Under the pieces are notes generated by a model. It worked only from the letters and a program-made list of their open reading frames with translations, ran no database searches and was not told the DNA's origin. From the NCBI RefSeq assembly GCF_001719125.1, contig NZ_CP017006.1, positions 124,001 to 188,000 on the forward strand: 64,000 nt of DNA, in the 5' to 3' direction. This DNA comes from Sulfolobus sp. A20 (lineage in GTDB: Archaea; Thermoproteota; Thermoprotei_A; Sulfolobales; Sulfolobaceae). Shown piece after piece: positions 1 through 64,000 of the stretch (its first letter is position 1; every line of letters starts with the position of its first letter). The translations under genes were made by a program, and so were the position numbers.

Positions 1-1417
1 TCTGTATTGATGGTTTATAGCCGTAAACTATGTAATAAGTAGTTGATGGATCGTCGAAGACGATTATCTTCCCGTTATATATAAAATAGTCGTTAGGATT
101 CAATTGAACCATACCATTACTAGTCTGTTTAAACACAACAAAAGTCTCATTCTTTAGCAAGCTTACATTGAAAACTATGTATCCACTTATTGTACTATTA
201 ACTTTAACAACTTGAGCAGTGTAGTGATTAGAGTTTAGAGTAATATTGGTAACGTTAACATACGAGGGAGAAGCTATTCTAACATACTCAGCGGTTCCGT
301 TTGGGAATACGGTCACGTATTCCCCATAGCCGTTAACATTAACGCTAACTAACATCGCAGGCTCTATTACTACAACTTGATGATATAATTGAACTTCAGC
401 TGTACTCTCCACTCCCTTATCAGTTATCTCAATCACGACTGGAATATTACTAACGCTTATCATGCTTGATACCTTAGCCTTTCCGTACTCTGCATTAGGA
501 TTGATCACAAGCTTCATATGGGACTCCACGTTATTGATAGTCAGATTGAATAAGAATCCATTATGAGAGAAATAGGATGATACGTAAGAATTGTCTAAAT
601 CTCCTATTACACTACCATTTACTCCAAAGAACTCAATATTAGTAAACTGAGCATCAATTTGCAAATTAAATGAGGAGAAAGCCGTAAGACCCTTAACTTC
701 TCCTCTCCAAATCATTGCTGGGACATAGGTTCCATTAAAGTAGGCTATACTCGTATTATATGGTGCCTCACTGGTCATTCCATTGTAAGTGAAGACCTCA
801 TTACCATATCTTCTTGGAAAAGTATTGGTAAAGCTTAAAGTATATTGTGAATATCCCGATAACGTAAGGTTAACCTTCAAGAGGGATAAGGATACGCTTT
901 TGGTGTATTGCGTTTCAGTATGTGATATATTAAAAGTTACATTAGTAAAAGTAGTTCCATTCAGAAACTCTAAAACTAAAGTTGCCGTGTTGTTGAAGTA
1001 AGCTATACCAGAAATCTCATTAGAAGTATTTAAGAATCCAGCCCATACTAGTTCTCTGACGAAATTAGGCTCAATTAATATAACTCTAGCTAGTTGGGGA
1101 ATTTGTGAATAAACGTTTATGCTAAATGGTGTTACGTTGATTTGTAGGTTTCCACTATATCTTTGTATACTACCTATTGTTACGTCATATTTATACTGTG
1201 TATAAGTCAATGTTTCCATATTAGTGGTTGATGTTGAGTTGTAAACGATACTAGAATAGCTATAAGTCACCCCGTTTCTAGCAATCATCAAATCTGACGA
1301 ATATTGTTGGTACTTTACTATACTGGCATCTCGTTGATTACTCGCCATTCCTAAGCTAATTAATGATGGAAATGCAAGTAGCACAATAATTACTAAAATA
1401 AGGGATATTTTTCTCAT
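1..1417 (-). CDS. Secreted or surface-anchored protein of unknown function (3' end beyond the window)
   Basis: The frame opens at an ATG at 1417 and stays open to the left edge, so only the first 472 or so residues are seen. It begins MRKISLILVIIVLLAFPSLI, a typical signal peptide or N-terminal anchor. What follows is rich in Ser, Thr, Asn, Tyr and beta-branched residues, with many N-x-S/T sequons, as in exported Sulfolobus glycoproteins. I see no catalytic motif and do not recognise a family. The next gene ends 50 bp upstream on the same strand. A TATA-like stretch at 1419-1428 lies very close to the ATG, so a slightly later start cannot be excluded. Confidence 0.8.
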   Translation of the reverse strand, partial: MRKISLILVIIVLLAFPSLISLGMASNQRDASIVKYQQYSSDLMIARNGVTYSYSSIVYNSTSTTNMETLTYTQYKYDVTIGSIQRYSGNLQINVTPFSINVYSQIPQLARVILIEPNFVRELVWAGFLNTSNEISGIAYFNNTATLVLEFLNGTTFTNVTFNISHTETQYTKSVSLSLLKVNLTLSGYSQYTLSFTNTFPRRYGNEVFTYNGMTSEAPYNTSIAYFNGTYVPAMIWRGEVKGLTAFSSFNLQIDAQFTNIEFFGVNGSVIGDLDNSYVSSYFSHNGFLFNLTINNVESHMKLVINPNAEYGKAKVSSMISVSNIPVVIEITDKGVESTAEVQLYHQVVVIEPAMLVSVNVNGYGEYVTVFPNGTAEYVRIASPSYVNVTNITLNSNHYTAQVVKVNSTISGYIVFNVSLLKNETFVVFKQTSNGMVQLNPNDYFIYNGKIIVFDDPSTTYYIVYGYKPSIQ

Positions 1418-1466
1418 ACTTATATAGCAAAAAATTATCTAACTAAAAAAGTTTTTCGAGATATAT

Positions 1467-1955
1467 CTAGCTTGTTGGATTCTGTATAGTTATCTTCTTT
1501 ACCATTCTACATTTTTGAAGTAATTTTATCTTATTAATTCCAGAAGGTATAATCAATTCGTCTACCCCATATATTTCACGAATATAGGCGTCTATATCAT
1601 TATCAGTTATCCCAGTTAAGGTAAGCCTCTTGATGTTCTTGAAAACTATTGGTTTACCAGCGCTCATTAGCTCCTCCTTATTTATAATTAACTCATCGAT
1701 GTCAGAGATAGTGATAAGCTCACCTACTCCCTCTCTGAAACCTTCAACAAAAGTTTTACCACTCTCAATAATGCTGGAAGCTGTCTGCTTCGCTGTGTTA
1801 GATAAATCTATGAAAGTTTTAAAGGCTTGATTAGTGACTTCACCAACTGTTTTACCAGAATTCCTAGCAATCTCGGAGAGTTTTCTATACAACTTCTCAT
1901 CTATACCACGTATAGTTATAGTCTTCTTTTGTTGTTCATTATTGTCTTGGCTCAT
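1467..1955 (-). CDS. Ribbon-helix-helix DNA-binding protein with a repeat-containing C-terminal domain
   Basis: A protein of 162 residues. Residues about 10-50 (KTITIRGIDEKLYRKLSEI and the following helix) fit a MetJ/Arc-type ribbon-helix-helix fold. The C-terminal half repeats short units of the kind DELII, KRLTL, DELII and KKITI, which suggests a small strand-turn solenoid that could sense a ligand or partner. The frame is open 31 codons further upstream, but the ATG at 1955 is preferred. A TATA box (1976-1984) lies about 25 bp before it, as in leaderless archaeal genes, and a perfect 16-bp palindrome falls between them. Autorepression is likely. The target regulon is unknown. Confidence 0.8.
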   Translation of the reverse strand: MSQDNNEQQKKTITIRGIDEKLYRKLSEIARNSGKTVGEVTNQAFKTFIDLSNTAKQTASSIIESGKTFVEGFREGVGELITISDIDELIINKEELMSAGKPIVFKNIKRLTLTGITDNDIDAYIREIYGVDELIIPSGINKIKLLQKCRMVKKITIQNPTS

Positions 1956-2009
1956 ATGTATTACATGTAATACAAGTTTATAAAGTTTTCTCAGTTTGCA
2001 TGTATTACA
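1956..2009 (-). promoter_or_regulatory. Promoter and palindromic operator of the RHH gene
   Basis: The perfect palindrome GTATTACATGTAATAC (1958-1973) sits between the TATA box (1976-1984, AACTTTATAA-like on the minus strand) and the ATG at 1955. It therefore covers the expected transcription start. The 10-mer ATGTATTACA occurs at 1956-1965 and again at 2000-2009, a 44-bp step of about four helical turns on the far side of the TATA box. This arrangement suits cooperative binding by a dimeric RHH repressor. That the neighbouring RHH protein binds it is inference. Confidence 0.65.
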
Positions 2010-2162
2010 CAAAACATTTTTATGTAAAATATTTAACTGAAGCATTATATTTTAGTGATGTTATGGGTATTTCGTTTTATATAATTTATTTCATACATAG
2101 ATAAACAATAGATATCGAAAATTTTTACATACTCCCTTCTTTTTCAGCTAGAAAATGAACTA

Positions 2163-2456
2163 CAAGCCTAAGCAGTCAAGGTAAAGCTTTTTATTTTCAA
2201 ATAAGGAGTGACATTAGGCAGAGGGAAGTCCAAAAGGGGATTTGGCATAGCATCCCCCTCTCAACAGATATCCTTGAGTCTTAAGGATAGCGGAGTGGGT
2301 AAAATGGCTGAAGACTTGTCCATTAGTCTACTAATAGATTAGAGGAGTGGGCACTCAAGCACGCTAGCTATGAAGAGATGAGGATAAAGGTGGTAAGTCA
2401 TAAACCTATGAAATGATTTAAGGAAAACTCATCCTTTAGGATGGAGAGGAGGTAAC
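2163..2456 (+). mobile_element. Non-autonomous IS200/IS605-like element, copy A (degenerate)
   Basis: This stretch is similar to the inverse of 8390-8679 and 10912-11199. Shared blocks include CAAGCCT and GGTAAAGCTTTTT at the left end, the interior GTCTTCAGCCATTTTACC and CTTCATAGCTAG (both as read on the minus strand), and a right end with CTTTAGGATGGAGAGGAGGT. The ends resemble those of the broken tnpB element at 56686-58028. No intact reading frame remains. It fills the gap between the RHH gene and the MFS gene, and nothing else is seen there. Confidence 0.6.
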
Positions 2457-2464
2457 ATATAGTC

Positions 2465-3877
2465 TCAAACACTTACTCTCTCTTCCCTTATCTTTGTAGC
2501 TAACATAATTACACCTACTATTATAATCCCTGAAATCAAAAATGAGTACTGGAACGCTAAGATAGACGGAATGAAAGTGAACAGAGGAATACCATTGTAA
2601 ATGGTTAAAAGTAAGGGTTGCCTAAAGGTAGATTCTATAGATCCAGCTATTATAGGACCTAAAGTGTTTCCCATAAGTCTCATGCTAGTATTGGTCCCGG
2701 TTATTGTAGCCATTCTCCTCTTTGAAGTACTGGCGAGCAATAACGTTATTCGAGTTATGTTCATGCCTGAGATGAAAAATAAGACTAATACTAACAAAAG
2801 CATTAACTCTATCAAGGAAACTTTTAATCCTATCAGATAAGATAAGGTTAGTATAGCAATAACTGAGAATGAAGAGGTGGACAATATAATCTTTTTATAG
2901 CCTACTTTATTGACTAGAGATCCGAAGAAAGGTCCAGCGATGAGTAATATTAACGCGATAGGAGACATTGTCAATCCCGCTTCAAAAATAGTCATATTAT
3001 ATCCAACTGGTTTCGGTAGTTCTAGCATAAACACTAAGGACTGAAATGTTAGAAACAAGCCAAAACCAGTGACAAATGAAGAGAGAAGAGGAACAGCTAT
3101 GTTAGGATTTTTAAAGTCTGACACATTTATTAAGGGATTTTCTGCTCTTGAAATATGCCTTAAAAAGAAGTAAAAGAGAATTAAACCTAATGAAAGTAAA
3201 GAGAGAAATTGAAACGATAACCAGCCTAGTGTTGGAGCTTCAGTCAAGGATATCCCTATTGTTAAGAAGGACGAGGATAGTAATAAGATACCCAAACTGT
3301 CTATTTTCTGCTCTTCTCTCATAACTGATTGAGGCAATGAATACCTTGTTACGAATATTATGACGATAAGTAAGGGTAATGCTGTCTCGTAAGCCAACTG
3401 CCATGAATAATATTGAGCTATATAACTTCCGATAGGTATTGCTACAGCTGCGCCTACTGCAAAAGTCGACGCTATTATACCTTGTGCTATGGGAAGCTCT
3501 CTATTATTTAACCTTTCTCTCAAGATTGTATAAGCTAACGGATTTATACTTAAACCTATACCTTGAATTGACCTTGAAATTATCAAAACACCAAAATTTG
3601 GCGATATAGAGGTTAAAAATACGCTCACAGTATAAAAGATAAGGATATATAAGAGCACTTTCTTTCTACCATACGTGTCAGCTAGCTTTCCTATGACTGG
3701 AGATAAGGTCATCCCTACTAGAGTTTCTGATGATAAGATCCATGAGCCATCAGATTCACTAACGTTGAACTGCTTTTCAATAGTTGGTAATGAAGGGAGG
3801 ACAACCATTTCAATATACATTGTAAGAATAGATATTGACGCTAGGACAATTAAGTATTTAAAGAATTCTTTTCTCAT
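2465..3877 (-). CDS. MFS transporter, drug-efflux (DHA) type
   Basis: 470 residues with about 12-14 predicted membrane segments. The motif A signature GKLADTYGRKKV follows TM2, and the N-terminal half carries a motif-C-like segment (GIIASTFAVGAAVAIPIGSY). These features place it among proton-coupled multidrug exporters of the major facilitator superfamily. The substrate cannot be read from the sequence. The ATG at 3877 follows a TATA-like TAGATATATC box (3886-3896), so the mRNA is probably leaderless or nearly so. It is monocistronic, with transposon debris directly downstream. Confidence 0.85.
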   Translation of the reverse strand: MRKEFFKYLIVLASISILTMYIEMVVLPSLPTIEKQFNVSESDGSWILSSETLVGMTLSPVIGKLADTYGRKKVLLYILIFYTVSVFLTSISPNFGVLIISRSIQGIGLSINPLAYTILRERLNNRELPIAQGIIASTFAVGAAVAIPIGSYIAQYYSWQLAYETALPLLIVIIFVTRYSLPQSVMREEQKIDSLGILLLSSSFLTIGISLTEAPTLGWLSFQFLSLLSLGLILFYFFLRHISRAENPLINVSDFKNPNIAVPLLSSFVTGFGLFLTFQSLVFMLELPKPVGYNMTIFEAGLTMSPIALILLIAGPFFGSLVNKVGYKKIILSTSSFSVIAILTLSYLIGLKVSLIELMLLLVLVLFFISGMNITRITLLLASTSKRRMATITGTNTSMRLMGNTLGPIIAGSIESTFRQPLLLTIYNGIPLFTFIPSILAFQYSFLISGIIIVGVIMLATKIREERVSV

Positions 3878-4079
3878 AACCTAAATAGATATATCTTTTC
3901 AATTTAAGTTTTACTAGATAGCCACTTAATCATAATTTTTAAACCCTTACTGCTTGTCCTATTTTTCTTATACTAAAATTTTCCTTATCTTATGTTTATT
4001 TTCTTAATAGGTCATTTTGGAATGAGAAAACTGGGTTTTTCCTTATAATTGACGAGGCTTCCTTTTCTAGCTATAAAGA

Positions 4080-4892
4080 CTACTTTGCTGGCTTCCAACT
4101 TACAAAGTACATTCCTAAGGGAGGTGAATAGAGATATAATCTTATTTGGTTAGTTTCTACTATTAAATCTCCGACCTCCTTTGGGATTTTCACAGGGTCT
4201 TGAGGACCCTCATAGAGCACTATATCATATTTCTCAGCCTTAACTCCTTCAAACTCGTAACATTTAGGAAAAGTGATTTCAAGTTTAGCAGATATTGTGG
4301 GTGTAGAAATTTGTAAGCCATCCATCATTTCCTCATCTCTATACACCTTTAACGTCTCTTCCTTAGTAAATGTAAAGTAATTCTTTTGAATTACTTTGAA
4401 GCCATAACGAATACTCTCTCCTACTTGTAAGGGGGGATTAAGAATCCATTTAAGATAGGCTTTTTGTTGACTGACCTGTTTCTCATAGAGTTTCACTTCA
4501 CCTTTTTCCCTCTTAGCGACATAGACCTTAACTTCTGTTCTATACTTATAATCAGCTGTCCAATAACTAGAAACCTCTATTTTATCCATCTCTTTCAACG
4601 CTATTGCGTTATATTTGAAACTTTTTATCTTAGTTCTATCCCCTCTGAAAATTACTTTAACATCATGAGACAAGTTAAGGAAATCGTATTTTCTCTTTAG
4701 AACTATTCTTGCCCTATTTGACTTAATATCCCCTTCAATCTCAATTACGTCCAATTTTTTCAACAATAATAGAGCCTTATATAATTTTCCTAAAGGGGTC
4801 TTCTTACTCAACGGTATGTCCTTGATAAGTACAGATCCATCACTATTAGCAATAGTCTTTAAAATTGTCGTTAGCAATTTTGGCTTTTTCAC
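4080..4892 (-). CDS. Winged-helix protein with an unknown beta-rich C-terminal domain
   Basis: 270 residues. The first 65 or so (LLTTILKTIANSDGSVLIKD, then a Leu/Lys-rich helix and a beta wing with NRARIVLKRKY) look like a winged helix-turn-helix. The remaining 200 residues are beta-rich and charged, with no transmembrane segment and no catalytic motif I recognise. It could be a regulator or a protein-interaction factor. It stands alone, with 200 bp of plain AT-rich DNA on its downstream side. I do not assign a function. Confidence 0.7.
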   Translation of the reverse strand: MKKPKLLTTILKTIANSDGSVLIKDIPLSKKTPLGKLYKALLLLKKLDVIEIEGDIKSNRARIVLKRKYDFLNLSHDVKVIFRGDRTKIKSFKYNAIALKEMDKIEVSSYWTADYKYRTEVKVYVAKREKGEVKLYEKQVSQQKAYLKWILNPPLQVGESIRYGFKVIQKNYFTFTKEETLKVYRDEEMMDGLQISTPTISAKLEITFPKCYEFEGVKAEKYDIVLYEGPQDPVKIPKEVGDLIVETNQIRLYLYSPPLGMYFVSWKPAK

Positions 4893-5027
4893 ACTATATA
4901 TACGGAACTTAAACTTATTATTTTTACTAGGATTAATGAGTAATGATATATTAATATATGAATATAACTATCAAAACATCTTTTGATTGTGAATTTAAAA
5001 ATCAACTAACGATACAAAAGAAAAAGA

Positions 5028-6293
5028 AAGCCTCGCCCTTTAGGTGAGGATGAAAAGTATATAAACCCCTTTCCTTTACCCCTTTATTATGAGTAGAGGG
5101 ACTAAAAAGATTGGGTTAGAAATCAGAGCTACAGTTTGAAGATTTCCCCCTACCTCCCCTCTGCTCAGCCTTGTCTCTAATTATGAAAAAGGCCTACGTT
5201 ATGTCCTTAATTGGTAAGAGAGAACAAGCCAAAGAGGTTATTAAAAGACACTCATAAGGGTACTTACAAAACACTAAGGCAAAAGTTTAATCTACCGTCA
5301 AAGGTTGCCGTAGACTGTAACAGAAACGCTATAGCAATATACAAGTCGTGGTTGAAGAACTCCAAGCGTGGTAAGTATCCAGTAGTAAATGAGGGTATCT
5401 GTCTGGTTAACACCAGAACAATCATATTCCATTGATTTCGATAAAATGAGTGTAAGGAAAATAGGAGTTGGTGAAATACCAATACTAGGCTATCCAAGGA
5501 GCTTGTCAGAATACAAGGACTGAGAAATGAGAGAGGCTAGGCTATTGCTAAAGGAAGGCAAAGCGTACTTAACGGTCACTCTTCTAAAGGAATGGAAGGA
5601 ACCAGAGGCTAAAGACGGTGTCGCAATTGATATTAACATGGCTGAGGTAGTTGTTGGTAAAGACGATGAACAGTACGTTAGGATACCCACAAGATTAGAG
5701 GATGCTCATCATTACAAATCATTAGCTGAGGGCTTACAGAAGAAGTATGAGAAGAGGTGGAAGGAGAATAGAAGGATCCTTAACAGAATTAGGTCATACC
5801 ATAAGAAGGCTAAAAACATCTTAGAGGACTCTGCAAAAAAGGTGGGTAAATGGGTTATTGATACAGCTAAGTCGTTTAATATTTCTGCTATATTCCTCGA
5901 AGACCTCAATAACCTAATTAAAAATGTGAAGAAATTGCCCTCTGAGTTTAGAAATAAAAACTCTATCTCATGCAGTACCGTAGGATTCAATACTGGATTG
6001 AGTGGCAGGCTAAGAAGCATGGGCTAAAGGTTGTTTATGTTGACCCTCATTATTCCTCTACCCATTGCCCAAAGTGCGGAAAAGAAATGGAAGAAGTAGC
6101 TTATAGGTATTTTCATTGTATAAAGTGTGGTTATGAGAATGATCGTGATGTTATTGCAGTCATGAACCTCTATGGTTCTCTGAGCCTCTCGACATATGAG
6201 AGATGTAAGCACGAATCGATGAAGGAAAAGGGGAGGAAGTCAGATTTAGCTAACGGATTAATTAACAAAGGAAAAGCAAGCTTAGTCCTTTAA
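5028..6293 (+). pseudogene. tnpB: Broken tnpB (IS200/IS605 OrfB) with left-end hairpin
   Basis: The left-end hairpin CCTCGCCCTTTAGGTGAGG is at 5031-5049. TnpB-like protein segments then follow in changing frames: residues from an ATG near 5183 (MKKAYVMSLIGKREQ), then 5211-5435 (LPSKVAVDCNRNAIAIYKSW), then 5527-6027 (DGVAIDIN, the RuvC-I Asp region, and IFLEDLNNL, the RuvC-II Glu region), and finally 5970-6293. The last segment holds a CPKCGKEM...FHCIKCG zinc ribbon and [11 protein letters not shown], the RuvC-III Asp. Several frameshifts and in-frame stops (for example TGA at 5521) show that it is dead. TnpB is an RNA-guided nuclease of IS200/IS605 elements. No tnpA is seen. Confidence 0.85.
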
Positions 6294-6349
6294 GGAGTTG
6301 GGTAAAAGTTTTTTAGTGTAGAAGTGGTATTTAGCTGACTTTTCCTCTC

Positions 6350-6374
6350 CACCCTAAAAGGCGAGGCTTTCCTC
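6350..6374 (-). repeat. IS200/IS605-type end hairpin (solo)
   Basis: CCACCCTAAAAGGCGAGG followed by CTTTCCTC is the minus-strand version of the left-end hairpin found at other tnpB-type elements in the window. It lies between the end of the first tnpB relic and the truncated second one, so it marks another insertion or recombination junction. Confidence 0.5.
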
Positions 6375-6379
6375 AACTT

Positions 6380-6719
6380 TATAAGCTCAAAAAAGCGTTA
6401 GCTGAGCCTAGAACCTTTTTGTACTTTTCATAATACTTGTCCCAAGTGTCCTTAAGATCCACTCCCTTATGTTGGAAGAACTGCTGTCTTCTCTCGTAAT
6501 TGATTTCGTTTCACAGTTTTGCTGATGCGTTTACCAGCTTTATTTTCTTCTGTTGGTAACCATTAGGGAATAGTCTAACAAGGATTGTACGGACACTCCC
6601 TTCTGATATTGCGGGAGAGAGTTCCCGCTCCTCATCTTCTTGAAGTTGACCAGAAGGGAGTGCCATAGGAAAAGTTAGAAAAGATTAAAAGCTTATACCC
6701 TCAAAAAGTGAGGTTTGCC
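6380..6719 (-). pseudogene. tnpB: 5' fragment of a second tnpB, with left-end hairpin
   Basis: Read on the minus strand from an ATG at 6666, the translation starts MALPSGQLQEDEERELSPAI and continues with VRTILVRLFPNGYQ, NEINYERRQQFF and DTWDKYYEKYKKVLG. This is closely similar to the N-terminus of the broken tnpB at 56744. A stop (KL*NEINYE) interrupts it, and the copy is cut after about 95 codons. Its left-end hairpin (CCTCAAAAAGTGAGG, imperfect) is at 6699-6714. Only the start of the gene survives. Confidence 0.8.
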
Positions 6720-6850
6720 GTTCTTTCTATCAGACATCATGAGACTGAAGCCATTCTTATAGTCAGCGTGATAGTCGTGTACTGACCTTCCACATGCTTG
6801 AAAAAATCAAGCTAACCTATGCTTTTAAACTCTGCGCTTTACTATTAACA

Positions 6851-7852
6851 ATGAAAAGAAAAATTGTCCTAGGTATAGTAGCAATAGCATTAGTAGTGAC
6901 ATTGGTAGTGACCTTAATCCAAGAACTAGGTCGTACCCAGACGACCTCCAGTATCTCGACGTCTACCCAAAGCTCCTTTGAGGAGAGCTCAACTTCCTGC
7001 TCTACACAAAACTCAGGGAAGTTACTCCTTTTCAATGAGCTTGGCACCTTCACTGTCCTAGGCAAGTACCAGAGCGATAGTGCATACGCGATGGCAGAGG
7101 TCTACACTCCTAACGCTTCTCTCTTCGTCTCTCCATTCCTGTGGAACATGAAGAGCGCCAACGGTGAGGCTAACTTGACCTACATAGGGCACGTCCTCCA
7201 CGTTTACATCAACTTCACTCACTTTAAGAAAGTCAACCCATCAATATCCGTGGACGGCTACCCAGGAATTATGTATGGACAAGAGGACTGGTTCCCCTTC
7301 ACCGGCTCCACTCAAGTCTCTCCTCTGTTACCCCTTCCTCTGATGGTAACCAAGTTACCGCAGTTCACCTCTACCCTTTCCTACTCCCTCTTTTTAAAGA
7401 AGGGTGTAATAGACGACTTCTCTTACGATATATGGCTCACGCAGAACCCCAACACTACCTACTTGGAGTTCCCTGACGTAGAGGTGATGATCTGGCTGTA
7501 CCACAACGAGACCCTCTCCAATTACTTCATATACGAGGGACAAGTGCAGGCCACCTTGGTAGTCAATGGGACTCCCCTTGAGGATAACTTCTCCGTTTAC
7601 GTGATCCCACACACTGGGTCTGCCAACGGTTGGATAGGGGTCTACTTCCTTAGCGAGATTCAGCTGGAGGGAAACGTGACAGTACCGCTCTCGGAGCTGA
7701 TCGAGGGGAGCTTCTCTTTCATTCAGAAGGTGTTTCCTAACATCACACCGGAAGGATACTACTTGGACGCCATACAAGTGGGCATGGAGTTCAACGACGT
7801 TAACGGTTCAGTATTAGCTGGATACACACTCTATAACTGGGTTATAAAGTGA
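6851..7852 (+). CDS. Secreted GH12 endo-beta-1,4-glucanase
   Basis: 333 residues from the ATG at 6851. The frame is open further up, but a TATA-like CTTTTAAA at 6822-6829 places a leaderless start here. MKRKIVLGIVAIALVV is a signal peptide or anchor, followed by a Thr/Ser-rich linker. The GH12 hallmarks are DGYPGIMYGQEDWF, the nucleophile Glu about residue 211 in EVMIWLYHNE, and the acid/base Glu about residue 313 in GMEFN. Family members in S. solfataricus cleave beta-1,4-glucans at acid pH and high temperature. The gene is visibly GC-richer than its neighbours (some stretches about half GC) and is flanked by transposon debris, which hints at transfer. Confidence 0.85.
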   Translation: MKRKIVLGIVAIALVVTLVVTLIQELGRTQTTSSISTSTQSSFEESSTSCSTQNSGKLLLFNELGTFTVLGKYQSDSAYAMAEVYTPNASLFVSPFLWNMKSANGEANLTYIGHVLHVYINFTHFKKVNPSISVDGYPGIMYGQEDWFPFTGSTQVSPLLPLPLMVTKLPQFTSTLSYSLFLKKGVIDDFSYDIWLTQNPNTTYLEFPDVEVMIWLYHNETLSNYFIYEGQVQATLVVNGTPLEDNFSVYVIPHTGSANGWIGVYFLSEIQLEGNVTVPLSELIEGSFSFIQKVFPNITPEGYYLDAIQVGMEFNDVNGSVLAGYTLYNWVIK

Positions 7853-8033
7853 AAATAAAAGATAGCCTTTCAAAGCTGAGTTTTTATTCTGGACTGCTCC
7901 TCGTAGCCCATTGTATTTCATGAAGATAAGGGACTTTAACAGATTTCTCCAGTAATACTAAAATGTCAGAACAGTAGTAAGACTATTCCAAAAGCTATAG
8001 AGGAAACTAGCGATATTAGCTGACATAACTGCG

Positions 8034-8275
8034 CATGTAGAAATCAATTTCGTTCACTCAATAAAATTTTATTCTGACTTATGGATTGAGTAAATTGTAC
8101 TATGGATATTTTCAACATCTTACCTTATTTCTTGTTGAATGCTAAGTGCAGTTCACGTGCGTGTTTTAGGCTTCTAATAGTTTAACTAGTCGAATGTTTC
8201 AATTTTGTGTTTAAACTAAGAGAAATTCTTGTAGATTGCTGCTCAGTTACGCATAAATACAATTTTCTATTTGAT
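8034..8275. mobile_element. Degenerate half of a DNA-transposon (same family as 19253-19906)
   Basis: Blocks such as AATTTCGTTCACTC, ATTTTATTCTGACTTATG, GAGTAAATTGTA and GTTTTAGGCTTCT match the left half of the 654-bp remnant at 19253 in the same order and spacing. The terminal repeat itself is decayed. No coding frame remains. The region 7853-8033 just before it holds no feature I can support. Confidence 0.6.
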
Positions 8276-8389
8276 TTTATAAACCTATATTCCGTAAATA
8301 TAGAACTCACTTCTAAGATATTGAGAAGATCTAGATTCTTACCTTAATGCTTTTTATTAACACTGAATTGCTAGTCAAAGACTAAATTC

Positions 8390-8679
8390 TGACCTCCTCC
8401 CCGCTCTAAAGGTTCCCTTAGAGCGGTTCACAAGTTTACCGCCTTTACCACTTCATAGCTAGTGGGCTTTAGAGCCCGCTCCACTCGTCCAGCGATAGCT
8501 AGGTCTTCAGCCATTTTACCACTATCTCTTGGGTAGAGGAGCCCCCACTCCACCCTCCTCGAGACTTGGGGATATGTACTGAGGAGAAGGGACACGTTCT
8601 CATTACTTTTTCCTTCCCTCCTCCCCAATGATCTTCCTTCACTTAAAAACTTTACCCCGCCCTAAAGGGCGAGGCTTGT
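8390..8679 (-). mobile_element. Non-autonomous IS200/IS605-like element, copy B
   Basis: On the minus strand the element starts with CAAGCCTCGCCCTTTAGGGC (a perfect-stem hairpin) and GGGGTAAAGTTTTT. It ends with CTTTAGAGCGGGGAGGAGG and TCA. Left and right ends therefore match the broken tnpB element at 56686-58028. The interior carries a 66-codon frame (8428-8628, MGRREGKSNENVSLLLSTYP onward). It is conserved with copy C but is probably the tail of a former tnpB, or part of its overlapping guide-RNA region, rather than a free gene. No transposase is encoded. Confidence 0.7.
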
Positions 8680-8766
8680 CCTTCCTTTGTCAGTTAGTTT
8701 AAAGGATATATTTAAGGTTTATATGTTTTGCAAAAGTTTTAAAATTGGAGATCTTAATAATGAATA

Positions 8767-10173
8767 ATGACAGAAAATATTGAAATACGCTCTCCTTCAA
8801 ATTTGAAAGTTATCGGAACAGTTAAGAGGATGAGTAAAGATGAGGTTAGGGGAGAGATAGAAGAAGCTTATAAGGGGTTTGAAGAGATCTCAAAGATGCC
8901 GTTATACAAGAGGACAAATATCTTAAGAAAAGTTTCGGAGATCATAGAAAGGGAACAAGAGAGGTTAGCTAGGCTGTTGGCGACAGAAGCTGGAAAGCCT
9001 ATAAAAGATTCTAGAGTAGAAGTTTTAAGGGCATCCAGATTATTTAGGCAAGCTGCGGAAGAGGCATCGATAGTTTTAGAGGGCAAGAATTATAGGGTAG
9101 ATGCTTATGAGTATCCTCCTGGTAACGAGAACAGGATAGTTATAAGTACTAGAGAACCAATAGGTGTAGTTACTGCTATATTACCTTTTAACTTTCCGAT
9201 AAACTCCTTTGCTCATAAGGTAGCTCCTGCGATAGCTGTGGGCAATTCAGTAGTTGTAAAACCTAGCATAAACACGCCACTATCAGCAATTGAAATGAAA
9301 AAAATTTTAGTTGAAGCTGGACTTCCAGACAGTGCTGTAAGAATAGTCACGGGATATAGCAATGAGATTGGAGACGAGATAATAACGCATCCCTTAGTTG
9401 GATTAATTACGCTTACCGGATCTACGCAAACTGGGCTAAGTATAGCTTCCAAGGCTGTAGCATTAGGGAAAAGGATCATTATGGAATTAGGGGGATCAGA
9501 TCCAATAATAGTTTTGGAAGATGCCAACATAGATAGGGCTTCTTCAATAGCGGTAAGAGCGAGATTTGAATACGCAGGACAAAACTGTAATGCTGGAAAA
9601 AGAATAATAGTAAGGCAGGAGATCGCGGATAAATTCGCTAAAGCATTCTACGAGAAAGTAAAAAGCCTAAGAGTAGGAGATCCATTAGACGAAACTACTG
9701 ACGTAGGTCCAGTTATTAATAGGGAGAGTGTAGAGAAGCTAAATAGTGTATTGGAGGACGCAAAGATTAAAGGAGGTAAGGTAGAAATATTAAACAAGGG
9801 TTCAGATTCTGGATATTTCTTCCCGCTATCAGTCATAACCAACGCAAACTTAGATATGTTAGCGCTAAAAACTGAAGTTTTTGGACCAATTGCACCAATT
9901 GTGAGTGTTAAGAATGATGAGGAAGCAATTAGCATCGCCAATTCAACAGAATATGGTTTGCAATCAGCGATATTTTCCAATGACTTAAATAGGGCTTTAA
10001 AGATAAGCAGACAGTTGAAATTCGGAGCAGTTATAATAAATGATAGTACAAGGTTAAGGTGGGACTCATTACCGTTCGGCGGATTTAAGAAGACTGGAAT
10101 AGGAAGAGAGGGAGTTAGAGAAACCATGATTGAAATGACTGAGAACAAACTAATAGCTATAACACTATTCTGA
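8767..10173 (+). CDS. NAD(P)-dependent aldehyde dehydrogenase
   Basis: 468 residues, full length for the ALDH superfamily, which oxidises aldehydes to carboxylates. FNFPINSFAHKVAPAIAVGN, the cofactor-site GSTQTG, the general-base Glu240 in ELGGSDP and the nucleophile Cys274 in GQNCNAGKR are all present. So are EVFGPIAPI and PFGGFKKTGIGREG. The substrate is not evident. Family members in Sulfolobus act on glyceraldehyde-type, lactaldehyde or semialdehyde substrates. The position near a benzoylformate-decarboxylase-like enzyme (14746) would fit an aldehyde made by 2-oxo acid decarboxylation. A TATA-rich stretch lies at 8707-8725 and a weak GGAGAT at 8747. Confidence 0.9.
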   Translation: MTENIEIRSPSNLKVIGTVKRMSKDEVRGEIEEAYKGFEEISKMPLYKRTNILRKVSEIIEREQERLARLLATEAGKPIKDSRVEVLRASRLFRQAAEEASIVLEGKNYRVDAYEYPPGNENRIVISTREPIGVVTAILPFNFPINSFAHKVAPAIAVGNSVVVKPSINTPLSAIEMKKILVEAGLPDSAVRIVTGYSNEIGDEIITHPLVGLITLTGSTQTGLSIASKAVALGKRIIMELGGSDPIIVLEDANIDRASSIAVRARFEYAGQNCNAGKRIIVRQEIADKFAKAFYEKVKSLRVGDPLDETTDVGPVINRESVEKLNSVLEDAKIKGGKVEILNKGSDSGYFFPLSVITNANLDMLALKTEVFGPIAPIVSVKNDEEAISIANSTEYGLQSAIFSNDLNRALKISRQLKFGAVIINDSTRLRWDSLPFGGFKKTGIGREGVRETMIEMTENKLIAITLF

Positions 10174-10195
10174 CCCTAAAGGGCGAGGGTTTTCT
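10172..10195 (-). repeat. Solo IS200/IS605-type hairpin after the aldehyde dehydrogenase gene
   Basis: ACCCTAAAGGGCGAGGGT directly overlaps the TGA stop of the dehydrogenase gene and is followed by TTTTCTTTTT. It resembles the element left-end hairpin read on the minus strand. The T-run means it could now also serve as a transcription terminator between the two convergent genes. Confidence 0.5.
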
Positions 10196-10202
10196 TTTTC
10201 AT

Positions 10203-10832
10203 CTATAATGACTTATAGAAAGCTACGATCTTTTCAGCATTATGTTCTAATTCTTTTTCATTTCTCTTCACATCATCTACAATGCTAGCATCTCCTCCAT
10301 AATTCTTAACCCATTCCCTTATCATTTCTGAATTCACTTCCAGATGAAATTGTAAACCTAAGATCCTTTTAACTTTAAAAGCCTGGAAATAGTTCCTGTT
10401 GTATGCCAAAAGGACAGCATCTATAGGCAAAGAAAAAGTATCTCCGTGCCACTGAAAGACTAATAACTCATCAGTCTTTAAGAAATTCGATAGCTCTCCA
10501 ATTATCTTGACTTTCTGAACTCCTAACTCAACACCATAGGGGCCTTTAATTACCTTCCCCCCTAAAGCTTCTGAAATTAATTGAGACCCTAAACAAACTC
10601 CTAAAACCCTCTTATTCTGATAATAAGCCTTTCTGATCAATTGCATCTCAGTTTCTAAAAATCCATATTTATCTCTATCATAAACTCCCATAGGTCCTCC
10701 CATAATTACTAGTTCCTCAAAATCCTCATTACCCTTCAGTTCTTCTGCATAAATTTCTTTAACATTATAGAAATATTTTTTAAAAGTTCCTAAAGTCTCA
10801 ATAGGGTGATTATATATTGCTAAAGTTACCAT
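10203..10832 (-). CDS. Class I glutamine amidotransferase-like protein
   Basis: 209 residues forming a stand-alone class I glutamine amidotransferase domain. The triad is complete: Cys80 in GVCLGSQ, then His163 and Glu165 in QFHLE. The MGGPMGVYD loop is typical of GMP-synthase-like stand-alone members (the GuaA_C domain is absent). Such proteins hydrolyse glutamine or gamma-glutamyl compounds, but the acceptor here is unknown. It is convergent with the aldehyde dehydrogenase gene, only 29 bp away. I do not call it guaA, because no synthetase partner is visible. Confidence 0.8.
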   Translation of the reverse strand: MVTLAIYNHPIETLGTFKKYFYNVKEIYAEELKGNEDFEELVIMGGPMGVYDRDKYGFLETEMQLIRKAYYQNKRVLGVCLGSQLISEALGGKVIKGPYGVELGVQKVKIIGELSNFLKTDELLVFQWHGDTFSLPIDAVLLAYNRNYFQAFKVKRILGLQFHLEVNSEMIREWVKNYGGDASIVDDVKRNEKELEHNAEKIVAFYKSL

Positions 10833-10911
10833 ATGTGATATTTACTTAACAAAGTTATTAAATCTTTATAACGTCATCATCCTTTCCCTAATATATACTT
10901 CGTCTACAACT

Positions 10912-11199
10912 TGACCTCCTCCCCTTAGAGGGTTCCCTTAGAGCAGTTCACAAGTTTACCGCCTTCATCACTTCATTGTAGTTGGCTTTAAAGCCCAACT
11001 CCATTTGTCTAGCGGTAGACCAATGTCCGGGTCTTCAGTCAAATTACCACTATCCCTTGAGCGACACTCCACTCTCCTCGGGACTTGGGGATATATATTG
11101 AGGAGGAGGGACACGTTTTCACTACGCTTTATGGCTTCCCTCCTCCCCAATAATATTCCTTCACTAAAAATATTACCCCGCCTTAAAAGGCGAGGCTTT
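10912..11199 (-). mobile_element. Non-autonomous IS200/IS605-like element, copy C
   Basis: This copy is closely similar along its whole length to 8390-8679. Both show the right end TGACCTCCTCCCC, an internal GAGGGTTCCCTTAGAGCAGT stretch, GAGACTTGGGGATAT-type blocks and the left-end hairpin CCCCGCCTTAAAAGGCGAGG. A 60-codon minus-strand frame (10968-11150) repeats ENVSLLLNIYPQVPRRVE and WALKPT of copy B, with indels. Sequence decay at the peptide level suggests that any conserved function lies in the RNA or DNA. Confidence 0.7.
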
Positions 11200-11279
11200 C
11201 CTCACTTTGTAAACATTAGCGCTCAGAGACGAATTGAAAAGAGTCTCACGCATACTTATTGTCTAGGCTTTCAAAGAAT

Positions 11280-11840
11280 TTAAGACTTCTCCCAAAGTTC
11301 AATTATTTCCTTATTGCTTAACACCAGCATCAGCCTTTGCATATTTGCTAATGACCTCTCATGGGCTTGTTTATCAGCTGATGAGACTGCCTCTTTAGCT
11401 ATAACTGGAATGAATCCTAAGGCTTGTGCGTGTCTAGCTGAAGTTTCAACACCTATATCAGTTGCTATCCCGGTGAAAACTATGGACGTTATTCCAGCAT
11501 TTCTTAGCATAAGCTCAAAATTTGTACCCACAAATATACTTGGAGTGTTTTTCCTTAATATTACATCACCTTCCTTAGGATAGACTTCTTTATATATATC
11601 GCCAGGGTTAAATGAACGTCTAATTATTGGTTGGAATCTCTCCGGAAACGGCGTAATCATAGTGTACACTATCGGAACGTTATTCTTCCTTGCTGCATCG
11701 ATTAACTCCTTAAGCTTGTTTATGAATTCGTCCTTATTGAATATTGAATTTACTAAAGCGTCTTGAACGTCCCACACTACTAATACTGAGTTGTTCTTTT
11801 TAACCAGCTTTTTTATTTCATCTAAATTAAAGAAAGACAT
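11280..11840 (-). CDS. Isochorismatase-fold (cysteine hydrolase family) protein lacking the catalytic Cys
   Basis: 186 residues from the ATG at 11840 (a GTG four codons upstream is the alternative). The fold is shown by Asp24 in VVWDVQDAL, Lys97 in [12 protein letters not shown] and the cis-peptide region [15 protein letters not shown]. In nicotinamidase-type members the residue after ATDI is Cys. Here it is Gly130, as in isochorismatases of the PhzD type, which do not use a Cys nucleophile. A hydrolase acting on a vinyl ether, or a ring-opening role, is therefore more likely than an amidase. It lies 54 bp downstream of the amidohydrolase gene (11906-12724) on the same strand. Confidence 0.8.
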
Positions 11841-11905
11841 ATGATTATTCACTCATAATGTAATAAAAAGTTATCTAACAAAAAGTTAAATCGTTTATTT
11901 TTTAG

Positions 11906-12724
11906 TTAGAAATGCTCTACAGCCTTTATTAGATTTTCAGCATTATATTTTAGAATTCTATCCTTAACGTCTTGACTAATATTTACTTCAGAAAATTCCT
12001 TAACCCATCTTTCTGGTTTTATCAAGGGAAAGTCTGAGCCAAACAGTAATTTTTCATTAAGCCTTTTAGCGTACTTCCATATTACATCTGGTATATACTT
12101 AGGAGCCCAACCAGAGAGATCTAAGTAAACGTTAGGTTTGTGTAGAGAAATAGCTATTGCTTCTTCAGTCCATGGCCATCCGAAATGTGCCAAGACGATT
12201 TTCGTGTCTTGAAACCTAACTGCTATTTCGTCAAAATATATGGGTCTTCCATAATCTAACCTTATCTGGGATTTAACACCAGCCCCTATTCCAGAAGTTC
12301 CAGTGTGAAAAACTGTTACCAAACCGTGCTGATTAATTACATCATATACCTTTAATGCTCTCTCATCTAATGGATGAAAACCTTGTAATTGAGGGTGTAG
12401 TTTCACACCAACCGGTTCATATTCTTTTATTAATTTTCTTAACTCTTCTACGGCATTATGCTTTAGCGGATCTATTGAAATAAATTTGATTATCCTATCA
12501 TCAGCTTTGATGACCTCGTTTGGAATTCTCCTACCTAGAAAGGTTGTTGAATCTATTGGTAAAACCACAAATCTCCTTATACCGAAGGATTCGTAGTAAT
12601 CGAGGATTTCTTTTAATCCTTTGACCTCGACTTTAGCATTAAAGTACTTTAATGCGGATTCTTCATATTCTCCCAAAAAATCTAGAAATTCCTTTATTGG
12701 AGCATGAAAATGAAAGTCTATCAT
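11906..12724 (-). CDS. Amidohydrolase-superfamily metal-dependent hydrolase or decarboxylase
   Basis: 272 residues with a TIM-barrel amidohydrolase-2 layout: MIDFHFHAP (metal-binding HxH) at the N-terminus, VGVKLHPQ, VFHTGTSG, AHFGWPWTEEA and LFGSDFPLIKPERW (final Asp). Members of this group include aromatic-acid decarboxylases and lactone hydrolases. The exact substrate is open. It probably forms one transcription unit with the isochorismatase-fold gene downstream, and with the SSF transporter genes upstream if the 80-bp gap is read through. Confidence 0.85.
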   Translation of the reverse strand: MIDFHFHAPIKEFLDFLGEYEESALKYFNAKVEVKGLKEILDYYESFGIRRFVVLPIDSTTFLGRRIPNEVIKADDRIIKFISIDPLKHNAVEELRKLIKEYEPVGVKLHPQLQGFHPLDERALKVYDVINQHGLVTVFHTGTSGIGAGVKSQIRLDYGRPIYFDEIAVRFQDTKIVLAHFGWPWTEEAIAISLHKPNVYLDLSGWAPKYIPDVIWKYAKRLNEKLLFGSDFPLIKPERWVKEFSEVNISQDVKDRILKYNAENLIKAVEHF

Positions 12725-12804
12725 ACTAGTGATTTTGTTTAGGATGTATTTAACTTTTGTAAAAGACTACAACTGTAGAAAAAAGTTAGCATATTTTTAA
12801 AAAA

Positions 12805-14385
12805 TTAAACTAGCTCTTCTGATTTAATATTCGTTACTGGTCTCCAGCCAATACCATATGCTATTCCAGTACCTATTAATCCAATAGCCAAATTAATTAG
12901 AACTGATATTGCACCAATATACATCGGTCCTATAGGAGTTAAGAATGAAGAAGTCTTCAATGGTCCGAAGTGATTAGCTAAAAGTGTTAGATAAATCCCG
13001 CTAAACATCCCTCCTACCCATCCTCCTGTCAGCGCATAACCATTAAGCTTATGCGTATACAATCCCAAGAATACGGGGGGTAATGTTTGCAATATTATTA
13101 TTCCTCCAAGTAATTGTAGTTGTATCGCATAAGTTGCTGGAGTAGTGAAGACCAATACCAAGGCTAGGAATTTAAAGGCTGTAGAAATCCATTTAGCTAA
13201 TGCAGATTCAGTGTTAGAAGACATATTAGGTTTAAACTCCTTAATGATGTTTCTTGTCAGTAAATTAGCTGCTCCTATAGCCATTATAGCTGCTGGAACT
13301 AGCCCACCTATGAAAATACCTAATAAAGCGATTCCAACAAACCAATCTGGCATAGTGTATCCAATTAATGCAGGAACTGCTATTGCCCCAGATTTTACAG
13401 AACTTATGAACTTTACTACGTTAATATCGGCGTAAACTAGTATGCCGAACAAAGCTATAATAGCTAATATTAATGAATAAAATGGCTGTAGAGCTAGAGA
13501 TACTTTAAGAGATTGCTTAGAATCTGCACTAACACTACCATTGACCGCATGAGGATAAAGGTATAGTGCAAAAGCGCTTCCAATTGCTAAGGATATATAG
13601 GCTGAATATGCAGAAATAGTATTAGGTAAATAATTGTAGAAAATGGGTTTATTAACGTGGTTTAAAGCTAGATTGATTTGATTGCTTAATGTGGCTGCGT
13701 TATGAAAGGCAGCTGAAAAGCCTCCAAATGCTAATGGGACGTATATTACAACTGTTATTACGCTGATAAGAATTATAGCGTCCTTATAAACTGCAGTTAA
13801 GGCAGCCCCTCTCAATCCACTGGTAAATACGAAAGCTGCGAGTATTATGAATGATACTAATAAACTTAAATCGCTTGCTAAAGTAATGTTACTAACTCCT
13901 AAACCTAATAATAAAATAAATAACGCAGCCTGCATTCCAACTATTTGTAAGGCTATATAGGGTAGTTCTGCTACAACACCAGTTATGGCAACTAAACCAG
14001 CAAGTAATTTGCTATTGAACCTCTCCTTAACGAAGTCCGCAGCTGTCACATAACCTCTATTTCTGGATATTGCCCACAATCTGGGCATAAAGAGAAGTGC
14101 AATAAATGGTGTAACTCCAGAGTAAAAGGCAGCGAAGAAACCTATAGGGCCACTTGCCAAAACGAGCGAGGGGACTGCAATAAAAGTATATGCTGTAAAC
14201 AAATCAGCTGTCAATAAGAACCACATCAGATAGGGACCTAATCTTCTACCAGCTAAAGCCCATTCTGAAAGTTTTGATAGATCTCCCCTTCTCCACCTGC
14301 TTCCATAAAATCCTAAAAATACGAATATAGCGAAAAGGATTACAAATAATATAACTGAAATTATTGAGACATGTAAGCCATCCAT
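12805..14385 (-). CDS. Sodium:solute symporter family (SSF) transporter
   Basis: 526 residues with about 13 membrane segments. Typical SSF features are [26 protein letters not shown] near the N-terminus, [16 protein letters not shown] and [18 protein letters not shown] carriers import solutes such as short-chain monocarboxylates, proline or pantothenate with Na+ or H+. The adjacent DUF3311 gene and the neighbouring catabolic genes suggest a carboxylate. It starts 4 bp after the DUF3311 stop, so the two are co-transcribed. Confidence 0.9.
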
Positions 14386-14389
14386 GTTC

Positions 14390-14581
14390 TCAATCCTTTA
14401 TCGTTAATATTACTATGAAAAATACTATAGCACCTATTGGCATTAGTATCATTTGATACCAGTAAAATAGTGGTAACCCTAAAAGAGTAGGAGAATCCTT
14501 AGAATAAATTGGCAAGAGGGAGTAGAGTATAATGAATACTAGTGCTAAAACCCCTACTGTTATATAATACTTTCTCGCCAT
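14390..14581 (-). CDS. DUF3311-type small membrane protein, partner of the SSF transporter
   Basis: 63 residues with two membrane segments ([20 protein letters not shown] and [20 protein letters not shown]). The motif [11 protein letters not shown] between them is the hallmark of the small DUF3311 proteins found upstream of SSF carriers. It may help the symporter assemble or function, but its mechanism is not established. It is the first gene of the minus-strand operon. The ATG at 14581 is followed upstream by AT-rich promoter sequence shared with the divergent ThDP-enzyme gene. Confidence 0.85.
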
Positions 14582-14745
14582 TCTAAGTTTATCAAATGAA
14601 AATAAGTTTTTAAGCTTTTCTACCTCTTTTTAGAATTTTTCGAGTTATTTTTTGTAAATTTTATTTCGTTATTAGTTTTTAATCATTGTATCTTTAAAAA
14701 AACATTAAAAGAAAAGCTTATATTGTTCATGAATAAACACATCCT

Positions 14746-16221
14746 ATGCCTAAAATAGCTGATGAAATTTATAAAATACTAGCCAAGTATACTGGGTCCA
14801 TTTATGGCAATCCTGGAACCACTGAATTACCGTTTTTAAAATATATTCCAGAAAACATGAATTATTACTTGGCATTACACGATGGTATAGCTGTAGGGAT
14901 GAGTGAAGGATATTATCTTAAAACGGGGAAATTAGGGATTTCTAACCTACATGCCGGACCAGGCTTGTCTAATTCATTTGGATACATTTATTCAGCTTAT
15001 CATAATAAATCACCCTTACTAATTATAGTAGGTCAACAAGCATCTCATACCTTTGTTGATGAGCCGATGTTATATTATAATTTCCATTCATTACCGTACG
15101 TAAAGGATTACATTGTGATAAAGAACTCTAAAGAAGTTATTAAATCGTTCAATAGAGCCATAAGAACCTGCCTTTCTCCACCCTACGGTCCGGTAATAGT
15201 TTCTTTACCTTATGATATTGCGGATATTGAATCTCATGAAGAATACATAGACCAAGGGGAGATTAAATATAGTAATTTATGCGATGACACTAACGTCAAA
15301 GAGGTAGCAGAAAGGATAAATTCAAGTTACCAGGTTGCAATTATAGCAGGATATGAGATAGATGTCTATGAGGCATGGGAGGAGTTAAGGACCTTAGCAG
15401 AAAAACTGAAAACTCCAATTTATGTTGAACCATATTTATCTAGATCAGTAGGGGTAAAGATTACTGATACCCTACCAACTAGGGCTAGTGAAATAAATAA
15501 AATAATAAGAAATTATGATTTCGTGCTAGTAGTTGGGGCTGAGTTACACAGAGTATTATATGCCGATGAGGAAATAGAGTGGAAAAAAGCTATACAAATA
15601 ACTTCAGACTTAAATGAAGCGAGGAAGAGACCTTGGAGTAGTATAGTGTGTAACATCAAAGACTTCTTGATCAAATTGAGTAGTTTAGTAAAGCCAAAGA
15701 ATGAAAAAAGTATATCCATTATAAGGGAAAGGAAAATTGACGAAAAGATATATAACGTGATGAAAAATTTGCGTGATAAACTTAATGGTTATACTGTATT
15801 TAGCGAGGCGTCTTCCCATGGAGAAATTATAAGAAAAATGTTTTCTGAAGGAAAGCATAGCTTCTATACTAATAGAGCAGGATTGTTAGGCTGGGCATTA
15901 CCAGCCGGGATAGGATATTCATCTGCTGGAGGTAAGTCGTTAATAATATTAGGAGATGGAAGTTTTAATTATACTCCTCAAGCACTATGGACTGCATCTA
16001 GATATAGTTTAGATGTAAGGATATTATTAATAAATAACCGCGGATATGAGTCTTTAAGAATGAGAGCAGGATACAATAAGGACTTCTTCTCTCCAGTCAC
16101 ACATCCTTGGAGAGTTGCCATGGCTTATGATTTTGACTCGAGGGAATTCGATGATCCTAATAATGCAGTTAGGTGGTTAATGGAAGGAAATCCTAGAAAG
16201 TTAGCTGAGATAATTGAATAA
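14746..16221 (+). CDS. Benzoylformate-decarboxylase-like thiamine-diphosphate enzyme
   Basis: 491 residues with the three-domain ThDP fold. YGNPGTTELPFL, NLHAGPGLSNS and GQQASHTFVDEP align with benzoylformate decarboxylase. GDGSFNYTPQALWTASRYSL...LLINNRGY is the C-terminal Mg-ThDP motif. Two changes stand out: the Glu that normally activates the ThDP aminopyrimidine (ALQEACV in the Pseudomonas enzyme) is Asp here (ALHDGIA), and the C-terminus is about 35 residues shorter. A non-oxidative 2-oxo acid decarboxylase or carboligase is likely. It is divergent from the DUF3311-SSF operon, which may import its substrate, and the aldehyde dehydrogenase at 8767 could take the product. Confidence 0.8.
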   Translation: MPKIADEIYKILAKYTGSIYGNPGTTELPFLKYIPENMNYYLALHDGIAVGMSEGYYLKTGKLGISNLHAGPGLSNSFGYIYSAYHNKSPLLIIVGQQASHTFVDEPMLYYNFHSLPYVKDYIVIKNSKEVIKSFNRAIRTCLSPPYGPVIVSLPYDIADIESHEEYIDQGEIKYSNLCDDTNVKEVAERINSSYQVAIIAGYEIDVYEAWEELRTLAEKLKTPIYVEPYLSRSVGVKITDTLPTRASEINKIIRNYDFVLVVGAELHRVLYADEEIEWKKAIQITSDLNEARKRPWSSIVCNIKDFLIKLSSLVKPKNEKSISIIRERKIDEKIYNVMKNLRDKLNGYTVFSEASSHGEIIRKMFSEGKHSFYTNRAGLLGWALPAGIGYSSAGGKSLIILGDGSFNYTPQALWTASRYSLDVRILLINNRGYESLRMRAGYNKDFFSPVTHPWRVAMAYDFDSREFDDPNNAVRWLMEGNPRKLAEIIE

Positions 16222-16324
16222 ATATTACTGAGAAATAAAGTTAATCAACACTAAAATAATGAACATATTTTGGATATATTTGAGTAATAAACTAAAGATC
16301 TTAAGCCATGGTTATGGTCTCTCT

Positions 16325-16357
16325 TACCTCCCCCCTTACCCTAAAGGGGTAGTCTTG
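16325..16357 (-). repeat. Fused-end solo hairpin of the IS200/IS605-like family
   Basis: TACCTCCCCCCTTACCCTAA followed by AGGGGTAGTCTTG reads on the minus strand as a left-end hairpin directly joined to a GGAGGT right end. About 33 bp remain of an element that is otherwise gone. A second, more decayed example is at 16578-16605 (CTCCTTCACCTTAAGAGGCT then AGGTTTTTTC). Confidence 0.5.
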
Positions 16358-16692
16358 CCCTTATAATTATTATATTTCCCATCAGATTTACTAAGAATTT
16401 TTTAGTGAAAGCTAAGCTTAAATACTAAACTAAATAGAGTGCAATCATATGAGTATAAAAATAAATCTTAACTAGCTTGTTTATGCAACTGGACTTTGCT
16501 AGATCCTCATTACCACACTATATTCACACATTTATAGTTTATTCTATACCTTCAGAACGTCGCTATAAACTAAATCTCCTTCACCTTAAGAGGCTAGGTT
16601 TTTTCCTTTTGTTTAATAAACTTTGCTTCAAAATTCAGTTCAAATGCATAAGCTGTTACTATAACATGAGCTCTAGCTTGTCTCAACATTAA

Positions 16693-16985
16693 TCAACAAT
16701 TTAACTCTATCTCTTCCCTAATCCTTCTGTTGTTGTGATAAGGGCGAAAGATTAGATAAGACAAGAAGTGTCTTAAAGGGGTTTGCGTTTCATCGGATCT
16801 CATATAATTTGATATCGACCCTTGGGCTTCACGGGAGTCAAGCGAATTCTTCGCCCTCATCCTCCTACGCCCCATTAGCGGGATAACCCCAACCCACCAT
16901 CTAAGTGGGGAAACCCGCACATCTTGGACTATGCAAGCCTTTCGGGATACATGCCCACATCTGGCGTTTTGTAAAAAATACTAGT
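16693..16985 (-). pseudogene. Probable 3' remnant of an orfB/tnpB-type gene
   Basis: A GC-rich patch within AT-rich DNA. On the minus strand it encodes CGHVSRKACIVQDVRVS and then PLMGRRRMRAKNSLDSREAQ, which resembles C-terminal tails of Sulfolobus OrfB/TnpB proteins. There is no upstream gene body, and the zinc ribbon is at best half present. The rest of 16222-17412 holds the solo hairpins listed separately and the promoter of the permease gene. No other gene is seen there. Confidence 0.4.
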
Positions 16986-17412
16986 ATGGAGTTATATAAA
17001 CTTAATTCTCTCACTGAAACTGCTTACTACGGCGCTTTATTCTATTGCCTACAGTACGAAAACCAACTGTATTTATCCTCACCAAATTTCTTCTTTAAGT
17101 ACATTTATTACACCTCTTAAAACTTCTATACCAGCTATATTCAGTTTTGATCATATGGGTATTCTCGATAATAAGATTCTTCACTCTTCTTTTGCTCTCC
17201 ATCTATATTAGACCTAACTTACATTATATAGAACTCCTTCCTCATATTAATATTTAAACGTTTCCGGCAAGTTAAGATAATAATAAATGTAAAAAATGTC
17301 AATCAAATCATTAGAGAAAATAACATTTTTACAAAGTGCACATAAATTGTTTGCTTAAGTGTTAAAAATAACTTTAAAAATCAGAAAAATGGTTTCTATA
17401 ACTAGAATTAAA

Positions 17413-19005
17413 ATGTTTACCCAACCCTTAAACCCAACAGGAAATGTAGGCTTAACGATTTTAGCTTCACTAACTCCAATAATTGTTCTACTTATCCTAT
17501 TAGCCGGGTTAAGGCTATCTGCTTGGCTAGCCTCATTAATAGGATCAATTGTAACAATCTTAGTTGCTATATTAGTTTGGAGAACCCCAGTTACGCAAGT
17601 AATGAATGCATGGCTTATTGGTGCATTAGTTGGAACGTGGGCAATATCATGGATAGTCTTCTGGGGATTGACTATTTACAATACATTAGTGTTAACAGGG
17701 AAGTTCGATGCATTTAAGGATTGGGTAATTAGAAATTCTACAAATGATGCTAGGATTCAAGCTGTTCTTTTAGCTTGGTCTTTTGGCGCTCTATTAGAAG
17801 GTTTAGTAGGATTTGGATATCCATGGGCTTTCGTTGCACCATTACTCATAGCTTTAGGTTTCGAAGATCTAAAAGCTCTACAAGTTTCCGCATTAGCTAA
17901 CAATGCCCCGGTGTCTTTTGGTGCTTTAGGAACACCGATCGTAATCCTTGCTGCAACTACGGGATTACCTTTACTATTTGTATCCTCGTCTGTCGCTAAA
18001 GTAGTGGCAATATTAGCGCTTTTACCGCCTTGGATACTATTATATTTGGTTGATAGATGGAAGGGAATAAAGGATGTTTGGCCTATGGCTATTGTAGCCT
18101 CATTAGCCTACATCTTAGGTCAATATCCTATAGCGAGTTTTGTGGGACCCTATTTACCGGACATTACTGGATCACTAGTTTCGTTCATAATACTGCTCTT
18201 ATTCTTAAGAGTCTGGAGGCCTAAAAGAGTTCTATCCTTGAGGCAACTTAATGGGGGTGGAGGGAATGATAAAAAATATACGACTAGAGATGTTATAATG
18301 GCATGGTCCGCTTTCATAATACTGATTATAATAGTGACTTTATGGACGGGACCGTGGTCACCATTAACTAAAGTATCAATAGCCACTTTAGAGCAGCCAG
18401 CTTTTTCAACACTCCTCCATAAAAAAGTTGCAGTTAGCTTCGCTTTTAATCCATTTGTTGCCGGTACCTCAATATTAGTATCTTGGATTGTAATATCAAT
18501 AGTTTTGAGAGCTTCTCCAAGAATCATGGGAGAAGCTATAAAAAGATCATTTATGCAATATTGGGGAGGTATATTAACGGGTGTTTTCGTAGTAGGTTTA
18601 GCTTACGTATTTAATTTTAGCGGAATGGCTTACTCATTAGCGTGGAAGACAAGTGATCTAGGACTAGTATTTATAATAGTGTCTCCATTGTTTGGCTGGT
18701 TAGGCTGTGCGTTATCTGGTAGTAACACATCTTCAAATGCACTATTCGGAGTATTTCAAGTAACAACTGCTAGATTAGCCGGATTACCTATAGGTTTAAC
18801 TCCTGCATTAAACTCTGTAGGGGCAGAATTAGCGAAGCCAGTAGCTCCGCAGACAGCTAGTGCTGGCGTATCTACTACAAAGTATGTCAGAAAGGAAGGA
18901 GTAGTGATAAGAGCTAATTTGCCGTGGGCTATTGGCATCTTGATTTATTTAATTATAATTGGAGTAGTCTATGCGTTTCTAGCTCCTACCTTATTTTTGC
19001 CGTAA
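17413..19005 (+). CDS. L-lactate permease family (LctP) transporter
   Basis: 530 residues with about 13-14 membrane segments. The start MFTQPLNPTGNVGLTILASL aligns with the N-termini of LctP proteins. Longer starts (GTG 17359, ATG 17389) are less likely, and a TTTAAAAAT box at 17373 fits the ATG at 17413. GALLEGLVGFGYPWAFVAP, NNAPVSFGALGTPI and LGCALSGSNTSSNALFGVFQ are characteristic segments. LctP proteins take up lactate or glycolate with protons. Lactate import would feed pyruvate to the PorGDAB complex encoded 4 kb downstream. A permease near por is a known target of Ss-LrpB in S. solfataricus, but no clear box is seen here. Confidence 0.9.
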   Translation: MFTQPLNPTGNVGLTILASLTPIIVLLILLAGLRLSAWLASLIGSIVTILVAILVWRTPVTQVMNAWLIGALVGTWAISWIVFWGLTIYNTLVLTGKFDAFKDWVIRNSTNDARIQAVLLAWSFGALLEGLVGFGYPWAFVAPLLIALGFEDLKALQVSALANNAPVSFGALGTPIVILAATTGLPLLFVSSSVAKVVAILALLPPWILLYLVDRWKGIKDVWPMAIVASLAYILGQYPIASFVGPYLPDITGSLVSFIILLLFLRVWRPKRVLSLRQLNGGGGNDKKYTTRDVIMAWSAFIILIIIVTLWTGPWSPLTKVSIATLEQPAFSTLLHKKVAVSFAFNPFVAGTSILVSWIVISIVLRASPRIMGEAIKRSFMQYWGGILTGVFVVGLAYVFNFSGMAYSLAWKTSDLGLVFIIVSPLFGWLGCALSGSNTSSNALFGVFQVTTARLAGLPIGLTPALNSVGAELAKPVAPQTASAGVSTTKYVRKEGVVIRANLPWAIGILIYLIIIGVVYAFLAPTLFLP

Positions 19006-19252
19006 AAATCTCTATTAAAAAATCATTTTTCTTCATATCCTGAGGAATTTTTCTGTTTCCTATCACTCCACTAAACAACCCAAGTAATATTCCAATTATA
19101 TTGGCAGATGCTTCGTTGATTTATGCATCTTCACGACAATAATCTCGCTCTATTGATCTTTGATAGAGTTGAAAGTTAATCATTCCTTAGGACTAGCAAG
19201 ATGAACCTTAAGAGATCGAAAGAATTATTGATTATTTTAGATTCCACTATGG

Positions 19253-19906
19253 CGTGTGGATAACAATTTCATCCACCTCCATAAAATTCAATTTTATTCT
19301 AACTTATGCTAAATAGATTTCGAGTAAATTGTATTGAAGAATATTTTTAGCCATCTCGTTATTGTGTTCTCTGTTGAGTTCCATGTGAAGTGCATACTTG
19401 CTAGTTTTAGGCTTCTGAACACTTACTAAGCTTGCCAAAAGTTTCAACATCATGTTTTAACCAAGAGAATGCCTTGTAGACTTATCGTGTAACTTTATCC
19501 CTCCAATTCTCAAGCTTACATAAACGTGGAAATCACTCTTACATGAAGAACACAACTAGCCCAGACTCGTAATGCTTAACAACCCATCTCACCATTAACC
19601 CTCGACAACGAGTAAATGATCCCCATGCTTAACATCAACCTTAACCTCGTAATTAACATTAGCCAACTTGTGAAAAACAAGGTAGTGTGAGGTAGTAAAG
19701 TCCTTTAGCCTAGCAAGTAAAAGGCTAATACAATCTCGTCCAAGGAGTGGAACCTAGGCTTAAAAGGGTAGAGATAATTTGGGTGAGGGCGAGAAAATCA
19801 AACCTATTGATATTCTCACCTCAATAAATAACCTCACCCGAAAAATACTTTTTCATAATGAAGAAAACTCAATTTATATCAAAACAACCAAATTGTTGTC
19901 TACACT
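19253..19906. mobile_element. 654-bp remnant of a DNA transposon with 17-bp terminal inverted repeats
   Basis: The ends are CGTGTGGATAACAATTT (19253-19269) and AAATTGTTGTCTACACT (19890-19906), near-perfect inverted repeats. On the minus strand, scraps of a transposase are legible (FTTSHYLVFHKLANVNYEVK and DVKHGDHLLVVEG, then KYALHMELNRE) but are broken by stops and frameshifts. The same ends bound the 211-bp MITE at 57526-57736. I do not assign a named IS. The flanks 19006-19252 and 19907-20054 hold nothing I can support. Confidence 0.75.
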
Positions 19907-20054
19907 CATTCCCCTTATCGCATTAAAAAATTCTCACAAAATTATGTGGGTCTAATAATAAGTTGGGAAGTATTTCATGATAAGGATTTAATTTTTTGCA
20001 ATATAATATCAACCGATTTTGTCAATTATAGACCTTTATTTTATTTTAATTATG

Positions 20055-20111
20055 AACATATATGTTACATTCTAATACTATACTATGAAAAAAATGTAAT
20101 GTTCAAACATT
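20055..20111 (+). promoter_or_regulatory. Two inverted repeats upstream of the OFA-type transporter
   Basis: AACATATATGTT (20055-20066) is a perfect palindrome. AATGTTCAAACATT (20098-20111) is a second one with the related half-site AACAT. They lie 43 bp apart, centre to centre about four helical turns, and 85-140 bp before the ATG at 20196. They look like operator sites for a dimeric regulator. Which regulator binds them is unknown. Confidence 0.45.
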
Positions 20112-20195
20112 GATTTATAAAAAAATAACAAGATATTTAATTATTGATTGATAGATAGGTTTTTATTCATTTTAACCAATAATATCACGATAGAA

Positions 20196-21698
20196 ATGGA
20201 AGAGTCTAGCAAATTTAGATCTCCATACGGAGAGTATACAATTATAATCGACAGAACCGGTAGGAAGTACAGAGTAGGTGAGGACGTTAAAGCGATAACG
20301 AAGAAATTGCTAGGTTATCCAATAGGTAGAAGATTACTCCTTCTTGGAGCTTGGATGTCGTTCTTCTTCGGAAGCGTGCTTGAGTATGGATGGGGTGCAG
20401 CTTCGACAACAGTTATTTCCCATTATGGATGGTCCTTAGCTGAGGGATTCTTTAACTATACTGCTTATGTACTTTTTCAAGCTACAATAACCGCTTTAAT
20501 CTTTCAATGGCTTAGGGAAAGAGGCTTGATAAGCCCTAGAAGAGCCCTTCTTTTTGGAGGAGCAATGTTGATGATTGCATATTACCTTTTTGCTAATTCA
20601 TTTCAGCCTTGGATAGCGTATGTTGGATACGCCGCGATAGGTGGTGTAGGTGCCGGACTAGGATACGCCGTAGGTGGTGCTGTAGTAAATAAATGGTTCC
20701 CAGAGAAAAGGGGATGGAGGTTAGGACTTGCTAATGGTGCATGGGCCTATGGAGCTGTACCCTTTATACTACTCTACATTTACTACTTTAATCAAAGCGA
20801 TTTTCAGACGATCTTGTATATTACGGGTTTAACTATCGGCATAGGTTTGATGATAGCTGGACTACTAGTAGTAGATCCACCAAAATATTGGTGGCCAAAA
20901 GATGTAGATCCTATAGCTGCAAGAGAAGCTAGGTTAAAATCGAGGGAGCTAAGGGTTAATCCACCTCCAGTAGCTCAATGGACACCGAGAGAAATGCTTG
21001 CTACACCACAAGGTAAAGCTCAAATGGCATCTTTCACTCTCGCATTAGCTGCGTCTCTATTTAATGTGTCCTTTTACGCTCCATTTGGAGCAGCTATGGG
21101 ATTCAGTGGTGGTGTGGCCTTCGCGGTAGGTGCAGCTGGTTTCGCCTTCACTGATGGATTAGGAAGACCATTCCAAGGTTTTATTTCAAGCCTCATTGGT
21201 AGAAGGAAAGCTTTAACTATATTCTATGCATTTATGGGATTAGGAGGCCTTGGCGTACTTTATGCTGGTCTCGCTCACATAGCGTGGTTATGGGCAATTT
21301 TAGCTGTAGCTACAGGTGCTGTCTCCGGAGCCTGCTTTGTCTTCGATTGGCTAATAATAGCTGACTATTTCGGCGAAAATTATATAGGCAGAAACTGGAG
21401 CATACCGTATGCATTAAAAGTAGTCGGTGGAGCTTTCGGGGGAATTGTAGCTGCAACTATACTAACTCTTGTTTCAGGGGGGACATGGGCTGATGTAGTA
21501 ACTAGCGCACCAATAACAATAACCAACTTTGCTTGGTCAGTAGTGTTCTGGATAGGCGCGGTCTTTTCGTTGATAGCCGCAGCCTTAGTATGGTTTGTCG
21601 AGAAACCTCCTACATTAGAACAATACATAAAGGTAAGACAGAAATTAAGGGAGCCAATTCCACCCGAGATTCAACAAAAATTGAAAGGAGGTAGATAA
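20196..21698 (+). CDS. MFS transporter, oxalate/formate antiporter (OFA) type
   Basis: 500 residues from the ATG at 20196 (a TTG at 20148 is the longer alternative). About 12 membrane segments. GAWMSFFFGSVLEYGWGAAS, the glycine-rich AAIGGVGAGLGYAVGGAVVN and KWFPEKRGWRLGLANGAWAYGA resemble OFA carriers, which move monocarboxylates or dicarboxylates. An N-terminal cytosolic segment of about 45 residues precedes TM1. It is followed after 3 bp by a small membrane protein gene with a good Shine-Dalgarno, so the two form an operon. The nearby por operon suggests a 2-oxo acid or lactate-like substrate. Confidence 0.85.
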   Translation: MEESSKFRSPYGEYTIIIDRTGRKYRVGEDVKAITKKLLGYPIGRRLLLLGAWMSFFFGSVLEYGWGAASTTVISHYGWSLAEGFFNYTAYVLFQATITALIFQWLRERGLISPRRALLFGGAMLMIAYYLFANSFQPWIAYVGYAAIGGVGAGLGYAVGGAVVNKWFPEKRGWRLGLANGAWAYGAVPFILLYIYYFNQSDFQTILYITGLTIGIGLMIAGLLVVDPPKYWWPKDVDPIAAREARLKSRELRVNPPPVAQWTPREMLATPQGKAQMASFTLALAASLFNVSFYAPFGAAMGFSGGVAFAVGAAGFAFTDGLGRPFQGFISSLIGRRKALTIFYAFMGLGGLGVLYAGLAHIAWLWAILAVATGAVSGACFVFDWLIIADYFGENYIGRNWSIPYALKVVGGAFGGIVAATILTLVSGGTWADVVTSAPITITNFAWSVVFWIGAVFSLIAAALVWFVEKPPTLEQYIKVRQKLREPIPPEIQQKLKGGR

Positions 21699-21701
21699 AA
21701 A

Positions 21702-21953
21702 ATGAACGAGAATCAAGATAGTGGGGAGTACATCTTTCACAAGGGGCTAATTAATGTTTCTGATACCATAATCTATATAATTGGTTGGATAGTGCTGTTG
21801 ATAGGATTTGGAATAGATGTGATAGGTGTGAATAAACATTCAGCATCTATAGTAGGCTTAGGAATAGCGATAAATTGGATAGGGATATTATTAGGACTCT
21901 TCAGTGGCATTATAGGTAATAGAAAAATTCCTGAGGGATATATTGAAAAATAA
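21702..21953 (+). CDS. Small membrane protein co-transcribed with the OFA-type transporter
   Basis: 83 residues with two hydrophobic segments (DTIIYIIGWIVLLIGFGIDV and SIVGLGIAINWIGILLGLFS). The start is set by AAAGGAGGT at 21684-21692, ten bases before the ATG, one of the clearest ribosome-binding sites in the window and typical of an internal operon gene. It may be an accessory subunit of the preceding transporter, by analogy with DUF3311/SSF pairs. I do not recognise a named family. Confidence 0.75.
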   Translation: MNENQDSGEYIFHKGLINVSDTIIYIIGWIVLLIGFGIDVIGVNKHSASIVGLGIAINWIGILLGLFSGIIGNRKIPEGYIEK

Positions 21954-22177
21954 GACATTTTTATTTAAAAGTTATTTCTTATTTTTCCATTCCACATTTT
22001 TAACTCTCCATCTTATTTTTAAATCTATGAATAGTTTTGCATAGTCTGCTTCGGAATATATTAAGCTTTAAACCAAGAGAATATAGTTCAGTATTAAATA
22101 AAGATGTTTTTAAACTATTTTACCAAATCTGTATAGAAAATTGTTGATAGCTACTTTAACAATCGGTACGTTTATAA

Positions 22178-22270
22178 TTGCAATCTTTACAAATTATCTT
22201 TAACTTTAGCGGGTCATAGTTAGAATGGATTGATCATTAATTGCCAAAATTACAAATCAATCTATATATA
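22178..22270 (+). promoter_or_regulatory. Promoter of the por operon with two Ss-LrpB-like boxes
   Basis: TTGCAATCTTTACAA (22178-22192) and TTGCCAAAATTACAA (22241-22255) each differ at one position from the published Ss-LrpB consensus TTGYAWWWWWTRCAA. Their starts are 63 bp apart, six helical turns, so both sit on one face of the DNA. The TATA box CTATATATAA (22262-22270) follows the second box and lies about 25 bp before the ATG at 22294, implying a leaderless transcript. Activation of porDAB by Ss-LrpB is known in S. solfataricus. Occupancy here is inferred. Confidence 0.7.
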
Positions 22271-22293
22271 ATCGATTATTGATAATTTACTTA

Positions 22294-23385
22294 ATGAAAA
22301 CAGAGGATGAAGTAAAGTATGTTGAAATAGTATATAGGGGAATCTTCCAGAAGAGACTCGCTAAATACATAGCTGAGGGTATAGTTTATACTGCAAGAGA
22401 AATGGGTAAACCTGCATTGTCCTTCGGAAGATATGGGGATTCTCCCGAAAGAAATGGAGTACCGGCAAAATATTATGTAGGGATAGGTAATGGTATAGGT
22501 GAGGAGGATTTAATAGGATATTCAACAAGAGTTGAGCCTGATTTAGTAGATGTCATAGTAGTTCTAGATGATACTCTACTTAAAGGTGTTGAGTCATGGG
22601 CTTGGCAAGGAGTACAACCAATAAATCTTAAGTTAAAAGCAAATGGAACGATGATAGTTACATCAACTAAGAGAATGGATGAATTAGTCAAGATGGTGCC
22701 GAAAAAGGATTTCGAATGGACTTTTGGTGTGATAAAAACTGAGCCTTCTTTCTCTGGATTATGGGCTTTCAAAGATGATTTAACGATGGAAAAAGTTTGG
22801 GGAGCTATTGCTAAACTCAGACCAGATATAATTGATATAGATCATCTAGTAAAATATGTTAGTAAAAAGCAAAGTTCGGATAAAAGAATATCTGCTGTTA
22901 AGGAAGCCTTTTCTTCAGTAGACTATAGAACAATTAGGAAAGGAGAGGGAATAGATTTCATTTACAATCCTCCGAGACTCCTAACATGGCAGGAAATGCT
23001 TGAGGGAACTGTTGTTCCCGCAGTGCCGAGAGGTAAAAGAAATGAACAGTTCAAGAGGGGAACTACGAAATTTGAAAGACCAACTGTAGATTTTGACACT
23101 TGTATAAAATGTAAGTTATGTTGGATATATTGCCCAGATGAATGCTTCGATGAAACTCCTGACGGCTATTACGATATAGCCTACGATTATTGCGTAGGCT
23201 GTGGGATATGTGCTGAAGTATGCCCCGTGAAGGACTGTATAGTAATGGTAGATGAAAGTATGTTTACTGACTATAGGAGACCGTATGAGATGTGGAAGGA
23301 GAATAAGGTTAAGTATAAGGAGTGGTTGAAAGAAGTAAGAAATGCGAGGAAGGAAAGAGTATACGTTCCGGGGTTGGGAAGATGA
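22294..23385 (+). CDS. porGD: Pyruvate:ferredoxin oxidoreductase, fused gamma/delta subunit
   Basis: 363 residues from the leaderless ATG at 22294 (a TTG at 22279 is the other candidate). Residues about 1-200 form the gamma domain (VKYVEIVYRGIFQKRLAKYI). The C-terminal domain is a two-cluster ferredoxin with CIKCKLCWIYCPDEC and CVGCGICAEVCPVKDC, which carries electrons to external ferredoxin. The complex oxidises pyruvate (or related 2-oxo acids) and CoA to acetyl-CoA and CO2. The gene overlaps porA by 4 bp (ATGA). Gamma and delta are separate genes in many archaea, while fusion is the Sulfolobus form. Confidence 0.9.
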   Translation: MKTEDEVKYVEIVYRGIFQKRLAKYIAEGIVYTAREMGKPALSFGRYGDSPERNGVPAKYYVGIGNGIGEEDLIGYSTRVEPDLVDVIVVLDDTLLKGVESWAWQGVQPINLKLKANGTMIVTSTKRMDELVKMVPKKDFEWTFGVIKTEPSFSGLWAFKDDLTMEKVWGAIAKLRPDIIDIDHLVKYVSKKQSSDKRISAVKEAFSSVDYRTIRKGEGIDFIYNPPRLLTWQEMLEGTVVPAVPRGKRNEQFKRGTTKFERPTVDFDTCIKCKLCWIYCPDECFDETPDGYYDIAYDYCVGCGICAEVCPVKDCIVMVDESMFTDYRRPYEMWKENKVKYKEWLKEVRNARKERVYVPGLGR

Positions 23386-24629
23386 CAGAGACTAGAAAAA
23401 TAATTGAAAGAGAAGTCCTAATGAATGGAACGCAAGCTGTAGCAAATGCAGCAATGTATGCTGACGTTGACGTAGTAGCAGCATATCCTATAAGACCTTA
23501 TACAGAAGTGATGGATACGATATCTAAGTTAATAGCTGATGGTGAGTTAGATGCAGAGTTCATAGTAGCTGAAGGAGAGCATGGACAATTTGAGACAGTC
23601 AAGCATGCATCATTAGTAGGAGCTAGGACTTTAGTAGGGAGTAGTGGTGTAGGTTGGTTATATGCAATGGAGGCTATAGTAGTTACAGCAACTGATAGGG
23701 CTCCAGTAGTTGCTATAATAGGAAATAGAGCTCTAGATGATCCCGGAGCATATGGAGTTGAACACAATGATGCAATGATGGTTAGAGATGTAGGCTGGTT
23801 ATTGGCATGGGTAGATACTGCCCAGGAAGCATTTGATACTACTTTAATAGCCTATAGAGTCGGGGAAGATCCTAGGGTGCTCGTACCCGTAGGGATCTCA
23901 ATGGATGGAGGCTTTCTAACCCATTCAGAGCAAATAGTTAGGTTGCCCCCGAAGGAATTAGTCAAGGATTTCCTGCCTCCTTATAATAGAGGTAAGTACC
24001 TAGTACATCCTGATAATCCTATAACAGTAGCTCCGCAAGTTAACGAGGATTGGGTAATGGAGATAAGGAGACAGCATGACGAGGCAGTTGAAAGAGCTAG
24101 AGGAGTAATAGTTGAGGCGTATGAGAGCTTTAAGAAAGTTTTTGGAAGATATCCTGGTTCTACAAGCGAGATCGAAATGCCTGAAAATCCATTTGTAGAA
24201 CCTTTCATGATTGATGATGCCGAAATCGTTCTCATAGGAATGGGAACTGTATCAAAGCCTATGAAAGTCGCTATAAAGAAGATGAGAAACCAAGGATATA
24301 AAGTAGGAATGCTGAGAATAAGATGGTTCAGACCATTTCCAACTCAAGACGTAATAAAGTACTTAAGTCAAGCTAAGGTGGTTTGTGTGATTGACAGAGA
24401 TTATTCTATAGGCTCTCCTAATAGGGGAGGAGTCATTTATCACGAGATTAGATCCTCCTTATATGATCTGGATCAAAGACCGAAAGTATTGAATTTCATA
24501 GGAGGGTTAGGCGGTAGGGAAATAACGATTCAAGATGTAGAAAAAATAATCAAGATAGGTTACGAGCATAGGGATACCCCTATAACTAAGCCCGTTTATT
24601 GGGTTGGGGTCAGAGGTGACCCCTGGTAA
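23382..24629 (+). CDS. porA: Pyruvate:ferredoxin oxidoreductase, alpha subunit
   Basis: 415 residues. The ATG at 23382 overlaps the porGD stop and is preferred over a longer frame from 23322. The pyrimidine-binding transketolase-type domain is at the N-terminus (AVANAAMYADVDVVAAYPIRPYTEV, FIVAEGEHGQFETV). The C-terminal domain holds EIVLIGMGTVSKPMKVAIKK and GMLRIRWFRPFP. Substrate specificity within the 2-oxo acid oxidoreductase family cannot be fixed from sequence alone, but subunit organisation and neighbourhood match the characterised porDAB operon. Confidence 0.9.
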   Translation: MTETRKIIEREVLMNGTQAVANAAMYADVDVVAAYPIRPYTEVMDTISKLIADGELDAEFIVAEGEHGQFETVKHASLVGARTLVGSSGVGWLYAMEAIVVTATDRAPVVAIIGNRALDDPGAYGVEHNDAMMVRDVGWLLAWVDTAQEAFDTTLIAYRVGEDPRVLVPVGISMDGGFLTHSEQIVRLPPKELVKDFLPPYNRGKYLVHPDNPITVAPQVNEDWVMEIRRQHDEAVERARGVIVEAYESFKKVFGRYPGSTSEIEMPENPFVEPFMIDDAEIVLIGMGTVSKPMKVAIKKMRNQGYKVGMLRIRWFRPFPTQDVIKYLSQAKVVCVIDRDYSIGSPNRGGVIYHEIRSSLYDLDQRPKVLNFIGGLGGREITIQDVEKIIKIGYEHRDTPITKPVYWVGVRGDPW

Positions 24630-24646
24630 TTTGAGGTGATCAAGTC

Positions 24647-25663
24647 ATGGTTGAAAAAGAAATAGAAGAAAAGGTTTATAAGTCAATAGTTAAGACAATC
24701 AAAGATGCCCCATTAGAAGAGTTCTATACGTCCGGACATAGAACGTGTCAAGGATGTGAATCTGCATTAGTGATGAGATTTTTAGCTAAAGCTGCAGGTC
24801 CTAGAACTATAGTAATAGGAGCCACTGGATGTATGTATGTTGCCAACACCACTTATTATACTACGTCTTGGATTGTACCATGGGTTCACACACAGTTAGG
24901 AGGATCAGGAGCAGCAGCATTAGGAACTGCTGCAGCTTTAAGAGCATTAATGAGAAAAGGCAAGATTAAGCAAGAGCCAATAAATGTAATAGCGTTCTGC
25001 GGAGACTTAGGCTGTGCAGATATGGGATTATCTGGAGTATCTAATGCGATGACATACAATTATAACCTAGTAATAGTTCTATACGATAACGAATCCTCAG
25101 CCAATACTGATATACAAGAGACTAGTATGACTCCTTATGGAGCACAAACTTCTTTCAGTAGACCTGGCAAGCAAAGAAGAATAATGAAGGTTAGATGGAA
25201 GAAGAGTGTTGTGCCGATGATAATTGCTGGGCACAGAAACGTTAAATACGCAGCAACTATGACACCAGCCTATCCATTAGACTCGATTAATAAGTTTAGA
25301 AAGGCTCTAGCTATAGGTGGACCTACATTCATACACTCTCTAGATCCATGCCCTAAAGGATGGGATTATGATCCAAAGTTCTCTCATGAGCTGGGAGTAT
25401 TAGCAGTGGAGACTGGGATATGGCCACTATACGAGTACATTAATGGGGAGATAGTATATAACGAGCCTACTAAGAGTATAATTGAGGGGAGGATTAAGAG
25501 AAAACCAGTAAAGGAGTATTTAGAAAAACAAGGTAGATTCTCACACTTCACTGAGGAAGATGTAGAATACTTCCAGAAGATGGTAGATGAGATGTATGAG
25601 GAGTGGGAGATTCCTGCAGTAATGCCTATAAAATCAGTTAACGTTAAAATAAGTGATAAATAA
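24647..25663 (+). CDS. porB: Pyruvate:ferredoxin oxidoreductase, beta subunit (ThDP-binding)
   Basis: 338 residues. TCQGCE and GATGCMYVAN supply cluster cysteines, with another in LDPCPKGW. FCGDLGCADMGLSGVSNAMT followed by YDNES is the Mg-ThDP signature. GAGGTGAT at 24632-24639 is the ribosome-binding site, eight bases before the ATG. This subunit carries ThDP and the proximal 4Fe-4S cluster and is the catalytic partner of PorA. The gene ends 28 bp from the convergent Lrp gene, with a palindromic T-rich terminator between them. Confidence 0.9.
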   Translation: MVEKEIEEKVYKSIVKTIKDAPLEEFYTSGHRTCQGCESALVMRFLAKAAGPRTIVIGATGCMYVANTTYYTTSWIVPWVHTQLGGSGAAALGTAAALRALMRKGKIKQEPINVIAFCGDLGCADMGLSGVSNAMTYNYNLVIVLYDNESSANTDIQETSMTPYGAQTSFSRPGKQRRIMKVRWKKSVVPMIIAGHRNVKYAATMTPAYPLDSINKFRKALAIGGPTFIHSLDPCPKGWDYDPKFSHELGVLAVETGIWPLYEYINGEIVYNEPTKSIIEGRIKRKPVKEYLEKQGRFSHFTEEDVEYFQKMVDEMYEEWEIPAVMPIKSVNVKISDK

Positions 25664-25672
25664 ATAAAGAAG

Positions 25673-25693
25673 AAAAGATAATTATCTTTTTTT
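25673..25693. terminator. Bidirectional terminator between porB and the Lrp gene
   Basis: AAAAGATAATTATCTTTT is a perfect 18-bp palindrome (25673-25690), extended by TTT on the plus strand. It fills the 28-bp gap between two convergent stops. Archaeal termination needs mainly the T-run. Because the palindrome starts with A4 and ends with T4, it offers T-runs in both directions. Confidence 0.6.
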
Positions 25694-26156
25694 ATAATAA
25701 TACTGAGGGGTCAATTTTATATCTCTCGATTATTCTTGATATAGAGACTGTCTTTATTCCTTTAATATTATATAATCTATTTGCTATGAATTGATGTGCA
25801 CTACTGTCATCTTTAAATATCATATGGACGTGTAATCTAGGACCATTATCTAAACCATAGATTCTAACGACTTCTGAAAATTCTCCTAAGTCTTGAGCTA
25901 CTTTCTTTATCGAATATGGCACGGTTTCAATTTCCATAACTAATGATACGTTCAATCCCAAGTTTACTCTATCTATCAGTGCAACATATCCTCTAATCAC
26001 TTGGGCATCTTCAAGTCTTTTGATCCTATATCTCACAGTACTTATAGGAATGCCTAATTCATCAGATAATTCTTTTAAACTCCTCTTCGCATTATAACGC
26101 AAAATGTTAAGAATTTTCTCATCTATATCATCTAGCCTAATTAAATTAGCACCCAT
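25692..26156 (-). CDS. lrpB: Lrp/AsnC-family transcriptional regulator (Ss-LrpB-like)
   Basis: 154 residues. The N-terminal winged helix (LDDIDEKILNILRYNAKRSL, ELGIPISTVRYRIKRLE) is followed by a RAM/AsnC effector domain (NVSLVMEIETVPYSIKKVAQ, RLHVHMIFKDDSSAHQFIA). Its position, convergent with and next to the por operon and with two permease genes beyond, matches Ss-LrpB of S. solfataricus, which activates porDAB and nearby permease genes and autoregulates cooperatively. The identification therefore rests on family plus context. The ATG at 26156 is presumably transcribed from the promoter region at 26193-26270. Confidence 0.85.
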   Translation of the reverse strand: MGANLIRLDDIDEKILNILRYNAKRSLKELSDELGIPISTVRYRIKRLEDAQVIRGYVALIDRVNLGLNVSLVMEIETVPYSIKKVAQDLGEFSEVVRIYGLDNGPRLHVHMIFKDDSSAHQFIANRLYNIKGIKTVSISRIIERYKIDPSVLL

Positions 26157-26192
26157 TAGTCTATAATTATGATTTTGAAGATAAAAGGATTT

Positions 26193-26270
26193 TTAAAAAA
26201 TATGCAAAAAGTCTAGGGAAATTTTTAAAGAAATTGCAAAATTACATGCATATTCTTGTTAATTCGTTAA
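26193..26270 (-). promoter_or_regulatory. Control region of the Lrp gene with degenerate Lrp-like boxes
   Basis: TTAAAAAATATGCAA (26193-26207) and TTGCAAAATTACATG (26234-26248) each keep one good half of the TTGYA/TRCAA box. TTGTTAATTCGTTAA (26256-26270) is weaker. Three sites would match the autoregulatory layout described for Ss-LrpB, though the spacings here (41 and 22 bp) are not a clean helical ladder. The rest of the 315-bp gap up to 26471 is AT-rich and holds the promoter of the next gene (TTATTTAAAA near 26443). Confidence 0.4.
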
Positions 26271-26471
26271 TTTTAGGGTATATGTTATCATAAAATTCTT
26301 CAATAGTTTAATAGTTAGTAAGTTATAATAAAAAATATTTGAAATTTTGTTTATTTGTATTAATAATATCTCACATTTCTTCATCGTTTTTAATTTAGTA
26401 GGAACTGAAACTCAGCTACTCATTGATTCAACTATGACAAGTTATTTAAAACGGCTCAAATCATTTATGAT

Positions 26472-27434
26472 ATGACACAACAGAATACAGAAATATTAGG
26501 ATTGACAAAACTAAGGGAAGGTGTATTATTTTACCTAATTGCCTCAATTCTGGGAATAATAATAGGAGTAACATATGCGTTAGCATTATCTTCTATATTA
26601 GCTATTGCACCATCTGGCGTATCTGGGCTTTTGCCAATATTGATTTCGGGATTAATAATCTCTCTTATTACAATACCAATATTAGTCTTATCTTATCTCA
26701 GAACTAGAGAGGGTTTCAGATTATTAGTATCAACTGGGAAAGACCTAAGGCAAGGATTAACTGCAACAACCCTAATACTCGTTGGCATAGTCATTATTTT
26801 CATAGGATTTTTATCCTTTATTGCTGTTTTATCAACTATTTCAACTGTCCGAGTGTCATCACTTCCTTCTCTTTTTGGAAGTGTAGCAATTCTATTAATA
26901 GGAGGTATTATAGCCTTTATAGGATACATTATATTAGCGTTATCTTATAGAAGGACTGGGGAAATATATATGAATGATAATCTAAAAACGGGTGGACTAT
27001 TAGTATTAATAGGATCTATACTCGGACTATTTATCGGAATAATAGGTTACATTTTGAACTTAATAGGCTTCATAATGATTTATTCAGGCTTAGGAGAATT
27101 AGTGAAAACTTTGCCTCAAAGACAAGTTAATATACCTCAAGCTCCTCCACCTACTGGACCGATATCTCAGATAGGAGTTGGAACTCTATATAGCAATGGA
27201 GTAGCAACGCTAACCATTTACTCGCAATATATATTACAGATGTTAAGCGCAACACTGTTAGGAACAAATTACGTTACATCAGATATCGTTCCTAGTCAAC
27301 TAAACGTAGGATATAATACAGTAAGGATAAACTTCAGAACCTCTTTTGCTCTAGTACCCGGCAACATCTATACGATTCAAATAGCATTATCAAATGGTCA
27401 AACATTAACTGTAATAGTTACATATCAACCCTAA
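26472..27434 (+). CDS. DUF973-type membrane protein with an extracellular C-terminal domain
   Basis: 320 residues. Five or six membrane segments occupy residues about 20-210, in the pattern of the archaeal DUF973 family (GLTKLREGVLFYLIASILGI near the N-terminus and YIILALSYRRTGEIY midway). A Pro-rich linker (PQAPPPTGPIS) leads to a beta-rich domain of about 90 residues that should lie outside the membrane. Function is unknown. The ATG at 26472 follows a TATA-like box by about 25 bp, so translation is probably leaderless. Confidence 0.75.
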   Translation: MTQQNTEILGLTKLREGVLFYLIASILGIIIGVTYALALSSILAIAPSGVSGLLPILISGLIISLITIPILVLSYLRTREGFRLLVSTGKDLRQGLTATTLILVGIVIIFIGFLSFIAVLSTISTVRVSSLPSLFGSVAILLIGGIIAFIGYIILALSYRRTGEIYMNDNLKTGGLLVLIGSILGLFIGIIGYILNLIGFIMIYSGLGELVKTLPQRQVNIPQAPPPTGPISQIGVGTLYSNGVATLTIYSQYILQMLSATLLGTNYVTSDIVPSQLNVGYNTVRINFRTSFALVPGNIYTIQIALSNGQTLTVIVTYQP

Positions 27435-27466
27435 TTTTTTAAAATAATGAATCTCTTTAATACTAT

Positions 27467-28606
27467 TTATTTCCTCAATATTATACTTAAGACTAAAAGG
27501 AATGAGACTAATGACATCGTTGAGGCGAACAGATATGCGTAACTGTAACTTATCTGATATAGAAATCCCATTACTGTATTACCTAGGAACAGTCCTATAC
27601 TCCTACCCGCTGATAAGTAACCCATTCCCGCACCGTATGACTCCTCTTTTATCAGCTTAGATATAATAGTGGGTTCAAAAGTCTCAGTAGAAGCTACTGC
27701 TATACCCATAATAAACGACAATGGATACAGAGTGATTAACCCAAACTTTGACAAGAGAGCGAAACCTAAAGAAGCTAAGCTAGCTACTAAATATCCTAAG
27801 AAAGCTAAGCTAGACAATTCTTTCAACCTTAACTTACCGAAAACATAACCGAACAGCGAAGAGGCTCCTAAAAAAACGCCATAAGATATTATACCTAAGT
27901 AGTCTTTTCCACTGATTTCAGCGGTAGTAAGAATCGGAAATCCAAAGCTATACTGACTAAACCCAAAAAACATAGTAGAAACTATTATTGTCCAGAAGAC
28001 CTTCTTATTAGTTATTGCTTCTTTTCTTCCTTCTTTTACCACTCTTTCTCCAGCGTTGACAGTGCCCAAAACTATAGTTGAAATCACTAAAGGAATAGCC
28101 GTAAATGGAAGAATAAGGAGTATTGGAAAATGAAAGAAGAGGAGAGTAGATAAGTAAGTTATTGCCAATAAAGCTCCAGCTATGTCTAACGAATGTAAAA
28201 TTCCAAAAGCTTCAGCTCTTTCCTCTTGCGTCGTGACTTCAGCCATCATCGCCCTTCTAGGAGGTGATCTGAAATTCCTAAACCACCATCCTAGCATGAA
28301 AAATATCAGTGCCTCCACGTAATCCTTTGCAAATCCGACAAAGGATACAAGGATAATCAGTATATTTCCAATAATCGCTATTTTCTTTCTACCATACTTA
28401 TCCCCGGCTATCCCACCGATATATGACATGAAAGTACCTAGACCATAGTTCAAGGCTTCGGCAAATCCATACAGTGGAATAGGAGCATTAAAGACTAAGA
28501 CAAAAACTATAGGAAACGATGCTACGACCGCTTGATAACCTAAATCAGCAAAGAATGCGGAAAAAGAGATCTTTAAAACATCCCCTCTTCTCTTAATCAT
28601 AGTCAA
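27467..28606 (-). CDS. MFS transporter
   Basis: 379 residues with about 12 membrane segments. GGIAGDKYGRKKIAIIGN is the motif A loop after TM2. FRSPPRRAMMAEVTTQEERAEAFGI is the TM4-TM5 loop typical of small-molecule efflux MFS proteins. No substrate can be assigned. ATG codons at 28606 and 28600 are both possible starts. It lies 36 bp downstream of the protease gene on the same strand, so they may be co-transcribed. Confidence 0.8.
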   Translation of the reverse strand: MTMIKRRGDVLKISFSAFFADLGYQAVVASFPIVFVLVFNAPIPLYGFAEALNYGLGTFMSYIGGIAGDKYGRKKIAIIGNILIILVSFVGFAKDYVEALIFFMLGWWFRNFRSPPRRAMMAEVTTQEERAEAFGILHSLDIAGALLAITYLSTLLFFHFPILLILPFTAIPLVISTIVLGTVNAGERVVKEGRKEAITNKKVFWTIIVSTMFFGFSQYSFGFPILTTAEISGKDYLGIISYGVFLGASSLFGYVFGKLRLKELSSLAFLGYLVASLASLGFALLSKFGLITLYPLSFIMGIAVASTETFEPTIISKLIKEESYGAGMGYLSAGRSIGLFLGNTVMGFLYQISYSYAYLFASTMSLVSFLLVLSIILRK

Positions 28607-28642
28607 GAAAGACTAAAATGACTTAAAAACTTTTGCTATGTA

Positions 28643-31600
28643 TTATCCTCTTCTCCTAACTAAAGCGAATATCCCTACAATTATTGCAACTACTGAAAGT
28701 ATTATGGCAATTATATTATACGTAAATGAAGTATGCTCATAAGATACTAGCGTACTATTTAAACTACTTATTCTCGTGTTTAGCGTACTGCTAATTACGT
28801 TAACTTTAGAGTTTAGATTAAGGAGAGAATTCTCGAAATATAGATGGGTACTGTTTGAAGAACTCAATCCATCAACTTGAGTAGCTATTACTGTCAGATT
28901 GTACGAACCATCAGGATATTTAGTAGTATTAATAGTGATGACATGAGTTCCATTACTGCTAAATGAAGCTATCAGTTGATTATCTAAATAGGCATTAACA
29001 GAACTCACATCAATCCCATTTACGCTTACTGTAATGTTCTGTATACCCGTGAGATTACTTATAGGGGCTGATATATAGATAGTTGGAAGGGAGGGATAAA
29101 CACTCTTTAGTGGTGTGTTGATTGGAATAACTTTAGAGTTTATTAGCTTTATACCGTTTATGTTACTACTAATAGCGTAAATTACGGAGTTATATAGTGT
29201 TAGGTTATTCACGTCATCTTGTGATAAAGTTAATGAAGAGTTATAGACTACTACATTAGAAATGTTACTAGATGTTATACTTAAATTACCGTTACTAATC
29301 GTATCGTTGATGAGGAAATCATTTATCATCGCACCTCTTAAGTTAGAAATCTCATCATTCACTAAACTGGCATAGTAAGTTAGAGGATCATTTAGCTTTT
29401 GATTAGCAATGTACGTGTAAGGTAAGGCATATAGTGTGTATTCAGCAGTGTAATTAGTGGTAGTTGGGTTACCAAAAGCAGATACACCAGTTACCAAAAT
29501 GTTAAATGGCTCTCCATAGTAACCTATTCCAGCTAAGTAGGAGAGATTTCCCGGACTCAATGAGGAAGGTAGCGTGAAATTGCCTTCCCATAACCCTATC
29601 TTAGGATTATACCACAAGGGTATTTCAATTAACTGACTGATTGTAGTATATTGTGAGGTAAGGCTAGATGGATAGATAGTTGCACTAAACATACCATACT
29701 CGATCTCTCTCCCACTGGCATTTGTTATATTGGCATAAACTATAACATTTTGTCCTTCAAAAGCGTAATTAACAGAATTAACCTTAATTTTAGCCATACT
29801 TGAAACGTAAATTTGTCCATAGTAGAAACCAGTTATATTAACGTTTAATGAATAAGAGTAGTATTTTGCAAATAACAAAATTGTGTAAAGCCCGCTAGGA
29901 ATACCATAAGGTACGTACAAGTATCCTTGATACTGTAAAGTTATTGGATTCAATAGTACGTTAGCCTTATTCACAATACTACCATTGCTACTTAATAATT
30001 CAGCTGTAATATTAGTACCATAAAGTACGTTTGATGGGTTACTTAATGGTAAGTTAATTGGAGAAGTTATGCTACCCTCAATCTCAATATATTGCCCAGG
30101 AGAAACACTGCCTGGTTCCGTAACTACTTGAGGCAATATGAATAGACTTTGCATATATATACCGTTAGTAAACGCGTCAAATCCGTAACCGTTCACTGCC
30201 TCTATTAACAAGTCACCAGAAGTCAAGTTTAATGGTAAATAGACTCCCCCTGTCCCATTTGCTACAGTTACGTTAATACTAGTTAAAAATGTATATTCAT
30301 TATTAGTAATGTTATAAACGTAGATGTTAAAGGTAATGTTAGTAGGACCTAAAACAGGCTGACCGTAAATATTGCTAACATTTACAGCAAGAGGTACTCC
30401 AAACTCGCTATCAACTGGAACAAATGTAACTGGAGAAAAGAATTCCACATAGTAACCAGAGAAAGCCTCATAGTATCCGATACCGCTAATACCATTATTA
30501 GCTTCTCCAAATACGTAAAAGAATAGAATACCGTTTGCATCACTAGGTAGAGTTAACGACCCAACCCATACCTTACTTAAAGGATTATATGTGAGATTAA
30601 CTAGGGAAAGATTACCTAAATAATTCTCTACCAATGCATGAAATTCTCCACTTTGAACTGGAGAGCCATTATATGTTACATTAGCTACTATCAGCACTCT
30701 TTGACTAGGATAGAATTGAATAGCTGGTAAGGTTGGTATTGAAGTATTATAAACATTAATAACGATCGATAATCCTTGTTCACTTGAATTTACAGGAAAC
30801 AATTTAGCAAAATACCCTGCATTAATCGTACCATAACCCGTAACTAAATTATAACCATAGGCAGAAACCCAAGGTATGTTATATCCAAATGTTACTGGCT
30901 CAATGGCTTTTCCATAATATTTTTCATACATATATTGTAAAATCGGATTAAGTAAGCCTATCCTCATGTGCAAGTAGCTCTCTACATTAGCTAAGATACC
31001 AGCAGTAAGAGGAGATGCTTCACTAGTACCTCCAGAAATCCCTGTAATGTTAGTAGGACATACTATAAATATGCCGGGATATACGTTAGCGTTAGCCGAG
31101 ATCTCTGGAATCAGTTTACCATTAGGATAAGTTGATGGAGTTGGTAATGACCATTGATACCAAGGTTTAGGCTCAATTATACTTACACCACCAGTAGAGC
31201 CACCATAATTAAGGCCATTAGGGACAAAACCGTAATTTGACCAGGCTGTCTGGTAATATGAACCATTAGGAAACTGTACATAAACTGTAGTTCCACCTAC
31301 CGAAGTAACAAAGGGAGAAGTAGCTGGATAGCCTACAGTCCCAATAGGACCGTTACTATAACCAGAACCTCCCGCATCACCAGAGCTCGCTAGGAAAGTT
31401 ATTCCCTCAGCAGAACCTAAAGCATAATACTCATCACTCAACATTATACATGTGTAGAAAGCTTGCCCATTGAATGATGAAGAAAACGCTGACTCTCGAA
31501 TACCAAAACTCTGGGATAAAACGTTTACAGCGTCTTGTTGAACTATGTAGGCTATTATGCTAGCTAATGGTAATTCATCATTAGCTATGTATAAGATTAT

Positions 31601-32467
31601 GTTAGCCTTAGGAGCCATCGTGTGAGCAACTTCAACATCTAAACTTATTTCACCTGCCCATCCTGTTAAGATACCTAAGTTAGGATTATAAGGACCTATT
31701 GGTATTACAGTAAAGTTAGGAGGATTAGGCAAGCCAGTAACCTTGTCAAAATAAACTAATTGCTGATAGATGTAAGGATCACCATAGAAGTCGAGTATTC
31801 CAATAGTAGTGTTCTCCCCTTGAGTAGGTATGGATGAAGTATTATACACTTTTTGTAAAACTGTAGGCCAATATCCCTCAATAGGGAAGGTTTGATTGAT
31901 CGTACTATATAACTTCTCTATATCTTTTTGAGTTATTAGTGTGGACGGATGAGAGAAATATATTGTTGAGACATTACTGGAATACACTAATGCGTTAATC
32001 TTAGGCATCCCATAGGAGGTATAATAGGTTACACTACCGTTAGAGTAGACAGCAAAATTGAGACCTAAATATTTTTCAACTTGAGATACAGTTCCTTGAA
32101 TAACTATGACAGAATCTAATGCCGTAAATAAAATTTTAAAGCCATCATTGTTCAAGTAATCCATTATAGTATTAAACTGATTTGTAGGTAAGAATAATTG
32201 AGAAACTTCTTGAGAAGTTAAGAACTTATGATATAGAGGGGAATTAGGGTCCGAAACTGCTGACGCATAGTAATAAAGTAGACCTACATTTTTTAAGGGA
32301 AGATAGATACTGACGATAACTTGTTGATTAGGATTAAGAGTACCTACTTGTCTAAATCCGTGAAGCACCACAGGCTGTTGATAGCTAATTACAGATGAAC
32401 TTGAAACAAGAAAAACTGGCGTTATAGATATTAACATTATAGTCATTAAAATAAGTCCCTTATTCAT
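28643..32467 (-). CDS. Large secreted sedolisin (S53) protease with long beta-rich tail and membrane anchor
   Basis: 1274 residues. A signal peptide precedes a pro-kumamolisin activation domain (about residues 30-170, with YHKFLTSQEVSQLFLP). The S53 catalytic domain has Glu273 and Asp277 in GEISLDVEVAH, the oxyanion Asp364 in SSGDAGG and Ser482 in GGTSEASPLTAG. About 700 residues of Ig-like and beta-helix-like sequence follow, ending in a membrane helix and RRRG. The enzyme should act outside the cell at low pH, tethered to the membrane, on extracellular proteins. Such anchored S53 proteases are common in Sulfolobales. N-glycosylation sequons are dense. Confidence 0.9.
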   Translation of the reverse strand: MNKGLILMTIMLISITPVFLVSSSSVISYQQPVVLHGFRQVGTLNPNQQVIVSIYLPLKNVGLLYYYASAVSDPNSPLYHKFLTSQEVSQLFLPTNQFNTIMDYLNNDGFKILFTALDSVIVIQGTVSQVEKYLGLNFAVYSNGSVTYYTSYGMPKINALVYSSNVSTIYFSHPSTLITQKDIEKLYSTINQTFPIEGYWPTVLQKVYNTSSIPTQGENTTIGILDFYGDPYIYQQLVYFDKVTGLPNPPNFTVIPIGPYNPNLGILTGWAGEISLDVEVAHTMAPKANIILYIANDELPLASIIAYIVQQDAVNVLSQSFGIRESAFSSSFNGQAFYTCIMLSDEYYALGSAEGITFLASSGDAGGSGYSNGPIGTVGYPATSPFVTSVGGTTVYVQFPNGSYYQTAWSNYGFVPNGLNYGGSTGGVSIIEPKPWYQWSLPTPSTYPNGKLIPEISANANVYPGIFIVCPTNITGISGGTSEASPLTAGILANVESYLHMRIGLLNPILQYMYEKYYGKAIEPVTFGYNIPWVSAYGYNLVTGYGTINAGYFAKLFPVNSSEQGLSIVINVYNTSIPTLPAIQFYPSQRVLIVANVTYNGSPVQSGEFHALVENYLGNLSLVNLTYNPLSKVWVGSLTLPSDANGILFFYVFGEANNGISGIGYYEAFSGYYVEFFSPVTFVPVDSEFGVPLAVNVSNIYGQPVLGPTNITFNIYVYNITNNEYTFLTSINVTVANGTGGVYLPLNLTSGDLLIEAVNGYGFDAFTNGIYMQSLFILPQVVTEPGSVSPGQYIEIEGSITSPINLPLSNPSNVLYGTNITAELLSSNGSIVNKANVLLNPITLQYQGYLYVPYGIPSGLYTILLFAKYYSYSLNVNITGFYYGQIYVSSMAKIKVNSVNYAFEGQNVIVYANITNASGREIEYGMFSATIYPSSLTSQYTTISQLIEIPLWYNPKIGLWEGNFTLPSSLSPGNLSYLAGIGYYGEPFNILVTGVSAFGNPTTTNYTAEYTLYALPYTYIANQKLNDPLTYYASLVNDEISNLRGAMINDFLINDTISNGNLSITSSNISNVVVYNSSLTLSQDDVNNLTLYNSVIYAISSNINGIKLINSKVIPINTPLKSVYPSLPTIYISAPISNLTGIQNITVSVNGIDVSSVNAYLDNQLIASFSSNGTHVITINTTKYPDGSYNLTVIATQVDGLSSSNSTHLYFENSLLNLNSKVNVISSTLNTRISSLNSTLVSYEHTSFTYNIIAIILSVVAIIVGIFALVRRRG

Positions 32468-32817
32468 ATGTAATCCATATTGTTCAATCTTTTAAGCTTT
32501 TCTTTGTATATTAATACTTTTTCCTATTAGCAAAATAATGAGGAATTCATAACACCGCTGTAATTAAGTTGAATGAAATATTAGATATGACTCATGTATT
32601 CTGATTCTTTATAATATATATAGAAAATATAATAGCATGATAGACATGATGCAGTATAACAAAAAACATAGTTAAGGAGTACGAACCAGCGTAAAAATAA
32701 TTCTGAAACTTTTCCTAACCTAAAAGCTTAAGTCAAAATAACTTAGCGGAAATCTGAAAGTTTCGTCGCATATAAAGACGAATGAATCCTCACACGTATT
32801 CTTAAAATTGACTTACT

Positions 32818-32851
32818 GATCTCTTCCCCCCGCCTTAAAAGGCGAGGTTTG
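32818..32851 (-). repeat. Fused-end solo hairpin of the IS200/IS605-like family
   Basis: GATCTCTTCCCCCCGCCTTA followed by AAAGGCGAGGTTTGTC reads on the minus strand as the left-end hairpin joined straight to the right-end sequence GGAAGAGATC. It lies in the 766-bp gap 32468-33233. That gap otherwise holds a very AT-rich tract (32930-33120) and the 56-bp motif listed next. I see no gene there. Confidence 0.6.
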
Positions 32852-33132
32852 TCGCTCTTTCTATCACTGCTTAATTATGAATTATAGTAAAATCTATTAT
32901 TTAAATACATGACTTAACTTTTCTATCTTCCACTATTTTTTATATATTTGTATTATTATAAAATAAAACTATTATTATTATAATATTTATAGATATATTT
33001 TATTCTTTTTCATATTAAGATAGTCTTATATTATAATATTTTTGTAATTATGATAAATATTAATATTAATATTTTTAATGTACAACAATAAAATTAGTAT
33101 TGTAAAAATATAAGGAAGAAAAGTTAACTCAA

Positions 33133-33188
33133 TTGGGCTATCCCAAATTTAGTCTGTTTTAGGCGTATTATCATTTAACGTATTACTT
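33133..33188 (-). repeat. 56-bp three-block motif, copy 1
   Basis: On the minus strand: AAGTAATAC, 8 bp, ATAATAC, 17 bp, TTTGGGATAGCCCAA. The same blocks with the same spacings occur at 53329-53384 on the plus strand. The last block is a small hairpin (TTGGG/CCCAA stem with ATAG loop). In both places the motif is followed, past the hairpin, by extremely AT-rich DNA. Function unknown. Confidence 0.65.
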
Positions 33189-33233
33189 AACACTAAGTAA
33201 GATACATGTAATCGTAATAATGAAAGAAAAAAA

Positions 33234-34355
33234 TTACTGTACTTTTCTAGTCTGTTTAGGACTCATTATAATTACTGATAATATGCCTATAACACCTATA
33301 ATACCACAAATTACAGTATAAATTTCTGACAATTGCAAACTTATCGTATAGAGAATAGCGAATACTACGCTTCCTAAAGCTCCACCTAAGGCTTTGCCAG
33401 TATATAAGATTCCACTATTTACAGTAGAAAATCTAGTTCCAAATATTTCCCCAGCAACGTTAAAATACAACGTAATCATAGAACCTCCTGCAAAACCTAT
33501 TAAAACTGTAGATACTGGAACTAAATCAACTAAAAGGAAAGCTGCACCAATGGTTATTAGTACGTTAAGGAGTAAAGTTGTCCTCACTATTCCCAGCCTA
33601 TCTGCGATGTATCCAAAAAATGGTCTCAAACCTCCACTAAGTAGAGGTAAAATTGATATTAACGCTATTAGTTCCTGCTGAGGTAAATTCTTTCCTAAAA
33701 TAGGCAACTCAGATGACATTGTGGTTAAAGGTACTACTGCTCCTACAAACGATACGTAAATTAGCCAGAACTTGGCAGTTAGAATAACTTGTTTTGGGGC
33801 TTGTCCTGCCAACTTTGGTGGATAATCAGATAACCAAAGGAGAATTGGTAACAATATTACTTCAGCTAAACCTATTATTAGTGTAACTAACTTGTAATCC
33901 GCAGCCATTGCTATAAACGGATTAGCTATTGCTGATCCTAAACCAAAACCCATAGATACTATACCAGTTGCAAAGCCCATCCTATCTCTGAACCACTTCA
34001 TAGCTAAGTTAGCTGCTATGCCATATAGGATACCCTCGCCTATGCTTCCGATTGACCAGACTGCATAAAATACATAAATATTGGGAGATAAGTAAGTACC
34101 TAAGAAGCCTATTGCTGATAGAACTCCAGATAATATTCCTATCATTTTTGGACCATATTTGTCAGCGAAATGTCCACCTATTGGTTGAAAAGCCGAGGAA
34201 AATATACTAAATAAAGTGAAGCCTAAAGCTATTTGGACTAAACTTACATCAAAGCCAGATCTTAATAGAGGTTCTAATGCATTCCACGAGTACTGATATA
34301 AAGAATTAAAAGACATCACTATGAAACCTATTATAATATATTTGTTTCTATTCAC
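33234..34355 (-). CDS. MFS transporter, OFA-like
   Basis: 373 residues with about 12 membrane segments. QPIGGHFADKYGPKMIGILS is the motif A loop. GILYGIAANLAMKWFRDRMG followed by FATGIVSMGFGLGSAIANPF resembles oxalate/formate antiporter-type carriers, so the substrate may be a small carboxylate. It is shorter than the transporter at 20196 because it lacks the N-terminal cytosolic segment. It is monocistronic, with the 56-bp motif 46 bp past its stop. Confidence 0.8.
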   Translation of the reverse strand: MNRNKYIIIGFIVMSFNSLYQYSWNALEPLLRSGFDVSLVQIALGFTLFSIFSSAFQPIGGHFADKYGPKMIGILSGVLSAIGFLGTYLSPNIYVFYAVWSIGSIGEGILYGIAANLAMKWFRDRMGFATGIVSMGFGLGSAIANPFIAMAADYKLVTLIIGLAEVILLPILLWLSDYPPKLAGQAPKQVILTAKFWLIYVSFVGAVVPLTTMSSELPILGKNLPQQELIALISILPLLSGGLRPFFGYIADRLGIVRTTLLLNVLITIGAAFLLVDLVPVSTVLIGFAGGSMITLYFNVAGEIFGTRFSTVNSGILYTGKALGGALGSVVFAILYTISLQLSEIYTVICGIIGVIGILSVIIMSPKQTRKVQ

Positions 34356-34528
34356 GTCAACTCACCCATTAACGGAAAAATATTAGATTAAAGATTTTAA
34401 AGTTAAATGAAAAACCATTCTTTAGACGATAATAAGAGTAATTCAAAGACTTAGATCATAAAGATGCTACTTTTGTAAGTTTTCACCAAAATTTCTTTCA
34501 AGCAAAAATAAAAAGTGGCGAGTATGTT

Positions 34529-34732
34529 TTATTTTAGATTACTTTCTATTATAAAATGATCCTCATCTTTCAAGACTGAAATAAAGGAACATTTAAACCT
34601 CTCTATCTCATAAGGTAAGGGACTTGGAAAAATAATGACCATAGGGTCCTTAAGATTATCCCTAAAAATAGAGTCGATGAGGGGAACCCTATAAGGATGA
34701 CATTCACAACATGGTAGAAAGTTACTGTCTTC
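34529..34732 (-). other. Unassigned coding-like frame downstream of the ABC permease
   Basis: Between a TAA at 34733-34735 and a TAA at 34529-34531 the frame encodes about 66 residues of protein-like sequence (CCECHPYRVPLIDSIFRDNL, then DPMVIIFPSPLPYEIERFKC). The only ATG is at 34642, half-way in, so either the upper half is a remnant or the gene is broken. It overlaps the permease stop by a few bases in another frame. The remainder of the gap 34356-34721 shows nothing else. Low confidence. Confidence 0.3.
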
Positions 34733-35435
34733 TTAACACAAATCTATTTAGAAGGACGAAGATAATTGCATAAACTATTATTCCTAAACACCATAAGAGT
34801 GATGAAGGGTTTCCTATTAGAGCGTTATATAGGGCTTGAGAAACGTATGTAGTAGGCTCTAAAAAGGTTAGATATCTGAAGGGTAATGGAATGAAGTAGA
34901 GCGGGAAATAAACTGGGGCGAAGAAGGACAGAACGAAGCCTATAATTGTTGAGTACTGATTGACTGCATATAAGTTTCTTATCCCTAATCCAAGTGTCAT
35001 TCCTAACATAGAACCCATAAATATCGACGCTAATAGGGAAACTATTAAGTATGGAATTGACAGTATTCTTACATGTAACAAGAACTCTCCTAAGATCAAG
35101 ATTATGGGAACCATTATTAACGTGCCTAAACCATTACTTAAAGCTATACTTATAGCGTATAACTCTCTAGGTATTCCAGTGGCTATCATTAATGAAAACC
35201 TTCCTGCATTTCTCTCAAAAGCTAAAGATTGTGCTACTGACGTCAAAACACCTACTGATATATAGAACGTTATAGTACCAGCTACTATATAGGGAGTCAG
35301 CGATTTTATAGAGATGTTTCCAAACACTAACATGAAACCAATTGGAAAGAGTATTGAGAAGAAAAGAAACGCTGGTAAATAAGCCTTAACCATCTTAAAT
35401 TGCATTACAATTAAGTTAAAGAACTCACTCAGCAT
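34722..35435 (-). CDS. ABC-2 type exporter permease
   Basis: 237 residues with six membrane segments in the ABC-2 layout (LIVMQFKMVKAYLPAFLFFS near the N-terminus, FERNAGRFSLMIATGIPRELYAIS as the amphipathic loop, FFAPVYFPLYFIPLPFRYLT before the last helix). ABC-2 permeases export drugs, lipids or polysaccharides. The ATG at 35435 lies inside the end of the ATPase gene (11-bp overlap), so the two are translationally coupled and form one exporter. Confidence 0.85.
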   Translation of the reverse strand: MLSEFFNLIVMQFKMVKAYLPAFLFFSILFPIGFMLVFGNISIKSLTPYIVAGTITFYISVGVLTSVAQSLAFERNAGRFSLMIATGIPRELYAISIALSNGLGTLIMVPIILILGEFLLHVRILSIPYLIVSLLASIFMGSMLGMTLGLGIRNLYAVNQYSTIIGFVLSFFAPVYFPLYFIPLPFRYLTFLEPTTYVSQALYNALIGNPSSLLWCLGIIVYAIIFVLLNRFVLRRQ

Positions 35436-36252
35436 TTTTGATCACCTGTAAATAAATCTCTTCTAAACTAGGCATCCTTACCTCAAACTTTCCATTCAAT
35501 TTCAGTATAAGGCTCTTCAATTCTTCCTCCCCCCTTACCTTATAAGTCTTACCAGTAGAGTAATCTATTACCTCATACCACTCTGCAAACTTCTCCTTTA
35601 TTTGGGAAGGGGTTCCCTCAGCTATTATTTTCCTACTGAGAAAATATATCTTATCAGCTAATCTTTCAGCCTCCTCTAAGTAATGAGTGGTCAATAACAT
35701 ACTTCTACCCTCCTTTTTCATTTTCAGCAAAATGTCCCAGACCTCTCTTCTAGCCTCTGGATCAAGGCCAGTAGTTGGCTCATCCAGAATTAAGAGCTTT
35801 GGATCATTTATTAGAGCCATAGCAATTAACGTCCTTCTCTTTAGCCCTCCAGATAAGTCTCTAGCCAAGGTATTCCTCTTATCTTTTAAATCTAGCTTAT
35901 CTAACAATTCCTCACCCCTATTCTTAATGACTTCCTTATCCACCCCCTTTAACTTTCCCATATAATATATGTTATCCCAAACCGTTAAATCGCCATATGG
36001 CTCACACTCTTGAGGAACTACGCCTATGAGCTTCTTCACGTTTCTATCAGAAGGCTTCTTTCCCAATACCTTAATCTCACCTTTGCTGGGAGTTAACTCT
36101 CCATAAATTTGCTTAACTAGAGTAGTCTTTCCAGCACCATTAGGACCTAGTAACGATACTATTTCTCCCTCCTCGACTGACATTGATATATTTTCGTTAG
36201 CTATTAGTTTTCCGTAAAGCTTCCATACTCCTTTAATATCAATAACTTTCAT
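35425..36252 (-). CDS. ABC-2 type exporter ATPase
   Basis: 275 residues from the ATG at 36252. A TATA-like AAGATATATT near 36270 gives a leaderless start there, and the frame to 36267 is less likely. Walker A GPNGAGKTTLV, Q-loop VVPQECEPYGDLT, signature LSGGLKRR, Walker B LLILDEPTTG and switch His in LLTTHYLEEAERL are all present. It resembles the DrrA/CcmA group of efflux ATPases. It works with the overlapping ABC-2 permease. The substrate is unknown. Confidence 0.9.
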   Translation of the reverse strand: MKVIDIKGVWKLYGKLIANENISMSVEEGEIVSLLGPNGAGKTTLVKQIYGELTPSKGEIKVLGKKPSDRNVKKLIGVVPQECEPYGDLTVWDNIYYMGKLKGVDKEVIKNRGEELLDKLDLKDKRNTLARDLSGGLKRRTLIAMALINDPKLLILDEPTTGLDPEARREVWDILLKMKKEGRSMLLTTHYLEEAERLADKIYFLSRKIIAEGTPSQIKEKFAEWYEVIDYSTGKTYKVRGEEELKSLILKLNGKFEVRMPSLEEIYLQVIKNAE

Positions 36253-36443
36253 TAGGTTATTATACACAATATATCTTTTAAAATTTTTGTAAATTTCGCT
36301 TAAGTAAATACTAGTTTATAAGAAGGAAGTCATTTTAAGTTAATTGGTAGATCTTTTGAATTTAATTTTATAAAAATTTTAAAATATTTGTGAATCAAGA
36401 AGGAAATGTTAAACGCTATAAGGTTCTACTAACAAAGGAAGGA

Positions 36444-36475
36444 CAAGCCTTGCCCTTCAGGGCGGGGAGGAGGTC
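36444..36475 (+). repeat. Fused-end solo hairpin of the IS200/IS605-like family (best preserved)
   Basis: CAAGCCTTGCCCTTCAGGGC runs directly into GGGGAGGAGGTCA. The left part equals the left end of copy B and of the tnpB element at 56686, while the right part equals the right end at 58015-58028. The whole element interior is missing. A degenerate neighbour of the same kind is at 37690-37710 (GCCTTTAGGGAAGGAGGTCA). Confidence 0.65.
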
Positions 36476-36513
36476 AGCTCTTCCTAAAGGGCTTAGATTC
36501 TGTCTTTCCTTTA

Positions 36514-37602
36514 TCACTTAGGCAATTTTAGAACCCTTTCACCGATCAAATTTCTCAAAATCTCTGATGTTCCCCCGGCGATAGTTCTTCCTCTTGAAGC
36601 TAGCATACCTAAATACCACTTCTCGTTCATTATATACTCTAAGTTATAATTTGAAACGGCAAATTCGTATATCTTCTGAAGTAACTCTGATGAAACTAGT
36701 TTAAGTATTGCCCCCTCTACATCTATATCTTCCCCTTTTCTCAATTTAACCAAGAGCCTTTGATAAAAGCCGTACAACCCCTCAACATCTTCTCTTAACT
36801 CCTTTAACCTATCATCACTTAGTCTCTCTAACGCTATCTTAGACGAGAAAAGCATAGTTATCCCTAACGTAAACCTCTCGTGATTTAATACCGTCATTGC
36901 TACCTTCCATCCTTCTCCTACTTTCCCTATAACGTTCTCCTTTGGCACCTTAACGTTATTGAAATATACAGTGTTGAAATCACTTTTTCCAGTCATCTGA
37001 TTAATTGGTGAGACCCTAATACCCTCTTGTTTCATGTTCACAATCATCATAGTTAAACCATTATACCTATCCTCTCCAGTTCTAGCTAGCAATATCATAT
37101 AATCAGCTAGATGAGCGTAACTACTCCATATCTTTTGACCATTAACTAAGAAGTAATCTCCCTTATCCTCAGCCTTAGTCTTTATTGAGGCTAAATCTGA
37201 GCCAGCTTGAGGTTCAGAGAACCCTTGACACCAGATATCCTCAGCCCTTAATATTCTGGGTAAATACTTTTTCTTTTGCTCTTCATTTCCGTGTTTTAAT
37301 ATAGCTGGAGCTGAAACCATTAAACCAATGGAACCTAGGCTTCTACCATATGGCAATCCAGCCCTTATGAACTCCTCGTAAGCTATTACCTCGTAAATGG
37401 GATCTAGACCTTGTCCACCATACTCCTTAGGCCAAGTTATTCCTAAATAACCAGCTTCATAAAGCTTTCTCTGCCACTGTCTCAGTAAATTGTAATCATC
37501 GAACTCAACAGTTTCAAATAAGATTTTCCTTCCTTTGAGAGACTCAATGGCATTATTTTCTATCCACTCTCTCAATTGTCTTCTGAAATCTTCTTCATTC
37601 AA
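36514..37602 (-). CDS. Acyl-CoA dehydrogenase subunit (large)
   Basis: 362 residues with the ACAD fold. WPKEYGGQGLDPI, IWCQGFSEPQAGSDLASI and NGQKIWSSYAHLADYM form the N-terminal and beta domains. LNHERFTLG keeps a Glu at the position used as base in isovaleryl-CoA-type enzymes, whereas the usual C-terminal IYEGT is IAGGT. The FAD-binding signature RxxFGxPIxxxQ is absent here but present in the other ACAD gene at 38224. A heteromeric enzyme with that partner is therefore likely, as in actinobacterial FadE pairs. The role would be alpha,beta-dehydrogenation of an unknown acyl-CoA. Confidence 0.85.
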   Translation of the reverse strand: MNEEDFRRQLREWIENNAIESLKGRKILFETVEFDDYNLLRQWQRKLYEAGYLGITWPKEYGGQGLDPIYEVIAYEEFIRAGLPYGRSLGSIGLMVSAPAILKHGNEEQKKKYLPRILRAEDIWCQGFSEPQAGSDLASIKTKAEDKGDYFLVNGQKIWSSYAHLADYMILLARTGEDRYNGLTMMIVNMKQEGIRVSPINQMTGKSDFNTVYFNNVKVPKENVIGKVGEGWKVAMTVLNHERFTLGITMLFSSKIALERLSDDRLKELREDVEGLYGFYQRLLVKLRKGEDIDVEGAILKLVSSELLQKIYEFAVSNYNLEYIMNEKWYLGMLASRGRTIAGGTSEILRNLIGERVLKLPK

Positions 37603-37792
37603 TCTTAATCACGTTAATATATATTATTATACCTTTTTAAAAATCATCTAGATAAGAAAAAGCTGAAGTAATACCTTAGCAAAAACTTTAGCCTTTAGGG
37701 AAGGAGGTCAGTTCTTTAAGCTTTTAAGTATCTTAAGATTCATAAGAAGTTGAAGACTAATCTATAAATACTATTAACACTTTTTCTTAATC

Positions 37793-38227
37793 ATGTACTT
37801 CGAAGATTTTCAGTTAGGTCAAAAATGGGAGACTAAAGGTAGAACTGTGACTGAAGCAGATGTAGTAATATTCACGGGAATGACTGGAGCATTAAACCCT
37901 CTATTTTTAGATGAGGAGTATGGAAAGAGGACTAGATTTAAGGGGAGGATAGTACCCGGGTTATTAACAGCGTCAATAGCGGTTGGATTAACGTATCAGT
38001 TACCTGCTGATCCTTTTGGAGAAGGTTTCGTAGCGTTAGCTAAGTTAGAATTCGATGCAAAAAGGGCAGTTAAAATAGGGGATACACTAAAATGTGTAGT
38101 AGAGGTTACTGACAAGAAGGAGAGGGAAAAGGATGGAAGGGTATACTTAATGACAAGAGTTATGAACCAGTCGGGAGAGGAAGTTATGACGTTAAGGATG
38201 GAGATAGTTTGCAATAAGAAAGGTTAA
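37793..38227 (+). CDS. MaoC-like (R)-specific enoyl-CoA hydratase
   Basis: 144 residues forming a single hot-dog domain: YFEDFQLGQKWETKGRTVTE, then DVVIFTGMTGALNPLFLDEE and RIVPGLLTASIAVGL. The pattern D-x-x-x-x-N/H of the hydratase-2 motif is only approximate (GALNPLFLD), so the activity could be hydratase or a related dehydratase. It lies between two ACAD genes and overlaps the end of the second by 4 bp, tail to tail. Hydration after ACAD-catalysed dehydrogenation is the natural reading. Confidence 0.8.
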   Translation: MYFEDFQLGQKWETKGRTVTEADVVIFTGMTGALNPLFLDEEYGKRTRFKGRIVPGLLTASIAVGLTYQLPADPFGEGFVALAKLEFDAKRAVKIGDTLKCVVEVTDKKEREKDGRVYLMTRVMNQSGEEVMTLRMEIVCNKKG

Positions 38228-39027
38228 ACATGAAAGATTTTTTCTAAAGCTATTATTCTCTTAAGATGTAGATGTAGGTCTAAGTCTGCAGTAAATCCTA
38301 TTCCTCCATGCATTTGGATCGAGTCCAGTATCGCCCTAAATGATTTCCTGAAAGCGTGTTCTAGAATACTTTTTGCATTTGAGGGGGACTTAATGGTTAA
38401 ATACCTAGACCTAACCAACTCTAACGAGATGACGTCATCGACTATTTTGTGTTTAATAGCTTGATAACTACCTATGGGTTTCCCGAATGCTGTCCTATTT
38501 TTAGAATATTCAATTATCTCCCTCATACATGCTACACCATGTCCGACAATCTGAGCTGAAGCCATCAACATCACTCTGTCGAAATCTATTTCTGACTTAC
38601 TCCATTCACCACTTATTACCTTATACATATTGATTGATGGATCTGGAGATTCAATTCTCTTAAGTTTAACTTTATCTTTATCAGCAATCCCATGTGGAGT
38701 TAATATAAAGTTAGCTATTTCAGCTTCCGGAACGTATTCAGTTCCAACAGTTATGGGATTATCTTCTCCCACCATTGCGGTAGTAGCAATGATACCGGGG
38801 AGCAAGTTCTCACCTATTATTTCGTTTATAATTAAAGCGTTAGTGAAATCCTCTTTAACAAATTGAAATATTCCAAGATCCTTAAACTTATTGAAAAGAT
38901 CAAGTACTTTGTCTTTAGGTACCTCATGCTTTTTACTTCCGTAAATGTTCCATTCTCGGGACAGAAGTTGGGATAAGGAGTTCTTTACGAGCTCGAGATC
39001 CTCATTAGTCTCAACATCTAAAAGCAA
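38224..39027 (-). CDS. Acyl-CoA dehydrogenase-like subunit (small)
   Basis: 267 residues, about 100 short of a normal ACAD. The middle beta domain is reduced and the substrate-side motifs of the N-terminal half are not recognisable. The C-terminal helical domain is good: NRTAFGKPIGSYQAIKHKIV (FAD/dimer motif) and QMHGGIGFTADLDLHLHLKR. These are the motifs missing from the ACAD at 36514, which supports one heteromeric enzyme. The start is a TTG at 39027 preceded by GGTGA. No ATG is available after the upstream stop. Confidence 0.75.
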   Translation of the reverse strand: MLLDVETNEDLELVKNSLSQLLSREWNIYGSKKHEVPKDKVLDLFNKFKDLGIFQFVKEDFTNALIINEIIGENLLPGIIATTAMVGEDNPITVGTEYVPEAEIANFILTPHGIADKDKVKLKRIESPDPSINMYKVISGEWSKSEIDFDRVMLMASAQIVGHGVACMREIIEYSKNRTAFGKPIGSYQAIKHKIVDDVISLELVRSRYLTIKSPSNAKSILEHAFRKSFRAILDSIQMHGGIGFTADLDLHLHLKRIIALEKIFHV

Positions 39028-39159
39028 AAATTCTTCACCACTTTAAAGAAGCGTTTGATAGGAAAAATAGTTTATGATTCGGTAATGTTATCTTAGATTA
39101 AAGATTTCTCATCAGCACAGCGATTCTCTTCACCTCTAAGCTGAAACACGGTTCATCAT

Positions 39160-40392
39160 CTAGGCTAACGTCAATCTGACATCTTTAACTAAAGCATAAG
39201 GATATACACCTTGCATTGGAGCATCCCACCATCTCACTGAATACCTCTCTTTAGACAAGTTCTCTATATTTAATAATAACCTTTTAAGGTTATCAGCTAT
39301 TCTAACCCTGCCAACTACACCTAAGGGTTTGCCTTCATTATATACTACTGTAGCATCTCTACAAACTGTGGAGAAATCTCCTTCAGCGTAGTTTTGGAAC
39401 CTAGTATACCATACGTTATTTATGAAAACTACGTTATTACCCGACAATAACGATTCAAAACTGACATCCCCTTCCTTAACCTCTAAATTCCATGCTGATG
39501 GGAATATCCAACCAGCATTTCCGGTAGTATTTGTCTTAAAGATCTGAGCTATTTCATTATTCAGTAGAGGGGTACCGAACACACCTTTGTCTATTATTGG
39601 TTTATTATAAGTGAAGGTCCCCTCATCATCAAATCCCCACGCGTTTGGTCTATCTTCTTTTGGAGTATCCAATAGGGTGAAGATTTCTGAGGCTGTTTTT
39701 TCACCTGGCTTCAGCATTGACATACCGGAGATTATTGAATATCCAGAAGCCATCCTAGCAACACTTTCCATTAGATTTCCCATAACCAATGGCGATAAAA
39801 CTACAGTATACTTTCCATCAGAGAGTTGGTAATTACCAGTAATTGAAGCTAGCTCGTTAGCCCTCTTTATTGACTCCTTTACAATTGATGGTTCAAACTT
39901 ATTTGAAGAGAAAGCCCATTGCCCACTGAAATCCTTATTCTTAGCCCTGAAATATCCGCTGATGGAGTAATTGCTCTCTAAACCATTAAACCCCTTAGAG
40001 TTAACTAAAGCTCTCTCTACACTATCTAATGATACTATACCATATAGTGGATATTCTGACTCAGTTAACAAGGAGAGAAGGGGGGAAAGATCATCAAATA
40101 GCGATTGTATATTGCTTTGCCTCACTAACTTATATTCTCTTTCGTTCTTAGTCATAATTGGATAGAAATCCATTGGATTAAGTTGTGGCTTTTCATTTAG
40201 ATTTCCTATCCTTCCCATATATCCCCTATTACCCTTCCTCACAGATAAGAAATAGTACTGACTATTTAATCGCTGGATCGTAGCTATTTTAGACTCAACT
40301 ATTTTGATAATTATCGACTTAGTTGTAACTCTTAGTAAACCAGTCTCTTCTCCACCAATTTCTTGAACGTATTTTACCATTTCCTCATTCAT
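39160..40392 (-). CDS. TldD/PmbA-family protein, non-catalytic (TldE-like) subunit
   Basis: 410 residues with the PmbA/TldD fold and no HExxxH motif. DTPKEDRPNAWGFDDEGTFT and GNAGWIFPSAWNLEVKEGDV correspond to TldE-type regions. In bacteria and archaea TldD and TldE form a heterodimeric metalloprotease that degrades unfolded or peptide substrates. The ATG at 40392 lies 8 bp inside the end of the TldD gene, so the two are made together. Confidence 0.8.
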   Translation of the reverse strand: MNEEMVKYVQEIGGEETGLLRVTTKSIIIKIVESKIATIQRLNSQYYFLSVRKGNRGYMGRIGNLNEKPQLNPMDFYPIMTKNEREYKLVRQSNIQSLFDDLSPLLSLLTESEYPLYGIVSLDSVERALVNSKGFNGLESNYSISGYFRAKNKDFSGQWAFSSNKFEPSIVKESIKRANELASITGNYQLSDGKYTVVLSPLVMGNLMESVARMASGYSIISGMSMLKPGEKTASEIFTLLDTPKEDRPNAWGFDDEGTFTYNKPIIDKGVFGTPLLNNEIAQIFKTNTTGNAGWIFPSAWNLEVKEGDVSFESLLSGNNVVFINNVWYTRFQNYAEGDFSTVCRDATVVYNEGKPLGVVGRVRIADNLKRLLLNIENLSKERYSVRWWDAPMQGVYPYALVKDVRLTLA

Positions 40393-41758
40393 TTACCATC
40401 ACCTTTATCCTAACATTCCTTAATCTCATGTTTGGTCCACCTAACCAAACAGGGACACCTTGATCCGGATCTCCCTTTCCACAAGTCCCGGGGTAGAAGA
40501 CCAACGTATTGTCTACTGCATCAATAGATCGCAACAATTCGTAAGTTTTGCCTTGAAGTACTGGGAACAAAACTGGTTCACCAATCTCACCATTCTTTAT
40601 CTCATAAGCCTCCAATCCGACATACCTCTGACCTAACCTCATATCATCAATGTTCCACTCCATATAACTCTTTATATATACACCTTCTTTTACGTCCTCT
40701 ATTAGCTCATCAAAGCTCATATTCCCAGGCTTGAAAAATGTATTAGACATTCTAATGAGGGGTTCCCTATCAAATCCAGCTGACCTAGCGGATCCATTAC
40801 TTTTAGTATTAAACTTAACAGATGAAAATCTATCATGAAGCAGTTCATTTACATTTCCATCCTTTATTAAGTACTTGGGTCTTGCCTCTATTCCCTCATC
40901 ATCAATTTTGTAGAAACCACCACTTCCGAGGATAGTGGGATCATCTATTACCGTTACTACGTCACTACCTATTTTACCCTTAAAGCTATTTAAATAACTG
41001 AAACCAGCTTGAGCGAACTCCCTACCTAAAACTCTATCAGCTTCAAACGGATGTCCAACCGATTCATGAGCCATTATTCCAGACAACATATTACTTAGAA
41101 CTACATCTGTAACCCTTTCTCCAAACGATTTACCCTTTCTTAAAACCTCTGTCACCGCCCTAGCCTTTTCATTTATAAACTCTTCCAAATTCATCTTATC
41201 TAATAGTTCTAGACCTCCGCTTCCTCCTTGTTCATAAAAAGCTGTTGCTGTCCTATTGTTCTCCTTAATAACTAAGCTAACCCCTACATATAACCTAGGT
41301 ACTCTTCCTCTAATTTTTGCGTTATTCACAATTATCTCCTTTTCTTCTACACTCTCCGAGTAAGAGAAAGTTATACTAACTACTGATGGAATTTCTTTTA
41401 TTGAGTCATATAAGCCTTTAAAGTAACTTACCTTTTCCTCTACACTCATTAAATCGAACGGTTTTACTTCCTTAATCTCATACTCACCATCCTTTGGCTC
41501 AGTATCATCATATCCTCCTTCCCATCCCGGGACTTTATACTCATTCACGTTTTTAAGATCTTCTAGGCGATGAGATGATGAGAAATAGAGAACACCATCT
41601 TTATAATACCTTACAGAGTAACCGTCATCCTTAAATTTAAATGATCCCATAAGCTTACCGTTTAAGAAATGTAAATAGTTGAAGGATATAACGTGTTTCC
41701 TTACCTCAGTGTATGGATATCTAGAAAAGGCGTCATACAGATTTTCCAGTTCCGCCAT
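40385..41758 (-). CDS. tldD: TldD-family metalloprotease, catalytic subunit
   Basis: 457 residues. The metal site HESVGH (His231, His236) with the downstream Cys of PGTCGKGDPDQG is the TldD hallmark. GSGGFYKIDDEGIEARPKYL and PLIRMSNTFFKPG are also typical. It pairs with the overlapping TldE-like gene. Cellular substrates in archaea are not known; in E. coli the pair matures microcin B17 and CcdA. Confidence 0.85.
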   Translation of the reverse strand: MAELENLYDAFSRYPYTEVRKHVISFNYLHFLNGKLMGSFKFKDDGYSVRYYKDGVLYFSSSHRLEDLKNVNEYKVPGWEGGYDDTEPKDGEYEIKEVKPFDLMSVEEKVSYFKGLYDSIKEIPSVVSITFSYSESVEEKEIIVNNAKIRGRVPRLYVGVSLVIKENNRTATAFYEQGGSGGLELLDKMNLEEFINEKARAVTEVLRKGKSFGERVTDVVLSNMLSGIMAHESVGHPFEADRVLGREFAQAGFSYLNSFKGKIGSDVVTVIDDPTILGSGGFYKIDDEGIEARPKYLIKDGNVNELLHDRFSSVKFNTKSNGSARSAGFDREPLIRMSNTFFKPGNMSFDELIEDVKEGVYIKSYMEWNIDDMRLGQRYVGLEAYEIKNGEIGEPVLFPVLQGKTYELLRSIDAVDNTLVFYPGTCGKGDPDQGVPVWLGGPNMRLRNVRIKVMVNE

Positions 41759-41932
41759 ATCATATCATATATAATAGTTAATAATAAACTATATCTCTGT
41801 TGAGCTATAGGAACATCAACATTCTAAATTCTTCCCACCTTGGAGGGTTCACCTCGTTAATCCTCGTTTTGGGAATAATTGAGAGGACCATATAAGTTAT
41901 ATTGTTTCTAACTCCTCTACGTAAAGGTATAG

Positions 41933-42100
41933 AGAAATATATTTATCATCTCTACCCTAGTTGAGGAAATACATCCTAAGGTCGAGAGAATACTATCAGA
42001 TGGAATTAGCAAGATAAAACCTTTAGGCTACACTAAGGACGATCTAATGAAGCTAATGAGAGAGTTAAAGGAGAGTAGAGTGAAGAAAATACTCACTTAA
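41933..42100 (+). pseudogene. Possible 3' fragment of a regulator gene
   Basis: A 55-codon open frame without a plausible start encodes LVEEIHPKVERILSDGISKI and GYTKDDLMKLMRELKE before its stop at 42098. The helical, charged tail resembles C-termini of YtrA-type GntR regulators, but it is too short to be sure. It overlaps the end of the UspA gene tail to tail. The remainder of 41759-42092 shows nothing else. Confidence 0.25.
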
Positions 42101-42509
42101 CCACTAATACTGGTATCTTCGAATGTTCAAGCACAGCCAAGGAGACACTACCTATTAGCGTCCTCTTTAGCCTAGACAAACCTCTGCTCCCTACTACTAT
42201 CAAGCTAGCGTTAACCTTTTCCGCGAAGTCAACAATAGTTGACGATGGCTCACCTTCAATAACTTGCCCCTCTACACTTATACCGTTTTTCTTAACTTTC
42301 TCCACTGCATTATTTATACACTCATATGCCTTTTTCTTCATCCTCTCTATAGTGTCGTTTGATACAACACCCCAGCTTTCTATACACGTATTGACTACGT
42401 GCAGAATGACCACTGAAGCATTAACAGACTTGGCTAAGTCTATTGCAAAGTCAAGGGCTTTCTCAGCACTAGAAGAACCATCATACGCGACTAAGATCTT
42501 TGATATCAT
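42093..42509 (-). CDS. Universal stress protein (UspA family)
   Basis: 138 residues, a single Usp domain. MISKILVAYDGSSSAEKALD opens the fold. GSRGLSRLKRTLIGSVSLAVLEHSKIPVLVV carries the GxxG-x9-G-S/T ATP-binding signature, so it is an ATP-binding type. Usp proteins act as stress-linked signalling or chaperone factors in the cytosol. Upstream, 42510-42886 contains only AT-rich sequence and promoters of this gene and of trpB2. Confidence 0.9.
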   Translation of the reverse strand: MISKILVAYDGSSSAEKALDFAIDLAKSVNASVVILHVVNTCIESWGVVSNDTIERMKKKAYECINNAVEKVKKNGISVEGQVIEGEPSSTIVDFAEKVNASLIVVGSRGLSRLKRTLIGSVSLAVLEHSKIPVLVVK

Positions 42510-44173
<1,664 letters not shown>

Positions 44174-44192
44174 ATTTCAGTGTTTTTTATTT

Positions 44193-45296
44193 GTGAGAAG
44201 GAATTTAGTGCTGTTCAGCAGTGTACTTTTAACTATTACAGAGTGGTACACGTTTTTCTTAGTTTCCCAACTATCCTTCATTATATTTCCTATTAGACTA
44301 GGAATAATCGTATTCATCTTAGGATTTATTGGGAGAGTTATGGGTAGTATAATATTTGGATATGTAGGAGATAAAATAAGCGGTAGGTTATCAATAACGT
44401 TGGTTACAATTTCAATCATCATTTCCTCATTTCTTCTTATCTTCTTAGCTAATAATTATTATGCGTTAATAATCTCTAGAACGTTACAAGGATTAAGTTT
44501 AGGGGGTGAATGGGGAGGTGCAAGTATAATAGTTTCAGAAAGCTTCACCAACTCTAAACTTAGAATCTTCATCTTAAGTTTAGTTCAGTTAGCTGTCCCT
44601 ATAGGATTAATAATCTCTACATCAGTCATATTCCTATTATCCTTATTCTCTATAATTAAGTTATGGAACTACTCTTTCCTCTTAACTATAATTTTATCCG
44701 TCATTTCGACTACACTAATTTTATCCAATTTTGAGGAGAGAAGGGTGACTAGTTTAGTTAAAATCCCTCTAGTAGATGCAATAAGGAAAGAATGGAAGAA
44801 CGTGCTAATTGCTATAGGGATTAAGGTGAGTGAGAGTTCGAATTTTTATATATTTACCTCATATGTCTTCTCTCAGTCTGTATCTACTAATCTCATCTCA
44901 TCAGTTGTTTTGATATCTATTTTAACACAACTAATAACAATGCCTTTTTTCGGATATTTAGCTAATAGCATAGGTAGAAAAATAATACTCACATTAGGAT
45001 TAATAATATTTGCTTTAGGCTCTTTATTTCTTAAATCTGACCTACTGTTAGGGGAACTCTTACTCTCAATTTCTGATTCAGCCTTATACTCTCCTCAATC
45101 CTCATTATTCGTAGATCTCTTTGATAAAAAATACAGATACACTACAACAAACTTTTCTTATCAGCTAGCTAGTATAATAGGAGGTTCTTTATCTCCTTCA
45201 CTATTAGCCTTAACCCATTTACAAGTAATTCAAATCGTAATCCCTTACATACTTGCATCTTTCATCTGCTTATTGCTAATAGGATACAGAAATTAA
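44193..45296 (+). CDS. MFS transporter, metabolite:H+ symporter-like
   Basis: 367 residues from a GTG at 44193, 19 bp after trpB2, so probably co-transcribed with it. About 11-12 membrane segments. GYVGDKISGRLSITLVT is the motif A loop, and LQGLSLGGEWGGASIIVSES is the TM4-TM5 signature shared by sugar-type and metabolite:H+ symporter families. It is somewhat short for the family (usually about 420-450). Its substrate is not evident, and an aromatic or organic acid would fit the neighbour. Confidence 0.8.
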   Translation: MRRNLVLFSSVLLTITEWYTFFLVSQLSFIIFPIRLGIIVFILGFIGRVMGSIIFGYVGDKISGRLSITLVTISIIISSFLLIFLANNYYALIISRTLQGLSLGGEWGGASIIVSESFTNSKLRIFILSLVQLAVPIGLIISTSVIFLLSLFSIIKLWNYSFLLTIILSVISTTLILSNFEERRVTSLVKIPLVDAIRKEWKNVLIAIGIKVSESSNFYIFTSYVFSQSVSTNLISSVVLISILTQLITMPFFGYLANSIGRKIILTLGLIIFALGSLFLKSDLLLGELLLSISDSALYSPQSSLFVDLFDKKYRYTTTNFSYQLASIIGGSLSPSLLALTHLQVIQIVIPYILASFICLLLIGYRN

Positions 45297-45371
45297 GGGA
45301 TTGATACAAAATAATTGAAAAGTATTGCCAAAAATTTTTTGTCCTTATCTCGTATTATTTTATTCAATGAT

Positions 45372-46400
45372 ATGATGAAGGCTTATTCTAAAGCCGAGTG
45401 GGGAAAACTTAGAGCCGTTGCAGTCCATAAGCCTGGGGTGGAAGTACTATTCGGGTTAATCGATCCATCTTCGTTTCTCTACGAAAAACCATTTAATTTA
45501 AATAAGGCTAAGAAAGAACACGATGAGCTTAGGAGAGTGCTTAGAGAAGAAGGAATAAAAGTATTTAGGCTCAAACAAGTTTTAAGGAGTAGAGCTAAGA
45601 AAGACCCTAACTTTAGGAAAAAATTAATAAATGAGACAAATGCTAAGACTGAGGACCCTTTTCTCTTAGTAGAATTATTGACCCTTAAACCTTCTTTAAG
45701 TTACGAATCTAAGAATTCGCAGACCTATCTTAAAATAGAGTTAAACAATTTCTTATCAAACTTGTACTTCATGAGAGATCAACAGATAACTACAAAGAAA
45801 GGAATTATCATAGGAAAGATGGCTACAAAGCAAAGAGAAAAGGAAGTTGAAATAGTTAAACTGTTTTGGGAAGCCTTAGGACTTGATTATATCGAGGTTA
45901 ATAAAGGATATCTTGAAGGGGGTGATTTCTTCCCAATGGGTGATTTCTCCCTAATGGGGATAGGTAATAGGAGTAGCTTTGACGGAGCTAAAATATTGCT
46001 TGAAATTGAAGATGAGGTTGGAATAGTCTATGAGACTAGAAAAGAGTTCTTTCACCTTGATACTTTCTTTAACGTCGCCTCATCGAATTTAGCAGTGGGG
46101 GTTAAAGAATTGATGAAGGAAAGCAGAGTTGAGGTATATTATGATAAGAAGCTGGTCAAAGTCACAAACCTTTATGATTACATCAAGGAGAAGGGATTTA
46201 ATGTAGTCGAAGTAACCTTAGATGAAGCTAGAAAGTACGCTACTAACTTCTTAACTATAGATGATGGTAAAGTAGTCTCACCCAAAAATAGTGCTAATAG
46301 GAAATTACAAGGGATAGACGTTATAGAAGTTCCCGTCGAAAATCTAACGAGTGGCGGTGGTGGTATACACTGCATGACAGCTGTAATTCAAAGGGATTGA
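45372..46400 (+). CDS. Arginine deiminase-like guanidino-group-modifying enzyme
   Basis: 342 residues from the first of two adjacent ATGs (45372), with a TATA-like TATTATTTTATTC about 23 bp before. The frame to 45315 is unlikely. The core motifs of the family are [21 protein letters not shown] (substrate Asp), [10 protein letters not shown] (catalytic His) and a C-terminal [11 protein letters not shown] with the nucleophile Cys. Family members deiminate arginine to citrulline or transfer amidino groups. The gene is convergent with the RNase HI gene and overlaps it by 13 bp. Confidence 0.8.
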
Positions 46401-46843
46401 TCTTCTTCTCTACACCCTATCTCCTTTAACTTATTCTTCATAACTAGATCATAAGCAATTCTACTCAACCTATCTGCTTCTTTATTCTGTTCTCGTGGAA
46501 CCCATTCTAATTTAGCATTAAGTTTTTCCTTAAGCTGAATAGCCCTCTCGTAGAGCGGGATTATCCTCTTAGCCTTCACTTTATATTCCCCATTCATTTG
46601 CCTAATAACCAGTTGAGAATCCCCTCTTATAATAGGAGAATCTAGTTTCAAAGAAATCATTTTATCCATTAAACATATTAAACCCATATATTCTGCAACG
46701 TTATTCGTAGAGTCCTTACTAAAGGGTTTTGAGGCTAGTCCAAAACCTCTAATGACCTCATTATCCAAATATATAACGTATCCAAAAGTTGAAATGCCTC
46801 CAGGATTCCTTGGTTCACATAACCCATCAAAATAACCAATCAC
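46388..46843 (-). CDS. rnhA: Ribonuclease HI
   Basis: 151 residues. Active-site acids Asp6 (YFDG), Glu51 (NNVAEYMGL), Asp75 (RGDSQLV) and Asp124 (NKEADRLS) match archaeal type 1 RNase H such as that of S. tokodaii. It removes RNA from RNA/DNA hybrids. Its ATG shares a base with the VapC stop, so it is translated as the last gene of a VapB-VapC-RNase HI unit. Confidence 0.9.
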
Positions 46844-47268
46844 TACGATACCCCATCACCCACTAGAAATAGACTATATAATTGAGTATTTTTAAGAGAA
46901 TTCAACAACTTTAAATCTGTAGTGAGGATCTTCCCATTTATCTTATTAGCTAAGGCTATTAGAGAAGCATCATAAACTGTTATACTATATTTTAATCCCA
47001 TCTCATATGCTTCCATGATAACTTCTTTACCCTCATGAACTGTAGAATTAGATATTAACTCGTATCCATTTTTTAGAATCTCCATTGCCTTATCATTACT
47101 TATTTCTCCTCTAGCAACTCTCTTTCTTATAACATTAGTGAATTCATAGTATATGAGATCCAAGAAGTGGTATTCTTCGTTCTTTTCCATTTCCTCTCTG
47201 ATGTATTTACTTAACTTTTCAGGTATATATAATGCTACTAAAGCAGACGTATCAACGACTATCCTCAT
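46843..47268 (-). CDS. vapC: VapC-type PIN-domain toxin
   Basis: 141 residues. [15 protein letters not shown] contains the first catalytic Asp, [16 protein letters not shown] the Glu region, and [20 protein letters not shown] followed by TTD the remaining acids of the PIN nuclease. VapC toxins cleave RNA, usually tRNA or rRNA. The gene overlaps the antitoxin gene by 17 bp at its start and touches RNase HI at its end. Confidence 0.9.
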
Positions 47269-47482
47269 CTCTGTCTTGCCTTACTAACTCATAGGAGGGT
47301 ATAAAACTCTTATTGCTTAACTCTTCTCTAATTTTGTCAGCGTTTTGTAAAAGCCTTTTCATCTTCTCTTCCCTGACTACTCGTTCTAAGTATTGCCTTA
47401 CCAGCTCAGAGTAGTTTATGTTTAGCTCTTCTAGATCCTTCTTAAGCTTCCTACTAACCCTTATTGATATTACTTCACTCAT
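47252..47482 (-). CDS. vapB: VapB-type ribbon-helix-helix antitoxin
   Basis: 76 residues from the ATG at 47482. A CTTTTATGTTTA box near 47508 puts a leaderless start here, and longer starts at 47506 and 47554 are less likely. MSEVISIRVSRKLKKDLEEL is an RHH DNA-binding region, and the C-terminal half is a charged helix that should wrap the VapC active site. It should neutralise VapC and repress its own promoter. Confidence 0.85.
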   Translation of the reverse strand: MSEVISIRVSRKLKKDLEELNINYSELVRQYLERVVREEKMKRLLQNADKIREELSNKSFIPSYELVRQDRDEDSR

Positions 47483-47546
47483 AAGATTTACTTTAACTGT
47501 AAACATAAAAGGTTTACTCTCTGCGTCTTTGAAACGTTTTAAGACT

Positions 47547-48185
47547 TTACACAAGGAATTTGGAGGAACTTATACCATGAGAGACGTAAACCATAGATGG
47601 CTTGAGGGACTTTATCTTTTCTACGCTTTTCTGTAATTCATTGAAATCCTCATATATTGAAGGGTATTTCAATCCTTCTTTAGTACCTTGTAACAGATCA
47701 CCTACAATAACCGAATTAATTGATGGAAGATATATTGACACTGAATCGTCAGTATGACCTGGTGTTTTAATTATTTCCACACCATCTACTAGCTCCCCCT
47801 CATTGAGCTCAAAGTCAACTCTAACTGGATTAAGTTTCTTAAAGAGAAACGGTTTTCCTATGGCAAAAAAAGTCTTCATGATTAAGGAGTGTAGTACTGG
47901 TTCTCTGATTTCACCTCGTTCTAAATACTTTACACCGTTCTTATCAATACCAAACTTAGCTCTATCCAATACTTTCCTTACTTCATAAGCACCTCCTATA
48001 TGATCTCCATGAGAATGCGTAAACACTACATATTTCACTTCTTCTAATTTCTTATTGATCTTAGTTATAGCATTTATAATTCTCTCTCCACTACCTTGAA
48101 TTCCACAGTCGACGAGGATTGAACCATTATCAGTAACGATCAAAAACGCTTTCACAAACCTCAAAGGAATTTCGTATACCTTCAT
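47547..48185 (-). CDS. Metallo-beta-lactamase-fold hydrolase
   Basis: 212 residues. The binuclear metal motif is THSHGDH (His57, His59, Asp61, His62), with the further ligands in [23 protein letters not shown] and YVSHG. The protein is of the glyoxalase II / general hydrolase type, and the substrate cannot be told. It lies 64 bp upstream of vapB on the same strand, and whether it shares a transcript with it is uncertain. Confidence 0.85.
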
Positions 48186-48976
48186 TGACTCTATAATAAG
48201 AAATGACGAATAAATATGTTTTGACCTTTCATCTAACTTTAAGATATCTATGATACCTTAATCGATCATGGAGAAGATCCTCTTTTTTATTCTGTGAAAA
48301 TATTTCTAAAGTTTTCATGAGTCTTGGAGCTATATCCTTTAATCCAATTCATTTGGGAATACTGATGGAAGATATTACTTTCAATCTATGTAACGATTAG
48401 AAGGACAATTATTTCTACTGGAATAAACGGGATTAAAACTCTAAGTAATATTTTGTCGAGTTAACTGGAGGTTAACTTGGCAAATTAACGTAACAGAATT
48501 TTCAGCTGAGAAAAGCCCTCAACTCTCCCTAAATTCAATAAAAAACGTGGGACTTAAACACGTCTTAAGAAACCCACTACTTCTCATGGACTAAGAATTG
48601 TTAATAGAGAAATAAAGTATAATACATTATTACTCAATCTATCTTCACTAATTACTTAAAAAAATGAGACAGTTAGGAATTATTCAATTATACTATTATT
48701 TAGCTAGAATAAGCTCTAAACATTTACGTGGGAAGAGTCTAGAGTAAAGGTAAAATCAAAAGATATTTCGACAAAAATATATTTAGATCGTATTAATTAC
48801 TAATATTAGGAATCATTTGTATAAGAGACATCAGCATTTCTTGGATTAACTTCGACCTTGAATGAACTGTCTTTCAACAACATATAATTCTTATAAAGGT
48901 GTACCTTCTGGCTATAAAACGCCGTTAAACTTCTCATAACAAAAGGATTAAATAGTTAAATAATTAACATTTTATT
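48186..48976. other. 791-bp intergenic region with a stem-loop, no gene recognised
   Basis: No protein-like frame is seen on either strand. A stem-loop at 48547-48577 (GTGGG-A-CTTAA ... TTAAG-AAA-CCCAC, loop ACACGTC) is the most structured part and may be a scrap of a different insertion element. TTAAATAG at about 48949 is a probable TATA box for the MFS gene at 48977. Confidence 0.5.
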
Positions 48977-50416
48977 ATGGAGGCAAGGAATCTAGCATTA
49001 TTTGTAGTAGTCTTGGGAACTCTAATGTCGGCTGTTGATACTACGATCGTTATACTGGCTATTCCATCAATTGCTCAAGAGTTACATACTGATCTATACA
49101 CGATCATTTGGGTTATCATTCTTTATTTGCTAGTAATAGCCGTATTTACTACACAACTAGGAAGAATTGGTGACATTTATGGAAGATCTCGTTTATATAA
49201 TTTAGGATTCGCAATATTTACAATAGGCTCCGCTTTGTGTGGAGCATCGCCTAGTGCCTTATTCTTGGTAGGCTTTAGAGGAGTTCAAGGGCTAGGAGCA
49301 GCAATGATGCAAGCGAATTCCGGGGCTATAGTTGCCGATATATTTCCCCCAAATCAAAGGGGGAGAGCTTATGGCTACACATCAATTGGTTGGAATGCTG
49401 GGGCTACACTAGGAATAGTATTAGGTGGTTTTATCACAACATTCATAGGTTGGCGTTATATTTTCTATATTAACGTGCCAATAGGTATAATTGCTATAAT
49501 CCTTGGGTTAAGGTACATAAAGAGCTTTGAGAGGAGAAAGGTTAAGCTTGATATAGGAGGAATGTTAAGCTTGTTAGCCTCTTTGTCTTTGATAGCATAT
49601 GGGAGTGCTGATATAGCTGGGGAGGGTGTCAGACCATTAAACATATACATGATCTTAGGTGGTATAGTTTTGTTGGGAATATTTGGATTGATTGAAAGAA
49701 AACAGGAATTCCCCATAATAGATTTTGGAGCGTTTAAAGCTAATAGAGTATTCACTTACTCTCTTATGTCATCTTTTATGCAAACTACTGGCTACTTAGC
49801 AACAGCTTTCATAATTATTATGTATTTACAAGGTATTAGAGGTCTATCTCCGTTTAGTGCCTCTTTGCTTTTAGTACCAGGTTATGTATTGGCTAGCTTA
49901 GTTGCACCTTTCACTGGTAGATTGTCAGATAAAATAGGAGCTAGAATCCCAGCTACTATTGGGTTAGCGTTAATGATATCAGCAGTGTTGTTATATGTAA
50001 AATTCTTAACCTTAACTACTCCACTTTACTTCATAATCATAGCCTCTACAATAGGCGGTTTAGGATCATCGTTATTTTTCCCAGCAAATAACAGTGCAAT
50101 TATGGCTAATGCACCAAGAGGTTTTTATGGTGGAGCCTCTGGCATAGCTAGAACATTATCAAATATAGGAACATTACTTAGTTACACAATAGCTATTAGC
50201 ATAGCCTCTATAACAGTGCCTAGATATGTAGCATTTGAGGTTTTCTTAGGGACGACCAATTTAATAGGTGGAGTAGCTAGTTCATTTCTAATAGGCTTAA
50301 GGTCAGCATTTTACGTTTCAGTAGGTATATTAGCTGTTGGACTAGTTTTATCAGCATTAAGAGGAAAGGAGTATAGGACACAATTGACTGTTCAACAAAA
50401 ACAAAATAATAATTAA
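48977..50416 (+). CDS. MFS drug exporter, 14-TM (DHA2) type
   Basis: 479 residues with 14 predicted membrane segments. [17 protein letters not shown] is the TM1 motif D1 of DHA2 proteins, [18 protein letters not shown] the motif A loop, and [20 protein letters not shown] motif C of antiporters. These are multidrug/H+ antiporters of the EmrB/QacA group. The ATG at 48977 is probably leaderless or nearly so. It is transcribed towards the cation exchanger gene 35 bp downstream. Confidence 0.9.
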
Positions 50417-50451
50417 AGCTTTATAGGATTAAAGTAGATTTTTCCATTAGG

Positions 50452-51378
50452 TTGATATTCTTCTGGCTTAAGTTCATAGGCATCTTTATAGGAATTTTTA
50501 TTTCAGCCGAATTGCTAGCCAAGGGCGCGGATGAGTTAGAGGACTTTTTAGGACAAGGCATTTCTGGAGGAATAATACTCGGAATCCTCACTGCTTTACC
50601 GGAGACAATATTTGTGCTCATAGCCTCACTAAAAGGTGACTTCGATATAGCTTTTGGTTCAGCTTTAGGCGGAAATGTTTTACTATTTACTTTCGGAATA
50701 GGACTCGTAGGAATTCTGTATAAGCTGAGGTGGAAAAGTGACTTATCTATTAATGCAGAGTATGAGGTAGAAAACAAGTTTCTCCTCCTTACCACCTTAG
50801 TGATTGCTGGGATCACAATTTACGGGACTTTAAACATTATAACCGGAGTACTCCTATTCCTAATTTACGCTTGCTACGTGGCTTACAGGATAAGAAAATT
50901 TAGAGGTGAGAGGCATGAAGAAAAAAATGGATTAGGCATAAGGAAATCAGTTATGTTCATGATCATAGGAGGATTACTTCTTATCCTATTATCTCAACCC
51001 TTCATTGAATACATCAATACGATTTCTAGCTTATTCAACGTCCCAGCAGTATGGCTTTCTTTAGTGATCTCTCCTATAGCCGGTGAGTTAGAGGAAAAAA
51101 TATCTGCAATAAGATTAGTACAAATGTCTAAGACTGGTGGATCACTATCTATTCTTAGCTTTGTAGGTAGTAAGATAGAGAATTCTACCATACTGCTAGG
51201 AATAGTAGGAATTTTTACCGAGTATCCAATTTACTCTTCTTTGCCAGAAATATTGTCAATGATAGTAGCCAACGTTATAGCCTTGTACATATTATTTGAT
51301 AAGAAGCTAAAGTTATCCGAATCCATTGCCCTAGTCACAATTTACTTTGCAATTGTCTTTTTATCTTTTATAATATGA
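50452..51378 (+). CDS. Sodium/calcium exchanger-family (CaCA) antiporter
   Basis: 308 residues with about ten membrane segments. The two inverted alpha repeats are ISGGIILGILTALPETIFVL...GSALGGNVLLF and VPAVWLSLVISPIAGELEEK, both with the acidic residues that bind the cation. The second is unusual in sequence (AGELEEK in place of the common PE). The likely start is a TTG at 50452, because no ATG occurs before TM1 and a TTTATAGG box lies about 30 bp upstream. Cation specificity is unknown. Confidence 0.75.
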   Translation: MIFFWLKFIGIFIGIFISAELLAKGADELEDFLGQGISGGIILGILTALPETIFVLIASLKGDFDIAFGSALGGNVLLFTFGIGLVGILYKLRWKSDLSINAEYEVENKFLLLTTLVIAGITIYGTLNIITGVLLFLIYACYVAYRIRKFRGERHEEKNGLGIRKSVMFMIIGGLLLILLSQPFIEYINTISSLFNVPAVWLSLVISPIAGELEEKISAIRLVQMSKTGGSLSILSFVGSKIENSTILLGIVGIFTEYPIYSSLPEILSMIVANVIALYILFDKKLKLSESIALVTIYFAIVFLSFII

Positions 51379-51391
51379 TAAAAGGAGAGAT

Positions 51392-51418
51392 ACCTCGCTC
51401 TTTAGTGTGGGAGGAGGT
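51392..51418 (+). repeat. Fused-end solo hairpin of the IS200/IS605-like family
   Basis: ACCTCGCTCTTTAGTGTGGG followed by AGGAGGT joins a left-end half-hairpin to the right-end sequence with no element between. It sits in the gap between the cation exchanger and the amino acid permease genes. Confidence 0.5.
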
Positions 51419-51488
51419 AAGCATTCTCTCATCTCTTTATACGCCAAGCATATTAATTTTATAATTCTCACTGAATCATTTAGACCTA

Positions 51489-52742
51489 GTGAACAGAAAG
51501 AAACTTTCAACCTTTGAAGCATTTTCATTATCCTTTGGTGGACAAGCTCCATTTACATCTATAATAACCTTTGGAACTATTGGGCTACAGATCGGAGGGA
51601 ATTTTCTAACAATTGCAACTATAATTGGCACTGTAATAGTTCTGATAAACGGATTAGTAATATATAAATTATCCTTGAAGTTCGCCCAACAAGGAGGCTA
51701 CTTTACATATGCCTTCTACTCACTAACAGAAAGATTAGGGTTAATAACAGGTTGGGTTTTCATACTTTATGCTTTCTCGTACGGAGGAACTTTACTAGCC
51801 GGATCAATATATATCATTTCTAGTTATATAAAAATGCAGTTCCTCACTTACGATATCTTTACTCTCATAATAATTGCAGTGTCAGCTTCACTAATAATAA
51901 GAGGACTGGAAGTATCGACCAAGTACGCAGAGTTTATCTCAATAGCAGAAATATTAGCAATAATCATCAGCTCCGTTGTATTATTAGCTAAATCGCAACA
52001 CCTAGCCTCAGTTTTAAGCATGCCATTGCAACCATTCCTTGTAATACTCTACGCTATTGGAATGCCCATTGGATACGGTAACTTAAATCCCATGTCCGAG
52101 GAGATAAGGAATGCTAGGAGGATGGTAGGTTTAATTACAGTTTTAGTAATATTATTAGGCGGATTACTCTCTGCGTTACTGTTTTACGCTGTGTCACCCT
52201 ATGGAACAGACCTAATAGGAGTGTTAAAACACAATGTAGGCTTTATTTTTCCATACCTTATTTTCTCTGCCTTAAATGGTGGAATCTTAGGTGGTATAGC
52301 TTACATAATCTCTATGTCCAGAATAGTTTACGCAATGTCCATTAAAAAATTCTTACCATTAATATTCTCGGCATTTAGTAATAATAGACCATTTAATGCG
52401 GAAATCTTCTCGTTAATAACATATTCCATATTTCTCTTCTTGTTCATCCATTTTTACGGAATCTACGATACTTTCCTATTTTTAGGAGGATTAACAGTAT
52501 TAAGTTACTTGACAATATCAATCTCAGCTAGTTTTTCATTATTCAGAATATCGGTTAAGAAGTTATGGAAGAGAAAAGGAAGTGTAACTTTAGCCCTACT
52601 ATCAGCTATACTGTCCGGAGCTATACTAGTATTTTCCATGCAGGAGAGTAGTCCTATAATAAACTATGTTTTCTTAGGTTGGATTATAATAGGTTTTATC
52701 TATACTGAGCTTCTCGAAATGATTAGCAAGGAGAAAAATTAA
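51489..52742 (+). CDS. APC-superfamily amino acid permease
   Basis: 417 residues from a GTG at 51489, with about 12 membrane segments. [20 protein letters not shown] is the TM1 region with an unwound Gly-rich segment. [20 protein letters not shown] corresponds to the conserved TM6/loop region of the APC family. It probably imports an amino acid or amine with protons. The end overlaps the hje stop by 4 bp, tail to tail. Confidence 0.85.
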
Positions 52743-53140
52743 ATTAAGACTTCCTCTCTTCTGTTAACTTTATTGAGCAAGAACTCATCTATAGGCACAG
52801 AATTGTCAGAGCTTACTAATATATCCTCTATCTTAGTTAAGACAACTACTCTCCACTGATGAAACTTCTTAAATTTCACGGCTATAAGAGGTATACCTTC
52901 CATTGTGAACATTGATAGAAATTCAAATAACTTCTCAACTTGAATACTCCTTACTTTGACTTTTTCTTCCCAAGTACTTTTACACTCTATCGCCAGCAAA
53001 GTGTTTTCTTTCGTCGCAAAGACATCAGGCAATGGATTATGAGATGAATTAGAAGTAGGAATTCTCACCGCTTTAAATCCGTTTTCTTTTAAAAGCGAGA
53101 CTAGTTCCCTCTCCGCGTTTTTACCTATATCTCTATTCAC
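52739..53140 (-). CDS. hje: Holliday junction endonuclease Hje
   Basis: 133 residues. The archaeal Holliday-junction resolvase active site is complete: Glu10 ([10 protein letters not shown]), Ser30 and Asp39 ([14 protein letters not shown]), Glu52 and Lys54 (IECKS). The sequence [20 protein letters not shown] is very close to Hje of S. solfataricus, the second resolvase of Sulfolobales beside Hjc. It cuts four-way junctions during recombination or fork repair. Monocistronic. Confidence 0.92.
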
Positions 53141-53328
53141 GATAAGGAGTTATTATCATAAATATAATTAAGACTTTTTGCCTAAGGAAAAGAGCTGAAT
53201 GACTTTAATTATTGTAAAAGTTATTTATGACATATATCTCGTCTAAAGATAGTATCAAGTTTTTAGATATAAATAGATTGGATTAGATTTATGTTCAGAA
53301 TTAATAACGTTATGCTATACTTTCTGTC

Positions 53329-53384
53329 AAGTAATACACAAATTAATAATACCCCTTAAGAATCTCACATTTGGGATAGCCCAA
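53329..53384 (+). repeat. 56-bp three-block motif, copy 2
   Basis: AAGTAATAC, 8 bp, ATAATAC, 17 bp, TTTGGGATAGCCCAA, with the same block spacing as the copy at 33133-33188 on the other strand. About 90 bp of nearly pure AT sequence follows. The 470-bp gap (53141-53610) between hje and msrA contains no gene that I can support. Confidence 0.65.
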
Positions 53385-53610
53385 ACCAGACATACTTTTT
53401 AAGTATTAATATTTCTATTTTTAAATATAGTAAATACTATATTTATATATATATTTTTTAAATGATTTAGCTTTAATTATGTAGAGGGATAAAATATAGT
53501 AATAGTTTATTTATGGTTCTATATTTCTCGTCAATAAAATATAATAGTTTATTAAGGTATTAGAAAGAATTTAACAACTATATTTATTCCTCTAATACAT
53601 ATTATTAAAT

Positions 53611-54156
53611 ATGGAAGTAGCAACACTAGGTGGAGGGTGTTTCTGGTGTACTGAAGCTGTCTTTTTAAGGGTAAAAGGAGTAATTGACGTCAAGCCGGGG
53701 TACTCTGGAGGTAAGGTACCAAATCCGACTTACGAGGAAGTCTGCACAGGTGAGACTGGTCATGCGGAAGTAGTTCAAATAACTTTTGATCCCTCTGTTA
53801 TTTCCTATAAGGAGATTTTGGAAATATTTTTTGCAATACACGACCCAACAACTCCAAATAGGCAAGGTAATGACGTAGGTCCTCAATATAGGTCAATCAT
53901 CCTTTACCATAACGAGGAACAGAAGAAGATAGCTGAAGAAGTAATAAAGGAGGTGGAAAAGGAATTAGGTAAGAAAGTTGTCACAGAGTTAGTACCATTC
54001 GAAGTTTTTTACGAGGCTGAAGAGTATCATCATAAATTTTATGAGAGGCATAGATATTATCCCTATTGCACTTTAGTCATCAGCCCTAAGATCAAGAAGT
54101 TCATGAAATATTTCCCCGATAAAGTAGATTTAGAGAAGATCTCGAGTAAAGCGTAA
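53611..54156 (+). CDS. msrA: Peptide methionine sulfoxide reductase MsrA
   Basis: 181 residues. [18 protein letters not shown] with the nucleophile Cys10, [18 protein letters not shown] and [13 protein letters not shown] are standard MsrA motifs. It reduces methionine-S-sulfoxide in proteins, using thioredoxin-like donors. The start is clear (the motif begins at residue 7). It converges with the phosphoesterase gene, 4 bp apart. Confidence 0.93.
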
Positions 54157-54160
54157 ACAG

Positions 54161-54736
54161 TTAAACTATCTTAAAAGTTTTTACACCTTCTTCATCAATA
54201 ATTACATATCCCTTATCATTGTATATGTTGTTAGTAACATCTGACATAGTACCTGCATTTACACATTTTACACTTTTGAAGTGAACTAAAGCATGAGAAT
54301 GACCTAATATTAAAACGTCCCTAAAGTCGTGGAGAACAAGTCTAAACATTAAGCAAAATAGTAATGGAGGGAGTTTTTGGTTTATTTTCTTTAATAACTT
54401 AGCTAAAGAATACTCTTGCTTTTCATTAAAGTATTGATGACCGTGAAGAAGAATATAAGATTTCCCATATGTCTTTATTTTTATGACGTCAAAATCACCT
54501 TTTAACTTATCCTCATCTCCCCTAACGTAAATTATGTTCCTCTTCATTTTTAACTTAGATATGAACTCCCTATAACTCTCCTCCCATCCTTCAGTAATTA
54601 TGTCTCCGAGAAGTATTATTAATGAAGGTTTCTCACTATCTATTACCTTATTTATCTCATCTATGTTACATTTAGGGTAATGAATGTCAGAGAGAACTAG
54701 TATCTTACCATTCCACTCAAAGGATATCTCCCTCAT
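54161..54736 (-). CDS. Calcineurin-like metallophosphoesterase with an altered GNHD motif
   Basis: 191 residues. ILVLSDIHYPK (D-x-H), IILLGDIITE (GD), LLHGHQYF and LILGHSHALVHF (GH-x-H) are four of the five metal motifs. The fifth, normally GNHD/E, is GDED (YVRGDEDKL), so the catalytic His and the metal-bridging Asn are gone. It resembles small archaeal DNA-repair-associated phosphoesterases. Activity may be altered or lost. Confidence 0.8.
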   Translation of the reverse strand: MREISFEWNGKILVLSDIHYPKCNIDEINKVIDSEKPSLIILLGDIITEGWEESYREFISKLKMKRNIIYVRGDEDKLKGDFDVIKIKTYGKSYILLHGHQYFNEKQEYSLAKLLKKINQKLPPLLFCLMFRLVLHDFRDVLILGHSHALVHFKSVKCVNAGTMSDVTNNIYNDKGYVIIDEEGVKTFKIV

Positions 54737-54845
54737 GTTTTTGAGACTGTTTTTATAAGCTAATAAATCTTCATTTACTGAAAAACATTCTTGATAAATT
54801 ATAATTTACGTAAGACATATATATTTGTAAAATATAGTTAAAAAC

Positions 54846-56594
54846 ATGGAATACTCGGAAATAGTTAAAGAGTTAGAACGTCTGGTTAAAATTCCCACAT
54901 ATTACGTTTTAGGAAAGTTAAAAGACAACCTAGTGTTTTACTCTACCACACAAGGAGAAACTAATATCTCAGCCTTAATTGACGGAAAGATAATCAGATT
55001 AACTAAGGAACCGATAGCTATGCCTTCTACACCAAAGGCTAATCTAGATTTCTTACCCTTTACTAGGGATGTGGAAAGAGGAAAAGAGGTTCACTCAGTT
55101 TATATATGCAATTTAAAAGGAGAGGAATACGAGTTAACCTCTCCCAAGGTTAGAATAATGGGTTTAGCTTATGATGATAAAACTATAGCGTTTGTAGGCT
55201 CTTCAAACGATGGAGCATTTCTTTATGCAGTTGAAGGAGGAAAATTAAGTAGATTATCCCAAGTGCCTCCCTTCTCTTTCGTGACCGATGTAGAAAATGG
55301 TTTAATCACTGGAGTAGTGCAAGTTAATCCTAAATCTCAAGAGTTCTTCATAGCTAATCTTAATGGAGAGTTTAAGATACTAACACCTAAAAAAGATAGT
55401 GTTAATGTCTCATATCGTATAAAGGGGGACAAAATATATATTTCAAGTGATTACGAGAATCCAGGCGAATCATATTGGGTATACACTTACGACATTAACT
55501 CTAATTCTTACGAGAGGGTTAATTTCCCAGAAAAGGATATATATGAGTACAAACCCGTAGAGATATTTTATGATCCGGATGACAACTTAATAATTGGTAA
55601 GAGGGATGGTAGGTCTAAGTTATTTTTAAACGGCAAGCTAGTAGACACTCCTCACGGAACTATAAGTGGAGCAACTAAAATAGGAGATTATATATACTTC
55701 TCACATTCGTCTTTAGTTTCCCCATATAAGGTGTATAGAGTAAACATTAAGGGAGAAAGAGAGGTAGTAGTTGGCAATGAGCTAGAGTTAAATTTAGGTG
55801 AAGTTGAGTATATTAAAATAAAGAGTGAGGTTGAAGTACCTACATGGATAATTAAATCTAATAGGGGAAGAGTTCCGGGGATAGGAATTGTTTATGTTCA
55901 CGGTGGTCCTTGGAGTGATGTTGATGACAGTTGGAATTTATTAATTTCTCCATTACTGCTATTCGGTTACCACGTAATTGCACCTAATTTCAGAGGATCA
56001 ACGGGATATGGAAGCAAGTTTAACCTAATGGACATAGGTGATCCAGGCGGAGGAGATTTAAGGGATGTAGTTAAAGCTAGAGATTACGCTGTAGAAAAAG
56101 GGATAGTCAAGAGAATAGGAATTATGGGATATAGTTATGGTGGTTATATGACCTTATTAGCTGTTGGAAAAGAGCCTGATAAGTGGGACTTCGGTATTGC
56201 TGGAGCTTCAGTAGCTGATTGGGTGGAAATGTATGAATTATCCGATGCGACGTTTAGGAGCTTTATAGAGATTTTATTTAATGGTAAAAATCTGGAGTTA
56301 ATGAAGGAAAGGTCTCCTATCACTTACGTGAAAAACGTTAAGGTTCCACTATGTATAATACACTCTCAAAACGATAGCAGAACTCCTCTAAGCCCAGTTA
56401 TGAGATATGTTCAAGAGCTTCATAAAAGTGGGAAGAGTTTTGAATTACACGTCGTTCCTAATATGGGGCATGCAATTTATAATGTAGATAACGCGATTGA
56501 CATATTATTGCCAGCTATCATTTTCTTAAAGAGACAAATGATTGCTGAACTTTCTCCCTTAGAAGGTTCCCCGCATCTCTCATCTGAAGATTAA
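54846..56594 (+). CDS. Acylaminoacyl peptidase (S9 prolyl oligopeptidase family)
   Basis: 582 residues. An N-terminal beta-propeller (residues about 20-320) is followed by an alpha/beta-hydrolase domain. The triad is Ser430 in GYSYGGYM, Asp in HSQNDSRTPLS and His in NMGHAIYN, and HGGPWSDVDD is the oxyanion region. Members release N-acylated amino acids or short peptides in the cytosol. S. solfataricus has characterised homologues. The ATG at 54846 lies about 23 bp after a TATA-like tract (TATATATTTG). Confidence 0.9.
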   Translation: MEYSEIVKELERLVKIPTYYVLGKLKDNLVFYSTTQGETNISALIDGKIIRLTKEPIAMPSTPKANLDFLPFTRDVERGKEVHSVYICNLKGEEYELTSPKVRIMGLAYDDKTIAFVGSSNDGAFLYAVEGGKLSRLSQVPPFSFVTDVENGLITGVVQVNPKSQEFFIANLNGEFKILTPKKDSVNVSYRIKGDKIYISSDYENPGESYWVYTYDINSNSYERVNFPEKDIYEYKPVEIFYDPDDNLIIGKRDGRSKLFLNGKLVDTPHGTISGATKIGDYIYFSHSSLVSPYKVYRVNIKGEREVVVGNELELNLGEVEYIKIKSEVEVPTWIIKSNRGRVPGIGIVYVHGGPWSDVDDSWNLLISPLLLFGYHVIAPNFRGSTGYGSKFNLMDIGDPGGGDLRDVVKARDYAVEKGIVKRIGIMGYSYGGYMTLLAVGKEPDKWDFGIAGASVADWVEMYELSDATFRSFIEILFNGKNLELMKERSPITYVKNVKVPLCIIHSQNDSRTPLSPVMRYVQELHKSGKSFELHVVPNMGHAIYNVDNAIDILLPAIIFLKRQMIAELSPLEGSPHLSSED

Positions 56595-56685
56595 GAGAAT
56601 CAGAGAACCTTACAAAACTGGAATTATACATCGTAACCCAAGGTGCATAATGAAAAATATCCTAACGTTTCATGATAAAGGAATG

Positions 56686-58028
56686 TCAAACCTCGCCTTT
56701 TAAGGCGGGGTAAAAGTTTTTAAGACAAAACATCCTTTCTCTCATGAAACTCCCTTCTGGTCAATCTAATAAAGACGAGGAGCCAATTTCTCCCGCAATA
56801 CCAGAGGAGAGTGTAAGAACTATAGTTGTTAGACTATTCCCTAACGGATACCAAGAAAGAAAGTTAGCAGACATAACTTCTAAAATGTGGAACGAGATCA
56901 ATTACGAGAGAAGACAACAATTCTTCAAAAGAGAAAAAGTAGATTTCAAGGGTACTTGGGACAAGTATTATGAGAAGTATAAAGGTGTATTAGGCGTTAA
57001 TGCACAAGCAGTATTGCAGAAAAACAATTGAAGCTTGGTAATCATTCTTTTCATTGTTGAAAAAGCCACCCTTCATCCAACGTGTTTCGCTACCTGGTTA
57101 CTGGAAAGAAAATGAGAAGAGAAAGCTTATTCTCGTTGTTAGGCAAGATCATTATGAGGTTGATGAGGAGAGACACGCAGTAATGCTGAAGGACTGGAAG
57201 ATGGAAATGCCCTTTGTGGGCAAATTAGGATGGTTTGGTGTAAAAGGAAGGCTAGAGACACATATCGTCGACAATAAGTTCTACGCTTCCATACCAGTTG
57301 ACGTTAGTGGAATAATTTCGAAGAAGAGTAATAAGCCAATGAAGGATTCCCTCATCATTCACGGTGAGAGGGACAAAATACAAATAGCCATTCCTAAAGG
57401 TGACAAGACAACGTCAATTGACCTTGGTATAAACATGTTGGCTACAGTTGTCATGGATGATGGTACTGTACTTTTTTACCGTGGTTCCATAGTTAAGAGT
57501 GACTACTTTTATTTTCGGAAGAGGGTGTGTGGACAACAATTTAGTTGATATAAATTGAATTTTCTTTATCGTGGAAAAGTATTTTTAGGGTGAGGGCGAG
57601 AATGTGTTTGATTTCTTAGCACTTAACTCAACGAGAAACACAATAGCAAAATAGCTGAAAATATTCTTCCACAATATACTCTAAATCCATCGCATAAGTA
57701 AAAAATTTACAGTTGGACGAAATTGTTGTCCACACAAAATAAGTTCTACGAGTATATGGTATAAAGGTTTTCTTTGTTGTAGAGTATAATACTTCTAGGC
57801 TTTGTGCTTATCATGAAGTAGAGGTGGTTAGGAGACCTAGGGGAGTTATTAATTTATCTCATAAGCTTCACAGCGATGTTAATGGTGCTTTGAATATTTG
57901 GAGTAAGGAAAGTCGTAAACGGGTTGAAAAAGCCATATCTTTCTTTATCTCTTCAAACGGAGTAACTCCTATAAAGGGGAGTAACGCTTTAGACCTTGGC
58001 AAAACCCTTTAGGGCGGGGAGGAGGTCA
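56686..58028 (+). pseudogene. tnpB: Broken tnpB element (IS200/IS605 type) with both ends preserved
   Basis: The left-end hairpin CCTCGCCTTTTAAGGCGGGG is at 56691-56710, and the right end CTTTAGGGCGGGGAGGAGG at 58008-58026. Between them the TnpB N-terminus (56744, MKLPSGQSNKDEEPISPAIP) frameshifts near 57030 into LLKKPPFIQRVSLPGYWKEN and on to TTSIDLGINMLATVVMDDGT (RuvC-I). A 211-bp MITE interrupts it at 57526. The RuvC-II part is deleted, and the C-terminus resumes with YGIKVFFVVEYNTSRLCAYH and HSDVNGALNI. The gene is dead. Its ends are the reference for the non-autonomous copies. Confidence 0.85.
57526..57736. mobile_element. 211-bp MITE with 17-bp perfect terminal inverted repeats
   Basis: TGTGTGGACAACAATTT (57526-57542) and its exact complement (57720-57736) bound the element. 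The first 90 bp match the inverse of the right end of the 19253-19906 remnant (GATATAAATTGA, AAAGTATTTTT, GGGTGAGG), and the last 110 bp match its left end. It is thus an internal-deletion derivative of that transposon. It is inserted in the tnpB relic. Confidence 0.8.
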
Positions 58029-58209
58029 GTGTACTTGGATAATGGCGTAGAAAGAAAGGCAATCTTTCATTTTCTTTATAACGTTTTTATACCATATAAC
58101 GAGAATAATTAATGTAGAGATATATTATAATTTATTCATATTTCATAGACACATGACTTATTCATAATCTGTTTTTGAATACTATGGTTAAGATAGAGAA
58201 AAAAGGACA

Positions 58210-60897
58210 TTACTTTATAAATCTTCTAATCGAAATTTCTATTAGTAACACGATTAATGCTATAGCACCTATTATAATGTATATTTGATCCATTGATGAA
58301 GACTCGGAAACATTAAAGCTATATTGTGCTATGAGGAAACCATAGCTAGTTATTGGGATTAATGTATTTCCTATCTCTGACTGAAGCACTGGAGAGTATA
58401 GATATATTTGAAGCGAAGTCGAGCTAATGTTATTTTCCTTTATGTCGATCTTGTTAAGACCTTCTCCTAAAACAGTAGGCATCACTAATTGTCCGTTCCC
58501 GTATTTCACAACGACCGTTAAGTAGACAGTATGATTAATACCGTTATAGATGCTAAACTGAATATGATTATTACTAACCTTTACACTTTCTACTTTAATC
58601 ATAGAAAATTGACTCTTAACTAGAGACGTTATGGTAGAGGTATATAACAGTGCTTGCTCCTTGAACCAACTAGGACCGTAAGCTGGTGGTCCAGTTTGCC
58701 ACGTCCAGTCACTCCCCTCCGCTATGTATAGATAATTCCATAAGGTGTCAAGTAAACTAGTAGAATTAGGGGCATTTACAAAAGGTAGATAAACTAATGG
58801 CGATATGTTCTCCCCTAACATAACAGTATACGCTATTAGGTATTCTCTGGCTATTGAAACGTTGCGCCATATCTCGGTCTTCCCTATATATCCATTGTTC
58901 CAGTAATTTAAATTAAGATCCCATGAACTGACGGGTAGATTAGTTATTATACTGAATGGTTTATGTGTAATTATAGCCTCGCTTGCTGTTTGGGTTACTA
59001 ACCACTGACCTTGATACTCGGATAGTGCCTGATATATTGCATAGAGGTCTTGTGGACCTGTTGAGGGATTAAATATCAGTGGATTTTCTCCATCCAATGC
59101 AACTGTTACTATACCACCGGGGTCATTCATGTATATTTGAGCTAATTGTTGAATTAGCTCTTTAGCGGTAAGCTGAGGCTGTTGACTGAAGAATTGGAAG
59201 CCGAACTCGTTAGATAGTGTAGTGTTTCTGAATAACACTATTATCCTTTGCCCTAAGTTGTTTTCCACAATAAATGGCTGGTCAGGGTTTAAGGAACCAT
59301 TTACTAAAGTGACATATGGTAAGAAGGCTTGTTGATCTAAGATTGTGAAAGATATGTTACTCTGATTATATAAGCCTACTAATCCCATGCCAAAAGCCAT
59401 TTCAGGTGTCCAAGTACCATTAGCCCATATTCCAAAAACTTGGTGAGTTAAGTTTTCTCCCATTAATATCTGGGCTAAGACATCACTCCAATAGCCATCT
59501 TGAAGCAATAATGGCTGTAATGGATGATAGAAGGGAACCGTAAGAACTTCTACTTTCCCTTCGTTTGCTAGTTGTTTATACAGATTTAAAGTGTAATTAA
59601 CGGCTTCAATATCATGATTTACTTCAATTCCGAAGTTTGAGGAAAAACTAACATTTTTCTCATGTAGTATAACCTCCCATTGATATAATAAAACAGGTGT
59701 GAAGTCAATAGTTACACTTACGTTAAATTGCCTTATTAATAAGGCTTGTAACTCGTAAGCTCCTATTATGCTATTATTCCACTCGAAGTCTTGTCCAGTA
59801 TGTAACCATACCCAAGGCTCCTCCCAAGTGCCATTGGGGGCAATGTATAATGGTTGATGCATGTTCCAAACTATTACTAGACTCAATGGTTTCTTCCCAG
59901 TAGTATTTAGTATATAAAATGGGGGAAGCATAGCTTGCATCTCTAACGTTTTATTAACCAATACTATAAGGAGAGGATGATAAATACCCTGCTTGATGTT
60001 ACTTGTTTGAATTGATAATGTAACTTGATTCCTCCCGCTGTTCAAAATTTGACTAGTGGTATAATTTTGTCCCGCCAGTTGAATTAAAATAGAAGAGTTG
60101 ATCGATTGGTTTAATTCATTATAAAGATATACAGATATTCTTGCCGACTGACCTTCCACATAAATGAACCTATCATAGCTGGAATTAATATAAAGAATGT
60201 ATGAGTAAATGTCTTGAATAGCGAAGTTTGTATTAGATATGTTATGATACCATTGATTTACACTTAAATCGTGATAAACCCATTGAACCCACTGCCCAGG
60301 TTTAAAGGGTCCTATTAATACCGTATAATTTCCCCAGAGAGGATTGTAAATCATTTCTTCATCGGTTATATTACTCCAAGGTAAACCTGTTTGAGGACCA
60401 GTTGTTAATCCGTAATGTATGTCTAATTGGTCTGGTGCTCTCCCTATTGTGGTTATAAGAACTGATCCGTTTTGGAGGACTACAGCATACGTTTGCCCAA
60501 CATTTGGGGGATTAATCTCAAGATTCCAGTTCCAGAAGGGATGATTCTCATAGTTAATCCACTCTCCCGTTGTATTATCATAAAATACCCATCCTATCCA
60601 TGTACCATTGCTGAAAGGACCTATAGATGCGCTAAAATTATCTCCATCCCATTTCATGACCACATTAGAAATGTTTGTCCACGCTTGTTGAGGACCGTTT
60701 TCAATACCATAGTGTAATATTAGCGTATTATTTTGAGGAAAGCCAGATAAATATATGGTCACTAGACCGTTTGACGTGACAGTGAAATTAACCCTTATAG
60801 AAGTAGACTGTGTAGCAAGTATTGGGAAGTTAACTAGTGATAATATTATAGCAAAAAGGAGCATTACACTTAAAATGAAGTATTTATTTTTATTCAT
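58210..60897 (-). CDS. Secreted, membrane-anchored GH57 alpha-amylase-type glycosidase
   Basis: 895 residues. A signal peptide is followed by two similar modules (HYGIENGPQQAWTNIS and HYGLTTGPQTGLPWSNIT, residues about 60-230) that look like starch-binding domains. The GH57 domain starts near residue 340: MHQPLY with His347, the nucleophile Glu499 in TWTPEMAFG, and the acid/base Asp602 in ALDGENP. A C-terminal helix (IYIIIGAIALIVLLIEI) anchors it. It should cut alpha-glucans outside the cell. It is divergent from the treSTU transporter, which would import the products; a GH57 amylase next to this transporter is conserved in Sulfolobales. Confidence 0.9.
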   Translation of the reverse strand: MNKNKYFILSVMLLFAIILSLVNFPILATQSTSIRVNFTVTSNGLVTIYLSGFPQNNTLILHYGIENGPQQAWTNISNVVMKWDGDNFSASIGPFSNGTWIGWVFYDNTTGEWINYENHPFWNWNLEINPPNVGQTYAVVLQNGSVLITTIGRAPDQLDIHYGLTTGPQTGLPWSNITDEEMIYNPLWGNYTVLIGPFKPGQWVQWVYHDLSVNQWYHNISNTNFAIQDIYSYILYINSSYDRFIYVEGQSARISVYLYNELNQSINSSILIQLAGQNYTTSQILNSGRNQVTLSIQTSNIKQGIYHPLLIVLVNKTLEMQAMLPPFYILNTTGKKPLSLVIVWNMHQPLYIAPNGTWEEPWVWLHTGQDFEWNNSIIGAYELQALLIRQFNVSVTIDFTPVLLYQWEVILHEKNVSFSSNFGIEVNHDIEAVNYTLNLYKQLANEGKVEVLTVPFYHPLQPLLLQDGYWSDVLAQILMGENLTHQVFGIWANGTWTPEMAFGMGLVGLYNQSNISFTILDQQAFLPYVTLVNGSLNPDQPFIVENNLGQRIIVLFRNTTLSNEFGFQFFSQQPQLTAKELIQQLAQIYMNDPGGIVTVALDGENPLIFNPSTGPQDLYAIYQALSEYQGQWLVTQTASEAIITHKPFSIITNLPVSSWDLNLNYWNNGYIGKTEIWRNVSIAREYLIAYTVMLGENISPLVYLPFVNAPNSTSLLDTLWNYLYIAEGSDWTWQTGPPAYGPSWFKEQALLYTSTITSLVKSQFSMIKVESVKVSNNHIQFSIYNGINHTVYLTVVVKYGNGQLVMPTVLGEGLNKIDIKENNISSTSLQIYLYSPVLQSEIGNTLIPITSYGFLIAQYSFNVSESSSMDQIYIIIGAIALIVLLIEISIRRFIK

Positions 60898-61060
60898 AAT
60901 TTCATAGAATTGGTTATCTTTTTAAATTTTTCGATTCACATATTTAAGTATGCATTCGACTATAATATAATAAAAAAGAGAATATAATTTTTCTCAATAG
61001 AATGTACATGAAGAAAGTTTTTTATGCCACATAAATGTAATAAAGATAGGGGATAATTTA

Positions 61061-62608
61061 ATGGGAAATAAAAAAGCTATATCAAAAACAATTATAGCAG
61101 TAATAATTGTTGTAATTGTAATAATAGCTGTAGCTGGTGCTTATGCATACCTTTCTACTAAGCATCCATCAAGTATGATGACTAGTATGACGACTTCTTC
61201 CTCATCAACTACATCATCCATAAGTAACTTAAATACGAGTAATCCTCAAGTCTTAATGAGCCTTGTAGGTCTTAGCTCACCCCCATCTACTCCAGTAACT
61301 ATAACGGTTTGGAATAGTTATAGTGTGTCCGAGAATCAAGCTTTCAATGAAACCTTAACTCAATTTGAACAAGAGTTTCCGTGGATTCACGTACAAGTAA
61401 CCTATGGTGTAGGTGTTGGAACATCACAATTTGAAACTGCTGCAAAGGCTGGACAAGCACCGATAGTTTATAGGGATACTAGTGATTCCGGCGGAGCATT
61501 ATTTGCTGCGGGACTAGTATTGAACTTATCACAATATTTACCAAATAGTATAACGTCACTATACTTACCTACAGCAATTAAAGATTGGGAACTAAATGGA
61601 TCGTTATATGGTTTACCAGACAATATAAATTACATAGTAATGTTTTACAATAAACAATTTGTTCCGTATCCACCTAATACTACTGCCCAACTGGTGCAAA
61701 TTGCAGAACAAGTTAACAAGACGTATGGCGTATGGGGTATTGCATATGGCGCTTCTGATGAGTATGGTTATAGGTTTGCTGCATGGTTTGCGGGATTTGG
61801 TGGTCAAATATTTACTACGAGTTCCGGTAAAGTAATTCCAGACTTAAACACCACAGCCATGGTTGATGCCTTAAACTTCTGGTATAATTTAACTTATAAT
61901 TTGAAAGTGAATTACTTAGCACCCTCAACTGGTGCTGGAGGAGCTGAAGGACAATTATTCATAGCTAATAAGACTGCTATAATATTTGATGGACCTTGGG
62001 ACTTAAACAATTATTTGCAAGCTTTAGGTCCTAATCTAGGGGCGGCACCACTGCCGGTAGTCAGCCAGACAGGTTTAAGGGCTGCACCATTTGTAGGTTC
62101 TACGGGCTTCTTGATAGCCTCTCCTCAAGCTAGTGGAGCTAACCAAATGCAAATTAAAGCTGCTATCATATTTGTACTATACTTTACGAACTACGAGGCA
62201 GATTATAGACTTTTCGCGGTAGCTCACGATATTCCTGCTAATGTTCAAGCTTATAATCAAGCGTTAACTGACTTAAAGGAAGGTAAACTACAACCAGCTT
62301 ACCTTAACCAAATAATGGAGGGAATATTAGAGCAAGCTCAATATGGACAAAAATTCCCTAACATACCTCAAATGGCTTATTACTGGAATTCCTTCCACCA
62401 ATATGCAAGTGAGTTCTTCGCTGATAAGATAAATGCGACTCAGGCATCTCAAGGTATGGAGCAGGCATTTGTTCAATCATTAGTGCAAAATGGTTTATTA
62501 TCATATGTTATGCCATTGCCTATAGTACCTCCAGTCCTTCTGATGGTAAGTATAATCTCCTCAATAATTTTCGTCGTAGAAACTCCCAAAGTAATGAAAA
62601 AGTGGTGA
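61061..62608 (+). CDS. treS: Trehalose/alpha-glucoside ABC transporter, substrate-binding protein
   Basis: 515 residues. The N-terminus MGNKKAISKTIIAVIIVVIV is a class III (pilin-like) signal, probably cleaved by PibD after KKA, as known for sugar-binding proteins of S. solfataricus. A Thr/Ser-rich linker leads to a bacterial extracellular solute-binding domain (family 1: VTITVWNSYSVSENQAFNET, GLPDNINYIVMFYNKQF, IFDGPWDLNNY). A C-terminal hydrophobic segment (PPVLLMVSIISSIIFVVE) is also present. Next to permease genes and GH57 amylase, it matches the TreSTUV system. Confidence 0.85.
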   Translation: MGNKKAISKTIIAVIIVVIVIIAVAGAYAYLSTKHPSSMMTSMTTSSSSTTSSISNLNTSNPQVLMSLVGLSSPPSTPVTITVWNSYSVSENQAFNETLTQFEQEFPWIHVQVTYGVGVGTSQFETAAKAGQAPIVYRDTSDSGGALFAAGLVLNLSQYLPNSITSLYLPTAIKDWELNGSLYGLPDNINYIVMFYNKQFVPYPPNTTAQLVQIAEQVNKTYGVWGIAYGASDEYGYRFAAWFAGFGGQIFTTSSGKVIPDLNTTAMVDALNFWYNLTYNLKVNYLAPSTGAGGAEGQLFIANKTAIIFDGPWDLNNYLQALGPNLGAAPLPVVSQTGLRAAPFVGSTGFLIASPQASGANQMQIKAAIIFVLYFTNYEADYRLFAVAHDIPANVQAYNQALTDLKEGKLQPAYLNQIMEGILEQAQYGQKFPNIPQMAYYWNSFHQYASEFFADKINATQASQGMEQAFVQSLVQNGLLSYVMPLPIVPPVLLMVSIISSIIFVVETPKVMKKW

Positions 62609-62612
62609 AAGA

Positions 62613-63491
62613 ATGAAAAAAGAAAAAGTTTTTTCACTTTTTTATATTGTTCCTATAGTAGCAATTACCTTATTTCTCTTCATATTTCCCTTATTATATT
62701 CACTTTACATTTCGTTTACGAATCTTAGTCTTTTACACTTCCTTAAGTATAGTTATGTTGGATTAACGAATTATCTTATAATTTTTAAATATGGTTATTT
62801 CTTACAGCTATTAGGGAATACGTTAATCTGGACTATTGGAAGTCTGGTTACAATGATGTTTCTAGGATTTTTGCTGGCTTTAGTTCTTAATCAAAGCGAT
62901 TTAAAGGGAAAAACAATATTTTACGCTATTCTTATTCTTCCTTGGGCCTTTCCAGGGTTTATCTCTCTTCTAGTATGGCAAGGACTTTGGGTAGATCCAT
63001 ATGGTATGATGAATAGATTAATACTACCGTTATTGCACTTGCCTCATATTAATTCTTTAACATCAACAACTGATGCGTGGACAGAGCTTATCTTAACAAA
63101 TGATTGGCTTTCCTTCCCTTATTTTATGGTTGTATTTTATTCAGCCTTACAAAGCATCCCTAGAGAGTTGTATGAGATAGCTGAATTAGATGGGGCTAAT
63201 GCTCTTACTAAGTTCTTAAAGATTACTTTACCTTCATTAAAAAAGACAATCGCGTTTGTATTCATAACTAGTTTTGTATTTACGTGGAATAACTTCTATC
63301 CAATTTATATATTGACTGGCGGAGGACCCGGTATATCTACAGAGACTTTCATAGTTTATGCGTATCAAGAAGCTTTTAGTTACAATAATTACGCTTTAGC
63401 TGCAGCTTGGTCTATAATTTCTACAATATTTGTAATTATCTTAGCTATAGTAGTGATAAAATATACTAGAATTTTAGATACATTTGTGTAA
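62613..63491 (+). CDS. treT: Trehalose/alpha-glucoside ABC transporter, permease 1
   Basis: 292 residues with six membrane segments and the EAA loop YEIAELDGANALTKFLKITL, which contacts the ATPase. It belongs to the MalF-type group of carbohydrate importers. GGTGA at 62603-62607, inside the end of treS, serves as ribosome-binding site for the ATG 4 bp after the treS stop. It works with the next permease gene, and the ATPase gene (treV) should lie beyond the window. Confidence 0.88.
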   Translation: MKKEKVFSLFYIVPIVAITLFLFIFPLLYSLYISFTNLSLLHFLKYSYVGLTNYLIIFKYGYFLQLLGNTLIWTIGSLVTMMFLGFLLALVLNQSDLKGKTIFYAILILPWAFPGFISLLVWQGLWVDPYGMMNRLILPLLHLPHINSLTSTTDAWTELILTNDWLSFPYFMVVFYSALQSIPRELYEIAELDGANALTKFLKITLPSLKKTIAFVFITSFVFTWNNFYPIYILTGGGPGISTETFIVYAYQEAFSYNNYALAAAWSIISTIFVIILAIVVIKYTRILDTFV

Positions 63492-63507
63492 AGAAGGTGA
63501 GATAGAT

Positions 63508-64000
63508 ATGATAAAAGCGAAACTATTTAAGGTCTTAAGACTAGCCATCTCGTACTTAATATTGTTAATCATTGCTCTATTTTCGCTCTTCCCATTATAT
63601 TATGTGTTTGTAACATCCTTTAGTAATGCTCCTAACCTAATTTCATTAGGTGTTTCTGACTTAGTTCCCAAACATCTATACCTAAATGCTTACAAATACT
63701 TACTTACTACAAACCTATATGGGGGGACCTTCCCTTTATGGGTAAGAAATAGTTTAATATTAGCTCTTTCTACAGCTCTTATATCAGTTTTATTAGCCCT
63801 ATTAACTGGATATGCCCTTTCTAGACTTGATATACCTGCCAAAAAAATTCTAGCGACCTTCATTTACATAGTGACTTTCTTCCCATACACTGCCACGGCA
63901 GTCCCTTTATATTTATTATTTGCTAAGTTCCATCTCCTAAACTATTTAGGTTTGATATTGGCTTATACACCCGGAACGTCAATTTTCGCAGCATTTATAG
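63508..64000 (+). CDS. treU: Trehalose/alpha-glucoside ABC transporter, permease 2 (3' end beyond the window)
   Basis: The ATG at 63508 follows AAGGTGAGAT (63494-63503) and is 16 bp after treT. The frame stays open to the window end (164 codons). MIKAKLFKVLRLAISYLILL, FPLYYVFVTSFSNAPNLISL and WVRNSLILALSTALISVLLA, then LTGYALSRLDIPAKK, are typical of MalG-type permeases. About 45 percent of the expected protein is missing, including the EAA loop. Confidence 0.85.
   Translation, partial: MIKAKLFKVLRLAISYLILLIIALFSLFPLYYVFVTSFSNAPNLISLGVSDLVPKHLYLNAYKYLLTTNLYGGTFPLWVRNSLILALSTALISVLLALLTGYALSRLDIPAKKILATFIYIVTFFPYTATAVPLYLLFAKFHLLNYLGLILAYTPGTSIFAAFI

Follow-up and report, generated by a model that had tools for sequence, protein, structure and literature searches.

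Three Miniature Elements Lie Between Genes in the Window

The stretch of DNA analyzed here (the window) comprises 64,000 nucleotides, positions 124001-188000 of the single 2,688,317-bp contig of the Sulfolobus sp. A20 genome. Three intergenic miniature elements were located in it: copy 1, which is decayed, at 2149-2456 (+), copy 2 at 8389-8692 (-), and copy 3 at 10911-11212 (-). These coordinates include the tetranucleotide at the 5' target position, which is TGAC (8689-8692) beside the body of copy 2 (8389-8688) and is represented by the target-equivalents TTAC (11209-11212) in copy 3 and TAGA (2149-2152) in copy 1. All three copies carry a left-end (LE) and a right-end (RE) hairpin, both subterminal and matching the autonomous element, and RE-like sites occur three times within the window against 0.02 expected. 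Copy 2 also lies just in front of an aldehyde-dehydrogenase-like gene, which is encoded on the other strand.

Read from its left end, copy 2 consists of the LE hairpin (CCTCGCCCTTTAGGGCGGGG, 8655-8674, -), a TATA-like TTTTTAA (8643-8649, -) preceded by GTAAAG that is a possible archaeal promoter, a hairpin termed P1 (8579-8628, -) that corresponds to one spanning the tnpB zinc-finger codons, an omegaRNA-like core corresponding to the tnpB tail past RuvC-III (8436-8578, -), and the RE hairpin (8401-8426, -), with the RE terminating at 8389 (GGAGGTCAG). Both end hairpins were assigned from the sequence and the core from its match to an RNA model. The same model delimits the cores of copy 3 (10956-11097, -) and copy 1 (2265-2396, +), and P1 of copy 3 (11098-11150, -) is 14 bp long and paired throughout.

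The initial annotation of the window had described three copies of about 290 bp (+, -, -) with both end hairpins and without a transposase or TnpB domain. The copies, their hairpins, and their right ends were found as described, and the multiple copies contain no transposase gene; the left ends had been placed about 10-15 nt too short. The end hairpins are also common to a broken solo-tnpB element at 56673-58029 (+), as had been noted for 56686-58028, but the core is not. We rejected this tnpB as the parent of the core, as it belongs to another, solo-tnpB subfamily and its 3' end is not where the core came from. At 57528-57560, the broken tnpB is disrupted by an IS end, TGTGTGGACAACAATTT, which likewise disrupts the RE of another miniature copy (L002). 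Additionally, solo-type tnpB fragments are present at 5026-6640, with an LE-like site at 5026, a TnpB C-terminal domain at about 5976-6170, and segments in inverse orientation to 56774-56995.

The Core Derives from a tnpB 3' End of the ISSis2 Type

A search of plasmids yielded intact tnpA-tnpB elements on pHVE14, where the element is annotated as ISSis2 family, and on pMGB1, the matches falling on the 3' end of tnpB and on the RE. In the alignment, the core begins right after the RuvC-III codons (DLNGAINIL) and extends to the RE, comprising about 200 nt of ISSis2-type tnpB past RuvC-III together with the RE, and is preceded by the zinc-finger codons. Across the seven genomes examined first (G000, G010, G012, G020, G022, G023, and G030), the part that was kept begins at reference positions 1609-1624, with a variable left junction, and ends at the RE; a few alignments extend further upstream, into the zinc-finger part. 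Stops interrupt the tnpB frame in 22 of 34 miniature copies compared to two of 22 tnpB elements. Because the frame is broken, we regard the core as conserved at the level of nucleotides and not of peptide, in agreement with the initial annotation, which had judged the interior to be kept more as nucleotides.

It is well supported that the core descends from the omegaRNA/reRNA region, which comprises the 3' end of tnpB and the RE. The possibility raised earlier that the core might be unrelated to the 3' ends of intact tnpB elements does not hold, as the alignment identifies it as such a 3' end. The proposal that the elements kept exactly the guide-RNA part stands for the tnpB 3' end and RE, but was too narrow: the zinc-finger hairpin and a promoter-like LE were kept as well.

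Related arrangements were observed elsewhere. At L076 (1495-1795), a 270-bp element of the solo-tnpB type keeps the LE, the tnpB 3' end, and the RE, a deletion of the same kind in a second TnpB family. Two loci encoding divergent TnpBs (41-43% identity; L256 2786-2938 and L265 2041-2174) have the guide-RNA core motif CCCCGAGTCCC...GGGATAGGGGTAATGGGCTGAAGACCCAGCCC in common with the miniature family.

tnpB 3' Ends and Miniatures Share a Covarying RNA Structure

A secondary structure was first proposed from one copy and then counted on 21 tnpB elements. In these 21 tnpB 3' ends, 95.9% of cells are paired and 11 pairs have changed on both sides; the covariation score was reached in none of 500 shuffles, and sliding the structure along the alignment lowers it far below. 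A covariance model (R1) built solely from the 21 tnpB 3' ends, with no miniatures included, recovered copies 2, 3, and 1 of the window (E = 3.4e-25, 8.6e-24, and 1.4e-12, respectively). When the same structure was applied to 51 miniature cores, 90.9% of cells were paired vs. 85.3 ± 0.5, double changes were found in 19 of 37 pairs, and the double-change test counted 91 cells vs. 34 ± 4.7; because the underlying alignment (A3) was made to fit the model and the copies share ancestry, we take these values as support and not as proof. A large part of the covariation seen between miniature lineages may be a legacy of the tnpB elements from which they arose. The folding of the core with covariation analysis suggested in the initial annotation thereby yielded a covarying structure in both tnpB ends and miniatures. 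RNAalifold detected weak structure on a plain MAFFT alignment, which is explained by that alignment not being structure-aware. A search of Rfam gave no match.

P1, a 14-bp stem over the tnpB zinc-finger codons, is paired throughout in 21 of 22 tnpB elements. The miniatures have lost the RuvC-III codons between P1 and the tail, and in several of their lineages the arms of P1 differ while pairing is retained; in the G012/G020 lineage, the P1 region is arranged differently. If the miniatures do act as guide-RNA genes, the guide RNA of ISSis2-type TnpB may already begin at the zinc-finger codons. Most copies, as well as autonomous elements, contain a GTAAAG-TTTTTAA-like sequence past the LE hairpin, about 20-45 nt before P1. 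Sequence and spacing fit an archaeal promoter, but the region is AT-rich, and we consider a promoter in the LE possible.

Miniature Elements Are Widespread and Insert Next to TGAC

The RNA model of the tnpB 3' end matches 21 places in the window's genome, which accordingly has at least 21 core-bearing places. blastn with copy 2 returned 41 matches in this genome, about 20 of which extend into the core, the rest including end-only forms. Of the 31 Sulfolobaceae genomes, at least 13 contain relatives, among them, beyond the seven examined first, G003, G009, G011, G014, G019, and G029; the RNA model matches 108 places in 23 of the 31. One further copy was found on a contig of Caldisphaera, which belongs to another order (Acidilobales). 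Core-bearing copies span a narrow length range of 250-373 bp. The Sulfolobus sp. A20 genome has been described as carrying nine IS elements, of which eight belong to IS200/605, with MITEs unmentioned (PMC5127849), and our literature search, chiefly outside subscription journals, returned no description of guide-RNA-bearing MITEs of Sulfolobales.

Evidence for movement comes from G030 (2,694,756 bp), where nine nearly identical miniature copies of 356-358 bp, all retaining the core, occur beside seven tnpA and seven tnpB genes of the ISSis2 type. Empty sites in close relatives define the ends of the elements, with the RE at GGTCAG, and place six miniature and two autonomous insertions of G030 directly 3' of TGAC without target duplication; some relatives have TGAT or TGGC at this position. 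The TGAC insertion rule is well supported for the family. Since miniature and autonomous elements insert identically, it is strongly implied that the same TnpA moves both. Mobilization in trans, as the initial annotation had suggested, is supported by the identical empty sites of both element types in relatives, but the window's genome has no TnpA. Empty sites for the window-genome copies were sought within the genus and none were found, these genomes being too diverged.

Core-less forms were also observed. A 48-bp derivative at 36430-36477 (+) consists of the LE fused to the RE, and a second terminal-only derivative at 32816-32866 (-) has a TGAT-type left end. Such 48-bp fusions occupy 33 places in 10 of the 31 family genomes, including six in the window's genome; none were found in G030, where miniatures were recently amplified. 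They resemble the 52-bp terminal-only PATEs that PMC3119063 describes in its account of Haloquadratum, and may be either scars left by deletion or mobile elements of minimal size. Their existence suggests that the core is dispensable for an end-to-end element.

Miniatures as a single clade were rejected in the core tree (AU test, P = 0.00016), where well-supported branches force at least four changes between miniature and autonomous labels. The separate miniature lineages all retain the same segment. Either miniatures arose several times or cores were exchanged with autonomous elements; core identities between miniature and autonomous elements are compatible with both.

Copies in the Window's Genome Decay Almost Neutrally

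Neither a Y1 transposase TnpA nor an intact ISSis2-type TnpB was found in the window's genome. An intact cognate TnpB is present in G012, G022, and G030, and a cognate TnpA in G030. Among resident copies of the window's genome, substitution rates are equal in stems and loops (0.150 and 0.158), and singly changed pairs were kept or broken about equally often (48/44), indicating that these copies are not individually under selection. In view of this near-neutral decay and the absence of both proteins, the window-genome copies are best read as relics. The lack of TnpA concerns their current mobility, not their descent. Plasmids pHVE14 and pMGB1 as well as the virus SMV1 carry an intact ISSis2-type element and could supply the missing enzymes.

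Miniatures Probably Retain a TnpB Guide-RNA Part

We propose as the probable explanation that the elements are non-autonomous, MITE/PATE-like members of the ISSis2-type IS200/IS605 group which retain the guide-RNA part of tnpB, are moved by TnpA, and would guide TnpB in trans. The data above show descent, anatomy, structure, and insertion site; transcription, TnpB loading, and retention are inferred in the following manner. The LE with its promoter-like sequence, the zinc-finger-codon hairpin, the tnpB tail as guide-RNA scaffold, and the RE are the parts kept, and TnpA of autonomous relatives would have moved the miniatures, inserting them 3' of TGAC. With ISSis2-type TnpB present, as in G030, a miniature would be transcribed as an omegaRNA whose guide is provided by the flank beside the RE (in copy 2, the sequence below 8389). 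This omegaRNA would load TnpB in trans and target the empty TGAC-guide site, i.e., TGAC joined to the sequence that follows GGTCAG, and such targeting would help the miniature to persist after excision. In the window's genome, which has neither protein, the copies are relics if no plasmid or virus supplies the enzymes. We regard guidance of TnpB in trans as plausible.

The strongest alternative, which we nevertheless consider unlikely, is that the miniatures are passive deletion derivatives in which the tnpB 3' end was spared together with the RE, the RNA structure being a leftover of tnpB without a role. The near-neutral decay within the window's genome fits this explanation, as does the one-off deletion at L076, where another TnpB type likewise kept its 3' end. 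Passive deletion accounts poorly for the retention of the same segment by miniatures that are not monophyletic, for a P1 rebuilt by paired changes once the coding constraint was gone, for the existence of shorter end-only forms, and for the core in every amplified G030 copy.

Considerably less probable is a core kept as DNA, with hairpins or length aiding excision or pasting by TnpA. IS200/IS605 transposition does use single-stranded hairpins, and the length range of core-bearing copies is narrow, but TnpA of known IS200/IS605 elements requires the end hairpins only. Forms of 48 bp exist here, the Haloquadratum 52-bp PATEs are thought to be mobile in the account given by PMC3119063, and the structured part is the tnpB tail, which precedes the guide as in reRNA. 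Domestication as host small-RNA genes or regulators in the window's genome, to which the intergenic position of the copies and the location of 8389-8692 just upstream of the aldehyde-dehydrogenase-like gene could point, is very improbable, as the copies decay almost neutrally, vary at their ends, and occupy scattered positions.

Beyond the proposed retention of a guide-RNA part, we tentatively suggest, at somewhat less than even confidence, that miniatures are mobile guide-RNA genes composed of a promoter, a TnpB guide RNA, and the two ends. Such genes would parasitize TnpA in order to move and TnpB in order to be retained, and would be distributed from Sulfolobaceae to Acidilobales (Caldisphaera), with the guide part repeatedly formed or renewed from tnpB. 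Should this hold, the RNA-guided nucleases that transposons encode have parasites of their own that bear the guide alone, TnpB would serve many loci simultaneously in trans, and the family offers a natural system in which TnpB-driven retention of transposons can be tested.

Comparison with Known Systems

IscB systems include standalone omegaRNA loci away from the nuclease gene, and the miniatures would resemble these as guide loci apart from a nuclease, which is TnpB instead of IscB. The closest relatives are the ISSis2-type elements of pHVE14, pMGB1, and SMV1, which have the LE, RE, TGAC rule, P1, and tnpB tail/omegaRNA in common with the miniatures; tnpA and almost the whole of tnpB are missing from the latter.

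Among non-autonomous elements, SMN1 and SMN2 are "non-inverted repeat" MITEs of Sulfolobus attributed to IS200-type transposases (PMC3718332, PMC3839810) and are in this respect like the present family, SMN1 being likened to it by description alone. Identity with SMN2 (SMV1, pMGB1) was rejected, as SMN2 matches neither the RNA model nor the core; at L267 (33927-34177), SMN2 is a strongly structured MITE unrelated to the miniature family. PATEs of Haloquadratum, notably HqIRS71, are likewise presented in PMC3119063 as non-autonomous derivatives of IS605 that have palindromes near their termini and do not duplicate the target, but have other ends and occur in other organisms, and the sections of that paper on these elements do not treat guide-RNA structure.

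SisTnpB of S. islandicus differs from this family in its target motif, TTTAA, and its right end (PMC10640517, PMC11043419). The reRNA of ISDra2, about 150 nt long and associated with a TTGAT target motif, is made from the tnpB 3' end and RE with a guide from the flank (PMC8612924); the miniature core has the same region of origin and would use a flank guide in the same way, whereas the ISDra2 reRNA is made from an autonomous element.
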